Positions 1 through 20,114 of a DNA stretch of 20,114 nucleotides are shown here, in pieces. The position numbers and the translations under genes were made by a program. This DNA comes from a virus. Below the pieces are notes generated by a model. That model had not been told where the DNA came from. It saw only the letters and a program-made list of their open reading frames with translations, and searched no databases. Location of the stretch: the IMG/VR virus record IMGVR_UViG_3300017782_000311, positions 1-20,114 of that record. One strand, given 5' to 3'. The number at the start of each line of letters is the position of its first letter. Position 1 is the first letter of the stretch.

Positions 1-248
1 AAAAACCCCCCTTTTCCTAGTATTTAATTCAAGATTCAATTCCTATTGGTAAACAATCAATAGGTGCAGCTGTTTATCCTTATAAAATTAATGTTTGCAC
101 TAACTATGCACTAAACAATTACAAACTAACTTGTAAGTTGTGAACATTTAGGCAACATCAACTACTATAACGATGTCAATGCTATGTTTGTGCAGAACTC
201 ACAACAAATAAAGCAATTACAATACTTATAGTTAAATTGAACCTAGCA
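1..248. promoter_or_regulatory. gene-free stretch downstream of small terminase, with repeats
   Basis: I see no credible gene here on either strand. It holds an inverted repeat CCTATTG/CAATAGG (42-48 and 58-64, 9-nt loop), a short dyad AACTT-GT-AAGTT (128-139), and two phased copies of a motif, TTTGCACTA (94-102) and TATGCACTA (105-113). The same motif, and the neighbouring word AATCAATAGGT (55-65), recur at the phage attachment region near 10.5 kb. The stretch lies in the leftward direction after the small terminase, where the large terminase would be expected. Read leftward, its edge ends in a G-rich run (AGGAAAAGGGGGG) that could be the ribosome site of a gene starting beyond position 1. 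A regulatory, integration-related or replication-origin role is inference. Confidence 0.5.
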
Positions 249-668
249 TTACTTCTGCCATTTAACCTGAATACTAGCATCTTTACCTAATAATGTTAGT
301 GAATCAGATTGTTTTCCATAAACTTTTGGGCTTAATTTTTCTGACTTCCACTTATTTAAATCTAAATAAGCTTTAATTAAATGTGTTTGGCCTAGATCCG
401 TCTTTTCTTTTAACTTACTATTAGCTAATGCTTCTTTGATTACTTCCTCTGAATCACTTAATAAATACTCAATGCCATCGCTTTTAGCTTGTGTATATTG
501 TTCCCTAACTTCAGGGTTTTTATTTAACCAAGTTCTAAAAGTTTCCCAACAAGGTCTATCTTCCTTTTTATTAACTGGGCTTAAACAAGAACGAATCGAT
601 CTACCTTGTGCAAGTTCAGCACAAATATCGTTAATAAGTTGTTTGCTGTACTTTGTTTTATTGGCCAT
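249..668 (-). CDS. terS: terminase small subunit (Sf6-like family)
   Basis: This 139-residue protein probably recognises phage DNA at the packaging site and hands it to the large terminase. The N-terminal 55 residues look like a helix-turn-helix of the type seen in small terminases of the Sf6 gp1 class: an LAQGRSIRSC-like helix, then a WETFRTWLNKNPEVREQYTQAK segment. The central and C-terminal part carries the family pattern of a hydrophilic helix, a WKSEKLSPKVYGK stretch and a short tail. The start ATG at 668 has no Shine-Dalgarno sequence. A weak -10 (TATACA, 691-686) lies about 18 nt upstream, so the leader may be very short. The large subunit is not in the window and should lie to the left. 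The assignment is by pattern recognition. Confidence 0.75.
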   Translation of the reverse strand: MANKTKYSKQLINDICAELAQGRSIRSCLSPVNKKEDRPCWETFRTWLNKNPEVREQYTQAKSDGIEYLLSDSEEVIKEALANSKLKEKTDLGQTHLIKAYLDLNKWKSEKLSPKVYGKQSDSLTLLGKDASIQVKWQK

Positions 669-757
669 AAATGTTGTAAATTCTGTGTATATTTTGGGTT
701 GTATTTGGTTGCATATCAGTTATCATCTATTGTAGATTCGGTAACAATGGAGGAAAT
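669..757. promoter_or_regulatory. divergent promoter region with ATTGT-N10-ACAAT dyad
   Basis: This gap separates the leftward small terminase from a rightward 54-residue gene. Rightward, TTGCAT (709-714) and TGTAGA (731-736) form a -35/-10 pair with a 16-bp spacer. They are followed by a strong ribosome site, GGAGG, before ATG 758. The -10 is embedded in a dyad, ATTGT (729-733), ten bases, ACAAT (744-748). The ten inner bases begin AGATTCGGTA, a word repeated near 4754 and, with one change, near 980. Confidence 0.5.
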
Positions 758-922
758 ATGAAAGTTAAAAACTGGTGTGTTTTTGAAGTGTTTAAAAAGC
801 TTGGCTATAAAAATGTCAAGTTATCAAGCACTTTCGGTAGCTTAAATAAGAAACCATATAATGTTTATGAGTTTCCTATAAAAAAAGCTATTGAGTCTAG
901 ACTTAAAAAAAGATTTAATTAA
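758..922 (+). CDS. small basic protein, 54 residues, unknown
   Basis: I do not recognise this protein. It is 54 residues, starting MKVKNWCVFEVFKKLGYKN and ending KKAIESRLKKRFN, and it is lysine-rich with a predicted short fold of about two helices and one strand. The call rests on a near-ideal ribosome site (AATGGAGGAAAT) directly before the ATG, a plausible promoter upstream and a frame that looks coding. It is transcribed rightward, opposite to its neighbours on both sides. It may be a small regulator or host-takeover protein, but nothing in the sequence proves that. Confidence 0.6.
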   Translation: MKVKNWCVFEVFKKLGYKNVKLSSTFGSLNKKPYNVYEFPIKKAIESRLKKRFN

Positions 923-931
923 TTGTTAGGT

Positions 932-980
932 TATTAGGGCTATTGTAAGGATATAAATGAAAAATAAGATAGCCCTAATA
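932..980 (+). promoter_or_regulatory. 12-bp perfect inverted repeat with ribosome site in its loop
   Basis: TATTAGGGCTAT (932-943) and ATAGCCCTAATA (969-980) are exact reverse complements separated by 25 nt. In RNA this gives a 12-bp stem. The loop contains the ribosome site AAGGATATAA and the ATG at 957. The 3' arm lies inside the following 22-codon reading frame. This looks like an mRNA element that presents or controls a start site. It could also be a small structured RNA or a transcription pause. Confidence 0.5.
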
Positions 981-1025
981 GATTCGATAACAACTATTCT
1001 ACAAGATGTAGAATATCCATTATAG
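957..1025 (+). CDS. putative 22-residue peptide
   Basis: A short frame, MKNKIALIDSITTILQDVEYPL, is preceded by AAGGATATAA. That is the same ribosome-site style used at 4037 on this strand and at 10406 on the other. Its first codons form the 3' arm of a perfect hairpin, and its middle contains a second 7-bp hairpin (997-1013, loop AGA). It may be a leader peptide or simply part of a structured RNA. The coding claim rests only on the ribosome site and the start codon position. Confidence 0.35.
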   Translation: MKNKIALIDSITTILQDVEYPL

Positions 1026-1061
1026 TTTTTTAATGCAGTAAAAAGTGCAACTTGTAAAGTC

Positions 1062-1484
1062 TTACTTAAAATAATTTATTCCATGCTTGTTAATAATAGA
1101 ACAAACAGTAGCTAATGCTAGTTTGTATTTGTGTGCAATCGTTGTATGACTCCAATGTAACCAACCCTCCTTTTTAATTTGTCTAAAACTTTTACGTCTT
1201 GGAAAGTTACGTTTATAAATTAGCAATCTATCTTCAGGTGTAGCTTTTAACATAGCAACAGCTACAAAGTCGTAAATTGCAATTTGTCTTGAAGTTGGTG
1301 TAATCTTAATAGGTTGTTTGTGATAATAGCTATGTTCATTAATATCAGGAACTATCTCAAGTATTTGATACATAGCCCCACATCGCCCATACTTAACTTT
1401 TGGTAAGTGTTTATCTACAAATGCAGCAATGCCTAAGTAATTATCTAAATCTTGTATTTTAACAGGGGTTTTAAGCTCAATCAT
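1062..1484 (-). CDS. sigma region 4-like helix-turn-helix protein (DUF6362-like)
   Basis: This is a 140-residue protein. Its C-terminal half has a run-on pattern typical of sigma-70 region 4-like HTH proteins: a TPEDRLLIYKRNF helix, then SFRQIKKEGWLHWSHTTIAHKYKLALATV, where the WSHTTIAHKYKLAL part would be the recognition helices. The layout resembles DUF6362 proteins of alphaproteobacteria and their phages. I recall the family by pattern only. The ATG at 1484 shares ATGATTGA with the upstream gene's stop. A GTG at 1490 is a less likely start. A role in switching on phage transcription is inference. Confidence 0.5.
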   Translation of the reverse strand: MIELKTPVKIQDLDNYLGIAAFVDKHLPKVKYGRCGAMYQILEIVPDINEHSYYHKQPIKITPTSRQIAIYDFVAVAMLKATPEDRLLIYKRNFPRRKSFRQIKKEGWLHWSHTTIAHKYKLALATVCSIINKHGINYFK

Positions 1485-1869
1485 TATCACCCTTAAAGAA
1501 TTTTTTTAATTTTTTACTGTATTCTGCATCTTCATTAAGCTGCTCAGCTTTGGCATCCCTAAACAACTTCAACATAGCTTTGTAAGCACCTCCAGCTGCA
1601 TATTCATCTTTAGATGCTTTATCTTTTATTTGGTCATCCAGGTAATGCCCGAAACTCTCCGTAGATAACTGTTGCCTTTTTTGTTTTATTTGTTTTTGTA
1701 AATCGTAGCCTTTTCTATCTATTTTTCTTTTATGTACTGCTCTTGAATAAGGAAAGCTTGTTTTCTTTTGTAGTTTTTTAATAAACTGTTTATAATCTAT
1801 AGTTACCAACTTATTATTTTTATCATCATCCATATTAGTTCTATTTAATATCTCTCTATACAGGTACAT
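1477..1869 (-). CDS. hydrophilic protein of unknown function, 130 residues
   Basis: I do not recognise this protein. It is lysine-rich and charged, with a basic stretch around residues 45-65 (HKRKIDRKGYDLQKQIKQKR) and a helical C-terminal half. There are no membrane segments or cysteines. The ATG at 1869 is preceded by GGGGGTGCATCT, a good ribosome site, and an in-frame Met13 is an alternative. The gene sits in the leftward operon between a winged-helix protein and a sigma-like HTH protein, overlapping the latter by 8 nt. A nucleic-acid-associated role would fit the composition but is not shown. Confidence 0.65.
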   Translation of the reverse strand: MYLYREILNRTNMDDDKNNKLVTIDYKQFIKKLQKKTSFPYSRAVHKRKIDRKGYDLQKQIKQKRQQLSTESFGHYLDDQIKDKASKDEYAAGGAYKAMLKLFRDAKAEQLNEDAEYSKKLKKFFKGDND

Positions 1870-1885
1870 AGATGCACCCCCAACA

Positions 1886-2305
1886 TTAACTTTTTGTACC
1901 TCCAGGATTTGTGAACTTTAACTTAACCACATTATTATCCACTAACTTATGCTTGACCCCTTTGCCTTTAACTTTTTTCATAGCTGTGCTTAATGCTTTT
2001 CGTCTAGCAAGGTTTTTAGAAATAAACTGCTGCTTTAATTTTTTATCAAAAGTAAAAATGTTAGGCCGATTTTTTTGTGGCTGGAAATAGGCAAAGTAAC
2101 CAAACATTACTAATCGATCCATACACTTAACAAGTGTGCGTTTACTTTTAATACCAGTTCTTTGCATTAAGTATTTATGGCTTAATCTTATGCCATTAGG
2201 ACTATGTTCAAATCTTTTACAAAGTATTACAATTAGCTTTTCATTAGCTGTAAGTAATTTATTGTCTAGCAAATCAACATTAACCTTTTCAAAAGTCCAA
2301 CTCAT
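1886..2305 (-). CDS. winged-helix DNA-binding protein, replication-initiator-like
   Basis: Residues about 15-75 form a winged-helix domain of the HTH_36/replication-initiator N-terminal kind: LLTANEKLIVILCKRF, RLSHKYLMQRTGIKSKRTLVKCMDRL, then GYFAYFQ as the wing. The rest is a basic tail (KALSTAMKKVKGKGVKHK) without a recognisable catalytic domain. At 139 residues it is far shorter than a full lambda O-like initiator, so it may be a transcription regulator or a stand-alone origin-binding protein. It overlaps the methyltransferase upstream by 4 nt (ATGA), so the two are probably translationally coupled. Confidence 0.6.
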   Translation of the reverse strand: MSWTFEKVNVDLLDNKLLTANEKLIVILCKRFEHSPNGIRLSHKYLMQRTGIKSKRTLVKCMDRLVMFGYFAYFQPQKNRPNIFTFDKKLKQQFISKNLARRKALSTAMKKVKGKGVKHKLVDNNVVKLKFTNPGGTKS

Positions 2306-2913
2306 ATTTGTATTCTATTGTCCTCTTTTGTTGTTTTAGTTGTTTTAAATTTATCAGTTTGATTGCCCCATAAATCCCAACCAGGTGTTACAGTTCGACT
2401 GAACATTTCTAATCTAGGCAAGTCGCCACAAAGCTGCACAATTTTATCTCTAATACAATCAGGTTTGCGACTGTGTTCTCTTATAGGCTCATATATTACT
2501 TGGTGTATATTTTTAGCTAATCTTTTAGGTTTGCCTTTAGTACCTAGCAAACATATCTCAGCATTACTCCTAGTCCAAGATCCCATACCCCAAAAGCTGT
2601 CAAATGAATCAACTGGGAAAAACGAAGCTTGGTTAGTGTCAGTTCTTTTATTAACTTTTACCCAAACAAAAGCACAAGTTTTAATATCGAAGCCCCAAGC
2701 TTTTATTACATCCAAACCTTGCTGCAATAGTGGAAAAGTAGCCCACATAAACAGAACACAATTGTCAGCAGTCATATCTTTTACCGGCAAAGCACAAATA
2801 TCATTATTTTCCATTACAGGATAATGTTGAACTTTAGCTCTTTGCGGTAACTTACCATTATAAGACCAAGCTGGGTCTGCATATATAATGTTATATAATT
2901 TTTTTTGTGCCAT
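2302..2913 (-). CDS. MT-A70 family adenine-N6 DNA methyltransferase
   Basis: This protein transfers a methyl group from S-adenosylmethionine to adenine N6, most likely in phage DNA, for protection or control. The catalytic motif is DPAW at residues 13-16, a variant of DPPW, set in YADPAWSY. Other family marks are HYPVM (30-34), CVLFMWATFP (52-61), WTRSNAEICLLGTKGKP (113-129), EHSRKPDCIRDKI (146-158), LEMFSR (168-173) and GWDLWGNQ (178-185). Length, 203 residues, is normal for the compact phage members. No restriction nuclease is next to it, so it looks like an orphan enzyme. Its start overlaps the preceding gene by 23 nt. Confidence 0.88.
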   Translation of the reverse strand: MAQKKLYNIIYADPAWSYNGKLPQRAKVQHYPVMENNDICALPVKDMTADNCVLFMWATFPLLQQGLDVIKAWGFDIKTCAFVWVKVNKRTDTNQASFFPVDSFDSFWGMGSWTRSNAEICLLGTKGKPKRLAKNIHQVIYEPIREHSRKPDCIRDKIVQLCGDLPRLEMFSRTVTPGWDLWGNQTDKFKTTKTTKEDNRIQI

Positions 2914-3103
2914 CTTTATTTACTATGCCTAATTTTCGTCTAATTTTTTTAAGTATTGGAAATACAGGTATGTTGTCTGAATCTTTATATTCTAAAAGTT
3001 CTTTACATAAGCAATAATCAGTAAGAGCTTTTTCAAGTTTTATTAAATCTAATTTAGTAAACTCAATCTTTTGTATTTTCATTTTGTTGTTTTTCTCTAA
3101 CAT
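2891..3103 (-). CDS. small protein of unknown function, 70 residues
   Basis: This is a charged, mostly helical protein with two cysteines close together (YCLCKELLEYK) and a basic end. I do not recognise it. The ATG at 3103 follows AAGGAAT closely. A second in-frame ATG at 3082 would give 63 residues. The gene overlaps the zinc-ribbon gene upstream and the methyltransferase downstream, and this tight packing in one frame supports it as real. Confidence 0.55.
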   Translation of the reverse strand: MLEKNNKMKIQKIEFTKLDLIKLEKALTDYCLCKELLEYKDSDNIPVFPILKKIRRKLGIVNKDGTKKII

Positions 3104-3215
3104 ATTCCTTGTCTTTCGTTTTTTGGCTCATGTAGCAAATCATGCAATACCACTCAGCCTTATATTTAATATCCCCAATTGAGATATTACATTTAACGCA
3201 TTTTTCTTTAGCCAT
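3063..3215 (-). CDS. mini zinc-ribbon protein, 50 residues
   Basis: Two CxxC knuckles, Cys6/Cys9 and Cys24/Cys27, separated by 14 residues, form a likely zinc ribbon. A charged tail without structure follows (SQKTKDKEYVREKQQ). I placed the start at the ATG 3215, which overlaps the previous gene's stop in ATGGCTAA. The frame is open further upstream, but that part lies inside the neighbour. The YCMICYMS end of the second knuckle resembles YCQMCFMT in the gene at 5689, so the two may be distant copies. The function is unknown; nucleic-acid binding or protein contact would be usual. Confidence 0.6.
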   Translation of the reverse strand: MAKEKCVKCNISIGDIKYKAEWYCMICYMSQKTKDKEYVREKQQNENTKD

Positions 3216-3714
3216 TAATAAGTTCTGAAATAGGTCGTAACATTTCAGCTGGTACACCGTAAACTTTAGGTCTATCGCTAAAGCCAAAATCAGTTAAAAA
3301 AGATTTATCTTTCATAACATCACCAGCTTTTACCCAACCAACTATCTCTATTTCAGGACATTTATTAATTGCTAAAATATAATATTCATCTGCTTTTGCA
3401 TTTTCTCTAATAATTAAAAAATTCTTGCGATCTGTTTTAGGTTTTTGGCATCTAACCTGTAATTTTTTATCGCCAAGCATTAGGTCAGGCTCACTAAAAG
3501 TATTTACATGGCTGCCAAAATAAACTCCTAAATGTTTTGCAACACCTTGTTCGGCAAGTGAACCAACAATTGAGTCTGAAAATTGATGTATCATATCTTT
3601 TTTATAACCATGCCCCCAACTTTGTTTGTGTCTGAAAGTTTCTACACATCGACTTACTCCATTAAGTGCAGCTACTTGTATTTCGTAAAATTCTAACTTA
3701 ACGACAATGCTCAT
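3208..3714 (-). CDS. PD-(D/E)XK-like phage protein, possibly inactive nuclease
   Basis: This 168-residue protein has the layout of a phage family that looks nuclease-like: an amphipathic region, then GSLAEQGVAKHLGVYF (Glu55), SEPDLML (Asp77) and KLQVRCQ (86-88), then an EIEIVGWVKAGDVM strand-turn. Glu, Asp and the last motif fall where a PD-(D/E)XK core would have them, but Gln-Val-Arg replaces (D/E)xK, so catalysis may be lost. I chose ATG 3714, preceded by AAAGGGTGGTTTGAGG, rather than a GTG at 3762. It overlaps the upstream small gene by 17 nt. The fold call is by motif spacing only. Confidence 0.5.
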   Translation of the reverse strand: MSIVVKLEFYEIQVAALNGVSRCVETFRHKQSWGHGYKKDMIHQFSDSIVGSLAEQGVAKHLGVYFGSHVNTFSEPDLMLGDKKLQVRCQKPKTDRKNFLIIRENAKADEYYILAINKCPEIEIVGWVKAGDVMKDKSFLTDFGFSDRPKVYGVPAEMLRPISELING

Positions 3715-3880
3715 CCTCAAACCACCCTTTATAAAAGTCTGACCAAACAATGTATTTTGCACAAAATGTGATTCGGTCTGAAGTGAGTGATGTTGTAGTT
3801 GTGTGAGCTGTAAATAAAATAACTATGAAACAAGCTAAAATTAATGATTTGAAATCGTTTAAAATGGGTTTTTTTTCCAT
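3698..3880 (-). CDS. small exported or membrane peptide, 60 residues
   Basis: This is the first gene of the leftward operon. It has a good ribosome site (AAAGGATTT before ATG 3880). The N terminus has a basic head (MEKKPILNDFK) and a hydrophobic stretch (residues 12-25, SLILACFIVILFTA) that fits a signal or anchor. The remainder is short, with two cysteines and aromatic residues. I do not recognise it. Such a peptide could act in the envelope, for example in superinfection exclusion, but this is speculation. Confidence 0.5.
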   Translation of the reverse strand: MEKKPILNDFKSLILACFIVILFTAHTTTTSLTSDRITFCAKYIVWSDFYKGWFEDEHCR

Positions 3881-4036
3881 AAATCCTTTATATATCGTAT
3901 TAATTGATTCTAATAATCAAATCAACATTGAATATATATTAATGCACACTCCATGTAAATTAAAGCTTGTAAGGTAGTACAAAGCAACCTATAAGCAACA
4001 ATTAGGTAATAGCAATTGTAAACAAAAGGATATAAA
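3881..4036. promoter_or_regulatory. divergent early promoter region with operator-like dyads
   Basis: Genes leave this gap in both directions. Rightward, TTGTAA (3967-3972), a 17-bp spacer and TATAAG (3990-3995) make a good sigma-70-type promoter for the early operon. Just after it, ACAATT (3998-4003), ten bases, AATTGT (4014-4019) form a perfect dyad over the expected start of transcription. Leftward, TA-rich boxes precede the gene at 3880, and a second dyad, TTGATT/AATCAA (3904-3909, 3915-3920), lies there. The ribosome site AAAAGGATATAAA precedes ATG 4037. Confidence 0.55.
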
Positions 4037-4702
4037 ATGATGTTAATGGCAATATTTAACAAAGAAAAATGGACTGCAATTAGAGATAATAGAGAAATTG
4101 TTTTAAAACACCTATTAGCTAAAAAATTTAAAAACAAAGCTACTGCAAGAAATTGGGAAATAAAGCTTAATAGAAATATTAATAAAAAAGATGATGCTAA
4201 AACTAATTGGGGTGAATACGATACAGCTAGGTTTTTAGCTAAATTATTAAATGAAAATAAAAAACCTAAAGATGCTTTTTTAGTAGCAAAAGACTTTATT
4301 GGGGGTAAAAATTTTATTAAAATTATAGGGGAATCGCTTGATGGTGGTAAAGTGCTTATGTATCCTGAAAAGCGAAAATTTAAAATAGAGGTTGCAATTG
4401 CAAATCCTGAGTGCGTTGGAATAATACATAAAGGCAGAACAATACCAAATGCTGTTAGATTATATAAAAATAGTAATAAAGTAAGTTACGATGCTGATGG
4501 TAAATTATCTTTTGTTAAATGTAAAAAATCTAAAACTGTTTATATGGGTTGGTTAGAACCAAATGGCGATGGTAGCTATAATGTTTGTTCTTACTGTATT
4601 TTAACAGGAAAATTACATGGTGCTATCATAAGTAACATAATTCCTGAATGGTCTGCTAGAATAGAAGAAATGACTACTAACTATAAAGTTGCAAAAAAAT
4701 AA
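4037..4702 (+). CDS. first early gene, unknown, 221 residues
   Basis: I do not recognise this protein. The N-terminal third is helical and basic (KHLLAKKFKNKATARNWEIKLNR). The C-terminal part, from about residue 95, is strand-rich, with VLMYPEKRKFKIEVAIANPE, KTVYMGWLEPNGDGSYNVCSYC and a final helix. It has no signal peptide or membrane segment. The start follows a strong ribosome site; Met4 is an alternative. As the first gene after the early promoter it may act against host functions. It ends about 60 nt before a second promoter that drives the nuclease gene. Confidence 0.65.
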   Translation: MMLMAIFNKEKWTAIRDNREIVLKHLLAKKFKNKATARNWEIKLNRNINKKDDAKTNWGEYDTARFLAKLLNENKKPKDAFLVAKDFIGGKNFIKIIGESLDGGKVLMYPEKRKFKIEVAIANPECVGIIHKGRTIPNAVRLYKNSNKVSYDADGKLSFVKCKKSKTVYMGWLEPNGDGSYNVCSYCILTGKLHGAIISNIIPEWSARIEEMTTNYKVAKK

Positions 4703-4726
4703 TTGCATACCAATTGCCTTTAGATG

Positions 4727-4764
4727 TTGATTGAGTTGCTGAAATATATTATAAGATTCGGTAA
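4727..4764 (+). promoter_or_regulatory. internal promoter, possibly giving a leaderless mRNA
   Basis: TTGATT (4727-4732), a 17-bp spacer and TATAAG (4750-4755) precede the nuclease ATG at 4764 by only 8 nt, and there is no Shine-Dalgarno sequence. Transcription would start at or next to the AUG. The -10 is followed by AGATTCGGTAA (4754-4764), the same 11 bases found at 734-744. Confidence 0.45.
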
Positions 4765-5696
4765 TGGATATATTTCAAAAGGTAGGCGATTGTTATACCA
4801 AGTTTAATTTAGCCCACACTTCCAAGTCTACTGCTAATATGAAAGCAGCTGACAGATTTTTTAAAAAAATAGTTTTAACTAGCCAAGAATCAAGAAGCTT
4901 AGATAATGCTTCTTTTAGAGGTGGCTCATTAGTACATTTAATAGTTCAAGAAGTTTTAACTAAAAAAATAACTTTAGATGAAGCTTTATTTTCACCTGAT
5001 GTGCAAAGATTAGTGGATAGTTACACACCATTTAATGAAAAAGATTCAATTAAATTTCAATTTATTTACAGATTTGCAAAGCCACAAGCACAAAACCATT
5101 TAGATAATATTAAAGAAGTAGAAGATATTTATGGTAAACAAAAATGGGTTGCTGAAGAACAAAAAACTTTGTGGACTCCACCAGTACAAACTTATTGGTT
5201 AATGTATATTGATTTAGTTTCGAAAAAAGTATTAGGCGATTTTAAAAATAAGTTTGGCACAGTTTCTAACAAACCACTTAAACAAGACCTTAAAAAGAAA
5301 AAAAAGGACAAAGTTACTGATAATAGAATTGGCGATTGGGTTTATACACACCAAAGAATTGAAAAACGACCTTATTTTAGCGATGTTATGCAAGTCTCCC
5401 TGTACAAAAAGGCGGTCAAAGTACCGCCTTTTCTGTCTTATGCTACTGCAACTGAAAGAAAATTATTTACTGAACATAACTGCGATGAATTAAAGGAAGA
5501 AAATTTAACTAAAGCTTTAAATGTTTTAAAAATTTATGAGATAGCTTGGCAAAAAAAACTAGAGGCAGCTGATGGCGATGTAAAAAAATTAGCTTGGCTT
5601 TGTGTGCCTGATTTTTCTGATATGAAAAAAAAAGGTTGGGGTTGGGATAATGTACCTGATGAGTTTATTGAAAGGTTTAAAAGCTATTATGTTTAA
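4764..5696 (+). CDS. RecB-like PD-(D/E)XK exonuclease
   Basis: This is probably the DNA end-resecting nuclease that works with the annealing protein encoded just downstream. The motifs appear in the order known for RecB-type nucleases: GxxxH as Gly54-His58, Glu131/Glu132, Asp150 in MYIDLVSKK, the catalytic Asp159-Phe-Lys161 in LGDFKNK, and QxxxY as Gln210-Tyr214. At 310 residues it is a stand-alone phage nuclease without a helicase part. A lysine-rich insertion (residues 173-184) follows the catalytic strand. The ATG lacks a ribosome site but sits next to a promoter, suggesting leaderless translation. It overlaps the next gene by 8 nt. Confidence 0.78.
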   Translation: MDIFQKVGDCYTKFNLAHTSKSTANMKAADRFFKKIVLTSQESRSLDNASFRGGSLVHLIVQEVLTKKITLDEALFSPDVQRLVDSYTPFNEKDSIKFQFIYRFAKPQAQNHLDNIKEVEDIYGKQKWVAEEQKTLWTPPVQTYWLMYIDLVSKKVLGDFKNKFGTVSNKPLKQDLKKKKKDKVTDNRIGDWVYTHQRIEKRPYFSDVMQVSLYKKAVKVPPFLSYATATERKLFTEHNCDELKEENLTKALNVLKIYEIAWQKKLEAADGDVKKLAWLCVPDFSDMKKKGWGWDNVPDEFIERFKSYYV

Positions 5697-6006
5697 TGTT
5701 TGCTCAATGTGTAAAGAACCATCAACTGTAAATTATGAAAACTTACATTATTGTCAAATGTGTTTTATGACAGTTGATATTAGGTCAATTACAAAAGCTA
5801 AACCTGTTTTAGAATCTAAACCAACAGATGCTGCACAAGAAGCAATAAAAGCTGAAGTAGAAAACGCAAGATATTACATGAAGAGAATGACATTTTATAA
5901 AGATAAATGGGAAACACTTGTAATAAGATTTGAAAATTTACAGGAAAAATACACAAAACTTGAAAAACAAACCATCGACCAATTTAGAAATAAAGGAGAT
6001 ATATGA
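5689..6006 (+). CDS. zinc-ribbon plus coiled-coil protein, 105 residues
   Basis: The N terminus has two CxxC knuckles, Cys5/Cys8 and Cys22/Cys25, forming a likely zinc ribbon. From about residue 50 on, a helical, charged region (RYYMKRMTFYKDKWETLVIRF and ENLQEKYTKLEK) looks like a coiled coil. I placed the start at ATG 5689, which overlaps the nuclease stop as ATGTTTAA. The frame continues further 5' but lies within the nuclease gene. It ends by overlapping the annealing-protein start by 4 nt (ATGA). Its place between nuclease and annealing protein suggests an accessory role in recombination. The zinc part resembles the gene at 3063-3215. Confidence 0.6.
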   Translation: MFNVCSMCKEPSTVNYENLHYCQMCFMTVDIRSITKAKPVLESKPTDAAQEAIKAEVENARYYMKRMTFYKDKWETLVIRFENLQEKYTKLEKQTIDQFRNKGDI

Positions 6007-6671
6007 AAGATTATGCTGCTAAATATGAGCAGATGAAACAAATATTAAGTAAAGCTAAAGGTATGGACTTTAGAGGTAAAAATTATTTAACAGTAGCAAC
6101 AAGGCACTCTGTTTTAATGAATGCTTTTCCAGGCGAAACATCAATTGATTCATCAATTATTGAACCATTATGTAAGGATGGCATGGTTGCTGTAAAAGTT
6201 ATTATAAAAGTTTTAAACAATACTTATTCAGGTTTAGCATTAGAAAAAATTGGCTCAACATTTATTAATAAAACAAGTGCTTTAGAAAATGCAGAAACTT
6301 CCGCATTAGGTAGAGCATTAGCAGCGATGGGTTTACATGGTACTGAATATGCAAGTGCTGAAGAAGTGGGTAATGCAGTTGTTCAACAAAACTCAATAGT
6401 TAAAAAAGAAAAAACTAAAAAAGAAGAACCAAAAGTAGTAGCAAAACAATTTGCTGATATTCATGAGTTTGTAACTTTTTTTAAAAAATCAATAGAACAA
6501 GAAGCTAAAAATTCAAAAACAGAAAATGATTTTGAAAGAAAAATGCAACCTTATCTAAAACAATATTCAGATAGTTTAGCAGCTGTTAAAGCAAACAGCC
6601 CACAACTACATGAACTAACACAACAAACATACATCGAAAATAAAGAAAAAATAAATAAAGGAAAAGAATAA
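6003..6671 (+). CDS. single-strand annealing protein, ERF/Rad52-type
   Basis: This protein is predicted to bind single-stranded DNA and pair complementary strands in phage recombination. The N-terminal domain (about residues 1-125) ends with the hallmark helix ALENAETSALGRALAAMGL (93-111), preceded by strands GMVAVKVIIKVL and GSTFI, as in ERF/Sak-like proteins. A lysine/glutamate-rich linker (134-147) leads to a helical tail that probably serves partner contacts. It has a strong ribosome site (AAAGGAGATAT). The pairing with a RecB-like nuclease just upstream is the usual phage two-component arrangement. Which annealing-protein subfamily it belongs to I cannot settle. Confidence 0.7.
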   Translation: MKDYAAKYEQMKQILSKAKGMDFRGKNYLTVATRHSVLMNAFPGETSIDSSIIEPLCKDGMVAVKVIIKVLNNTYSGLALEKIGSTFINKTSALENAETSALGRALAAMGLHGTEYASAEEVGNAVVQQNSIVKKEKTKKEEPKVVAKQFADIHEFVTFFKKSIEQEAKNSKTENDFERKMQPYLKQYSDSLAAVKANSPQLHELTQQTYIENKEKINKGKE

Positions 6672-6901
6672 TGGCCGATATAGAAAACGATATATATTTT
6701 AATGTATATAAAAACGAAAGCGATAACCCTAAAGCACCAACACATAGCTTTAAAAATTTTAAATTTCAAAAGGATATAGTAATTAAAGCTGGTACTGTGG
6801 CTGACATAACTTTTTGGGGTAATGCTGTAAGAGAGGGTAAACCAAATCCACACATGAAAATTGGTAAGCCTTATAAATCTGATACGAAAGCACCTTTTTA
6901 A
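6671..6901 (+). CDS. small protein of unknown function, 76 residues
   Basis: I do not recognise it with certainty. The middle (FQKDIVIKAGTVADITFWGNAV) has the pattern of a small strand-rich fold similar to phage proteins that modify or bind nucleotides or single-stranded DNA. Its start overlaps the annealing gene's stop (TAATG) and its stop overlaps the next start in the same way, so it is translated as part of the recombination operon. A helper of the annealing protein is a reasonable guess only. Confidence 0.55.
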   Translation: MADIENDIYFNVYKNESDNPKAPTHSFKNFKFQKDIVIKAGTVADITFWGNAVREGKPNPHMKIGKPYKSDTKAPF

Positions 6902-7221
6902 TGGCCGAAAGCGATAATCCAAAACACTACAAGGATAAATCTATTGAAACTTGGGATGCAATTTTATCTCAAGTTTCAGAGGAAGAAGCCATTGGTTATT
7001 TACGATGTTCAAGTATGAAACATTTAATGAGGTTTGGCAGTAAAGGTGGTTTGACAATTGATAAAGCCATAATGGATGTAATGAAATCTATTAGATACTC
7101 CCAAAAATTATTAGATGTTTTAAACATTATAAAAAAAGAGGGTGGAATTTTTAAAGATTTTGATGGAGCAAATGTTGAAAATTTATTTAAAGGAAAAGAT
7201 AATGACAAAAAAAAGCGATGA
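6901..7221 (+). CDS. DUF3310 family protein
   Basis: The first half carries the DUF3310 pattern: NPKHYKDKSIETWDAI (residues 6-21), then EEAIGYLRCSSMKHLMRFGSKGG (28-50), then the helix KAIMDVMKSIRYSQKLLDVL. These small phage proteins are common near nucleotide-metabolism and recombination genes and are sometimes labelled nucleotide-kinase-like. Their biochemical role is not established. The C-terminal 30 residues are a basic tail. It starts by TAATG overlap and runs 20 nt into the next gene. Confidence 0.75.
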   Translation: MAESDNPKHYKDKSIETWDAILSQVSEEEAIGYLRCSSMKHLMRFGSKGGLTIDKAIMDVMKSIRYSQKLLDVLNIIKKEGGIFKDFDGANVENLFKGKDNDKKKR

Positions 7222-7498
7222 ACAATACATTTATTTAAGTAGAATTAAATACGATGTTTTAAAATTTATAAGTGAATTTATAAGTAAAAATTCATATAGC
7301 CCAACACAACTAGAAATATCAAAAAAATTTAGATTCAGTAGAGCTAGGGCTGGTAAAATTGTTTCAGAGCTAAAAAGTTTACATTTAATAGATGTAGGTA
7401 AATCTGCACAAAGAAAAATAAGGATGAGTGCAGCACAAATAAATAACATTAATACATTAAAGTTTAACAAGGAGTACTCATTAAATGAGTTCCACTAA
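7202..7498 (+). CDS. LexA/MarR-like winged-helix regulator, 98 residues
   Basis: This is a small DNA-binding protein. Residues about 12-65 match the LexA N-terminal pattern: YDVLKFISEFISKNSYSPTQLEISKKF, RARAGKIVSELKSLHLI, with SPTQLEIS before the recognition helix. There is no LexA peptidase part, so it is a regulator without self-cleavage. The chosen ATG has a good ribosome site (AAAGGAAAAGATA). The frame is open further upstream inside the DUF3310 gene, but no ribosome site supports that. It probably controls early phage promoters. Confidence 0.65.
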   Translation: MTKKSDEQYIYLSRIKYDVLKFISEFISKNSYSPTQLEISKKFRFSRARAGKIVSELKSLHLIDVGKSAQRKIRMSAAQINNINTLKFNKEYSLNEFH

Positions 7499-7715
7499 AC
7501 AAAACTGTAAAAAAACATGGCAAGGTACTGCTGAATTTACAGCCACAAAAGAATTTGATTCTGTGCAAGTTGCAGCAGAAACAAATAGTCCTGGCGATAA
7601 TGCCAAGATTGAGGTGTTAGATTTAAAATATACAAAATCTAGCATTAAATTAACAAAGGAGACCGATGAACAATTCAAAGGTGCGTCTATACAAAAAACT
7701 GGACAAGGTACATAA
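7485..7715 (+). CDS. small protein of unknown function, 76 residues
   Basis: I do not recognise this protein. It is rich in Thr, Ser and Lys with alternating strand-like segments (TWQGTAEFTATKEFDSVQVAAE, NAKIEVLDLKYTKSSIKL), suggesting a small beta fold. AAGGAG lies 10 nt before the ATG. It overlaps the regulator before it by 14 nt and the next small gene by 50 nt. No membrane segment or cysteine pair is present beyond Cys8. Confidence 0.55.
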   Translation: MSSTKQNCKKTWQGTAEFTATKEFDSVQVAAETNSPGDNAKIEVLDLKYTKSSIKLTKETDEQFKGASIQKTGQGT

Positions 7716-7842
7716 AAACATTATGGCTAAAATTGAGAATAGACAAAATGTTAAAAGCCTTAAAAATTATGTTGAGTACAAACAGTTGTTTAGACGAATT
7801 GTTGAGGTAGAAAATAAAGACGCAAACTATATGTTTAAGTAA
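7666..7842 (+). CDS. small basic protein, 58 residues
   Basis: This frame starts MNNSKVRLYKKLDKVHKNIM and ends VENKDANYMFK. It is preceded by AAGGAGACCG, one of the best ribosome sites in the window. It overlaps the previous gene by 50 nt in another frame. The product is helical, basic and without recognisable motifs. Only the ribosome site, the spacing and the coding look of the frame support it. Confidence 0.6.
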   Translation: MNNSKVRLYKKLDKVHKNIMAKIENRQNVKSLKNYVEYKQLFRRIVEVENKDANYMFK

Positions 7843-7916
7843 TTTTTAGTTTGTTAAAGTAAGAGTTGTAAACTTCTTATAAGGTTTTCTCTCTCCTTAA
7901 AAAATGAAAGGTAAAA

Positions 7917-8267
7917 ATGAGCAAGTTATTTGATGAAGCATTAGGTGAATTAATAAAAGAATACAGATTAAAAAAAGGTTTAATACAAGACGATGTTGGT
8001 AGGGTATTAAATGTTTCATACCAACAAATTCAAAAATACGAAAAAGGCATAAATGAATTAAAAGCTAAAAATTTATGTATGATATTTAAAACTTTAGAAA
8101 TTCCACTAACACACTTGGTTGATTTAGTAAAAGCTGCACCAGTAGAAATACTACCAAGTAAAGTAAGAAGTGGTACAAAATTATTAGGTTATTTACAGAC
8201 ACCTGATAATATGGCCTTAGAGCCAGTAACAAGCTCTGTAAAAGTTGATGTTGATACCCAAAGTTAA
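7917..8267 (+). CDS. Cro/CI-type helix-turn-helix regulator
   Basis: The XRE-family HTH lies in residues 8-65: LGELIKEYRLKKGLIQDDVGRVLNVSYQQIQKYEKGINELKAKNL. The helix pair QDDVGRVLNV/SYQQIQKYEKG is the classical recognition unit. The C-terminal 45 residues are short and not a LexA-type peptidase, so it would not respond to DNA damage by self-cleavage. It ends the rightward operon and faces the integrase operon, a usual position for a lysis-lysogeny regulator. A ribosome site (GAAAGGTAAAA) precedes the ATG. Candidate operators are the dyads at 729, 3998 and 10422. Confidence 0.75.
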   Translation: MSKLFDEALGELIKEYRLKKGLIQDDVGRVLNVSYQQIQKYEKGINELKAKNLCMIFKTLEIPLTHLVDLVKAAPVEILPSKVRSGTKLLGYLQTPDNMALEPVTSSVKVDVDTQS

Positions 8268-8290
8268 TAGCTTTGAGTATCGTTGTGTGT

Positions 8291-8327
8291 ATGGGCTTAT
8301 AGTATTAAGTTATTGTAAGCCCATTTT
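8291..8327 (+). terminator. hairpin terminator of the rightward operon
   Basis: ATGGGCTTA (8291-8299) and TAAGCCCAT (8316-8324) form a 9-bp stem with a 16-nt loop, followed by TTTAATAA. It lies 24 nt after the regulator stop and before the convergent integrase gene. The T-run is short, so efficiency may be moderate. Confidence 0.6.
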
Positions 8328-8364
8328 AATAAGCTTTATAACCCCTCATAAATTGTAATTGATA

Positions 8365-8389
8365 GCCTTGTATGGCCTTGTATGGCCTT
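8365..8389. repeat. 10-bp tandem repeat abutting the integrase stop
   Basis: GCCTTGTATG occurs twice in tandem (8365-8374, 8375-8384), followed by a partial third copy, GCCTT (8385-8389). The array stops exactly at the integrase stop codon. It could be a binding site for a phased protein or a slippage-prone simple repeat. Confidence 0.6.
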
Positions 8390-9541
8390 TTAAACAGCTG
8401 TTCCCCAAGCATTAGATGTATCTTTATAGGCTGATATTTTAGGGTCAGGCTTTTTACCATATCTTTTAATGTAATTTTTATAAACAAAGTCCACACTTTT
8501 ATCGCCCATATCTCTACATAAATCTATAGCATTTTCATAAATACCATCATAAGCCCATTTACTAGCAGCCCAATGTCTAAAGCTATAAGTTTTTCTATTA
8601 CTAAAATAATCAATTTTATACTTTTTAGATATAGCTTGTATGGCAATATTTAAGTCTTTAGTCATGCTTTTTAAGTCAATAAAATTACCTTTACCATTTA
8701 AAAACAAATACTCTTGGTTTTTAGGTAAAGTATTAATATAGCTTACAAGCTCATCTTTTAAGTTAGCACTTATAGTAACTGTTCTATGACCCTCATCAGT
8801 TTTAGGGGGTTTTAACTTGTTATCTCTATCAATACTAAAATTGACTTCAAAATGTGGTGTATTGGATAATACTTTTAAATGAGTCCTACTAGCTGCCCTA
8901 GCTTCACTTGGCCTACAAGCAGTATCTACCATTAGCTTAAACATAAGCTGTGTAGGTTTATTAGGCACAAAACTTATTAATTCTTGGATTTTGCTAAATG
9001 ACCAAATATCAAAGTTAATCATATCTCTAGTTGTAGATTTACGACTTTTTTTGAAAAAATCTTTAGCAACAAATGGGTTAGTTCTAATTAATTTTGGTAC
9101 ATTAACATCGTATATAGCTTTAAAAATATGGAAGACTCTTTTAATATAAGAATCAGTAAGGCCATCATTTCTTAATTTGGCTATATAATTTTCAATCCAA
9201 ATGTAATCAATATCTTTAAGATTAACATTGTTAAGCTTGTTTAATATTTGGTGTGTATATATAGATTTACAATCTTTAACATGGCCTATACCTATATCTT
9301 TATTGGTTAGTTGATTGTTTAAAGAATTTACATATTGATTATAGCTGCTAACTAAATCAACTTTATCATTTGTTAAATGATTGTATTTTCGTTCTTGGTG
9401 TTCTTGTTTGGCCTTTTCAACAACTTGCTTTATTTTACTTTGTACGGAGTGGTCTTTTCCGTTTTCTTTCCATTTATAGCACCAAGCCCATTGAGGTTTT
9501 CCTTGTTTGTTAAACCATTTTCTTTTGTGTAAGTCAGCCAT
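8390..9541 (-). CDS. int: tyrosine-recombinase integrase
   Basis: This enzyme catalyses site-specific recombination between phage attP and a host tRNA gene. The N-terminal 60 residues look like an arm-binding domain (KRKWFNKQGKPQWAWCYKW). A SAM-like core-binding domain covers about 65-165. The catalytic domain follows: Arg210 in TACRPSEAR, Lys247 in PPKTDEGHR, Arg322-His323 in YSFRHWAAS, and nucleophile Tyr357 in YKNYIKR. The usual LGH motif reads MGD (346-348), so Asp stands where a His is typical. The 383-residue length is normal. It is translated last in an operon with three small genes (TAATG junction). The core site and arm-like repeats lie about 1 kb away. Confidence 0.92.
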   Translation of the reverse strand: MADLHKRKWFNKQGKPQWAWCYKWKENGKDHSVQSKIKQVVEKAKQEHQERKYNHLTNDKVDLVSSYNQYVNSLNNQLTNKDIGIGHVKDCKSIYTHQILNKLNNVNLKDIDYIWIENYIAKLRNDGLTDSYIKRVFHIFKAIYDVNVPKLIRTNPFVAKDFFKKSRKSTTRDMINFDIWSFSKIQELISFVPNKPTQLMFKLMVDTACRPSEARAASRTHLKVLSNTPHFEVNFSIDRDNKLKPPKTDEGHRTVTISANLKDELVSYINTLPKNQEYLFLNGKGNFIDLKSMTKDLNIAIQAISKKYKIDYFSNRKTYSFRHWAASKWAYDGIYENAIDLCRDMGDKSVDFVYKNYIKRYGKKPDPKISAYKDTSNAWGTAV

Positions 9542-9918
9542 TATCCAAGACCTACTAACTTATCTAATTTAATTTTTTTATCTTCACCATAAATTTTATA
9601 TATTGTGCAAAAGTGCATCCTGTCACCTTTAGGTACAGTTTGAATATCATGGTATATATAGCGACTATGTTTAGAACCAAGAATTTTAACATAATTTTTA
9701 GATTTTAAAATAGCACCTTTATTTTGTTTTAACCATTTTTTTACATATCTTCTTAATGCTGCACCACCATTTTGTAATGGAAATTGTTTTAAATAATGAC
9801 TAACCGATACGTTGCTGCCATCACTAACACAATTAGCAAAAAGAAAACCTTTACTTGCATATTTAGAACCAACATTAGTAATATGAAGTAAATATATTTG
9901 TTTTATTTTTATTGGCAT
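9541..9918 (-). CDS. unknown protein of the integrase operon, 125 residues
   Basis: I do not recognise it. It is basic (pI clearly alkaline by inspection), with strands at the start (KIKQIYLLHITNVG) and a helix RRYVKKWLKQNKG in the middle. No HTH of the usual excisionase type stands out. Its stop overlaps the integrase start (TAATG) and its own start overlaps the previous stop, so production is tied to the integrase. A directionality factor or an accessory DNA-binding protein would fit the position, without direct evidence. Confidence 0.6.
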   Translation of the reverse strand: MPIKIKQIYLLHITNVGSKYASKGFLFANCVSDGSNVSVSHYLKQFPLQNGGAALRRYVKKWLKQNKGAILKSKNYVKILGSKHSRYIYHDIQTVPKGDRMHFCTIYKIYGEDKKIKLDKLVGLG

Positions 9919-10199
9919 TATGTATCTAACCTCCCTGATTTTGGTAAGGTTTTTTCTTCATCTAAAATTTCACATAAAAAACAAAAACATTTGTCAAATT
10001 CTATTCTGTCTTTTTTCTTAATATTAAAGTATTTATATACAATTTCATGAAAATTAGTGTCTTTTAGGTATTTTTGACCTTTCATATCAAAAGTAAAAAT
10101 TGTATTTATTTTTTTAGCAGCTTCAGGGAAAAGCTTTTTTACTATGTTAGTGTCATGCGTATTAACAAATAACAATTCTGTTAAAGGTTTAGTGTTCAT
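9918..10199 (-). CDS. unknown protein of the integrase operon, 93 residues
   Basis: This is a small soluble protein with an N-terminal strand-helix region (ELLFVNTHDTNIVKKLFPEAAKK) and two cysteines in FDKCFCFLCEIL near the end. I do not recognise it. It begins right after the stop of the 68-residue gene and its stop overlaps the next start (TAATG). It may form a complex with its neighbours or act in integration control. Confidence 0.55.
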   Translation of the reverse strand: MNTKPLTELLFVNTHDTNIVKKLFPEAAKKINTIFTFDMKGQKYLKDTNFHEIVYKYFNIKKKDRIEFDKCFCFLCEILDEEKTLPKSGRLDT

Positions 10200-10406
10200 T
10201 TATGCTATTGCCTCTTCAAATTCCAAGTCAAGTTCCGTTTTTTCAAACTTTTCTAATTTTTGTATTTGTTTTTCATTTAAGTGATTTAATGTTTTTGACA
10301 TTACTCCACCATTTTTAAATGCAATAGTACAAAAGTTGCTTGGTCTTTCAAAAATAACATAATCTATTTTTTTTATATCTATTCCTTGTTCTATAAGTGT
10401 TTTCAT
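10200..10406 (-). CDS. first gene of the integrase operon, 68 residues
   Basis: The start at ATG 10406 has the ribosome site AAAAGGATATAAA, identical to that of the early gene at 4037. An upstream ATG at 10424 has no such site. The product has a strand-rich middle (IDYVIFERPSNFCTIAFKNGG) and an acidic helical end (NEKQIQKLEKFEKTELDLEF). The overall layout looks like a small regulator or KTSC-like domain, but I cannot name it with confidence. It is the first product made from the promoter beside attP. Confidence 0.55.
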   Translation of the reverse strand: MKTLIEQGIDIKKIDYVIFERPSNFCTIAFKNGGVMSKTLNHLNEKQIQKLEKFEKTELDLEFEEAIA

Positions 10407-10421
10407 TTTATATCCTTTTTT

Positions 10422-10470
10422 CATTGTTTATCGATATACAATGAGTAGCAACTTAATTGCAACAGGTCAA
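10422..10470 (-). promoter_or_regulatory. integrase-operon promoter overlapped by a 22-bp palindrome
   Basis: Leftward, TTGCAA (10462-10457), 17 bp, GTATAT (10439-10434) fit a sigma-70 promoter. TTGACC (10470-10465), 17 bp, TACTCA is a second possible pairing. The -10 and expected start lie inside a near-perfect palindrome at 10422-10443 with outer arms CATTGT and ACAATG and centre ATCGAT; only one base pair of the 22-bp dyad is off. This is the layout of a repressor operator. Confidence 0.6.
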
Positions 10471-10498
10471 GAAAAATCAATAGGTTATTAGCCCTTAT

Positions 10499-10530
10499 TT
10501 TGCACTACTATTTGCACTAGATTTGCACTA
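10499..10530. repeat. three phased TTTGCACTA repeats, attP arm
   Basis: Exact copies of TTTGCACTA begin at 10499, 10511 and 10522, so the spacing is 12 and 11 bp, about one DNA turn. They lie 94 bp left of the tRNA-like core. Phased direct repeats beside a core site are typical of integrase arm-binding sites. Confidence 0.65.
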
Positions 10531-10571
10531 AAGGCAGTTGAAATTTACAATTCAAGCTTTAGAATAGGCAT

Positions 10572-10610
10572 AAAAAAAGTGGCTCTTACAACGAAACTGT
10601 TGTAAAAGCC
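10572..10610 (-). terminator. hairpin terminator ending the leftward late operon
   Basis: GGCT plus TTACAAC (10581-10592) pair with GTTGTAA plus AGCC (10599-10610), with one mismatch and the 6-nt loop GAAACT. Read leftward the stem is followed by AC and seven T, a strong Rho-independent terminator. Read rightward it is followed by TATATATATTTTT, so it may work in both directions. It lies between the attP arm repeats and the core, and would shield the integrase promoter from late transcription. Confidence 0.7.
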
Positions 10611-10623
10611 TATATATATTTTT

Positions 10624-10668
10624 GCCCTTATAGCTCAATTGGTAGAGCAATTGATTTGTAATCAATAG
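10624..10668 (+). other. attP: attP core: 5' half of tRNA-Thr(UGU)
   Basis: This segment folds as the first part of a tRNA: acceptor 5' strand GCCCTTA, D-arm GCTC-AATTGGTA-GAGC, anticodon arm ATTGA-TTTGTAA-TCAAT with anticodon TGT, then AG. The sequence stops resembling a tRNA right after the anticodon arm, and no T-arm or acceptor 3' strand follows. It is therefore not a functional gene. It is the identity segment used for integration into a host tRNA-Thr gene. Confidence 0.85.
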
Positions 10669-10844
10669 AACTACCTAATTTTACTTTATTTTTTACTGTT
10701 TGCACTACACAAGCACTATAGCTAATAAATTATATGTAAACTTATTAGCAACATAGTGCATGATATTTACCCACCCATATCCCTGTGGTTACCCCACAAC
10801 TTAATCAATCAGTATGAAAATACTTTAGATTGATTCCAAACTGT
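10669..10844. promoter_or_regulatory. right flank of attP with arm repeats and a stem-loop
   Basis: I see no gene between the core and the first basic-protein gene. TTTGCACTA is at 10699-10707, a partial copy, GCACTA, at 10713-10718 in the same 11-bp phase, and an inverted TAGTGCA at 10754-10760. At 10803-10835, AATCAATC, AGTAT, loop GAAA, ATACT and GATTGATT make a two-part stem-loop just downstream of the last late gene. It lacks a T-run and may protect the 3' end of the message rather than end transcription. Confidence 0.55.
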
Positions 10845-11003
10845 TTAAGCAAAGCCTCTTTTAGCTTTTGCGTAAGCTTTACGACTAATGGTTGATTTCT
10901 TTTTGCTACGACTTATGCCTTTTTTCTTTCGTCTATTAATATTAAACCATAAGCCCTTTTTAGCAATCTTACCTGATTTAGTTTTATGATAACCTTTTTT
11001 CAT
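10845..11003 (-). CDS. very basic small protein, 52 residues
   Basis: The product begins MKKGYHKTKSGKIAKKGLWF and ends RKAYAKAKRGFA. By my count 21 of 52 residues are Lys or Arg and none is acidic. Its ATG overlaps the stop of the AT-hook gene (TAATG), and it is the last gene of the late operon. Such composition fits binding to DNA or RNA, for example in packaged DNA or in host nucleoid disruption. The start MKKGY and a KSG motif resemble the 87-residue protein two genes upstream, which starts MKGYKLGVHKSRSGG, hinting at shared ancestry. Confidence 0.65.
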   Translation of the reverse strand: MKKGYHKTKSGKIAKKGLWFNINRRKKKGISRSKKKSTISRKAYAKAKRGFA

Positions 11004-11101
11004 TATCTTTTCTTTTTACCTTTTTTGCCTTTTTTGCTTTTTTTCTTTTTAGGTGGTCTTCCTCTTTTAGAACCATAAGTTCCCATACCCATTGGTGACA
11101 T
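11003..11101 (-). CDS. AT-hook mini-protein, 32 residues
   Basis: The whole protein is a glycine/methionine head (MSPMGMGTYG), an AT-hook (SKRGRPPKKKK, residues 11-21) and a lysine tail. Fifteen of 32 residues are Lys or Arg. The GRP core flanked by basic residues is the motif that inserts in the minor groove of AT-rich DNA. It has a good ribosome site (AAAGGAAAATACT) and its stop overlaps the next start. In a phage genome this AT-rich it could bind almost anywhere. A role in DNA condensation in the capsid or infected cell is inference. Confidence 0.7.
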   Translation of the reverse strand: MSPMGMGTYGSKRGRPPKKKKSKKGKKGKKKR

Positions 11102-11142
11102 AGTATTTTCCTTTTTTTATTTGTTGATGTGTGTTTGTTAAT

Positions 11143-11406
11143 TCAGCATTTCCATTTTCTTAATGCTTTATTAATTCTTGAATTTGGATCTCTAGCTGTT
11201 TTTGCAGAGGTAAGTTTTTTCTTCATACCTAACATTCTCAAACAAAAGCTTTTACGTCTTTTAGCTGCTTTAGATCCTTTTTTTACTTTACCAGTAACAG
11301 CCATTTTTAATTTGCTACCAGGATTCTCTCTTCTATATTTAGCTACACCTTTAGCAGTTAAACCACCTGACCTAGATTTATGAACACCTAGTTTGTAGCC
11401 TTTCAT
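11143..11406 (-). CDS. basic protein with DUF6321-like sequence, 87 residues
   Basis: The protein matches the pattern I know as DUF6321: a SGGLTAKGVAKYRRENPGSKL start, AVTGKVKKGSKAAKRRKSFC in the middle and DPNSRINKALRKW at the end. Twenty-nine of 87 residues are Lys or Arg. Family function is unknown. It is widespread in marine phages of T7-like and other types. It starts by TAATG overlap with the exported protein upstream and is followed after 41 nt by the AT-hook gene. The two-Cys pattern (Cys55, Cys87) is not a clear metal site. Confidence 0.72.
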   Translation of the reverse strand: MKGYKLGVHKSRSGGLTAKGVAKYRRENPGSKLKMAVTGKVKKGSKAAKRRKSFCLRMLGMKKKLTSAKTARDPNSRINKALRKWKC

Positions 11407-11630
11407 TAAGCACCCTCATGTTTAGTTGAGGTGTCATAATAACAATTAAATTTTACTATAATTTCATGTTTATTAACTTCTTTGTTACCTAGCTCTTTAA
11501 TTTTATCAATAGATTCCTCATAACCACCAATTAAACACTCTGAAAAACTATCATAGTGTCTTAAAAAGTGAGGACTCATACAATCGCCAGCAATTTGGCT
11601 GCATATAATCATTACCAAAGCTACTTTCAT
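11406..11630 (-). CDS. small exported protein with cysteines, 74 residues
   Basis: A hydrophobic start (MKVALVMIICSQIAGDC) fits a signal peptide or lipobox-like anchor, and further cysteines lie in SFSECLIGG and KFNCYYD. It is likely located in the periplasm with disulfide bonds. It overlaps the holin gene by ATGA, so it belongs to the lysis group. A spanin-like or lysis-timing role is possible, but I do not recognise the family. It resembles in outline the 72-residue protein at 12633-12851. Confidence 0.55.
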   Translation of the reverse strand: MKVALVMIICSQIAGDCMSPHFLRHYDSFSECLIGGYEESIDKIKELGNKEVNKHEIIVKFNCYYDTSTKHEGA

Positions 11631-12007
11631 TTTTTCTTAAACAAGTCCAATCCTGGCTTCAAACCATAAATACTTCCAAAAATTCCAACTGTGAGCCAAA
11701 CATACCAGTCAGGCAAGTTGTTAAAGTACTCAAAGAATAAATCTAATTTTTGTTGTGCGTCAGGCTGTCCGCTAAATACAGAATAGGCTATAACTAGAAT
11801 TGGTAAAATTACAATCGCCAAAACTATTTCATCTTTTATAGAACCAGCTTGTGCATCTAATGTACGAACTTTAAAATCAACTTCACCTTTTGCCATTTTT
11901 TCTGCATGATTTCTATGTGCTAAACTTTCTAGTTGTTCAGCCTCTTTTTTATTTTTATATACAGCTGCACCTGTCTTTACAGCCATGCCAATTAAATTAA
12001 ACCACAT
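11627..12007 (-). CDS. holin, GTA-type three-helix family
   Basis: This protein probably forms the inner-membrane lesions that let the endolysin reach the wall. It has an amphipathic N terminus, a charged linker, then GSIKDEIVLAIVILPILVIAYSVFSG (membrane segment about 61-78) and PDWYVWLTVGIFGSIYGLKPG (about 101-118). The KDE entry to the first segment and the WY entry to the last are seen in the holin group first described in gene transfer agents. The basic C terminus (LFKKK) would stay inside. It is directly downstream of the endolysin, one base apart. Confidence 0.68.
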   Translation of the reverse strand: MWFNLIGMAVKTGAAVYKNKKEAEQLESLAHRNHAEKMAKGEVDFKVRTLDAQAGSIKDEIVLAIVILPILVIAYSVFSGQPDAQQKLDLFFEYFNNLPDWYVWLTVGIFGSIYGLKPGLDLFKKK

Positions 12008-12008
12008 A

Positions 12009-12434
12009 TTATTTTCCTGACGTTTTCATCATAGAAGCTAAATGTTCACATCTAGATTTTGTTTGTTTATGCCACTTCGAATCAATCATTTGATTAGCTG
12101 CCTCTTCATAATTTTCAGTTTCTAAAGCAGCAAACATTTTTTTAAATTTAGAAACATTACCTATTCCTAATTGAAACACCATTTCACAAACTATACCTTG
12201 TGCAATATAATTAATATTTCTATTGCCAATCAAAGTTCGACTATTGTATAATGCGTTTTCAAAATCTTTTTCAAAAATTTCATTAAGGTAAGTTTCGTCG
12301 TATTCTTTATTATCATCCCAATGATCCTCCACACACAGATGACCATATCCAACTGTTCTTTTACCTAATGTATCTTCGTAAACTTTGTTTCTAAAACCCT
12401 CATGAGCTTTAATTCTTGCTTTTACTTCTTCCAT
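12009..12434 (-). CDS. endolysin, T4-lysozyme-type (GH24)
   Basis: This muramidase cleaves the bacterial wall at lysis. The T4 catalytic triad is fully present with exact spacing: Glu12 (HEGFR), eight residues, Asp21 (YEDTLGK), five residues, Thr27 (TVGYGH). At 141 residues it is a single-domain enzyme without an added binding domain. No signal peptide is seen, so export depends on the holin. The ribosome site is weak and lies in the preceding small gene, suggesting coupled translation. The next gene is the holin. Confidence 0.9.
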   Translation of the reverse strand: MEEVKARIKAHEGFRNKVYEDTLGKRTVGYGHLCVEDHWDDNKEYDETYLNEIFEKDFENALYNSRTLIGNRNINYIAQGIVCEMVFQLGIGNVSKFKKMFAALETENYEEAANQMIDSKWHKQTKSRCEHLASMMKTSGK

Positions 12435-12440
12435 AAATTG

Positions 12441-12551
12441 TTATTTTTTTGATTGTCTTCTTAATATTGAAACTCTTTTTAACCATATCCAAGTATTTAA
12501 ACTTGACACTTTCCTCTCAATATATGACAAAATTTTATCCAAAAGCACCAT
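12441..12551 (-). CDS. amphipathic small protein, 36 residues
   Basis: The frame starts MVLLDKILSYIERKVSSLNT and ends WIWLKRVSILRRQSKK. A strong ribosome site (GAAAGGGGAACT) precedes the ATG. The product is an amphipathic helix followed by a Trp-rich segment and a basic tail, suggesting association with a membrane surface. It ends 6 nt before the endolysin start. A small lysis helper such as an antiholin-like peptide is possible but unproven. It overlaps the cysteine-rich frame at 12497-12628. Confidence 0.6.
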   Translation of the reverse strand: MVLLDKILSYIERKVSSLNTWIWLKRVSILRRQSKK

Positions 12552-12628
12552 AGTTCCCCTTTCACTATTTTTTTGCACACACATTTTCTTTTTTTGCAAA
12601 TACAACTTTCACATTTACATTTTTTCAT
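12497..12628 (-). CDS. cysteine-rich mini-protein, about 43 residues
   Basis: The frame starts MKKCKCESCICKKRKCVCKK. Six cysteines lie in the first 18 residues in the order CxC, xx, CxC, xxxx, CxC, a metallothionein-like density. The remaining 23 residues are mixed and overlap the next gene in another frame, where they look less constrained. The ATG lies 4 nt after the preceding stop. The ribosome site is weak (GAG). Its role might be metal binding in the infected cell. The short length leaves chance possible. Confidence 0.5.
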   Translation of the reverse strand: MKKCKCESCICKKRKCVCKKIVKGELWCFWIKFCHILRGKCQV

Positions 12629-12632
12629 AATT

Positions 12633-12851
12633 TTATTTACTCATTGATATTATTTTTACAATTTTTTTAGCACCCATATATATTTCTGTTTCTGCTTGAA
12701 TTTTTTGGCAACTGAATCTAACGTTATTAGGATTTACTTCTCTTTCAGCTAAACGTTTAGATTTAAGACAGGCAGACATCTTGTCTTTATATGTTGCTTC
12801 TATAACATCACCTTTTAAGAATAATAATAATGCCACAACAGATTCCAACAT
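12633..12851 (-). CDS. small exported protein, 72 residues
   Basis: The ATG at 12851 overlaps the stop of the 19-residue peptide (TAATG). A TTG nine bases upstream is less likely. The start (MLESVVALLLFLKG) is a short hydrophobic stretch like a signal or anchor. Two cysteines (SACLKSK, FSCQKIQ) and a charged middle follow. The whole resembles the exported protein at 11406-11630 in size and layout. It lies in the lysis region; a periplasmic or spanin-like role is a guess. Confidence 0.55.
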   Translation of the reverse strand: MLESVVALLLFLKGDVIEATYKDKMSACLKSKRLAEREVNPNNVRFSCQKIQAETEIYMGAKKIVKIISMSK

Positions 12852-12910
12852 TATTTCCAACCCATAAGTTTTAATAATAATTTCTCTATTTTATCTATAA
12901 TTTTTTTCAT
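12851..12910 (-). CDS. 19-residue amphipathic peptide
   Basis: MKKIIDKIEKLLLKLMGWK is encoded between two coupled junctions: its ATG overlaps the previous stop as ATGA, and its stop overlaps the next ATG as TAATG. The helix places Ile/Leu on one face and Lys on the other, like membrane-active peptides. Its placement in the lysis region fits. It might instead serve only as a translated spacer. Confidence 0.5.
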   Translation of the reverse strand: MKKIIDKIEKLLLKLMGWK

Positions 12911-13251
12911 TGATGTCCGTTTCTAATTTTTTCTAAATCTTTATTTAAAGAAATTATTTGTTCTTTTAGGTGATCTATGTTTACTTTGTTGTATCTACTA
13001 GCCTCTATCTCTTTTTCTATTGATTCTATTTGACCGGCTAAATGCTCTATGAGCATATACATTTCTAGATTCTTCGGCTCTTGCTCTGCTTTTTTGAGTA
13101 GATCAGCTTGGAAAAGGGTATCTGCTGTCTCTAATTTATTTAATCTTTCTTGGATTGTAAAAAAGCCATATAAACCTGTGCAAATAAAAAAAATGATAGC
13201 TATTAAATTTTTAATTGGTAATCCGATATTCGTATTCTCATTGATTTTCAT
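12907..13251 (-). CDS. single-span coiled-coil membrane protein, 114 residues
   Basis: One membrane segment (IKNLIAIIFFICTGLYGFF, residues 13-31) is followed by about 80 residues of heptad-rich coiled coil (ERLNKLETADTL, IEHLAGQIESIEKEI, HLKEQIISLNKDLEKI). The short basic-neutral N terminus is probably inside, with the coiled coil outside in the periplasm, as in inner-membrane spanins. It lies next to XhlA-like and nuclease-like genes upstream of the endolysin. It may be an i-spanin, but there is no matching o-spanin that I can name. Confidence 0.6.
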   Translation of the reverse strand: MKINENTNIGLPIKNLIAIIFFICTGLYGFFTIQERLNKLETADTLFQADLLKKAEQEPKNLEMYMLIEHLAGQIESIEKEIEASRYNKVNIDHLKEQIISLNKDLEKIRNGHQ

Positions 13252-13253
13252 TA

Positions 13254-13592
13254 TTAATTTCCATGATCTACCATCACATATTTAATGTTTAATTGTTTTT
13301 GTAATTTAGTTGGAGAACGACAAATGCGTTTACTCCATGTTTTCTTTTTAGCTTTTTTTCTGTAAGTATTTGTTTTAATGTCTAGCAATTGAATATTGCC
13401 TTTAGAATCTACTGCTACTAAATCAAACGGACAAGCTGGGTCGACTGCTTTAGCAACCCAATAACCTTGTTTGGTTAAGTTTGCTATCTCTACATATTCG
13501 CCAACTACACCTTTTTGAGATGTATTTAATTTATTAATAGATGTTTTATTAAGTCTGCTAGACTTGCTAGACTTATTCCGAATATTAGCCAA
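13254..13592 (-). CDS. PD-(D/E)XK nuclease-like protein, TTG start
   Basis: After a basic 25-residue head the sequence follows the small PD-(D/E)XK endonuclease pattern of the group-I-intron/PDDEXK_5 kind: KGVVGEYVEIANLTKQGYWV (Glu32), CPFDLVAVD (Asp57), IQLLDIKT (Asp71-Ile-Lys73), then a basic tail. No ATG exists in frame, and the first possible start is TTG 13592, 67 nt inside the previous gene and without a ribosome site. Expression may rely on coupling. A nuclease between membrane and lysis genes is odd; it could be a small free-standing selfish or resolvase-like enzyme. Confidence 0.6.
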   Translation of the reverse strand: MANIRNKSSKSSRLNKTSINKLNTSQKGVVGEYVEIANLTKQGYWVAKAVDPACPFDLVAVDSKGNIQLLDIKTNTYRKKAKKKTWSKRICRSPTKLQKQLNIKYVMVDHGN

Positions 13593-13735
13593 ATAATTTT
13601 ATAAAGGTTATCTAATTTTTTATCGATGTGTGCTAAGTGATTATCTTTAATAACCGTTATCTTTGTGTGTATGAGCTTAACTTCGCCTTGTAATTTTATT
13701 ATTTCTTCAGAGTTTTTTTGCGATTGAGTTCTCAT
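13526..13735 (-). CDS. XhlA-like coiled-coil tail-anchored membrane protein
   Basis: Sixty-nine residues begin with a charged coiled-coil half (SEEIIKLQGEVKLIHTKIT, AHIDKKLDNLYK) and end with one membrane segment (IIWLIFGISLASLADLI) and a short tail. This is the design of XhlA-family proteins that work with holins in phage lysis. The ATG overlaps the stop of the 841-residue protein (ATGA). It could also be a small virion membrane protein. Confidence 0.6.
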   Translation of the reverse strand: MRTQSQKNSEEIIKLQGEVKLIHTKITVIKDNHLAHIDKKLDNLYKIIWLIFGISLASLADLIKHLLIN

Positions 13736-16257
13736 CGGTATTTATTTAAACTCTCAATTATTTTCATATCTTCTAAAACTTTTGCATTATCAATTTTTTG
13801 TTTATTATACATTTGATTATTTATATCTTTAAACACAGGTCTATTTTCTACTGCTTGGTCTACTAAACCAGCTCCACCTGAACTTGATGGTAGTTTAGCA
13901 GCAAATAAAGCTTCTTTAATTTGTCCTTGTGCAGCATTTCTTCTAGCAATTAATTTAGCTGAATCAAAAACACCTCTAGCAGCAAGTAGCCCTTGTATGT
14001 TTGCAACATTAAAAGCACTTATACCAACTAATTGTCTTAAATTATTATTAATTACTTCCATAAAAGCACTAGAACCCTCTTCAACATTTACAAAACTTTT
14101 TTTGCTTAATTGTGATTCAATTAAATCTGCTAATTTTGTTAATTCTTTTGCTTCAGCTTTAGTAAAAATAATTTTAGTTACATCTCTACCATTACCACTT
14201 ACAGCATCTTTTACAGCTTTAGAAAATAGTTCAGGGCTAAATACTTCTCTATTGCTAGTTCCAAGTTTTTTAAAGCTATTTTCCATTAATCTATTAATTG
14301 CACCTGATTTAACTAAATCTCTACCGGCAGATCCATCAGGAAATATTTCATACATTTTTTTAATAACTGGTAACCCAACATCTTTATAAGAGCCACCAAC
14401 TTTAGTAGCACCATAAACAAAGTTTGCAATTTCTTTTGGTGTGTACTCACCATTTAAAACTTTTTGAGTAAATTGTCCGCCTTTATCTGTAATTCTAGTT
14501 CCAGTAGCTTTAATATTTTGCGGTACAAACATTTTTTTATATTCTGCACTTGCTGTTCTTGCATTTTTAATTGCAGTTAAAACATCTTTATTTCCACTTG
14601 CTAAACCTTTTTCAACTGCGTTGTCATAAAAAACATCAAACCTTTTTTTCATAACAGATAATGCAGCTAAATCAGTTGCATCTTTAGTAGTAGACATAAT
14701 TCTGTTTAAGTTTTTTCTTTCAGTTTCAAGCATACCATAAGTAATTTTAGTTAAATTTTTATTGTTAAGTTTTTTAGTAAAACCTTCCATATTTTTTAAA
14801 AATGCTGCTGTATTTGGCATAGTAGTTTTATTAAAAGCTTGTCCTATACCTGACTCACTACTTACTAATGATGCTTTTAATTTACTTACTAAACCATTAA
14901 CTTGTGGTTTTTTAAAACTTAAATTAAAACCAACTGCATCATATTTAGCATTTACCGAAGCTTGCATTTTTTTTGCAGTTTGGTTAATCATAGTATCTAA
15001 TTTTGCAATACTGTCATCAATATTACTTGTAGCAATATTTTTTTGGTCACCAATAATTTGACCTTTAATTGCTGAGTCTCTATCAGATAACATTTTGTTT
15101 CGCATCGCAGTTAAAGCTTTAAAATGTTCTTGTAAAATAGCATCATCTTGAGCTTGAACAATTGCTTGCATATCCGCACCAGCATTTCCAGCTCTAATTT
15201 GATCTAATTCTTTTAATGCTTTTTTATTACCTTGTGCAGATGCTAACCAAACAGATATACCAAACTCATTTAATCCAGCTACTTGTTTTGCAATACTTGG
15301 ATCTAACCCATTATCTAAAGCTAAAGCAAAAGAAGTCATAGCTACTTTATTTTTCATAGCTTTTTCAGTTGCACCAACTTTTTTTGCAAGGTTAATAGTT
15401 TCTTCAGTTACAACACCTTTGTTTGTAATATATTTTTGTTTACCAAAAATTTGTGCAATATTTGTTGGTACACTTTGCTCTAAATAATTTGTTGCTTTAT
15501 TCAATTTTGTTATTTTAGTAACTGTTTGAGCAAACTTTTCACCAGCTGCACCAAAACTAAAATTTAATAATGCCTTACCCTCATCAATAATAGGTATAAA
15601 ACCATCGCCTTGAGTATTACCTAATTGGTTTGTAATTACATCACCAACTATACCTGTTGCAGTAGCAGATCCGCCTTGTGCAACTATTCTTTTTACAGCT
15701 CCACCAGCAACATTTTTTGCAACCCAACCAGCACCAGGAACATATAATAAAGTTGTACCGACTGTATCAACTGCACCAGCAAAACTAACTCCAGGTTTAT
15801 CAAGATAAAAAGTTCTATTTGTACCTTTATCAACTGATGCTTCAGGTAAAGTAATCATTATATTTTGAAATTTGTCTTTTGATATAATTGATCCTGGATA
15901 TGCTTCAAATAACATATCTAACCTTGCGTTTTGGTCAGCAGTATTCATATAACCAAAATTTAAAGATAAATCTTTTAAAGCACCTTTTACTGTGCCTTTA
16001 GAATTAATAGTATATATTTCAGTCATATTAGGAAATTCTGTTTTAGAACTTCCGCTAATATTGTCTGTGTAAAAATCTTTAGTAAATTTTATAAAAGAAT
16101 TAGGCTTTTCTTTTTCTTTTTGAGCTTTAACGTTTGCTATATTTTCAAGCTCTTTAATTTTATTTTTGTCTGTTACAACATTAGAACCATCATACTTTTT
16201 TTTTATTACAATAGACTCAAGTTCTTTTATTTTTTCTTCGTCTTTTATTAATTCCAT
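13732..16257 (-). CDS. large internal virion / DNA ejection protein
   Basis: An 841-residue protein lies in the leftward virion operon. It has a short N-terminal repeat: KIKELESIV (9-17) recurs as KIKELENIA (33-41). A Gly/Ala-rich hydrophobic stretch (about 156-212, VSFAGAVDTVGTTLLYVPGAGWVAK-like) could enter a membrane. From about residue 280 to 830 it is largely helical and Ala/Lys-rich, with few strands. I saw no lysozyme or peptidase motif. Such proteins are ejected with the DNA in short-tailed phages (compare T7 gp15/gp16 by position, not by sequence). The start ATG lacks a clear ribosome site. Confidence 0.6.
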   Translation of the reverse strand: MELIKDEEKIKELESIVIKKKYDGSNVVTDKNKIKELENIANVKAQKEKEKPNSFIKFTKDFYTDNISGSSKTEFPNMTEIYTINSKGTVKGALKDLSLNFGYMNTADQNARLDMLFEAYPGSIISKDKFQNIMITLPEASVDKGTNRTFYLDKPGVSFAGAVDTVGTTLLYVPGAGWVAKNVAGGAVKRIVAQGGSATATGIVGDVITNQLGNTQGDGFIPIIDEGKALLNFSFGAAGEKFAQTVTKITKLNKATNYLEQSVPTNIAQIFGKQKYITNKGVVTEETINLAKKVGATEKAMKNKVAMTSFALALDNGLDPSIAKQVAGLNEFGISVWLASAQGNKKALKELDQIRAGNAGADMQAIVQAQDDAILQEHFKALTAMRNKMLSDRDSAIKGQIIGDQKNIATSNIDDSIAKLDTMINQTAKKMQASVNAKYDAVGFNLSFKKPQVNGLVSKLKASLVSSESGIGQAFNKTTMPNTAAFLKNMEGFTKKLNNKNLTKITYGMLETERKNLNRIMSTTKDATDLAALSVMKKRFDVFYDNAVEKGLASGNKDVLTAIKNARTASAEYKKMFVPQNIKATGTRITDKGGQFTQKVLNGEYTPKEIANFVYGATKVGGSYKDVGLPVIKKMYEIFPDGSAGRDLVKSGAINRLMENSFKKLGTSNREVFSPELFSKAVKDAVSGNGRDVTKIIFTKAEAKELTKLADLIESQLSKKSFVNVEEGSSAFMEVINNNLRQLVGISAFNVANIQGLLAARGVFDSAKLIARRNAAQGQIKEALFAAKLPSSSGGAGLVDQAVENRPVFKDINNQMYNKQKIDNAKVLEDMKIIESLNKYR

Positions 16258-16264
16258 AATAATA

Positions 16265-17278
16265 TTATTTTAATTTAGGTAAAGCAACAAAACCACCCTT
16301 TTGCGTTACATAAAATCTATTTCCTTGCTTATCTTCAATAATGTTTGGGTTTGTATTTGCTGAAGTTATATTACTCATATCGGCATACTCTTCTTTAGTA
16401 AATAAAGGATTTACTAAGTCACCATTACTATCTTTTTGGTTAATATATTTATTATACATTTGGTTAAATGTAAGTTTACCATAAACAGTATCTTTTTTTG
16501 AAGTAGGTCTTGAACCATCTGAAATCCACTCTTCCATCATTTCAGACTTTTCTATTATTCTATCATTTAATCTTCTTTTAATTTTAGATGTTAAAGCAAT
16601 ACCTTCAGGTGTTGTTCCTAATCCTAATGAAATATCTTGAAACAATTGCATTTCTTTTTCTGATATTGAACCTTTTGTTTTACCAATAGCATCAAATACA
16701 AATACTGATGATACAATTTTTAAAGTTTCTGCGTTTGCAATAGTTCCATCAATTGAACCTGAATCACTATATTGAGATAAAAAGTTCATATCTATACCAA
16801 ATCTTTCACCAAGTTTTGCTAAATCTAATAAAGTATTACCAAATTGACCTGTTTCTAATTCTTTAGCTAAAGTAGTTACAAGTGTTAAACTATCATTTTC
16901 TTTTACAGCTAATTCAGCTGATTTTCTTTGTTTCAAAACTGTATCAGCATCACCCTTACCTAAAGCTTTTTCAAATTCATTTTGTGAATTACCTGTATTA
17001 ACAGTAACTCCTTTTTTGGGAGCTGGAATAAGTATATCACCGCCTTTATTTGTTTCAGCAATTTGCCTGTCTGACCTTAAAACTAAACCACCAGTTTGTG
17101 TGTTAATTACAGCTTTTGTTTTTGGTGCAGCAACAGAAAATGCTTTTTTCATATCTGCATAATTTTTAGCAGATGTATTAAATGCTTCGCCTATAGATTT
17201 ACCTTTAGCACCCTCACCAAGTAAGCCCATACCAATCATAAAATTTTCGTCTTCTAATAAACCTTTTAAAGTTGCCAT
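16265..17278 (-). CDS. internal virion protein, 337 residues
   Basis: The start MATLKGLLEDENFMIGMGLLGEGAKGKSIGEAF and the helical block with ISEKEMQLFQDISLGLG are typical of internal or ejection proteins of marine podovirus-like phages. The middle is helical and polar, and the C terminus is strand-like with KQGNRFYVTQKGGFVALP. It has no membrane segment. It starts by TAATG overlap with the gene before it. Assigned by context and style; no enzyme motif is visible. Confidence 0.58.
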   Translation of the reverse strand: MATLKGLLEDENFMIGMGLLGEGAKGKSIGEAFNTSAKNYADMKKAFSVAAPKTKAVINTQTGGLVLRSDRQIAETNKGGDILIPAPKKGVTVNTGNSQNEFEKALGKGDADTVLKQRKSAELAVKENDSLTLVTTLAKELETGQFGNTLLDLAKLGERFGIDMNFLSQYSDSGSIDGTIANAETLKIVSSVFVFDAIGKTKGSISEKEMQLFQDISLGLGTTPEGIALTSKIKRRLNDRIIEKSEMMEEWISDGSRPTSKKDTVYGKLTFNQMYNKYINQKDSNGDLVNPLFTKEEYADMSNITSANTNPNIIEDKQGNRFYVTQKGGFVALPKLK

Positions 17279-18489
17279 TAAATTAATCCTCTTTCGTTTA
17301 AGTAATCATAGAAAATATTATTATATCCACTAAAATTATATTTATTGTTTTGTGTTGTGTTAGTAATTTTTGCTAAAGCTTCGTTGTAATTTTTTTTAAA
17401 ATCATTTGTGCTAAAACTTTTATTATCGTAAAATCTATTTACAACTGAATCAGGTAAAGCATTATTTGTATCAGTTCTTAAATTAGGTATAGCTTGATTA
17501 ATTTGGTCACTATCTAAAGTATTACCTAATAAATATTCTTTATCAGTCAAAATACCACCACCATCACCTACTTCAGCATAATTAGGTTTTAGTTTAGTGC
17601 CATCATAACCAATCATATCTAATGCTTGTTTGTTTTTAAAAGAATCTTTTAAAGAATTAAACATAATTTTCATAGCACCGCCAACTGGACTAACACCAGT
17701 AATACCAATAGATGATGTGCCTAAAGTTTTAAAAGGTGCATCTAAAAACGCATCATTATAAGTTTGTGAATTTGCGTCAAATTTTTCATCTTTAGTATAA
17801 GTATCATAAAAAGAATTGTTTTTAATTTCAGCTAATGTTTTTTCTAAATTATCTTGGATAAATTCTTTACCCTCAAAATCAACTGCTGGTTTACCACTAT
17901 CTCTTTTAGAATTTACAATAGATTGAATAGTATTTAAAAATTCTACCTTGTCATTTTTGCTTATAGTATCGTCTAGCATAATACCTTTAGTAGTTGCTAA
18001 ATTGTAATCTGCTGCTGTTACTACACCTTGACCTACAGTTTTTGTGCCAGTAAATTTTCCACTACCTTGTTCAAAAGTAGGCACAGCTTTAGCCTCAACA
18101 TTTTTATAAGCTTCAGTTTCATAATCAAAATATTTATCGTTTTCAACTTGGATATCTATTTCTCTTTGTGTTTCTAAATCTTCTGTTCCATCATAAGGAC
18201 TATCATCTGATGAACCGCTAAAATTAAAACCTTGATTATTGTAAGGTTGATTCTCTTCTGAATCTGTATTGTCGCTAAAACCACCGCCACCATATCCACC
18301 AAAACTACTTGAAACTTCACCCTCATAACCATCTTCAGGTTCAAAACTTAATATACCTTGTGGAGTCATTTTACCTGAGCCACCCATTTCTTTTAATGCT
18401 TTTGCTTCTGTAGTATTTATATATGCAAGAAAGTGATTTTCAGGTGCATCTTCTTGTAACAAGCCAACCGCTTTTTTATAACTTTTCAT
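17278..18489 (-). CDS. internal virion protein with Gly/Ser/Asp-rich head, 403 residues
   Basis: The N terminus, NHFLAYINTTEAKALKEMGGSGKMTPQGILSF, is a pattern I know from marine phage internal virion proteins. It is followed by a low-complexity Gly/Ser/Asp region (about 50-110: SSFGGYGGGGF and similar) and a helical, polar C-terminal body. A hydrophobic loop with GITGVSPVGGAMKIMF lies near the middle. The ATG 18489 begins one base after the preceding small gene's stop. An upstream in-frame TTG at 18507 lies inside that gene and is less likely. Function is presumed structural or in DNA ejection. Confidence 0.6.
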   Translation of the reverse strand: MKSYKKAVGLLQEDAPENHFLAYINTTEAKALKEMGGSGKMTPQGILSFEPEDGYEGEVSSSFGGYGGGGFSDNTDSEENQPYNNQGFNFSGSSDDSPYDGTEDLETQREIDIQVENDKYFDYETEAYKNVEAKAVPTFEQGSGKFTGTKTVGQGVVTAADYNLATTKGIMLDDTISKNDKVEFLNTIQSIVNSKRDSGKPAVDFEGKEFIQDNLEKTLAEIKNNSFYDTYTKDEKFDANSQTYNDAFLDAPFKTLGTSSIGITGVSPVGGAMKIMFNSLKDSFKNKQALDMIGYDGTKLKPNYAEVGDGGGILTDKEYLLGNTLDSDQINQAIPNLRTDTNNALPDSVVNRFYDNKSFSTNDFKKNYNEALAKITNTTQNNKYNFSGYNNIFYDYLNERGLI

Positions 18490-18490
18490 A

Positions 18491-18601
18491 TTAGATAATA
18501 ATTCCAAGAATAGCTAAACCACCAACAATCATAATATATTTTGTTGTGTTTTTATCTATATCTTGTTTTAAATTATAAATTATTTTATTTATTTTATTCA
18601 T
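18491..18601 (-). CDS. small tail-anchored membrane protein, 36 residues
   Basis: The frame starts MNKINKIIYNLKQDIDKNTT and ends with a membrane segment, YIMIVGGLAILGIII. Its ATG overlaps the previous gene's stop (TAATG), and the next gene starts one base after its own stop. The tight junctions on both sides argue strongly for translation. It sits among internal virion proteins, so it may be a virion or injection-channel peptide. Confidence 0.68.
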   Translation of the reverse strand: MNKINKIIYNLKQDIDKNTTKYIMIVGGLAILGIII

Positions 18602-19323
18602 TATAATAATCCTGATAATACTCCGCCTAATGCACCAACTACTCCACCAGCAGTTCCAAATTTATCACCGCCTAGTTTATTACCTACTAATGCACCGCCT
18701 AAAGCTTGTGTAAATATGTTAGGGTTATAAGCTGTTTCTGATTGTGTTACTGGTAAACCTGATGCTATTGGGCTTATAATACTTCCATATTGTTGTAGAG
18801 CTTGGAAAGGTGCTAAATTCTTTTGTCTTTCAATTTGTTCTAATTGTTGCCCAGTTGTAATTAAATTTGGTAAAGATGTTGCTAAACCTAATTGGTTTTG
18901 TCTTTCAGTATTGTATTGTTGAAAAGCCAAAGGTAAAGCATAGTCAGCAACTTGACCAATAATTTCTTGTTGGTTTAATGGACTTCCTGGTGTTCTACCA
19001 GCACCACTAAATTCAGTATTAATACTATTTGCAATTTGACTAGTAGCATCTTGCAACATTGGATTTAAATAAGGGTTTAAATAATTACCAGCTAAAGTAT
19101 TTGAAATTTGTGTGTTAGCTGCATTAGCTAATGTTTCTTGTTGAGCCAAACCAGTTGTTGTTTGACTAGTTGGGGCTACATATCCAGCACCAGTTACACC
19201 TTGATTGTAAACCTGACCAGCTTCAGATATAATTTGATTTAATGCTGGTTGTGCTGCTGCATAGGGCTGAACATTAACATTTTGTGCTTGTCCTCCGCCT
19301 GACCCACTACTTCCAAATGACAT
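18601..19323 (-). CDS. internal virion protein with Gly zipper, 240 residues
   Basis: It is rich in Ala, Gln, Asn and Gly. The middle has a motif common to ejection-type proteins: NSINTEFSGAGRTPGSPLNQQEIIGQVADYALPLAFQQY followed by NTERQNQLGLATSLPNL. The C terminus is a Gly-zipper stretch (GGALVGNKLGGDKFGTAGGVVGALGG), which can pack in a membrane. It is probably ejected with the DNA or lines a channel. It begins just after the GNAT-like gene. Only family style supports this. Confidence 0.62.
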   Translation of the reverse strand: MSFGSSGSGGGQAQNVNVQPYAAAQPALNQIISEAGQVYNQGVTGAGYVAPTSQTTTGLAQQETLANAANTQISNTLAGNYLNPYLNPMLQDATSQIANSINTEFSGAGRTPGSPLNQQEIIGQVADYALPLAFQQYNTERQNQLGLATSLPNLITTGQQLEQIERQKNLAPFQALQQYGSIISPIASGLPVTQSETAYNPNIFTQALGGALVGNKLGGDKFGTAGGVVGALGGVLSGLL

Positions 19324-19324
19324 A

Positions 19325-19765
19325 TTATTTTTCCTTTTTAGTTAGTTGTTTTTCAAGAACTACATGAGTTCTTTTGTATTTGTATTGTTGTAATATTTTT
19401 TGCCATCCTGGCCTTGCAAACAATTCCATTTGTTCGCAACCATGTTGTATAGCAAAATCTTCAATGACTCCTATTAAGTGTTGCCATTGTTGTCTGCCTT
19501 TACCTGTCATGATAAATATATGACAAGATTGTTTTAGTTTTCTTTTAATTATTTCGGTAACTACAACACCTCTAAATTGTTCTTGCACTCCTTTTTTAGA
19601 AGTGTCCCAAACAATCCATAATTGGTATTTATCTGCTTTTAATGTTTCTAAAACAAAATCACTATCGGTATGATTTCCTGAAAAAACTAAAGCTTCTTGT
19701 ATAGAGGGTTGTACCAAAGTCCAAACTGTATCTAACAGTTCGGTTGGTATTCTTACTAATTTCAT
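19325..19765 (-). CDS. GNAT-fold protein (phage internal or assembly protein)
   Basis: The pattern fits a small GNAT acetyltransferase-like fold: a YQLWIVWDTSKKG strand-turn, GVVVTEII, a QHLIGVIEDFAIQHGCEQMELFARPGWQKILQQYKYKRTHVVLEK core, with the EDFA helix and the ARPGW turn. The acetyl-CoA loop (usually Q/RxxGxG/A) reads TGKGRQQWQ and may be incomplete. Such proteins occur near internal virion proteins in T7-like and marine phages (T7 gp13 by position). Enzymatic activity is not assured. It starts by TAATG overlap. Confidence 0.6.
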   Translation of the reverse strand: MKLVRIPTELLDTVWTLVQPSIQEALVFSGNHTDSDFVLETLKADKYQLWIVWDTSKKGVQEQFRGVVVTEIIKRKLKQSCHIFIMTGKGRQQWQHLIGVIEDFAIQHGCEQMELFARPGWQKILQQYKYKRTHVVLEKQLTKKEK

Positions 19766-20091
19766 TACGATATAGTTAAATAACTTATTCCAATATTTAT
19801 ATTATCGTTGGTGCTTACTGTTGCTTTAAGAATATCTGTTGTTTCAAGAACTAAAGGTTGTGTTAAAACTTCAATAGAACTATTGGCAGATAAACTTTGT
19901 GTGTTTAAAATTGTTGCTTCAACTGAACTAGAGCTATCTAATACATCAAAAGATACATTAGGTGTATTGCCTGTATTATTAGTAACTCTTAATGATTTAA
20001 TAATAATAGTTTCTTTAGCACCAGCTGTTAAAATAGATGTTTCACTTTGCGTACTTAAACTAACACCTTTAAATTTATAACTGTTTGCCAT
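19765..20091 (-). CDS. small beta-rich virion protein (decoration or fibre-like)
   Basis: 108 residues with repeated strands and many Ser/Thr: SILTAGAKETIIIKSLRVTNN, VSFDVLDSSS and SIEVLTQPLVLETTDILKATVS. This is the layout of small beta-sandwich proteins in phage virions that act in capsid decoration, as head fibres or as tail attachments. There are no catalytic motifs. It starts at ATG 20091, right after the end of an incomplete gene. The exact role is open. Confidence 0.55.
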   Translation of the reverse strand: MANSYKFKGVSLSTQSETSILTAGAKETIIIKSLRVTNNTGNTPNVSFDVLDSSSSVEATILNTQSLSANSSIEVLTQPLVLETTDILKATVSTNDNINIGISYLTIS

Positions 20092-20093
20092 AA

Positions 20094-20114
20094 TTATCTT
20101 GCTGTAGCTGGTGT
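20094..20114 (-). CDS. C-terminal end of an incomplete gene
   Basis: Leftward, the last in-frame codons read TPATAR and stop at TAA (20096-20094), two bases before the next ATG. Most of this gene is outside the window. It is likely another virion gene of the same operon. Confidence 0.4.
   Translation of the reverse strand, partial: TPATAR

Follow-up and report, generated by a model that had tools for sequence, protein, structure and literature searches.

The DNA analysed here (the window) is the full 20,114-base stretch of a record from an uncultured ocean virus. Positions 10624-10668 of its plus strand read GCCCTTATAGCTCAATTGGTAGAGCAATTGATTTGTAATCAATAG, a string that occurs once in the window by exact search. 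These 45 bases correspond to positions 1-45 of a tRNA-Thr(UGU) and comprise the acceptor 5' strand, the D-arm, the anticodon arm with TGT and the AG of the variable loop, beyond which non-tRNA sequence follows. Chance falls far short of explaining 45 bases that match tRNA-Thr so nearly. The original prediction, that a phage attachment site (attP) here holds the 5' half of tRNA-Thr and no 3' half, agrees with this content, since no 3' half is present in the window. The structural elements it listed are all there, but identity does not end directly after the anticodon arm as had been claimed; it runs 2 bases further. A whole tRNA gene at this place was rejected, because ARAGORN called no tRNA gene in the whole window and the Rfam tRNA model aligned properly with the 5' part only, its alignment needing a long filler and leaving acceptor pairs mismatched (E 0.0099). 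A tRNA 3' half was likewise rejected by BLAST against the tRNA set. Nor did ARAGORN find a complete tRNA gene of the phage elsewhere in the window, which may be a fragment.

A tyrosine-recombinase integrase of 383 aa is encoded on the minus strand at 8390-9541 (phrog_1 integrase, E 3.9e-27; Pfam PF00589, E 2e-4, under the cut-off), and its residues R210, R322, H323 and Y357 are invariant in an alignment of six integrases. Between the gene start and the core to its right are 1,083 bases; the gene points away from the core, which lies outside it. Three small minus-strand ORFs (9541-9918, 9918-10199 and 10200-10424) separate the integrase from attP and match none of the Pfam or PHROGs families at an E threshold of 0.01; that an excisionase is among them is a guess. 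The repeat TTTGCACTA has five exact copies in the window, four of which surround the core on the plus strand, at 10499-10507, 10511-10519 and 10522-10530 (125, 113 and 102 bases before the core) and at 10699-10707 (75 bases past the core start). In L025 and L021 it stands at -114, -103, +75 (with 1 mismatch) and +87 relative to the core, and further lineages have, by eye, different repeats at comparable places (ACTTATAA, TTGTATTC). By analogy with the phage lambda model, the repeats on both sides of the core are putative integrase arm sites. The attP reading follows from these four exact flanking copies together with a tyrosine integrase 1.1 kb off. On the minus strand at 10581-10610 the terminator scan found a hairpin with a seven-T tail, also present in L025 and L021; it is an intrinsic terminator for leftward transcription and stands where the leftward genes on the right meet the integrase region.

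Elsewhere in the window, 2302-2913 encodes an MT-A70 family methyltransferase (Pfam PF05063, E 2e-27) and 11143-11406 a DUF6321 protein (Pfam, E 4e-20), the latter within a stretch of which short pieces match the DNA of many marine phages.

Integrase relatives and the sequence before the core

The identical 45-base core was found in 5 further IMG/VR contigs, the 3' flanks having diverged between lineages. With the six-integrase alignment we collected 21 IMG/VR contigs encoding integrase relatives; 18 of them carry a tRNA-Thr 5' half and none a 3' half. Eleven of the 18 were recognized by BLAST against 645 tRNAs, 4 were already known and 3 were identified separately; many are near copies, with about seven attP regions distinguishable by eye. 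For L271-L273 the BLAST match covered positions 16-44; because of one extra D-loop base, the 15 bases before it were read by eye. The half runs in these relatives from position 1 to positions 41-45, so that its ends fall within four bases of one another. The other three relatives (L274, L279, L280) are without the tRNA core and have kept the integrase and the hairpin; in them a T run comes straight after the hairpin stem, as in a two-way terminator, while in contigs with the core the hairpin is followed by TATATA, TATTAT or TATATATAAG and then by the tRNA. A tblastn search of the phage collection with the integrase and the 841-aa and 310-aa proteins gave no match, so that none of these proteins pointed to a cultured relative of the lineage.

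The nearest listed rightward ORF able to read into the tRNA (7917-8267) is 2.4 kb off and the hairpin lies between, therefore either a promoter is nearby or the tRNA would be silent. A candidate promoter facing the tRNA half, TTGAAA-16-TAGAAT, lies on the plus strand at 10538-10565 and has 10 of 12 consensus bases; its counterparts are TTGAAA-17-TATAAT in L021 (11 of 12) and, by eye, TTGAAA-17-TATAAC in L025. The plus-strand spacer TATATATATTTTT from hairpin to tRNA (10611-10623) is a possible -10 region, as lineages with the tRNA half have TATATA, TATTAT or TATAAG there. The number of promoter-like sites in the window region (4) was not above that in shuffles (3.0, sd 1.8). Within the 80 bases before the window core the best site reached 8 of 12, with 245 of 300 shuffles as good, and the same distance in L021 and L025 gave 246 and 242 of 300. 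Sister lineages L257, L261 and L282 have TTGAAA-17-TATAAG (10 of 12), equalled by 6 to 13 of 300 shuffles; sister contigs L259, L256, L275 and L263 reached 9 of 12 (54 to 88 of 300), and L271 reached 8 of 12 (213 of 300). Upstream regions of 92 host tRNA-Thr genes performed no better than shuffles, a single shuffle being as good for 61 of them, and consensus scoring is therefore powerless in such AT-rich DNA.

The tRNA-Thr loci of SAR11 genomes

A relaxed tRNA-Thr scan returned at least 119 loci, of which the 93 titled Pelagibacteraceae, Pelagibacterales or Pelagibacter form the SAR11 set for all counts below; the 26 listed loci with other record titles were left out. The exact host match sought for the original prediction did not appear, the 45-base core having no exact match in the scanned genome contigs. 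The closest SAR11 alleles among the matches listed have 1 mismatch, at an acceptor-stem base (GCCCTCA.., 19 loci; GCCCCTA..AATTGG, 5 loci), and base pairing suggests that phage T5 and T6 could form G-U pairs with both host 3' strands. In the sister lineage, by contrast with the window, the core alleles (GCCCTTG with either CAGTTGG or CAGCTGG) do equal alleles that are common in SAR11. When the phage left flank and core were joined in silico to the host 3' half of L137, L138 or L121, ARAGORN called tRNA-Thr(tgt) in all three cases, as expected of the joined junction, and the reciprocal junction gave no tRNA call with any of the same three alleles. For these alleles the in silico junction that lacks the host promoter is the only one to form an intact tRNA.

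In 74 of the 93 listed SAR11 loci tRNA-Thr lies no more than 182 bases after a methyltransferase gene, which we take to be rlmB-like; it is displaced 1.3-5.6 kb from this gene in 9, and in the remaining 10 the methyltransferase falls outside the sequence piece. Two further host genes are presumed from their sequences to be EF-Tu and FkbM. Four of the 93 loci (L140, L167, L199, L197) contain 5' halves without 3' halves: the L140 and L167 halves, with two mismatches each, stand at the old place after the methyltransferase, that of L199 further along, and L197 is the half itself. Genome G114, the only one among 397 matched by the exact half pattern, is a fifth case, with host upstream sequence, 5' half, foreign DNA and an intact gene 2.6 kb on. 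The distance from the displaced 5' half to the intact tRNA-Thr is 2.0-4.5 kb in G114, L140, L167 and L199. At the displaced loci L128, L137, L162, L176, L189 and L224 no half-tRNA remnant was found. The 5' mode at SAR11 tRNA-Thr is real and apparently comes from elements other than the window phage. Together with the joined-junction test, these junctions support the claim that the rebuilt tRNA would sit behind phage DNA.

Outside intact tRNAs, 26 copies of the 3' half were found in 21 of the 93 loci (the L197 row was left out, the pattern there having matched the half gene), and the 24 exact ones start at tRNA position 23-30. What the 5'- and 3'-mode segments have in common is the anticodon stem-loop, as would fit a crossover at this place. 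The expectation that 3' halves are the commoner holds even at this gene, with 21 against 4 of the 93 listed loci. In L127, L133, L135 and 18 more SAR11 loci the 3'-half copies are well kept, some of them paired, and follow the intact gene at a distance of 0.8-6.4 kb downstream; they are probably tandem 3'-mode islands.

The window integrase was found in none of the 397 genomes of the order, nor was an integrated copy of the phage seen. An earlier integrase search of the genomes gave one weak match, in G140 (E 3.1e-4), near a complete tRNA-Arg. The search for prophage junctions yielded 5'-half junctions of other elements at tRNA-Thr and, among 397 genomes, none of the window phage.

Contig C16 of G114 (L265/L266) carries four tandem 5' halves of tRNA-Leu(TAA), at 11665, 13689, 19241 and 22188, with the intact gene at 32391. 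About 75 bases upstream of these halves are nearly identical, and the last unit has an integrase-like and a primase-like gene. The arrangement looks like stacked 5'-mode elements, each with a promoter plus half tRNA.

Integration model and its alternatives

We consider it highly probable that 10624-10668 is the attP core of a temperate-type SAR11 phage which integrates at tRNA-Thr(UGU), the rebuilt gene coming to lie behind phage DNA and under a phage promoter. The tyrosine integrase would recombine the phage core with the host tRNA-Thr(UGU) gene, with strand exchange presumably in the anticodon stem-loop. At one junction the broken 5' half would retain the host promoter; at the other, host 3' half and phage 5' half would join behind the phage left flank into a complete tRNA-Thr, probably transcribed from phage DNA. 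Because the rebuilt tRNA would form behind phage DNA and the host promoter would be left at the other junction, we infer that the phage must supply the tRNA promoter after integration. The likeliest rightward promoter would lie after the left arm repeats and before the core, at 10538-10565 and/or in the AT-rich 10611-10623. Support for this model, at the level of sequence, comes from the segment itself, its conservation, the junction arithmetic and the same-mode SAR11 junctions of other elements. Against it stand the lack of an exact host allele in the scanned contigs, the failure to find the integrase in 397 genomes, promoter scores before the window core no better than those of shuffles (in a test without power), the three of 21 relatives that have no core and the Pfam integrase hit under its cut-off. 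The attP reading of the original prediction gains from the arm-like repeats, the same half in 18 of 21 integrase relatives, the joined-junction test and the SAR11 5'-half junctions.

Conservation bears also on another origin, in which the segment is what remains of a phage-borne tRNA-Thr gene after loss of the 3' half, a relic that plays no part in integration. Whole tRNA-Thr genes are present in many phage contigs and no lysogen of the window phage was found in 397 genomes; a relic, however, should drift, whereas the same 5' segment is kept in 18 of 21 integrase relatives with ends within four bases, and lineage-specific repeats lie on both sides of the core, which makes this origin very unlikely. 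Strong sequence conservation would be compatible with a half that the phage expresses as a separate RNA, acting as a tRNA 5'-half decoy, while integration is secondary or absent, and a promoter-like site and a hairpin do lie just upstream of the half. We give this hardly any credence, as the end points of the half fit a crossover in the anticodon stem-loop, arm repeats flank it and matching 5'-half junctions occur in host genes.

The absence of the integrase from all 397 genomes of the order speaks for an attP that is real but serves rare and transient integration, with no stable lysogens and no need for good tRNA expression, as in T7-like cyanophages, for which passages of PMC8776855 report integration without lysogeny. 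This is possible, if somewhat doubtful: genome sampling is thin for any single phage, the HTH protein encoded at 7917-8267 may act as a repressor, and the conserved flanks suggest selection on expression. A more far-reaching version of the preferred model, integration at tRNA-Thr(UGU) with a phage promoter, is that the phage captures control, placing an essential host tRNA-Thr under a promoter beside integrase arm sites, and that SAR11 tRNA-Thr is a hot spot on both sides, its promoter being replaced again and again by 5'-mode elements that stack upstream while 3'-mode elements stack downstream. We regard this extension as unlikely; if it were true, lysogens would depend on a tRNA supply controlled by the phage.

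Comparison with known systems

To our knowledge, the cost of 5'-half integration, the loss of the host tRNA promoter, has seldom been examined. Here the geometry is kept consistently by one phage lineage and its relatives, three core-less relatives provide a natural control with which to compare the promoter region beside the core, and one SAR11 gene is used in both modes. This makes testable how an essential tRNA survives being cut off from its promoter, in hosts that are among the most abundant in the sea.

Ordinary 3'-half integration shares with the window phage a tyrosine integrase and a crossover near the anticodon; it differs in that the 3' half is carried and the host promoter kept. 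T7-like cyanophages (P-SSP7, S-TIP37 and relatives) have, like the window phage, a 5' tRNA half in attP: according to passages of PMC8776855 the first half of tRNA-Leu is matched by their attP motifs, with integration shown by PCR, and direct reading confirmed the 5' half in P-SSP7 and S-CBP1. They differ in the tRNA-Leu target, in an attP downstream of int and in being T7-like phages, and those passages of PMC8776855 do not mention any promoter serving the tRNA once rebuilt. In the parts of PMC8371274 that concern pTN3-like archaeal integrases, the element again carries the 5' half and no 3' half, and after integration the integrase promoter drives the tRNA; there attP lies inside the int gene, which is disrupted, whereas in the window phage attP is intergenic and int points away. 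The same source, citing Williams 2002, states that 5'-half integration is seldom met in bacteria, and in PMC5495485 the rebuilt tRNA is described as cut off from the promoter that it had originally. Mycobacteriophages with tRNA-dependent lysogeny must likewise secure a tRNA disrupted by their own integration, but, as far as passages of PMC10865867 go, a separate complete tRNA gene complements it, where in the window phage the junction would rebuild the gene.

Closest in host are the T7-like pelagiphages HTVC109P, HTVC309P and HTVC121P, SAR11 phages with a 5' tRNA half beside int, which belong to another phage group and have other integrases and tRNAs. HTVC109P carries tRNA-Leu positions 3-42 and HTVC309P positions 6-42 of its best tRNA match (Arg type by eye). 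BLAST of ten phage records against the tRNA set found no half in HTVC019P, HTVC111P, HTVC121P and CRP-113, the HTVC121P half, of Cys type, being seen by eye only; HTVC011P and HTVC200P have whole tRNA-Leu genes in place of halves. Upstream of the HTVC109P integrase (L249, 292-353) the model of the type II hammerhead ribozyme is matched below threshold, with 30.5 bits against a gathering score of 37 (E 0.025).

Our literature searches found no account of this phage lineage, of a tRNA-Thr target or of a flank comparison. The 5'-half mode is already known, if rare, from T7-like cyanophages and archaeal pTN3-type elements; the phage lineage and its target are new.

Follow-up and report, generated by a model that had tools for sequence, protein, structure and literature searches.

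Small basic proteins, including an AT-hook miniprotein, encoded together in marine phages: candidate DNA-binding components of the virion

Introduction

Tailed phages are generally thought to neutralise their packaged DNA with small cations and not with proteins. In phage T4, the internal head proteins IPI-III and Alt, which are small and basic, are packaged in the head and ejected from it. A different strategy is found in chlorovirus PBCV-1, where the basic virion proteins A278L, A282L ("basic adaptor domain") and A437L are associated with the packaged DNA; the paper describing them contrasts this strategy with that of bacteriophages, for which it reports no evidence of basic proteins neutralising much of the DNA, and remarks that tight packing leaves little room (PMC3281028).

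The locus described here codes for three small, strongly basic proteins of 87, 32 and 52 residues, hereafter called the trio. Its likeness to the T4 internal proteins is that of small basic proteins and does not extend to a sequence match; comparison of the trio with PHROG and Pfam gave no named match of this kind. The PBCV-1 proteins share with the trio the presence of basic modules, some of which are fused to larger proteins; however, the trio has no Pfam match to such a domain, and the host of PBCV-1 is an alga. The 32-residue protein has, like HMGA-type AT-hook proteins, an RGRP core placed between lysines, but the members of its family have only 20-50 residues, consist almost of the motif alone and carry a GTYG lead. 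Comparison of the trio with Pfam gave no HU, H-NS, Lsr2 or Dps match.

Gene Content of the Locus

The window, i.e., the whole stretch of DNA analysed, is a viral contig of 20,114 bases from a temperate, pelagiphage-like genome (terminase small subunit, integrase, repressor and lysozyme). The features of the region are the following.

10581-10610, minus strand: terminator-like hairpin, 12 pairs with a T-rich tail, downstream of the trio
10845-11003, minus strand: 52-residue basic protein of the phrog_25774 family, net charge +21
11003-11101, minus strand: 32-residue AT-hook miniprotein, MSPMGMGTYGSKRGRPPKKKKSKKGKKGKKKR, net charge +15
11143-11406, minus strand: 87-residue basic protein, DUF6321 (PF19846) at residues 9-85, net charge +27
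11406-11630, minus strand: 74-residue protein, phrog_19893, directly upstream of the trio in the same operon
11627-12007, minus strand: 126-residue protein with a hydrophobic stretch, phrog_2524 by profile match
12009-12434, minus strand: lysozyme, the lysis gene of the trio operon (Phage_lysozyme, PF00959, E 1.3e-12)

A preliminary description of this DNA, made from its sequence, had reported three small proteins that are one third to one half Lys and Arg and are made late and together, and both statements agree with the present data. The K+R content is 33%, 47% and 40% for the 87-, 32- and 52-residue proteins, respectively; the first has two acidic residues and the others none, and the pI of all three is 11.6-11.9. 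The genes belong to one late, overlapping run: the stop codon of the 74-residue protein overlaps the DUF6321 start as TAATG, 41 bases separate the 87- and 32-residue genes, and the 32-residue stop overlaps the 52-residue start, again as TAATG. The sequences GAGGG (SD-like) and AAGGA are found ahead of the starts of the 87- and 32-residue proteins, respectively. The position of the hairpin (10610-10581; one found, 0.6 expected in shuffles) fits the trio being the end of a leftward late operon. In many relatives, too, the phrog_2524 gene precedes the basic cassette.

In the window the trio comes after the lysis genes and not after head genes; here and in HTVC100P-like phages the distance by which it follows lysozyme or peptidase genes is no more than about 1-2 kb, as might be expected of cationic lysis peptides, or envelope-disrupting peptides, belonging to a lysis cassette. 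Such a role is very unlikely, since the same genes lie inside the head cluster in podoviruses, none of the three proteins contains a hydrophobic segment, and the prediction for DUF6321 is a folded, soluble domain.

Composition could in principle generate spurious lysine-rich ORFs here, the DNA being about 70% AT and the codons for lysine rich in A. Of 500 dinucleotide-preserving shuffles of positions 10425-12010, not one contained three ORFs with a net charge of at least +15, or even a single ORF with at least +20; thus, AT-richness does not explain the trio. All three families are moreover conserved at the protein level in hundreds of phages, with varied codons at the conserved residues. Shuffles and conservation together rule out a compositional artefact, whose residual probability is negligible.

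Other elements of the window deserve mention. A degenerate tRNA-like stretch (10624-10704, plus strand; Rfam tRNA 31.3 bits, E 0.0043; apparent TGT anticodon), which received no ARAGORN call, is located between the integrase gene and the trio and probably represents the attachment site of the phage, within a tRNA gene of the host. The minus strand also contains a 43-residue ORF dense in Cys and Lys (MKKCKCESCICKKRKCVCKK...; 12497-12628), metallothionein-like in look, and the gene for a phage-encoded MT-A70 family methyltransferase (2302-2913, E 2e-27).

The AT-Hook Miniprotein

The 32-residue protein had been described as an AT-hook followed by a lysine tail, and its core, KRGRPPKKKK, is indeed canonical. 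Pfam gave no match for it at E up to 1, a model for an AT-hook being very short; for the miniprotein in general, no family above chance was found in PHROG and Pfam, and an NCBIfam search gave nothing. The family consensus is MPxGKGTYGSKxGRPPKKK. The pattern GTYGxKxGRP, which was picked without regard to neighbouring genes and whose own residues are conserved by construction, is present in at least 120 IMG/VR contigs and in about 30 phage records; most matches lie at the N-terminal end of a short ORF that continues into a lysine tail (median K+R of the tail, 58%), and the residue ahead of GRP is mostly V, K or R, being valine in 67 of 126 cases. Carriers include P-SCSP1, S-SBP1, SS120-1, Jormungand, HTVC022P, HTVC115P and the Roseobacter phage CRP-171, in which the gene is often unannotated. 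AT-hook ORFs located between head genes are absent from the deposited annotations at L173 5903-5974 (P-SCSP1u, 23 residues), L298 2995-3057 and L295 3001-3060; because such ORFs are missing there, standard proteomics searches cannot find the miniproteins.

The idea that the AT-hook is confined to AT-rich phages was dropped, since carriers reach a GC content of 0.555. The preliminary description had suggested a specificity for AT-rich DNA, and this is not supported by the GC content of the AT-hook-bearing contigs, which spans 0.30-0.56 with a median of 0.39; "AT-hook" is thus used here for a motif and not for a demonstrated preference.

The DUF6321 Protein

The 87-residue protein matches the Pfam family DUF6321 over the entire model (positions 1-72 of 72; 72.6 bits with a cut-off of 28.5; E 4e-20). 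A tblastn search with this protein found DUF6321 in 412 of 50,697 phage records, nearly all from cyanophages and pelagiphages, and at least 599 IMG/VR stretches encode relatives of it. Most copies in the set analysed are free-standing proteins, typically of 80-120 residues; the remaining ones are domains, usually C-terminal, of longer proteins. Among the distinct sequences fitting the motif of the two cysteines (SFC and the C-terminal WxC), 83 have both residues, 13 have lost both and none is mixed, ten further sequences falling outside the motif; the pair, Cys55 and Cys87 in the 87-residue protein, could form a disulfide or be a packing pair.

The AlphaFold2 model of the protein is confident and mainly helical (pLDDT 90.4, pTM 0.71). 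Foldseek found no fold match for it in the PDB, and its confident BFVD matches were other DUF6321 proteins only. Sequence searches of solved structures revealed no chain of DUF6321 or of the GLYANIH family described below, so that both are absent from the modelled parts of deposited virions. The single PDB match by sequence was to uL29, which is not significant (E 0.48). This match, together with a composition like that of small ribosomal proteins, would point to proteins that bind RNA and not DNA, in association with ribosomes or mRNA; such a function is quite unlikely, considering that the core of an AT-hook is a motif for the minor groove of DNA, that no ribosomal Pfam match was obtained for the trio, and that the genes are linked to packaging and head genes.

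Two further observations concern related modules. A basic family of 79-86 residues, phrog_7595, ending in RARHxC...YWSCKKW and thus, like DUF6321, in a Cys motif, occupies the DUF6321 slot upstream of the 52-residue type in loci of related phages (L131, L124, L093, L099 and others). In addition, L042, L050, L016, L021 and L163 encode long proteins in which small modules, basic or containing Cys, are strung together, with pieces of DUF6321 and of the AT-hook among them; the cyanomyovirus T4-GC119 is among the carriers of such proteins.

The 52-Residue Protein and Its Counterparts

The 52-residue protein matches phrog_25774 (E 1.9e-13, profile positions 3-36 of 42), and relatives are encoded by at least 536 IMG/VR stretches. 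The sequence from the window matches 15 pelagiphages by tblastn, and the isolates HTVC100P, HTVC024P, Greip and HTVC010P carry this type; a tblastn search of phages with a 43-residue relative gave no matches, probably owing to low-complexity masking. The AlphaFold2 model has a pLDDT of 82.7 but a pTM of 0.46, and no significant fold match in the PDB. The gene directly before this one encodes, in 36 of 87 distinct loci, a short peptide with at least 35% K+R, and in most of these the stop of the peptide overlaps the start of the 52-residue type; the peptide is sometimes the AT-hook, otherwise one of several unrelated K-rich peptides. The relative in HTVC010P (L322 2501-2641; from 26739 in HTVC010P) is unannotated, and its frame shifts after SRSKK in an A-rich run, which is either a sequencing error or a real frameshift.

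In podoviruses, the position of the 52-residue protein is occupied by GLYANIHAKRKR proteins (GLYANIH), one of which matches phrog_16028. Alignment of the two families by hhalign gave a probability of 84% over 15 columns, limited to the "KKGLYxNI" stretch, and the locus L267 carries the 52-residue type where its siblings carry the GLYANIH type; if the two families are counted as equivalent, this is mainly by position. The preliminary description had also noted that the 52- and 87-residue proteins share an MK(K)GY...KSG start: the letters are there (8 of 17 identical), but homology does not follow, and a common origin is not supported, hhalign of the families giving a probability of 1.5%.

Distant relatives of the C-terminal half of the 52-residue protein are present on chromosomes of Bacteroidota and Planctomycetota (L306, L310-L315; e.g., Pedobacter); they are sporadic, occurring in 4 of 81 genomes of one family, and have a K-rich N-terminal tail. 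Their existence suggests that the family may serve cellular DNA, and all three proteins of the trio resemble DNA-binding proteins by charge; the trio might then act late in infection by coating the host DNA, thereby taking over host chromatin and transcription and freeing RNA polymerase or nucleotides for the phage. This function is unlikely, as late operons, beside head genes, are an unusual place for host takeover genes, and one DUF6321-bearing protein is labelled a virion protein. The displacement of host nucleoid proteins proposed in the preliminary description likewise found no positive support, the position of the genes and their relatives being late and head-linked.

Association with Head Genes

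Members of all three kinds occur within 600 bp of the AT-hook in 19 loci, counting the GLYANIH family as counterpart of the 52-residue protein, and in 13 of these loci the run includes scaffold or capsid genes as well. Several orders were observed: scaffold, AT-hook, DUF6321 and GLYANIH (or the 52-residue type); scaffold, AT-hook, GLYANIH, DUF6321 and major capsid protein, as in HTVC022P and Jormungand; and major capsid protein, AT-hook, DUF6321, GLYANIH and tail tube, as in P-SCSP1u, where the last gene is tail tube A. In S-SBP1 the order is scaffold, hli, AT-hook, DUF6321 and GLYANIH. In cyano- and pelagipodoviruses the set either separates the scaffold gene from that of the major capsid protein or comes immediately after the latter; in HTVC115P the gene position is after the portal. 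The set is found in phages of SAR11, Prochlorococcus, Synechococcus and Roseobacter-type hosts, and HTVC010P has DUF6321 together with the relative of the 52-residue protein; in Syn5 the trio is missing from the interval between capsid protein and tail tube A. The conservation in marine phages that had been envisaged is therefore present, the trio being found in distant phages beside head and packaging genes.

The linkage was compared with chance in 110 AT-hook loci selected by the pattern alone. A partner family lies within 600 bp in 34 of them, versus a mean of 9.8 and a maximum of 17 for random positions in the same contigs, and 76 have no partner within this distance. DUF6321 lies within 1 kb in 40 of 80 loci of the 52-residue type (null mean 13.9, maximum 23). 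With queries limited to T7-type and HTVC115P-type proteins, there is no enrichment of portal, scaffold and major capsid protein as a pool in the 1 kb around the AT-hook (16, with 17.9 expected), while scaffold alone is enriched within 500 bases (10 versus 4.2, maximum 9). When large neighbours within 1.5 kb were scanned against PHROG, the families obtained were mainly those of portal or adaptor, scaffold, terminase and capsid; in a distant control of 65 ORFs, scaffold was not among the 25 families listed, and portal and terminase were present.

Two of the three member pairs also occur fused, and member genes often overlap. S-RIP2 gp20 (100 residues) consists of a GTYG head that has lost the GRP core, followed by DUF6321, and an ORF of 381 residues joins DUF6321 to an AT-hook; GLYANIH is fused to DUF6321 in ACG-2014j gp106 and its relatives, one gene after the terminase gene gp16 in cyanomyoviruses. 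Taken together, gene order, proximity and fusions support a late, head-linked set.

The same data bear on the main rival of the DNA-binding reading, according to which the proteins are head-assembly cofactors that bind acidic partners (scaffold, procapsid interior, portal or terminase) and aid assembly or maturation, DNA binding being secondary or absent. The location between scaffold and capsid protein genes in many podoviruses, that after the portal in HTVC115P, the fused form near the terminase small subunit gp16 and the predicted folded domain of DUF6321 all agree with it. Such a role appears nonetheless rather improbable: an AT-hook core with a lysine tail is a nucleic-acid-type sequence, the replacement of the short partner by unrelated K-rich peptides better suits bulk charge than a specific interface, and in the window the genes come after the lysis genes.

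What appears new here is the conservation of the trio and the AT-hook miniprotein family; DUF6321 and phrog_25774 were already catalogued, without function. In the searched literature, which covers few subscription journals, we found no mention of DUF6321, no description of the trio or of the linkage of DUF6321 to AT-hook, GLYANIH or head genes, no earlier description of the AT-hook miniprotein from pelagiphages or cyanophages and, as the preliminary description had stated, no described function for the trio.

Evidence from Virions

S-SCSM1 gp029 (517 residues, DUF6321 at its end) is labelled as a virion protein; it is a multi-module relative, unlike the free-standing 87-residue protein. The S-SCSM1 virion proteome is given as 45 phage proteins by mass spectrometry (PMC9602691), and we read the label as meaning that gp029 is one of them. 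P-SCSP1u, a phage of Prochlorococcus MED4, carries the full trio, and its capsid, solved by cryo-EM at 3.2 A, is described as major capsid protein alone, with ordinary DNA layers (PMC10575957); thus, the trio proteins in this virion are few or disordered, if any, and disordered or low-copy proteins would escape such a structure. On a charge scale, one three-protein set provides +63, and about 127 sets would be required to neutralise 10% of a 40-kb genome, about 13 sets for 1%.

Proposed Function

As the function is a prediction, the claim is kept to a known kind, that of small basic DNA-associated viral proteins. We propose that the trio proteins are small polycations, produced late and linked to the head, that attach to the phage DNA when it is packaged and become part of the virion, a reading to which we assign a probability of about 50%; DNA binding, packaging of the free-standing proteins and any effect on compaction are inferred. 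The proteins would bind the phage's own DNA as the heads fill and would end in the virion with the genome, probably in modest copy number. The AT-hook miniprotein would contact the minor groove and its lysine tail would follow the backbone; DUF6321 would form a folded unit, in which the conserved cysteine pair could form a disulfide, and the 52-residue protein may act as a small two-helix basic clamp.

A broader proposal, which we advance only tentatively, is that of a phage chromatin module, i.e., a portable polycationic trio that coats the genome during packaging and is ejected with it, across unrelated head types of abundant marine phages.

If the trio is present in the virion, the packaged DNA of tailed phages would have a protein component that has so far escaped notice, since gene calling, tryptic proteomics and icosahedral averaging all readily lose very small, lysine-rich proteins. 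The phages that carry the set are among the commonest viruses of the ocean. Genetic engineering has been reported for T7-like cyanophages (PMC8776855); P-SCSP1u, which is cultured and structurally solved, has all three genes, and this makes the idea directly testable.
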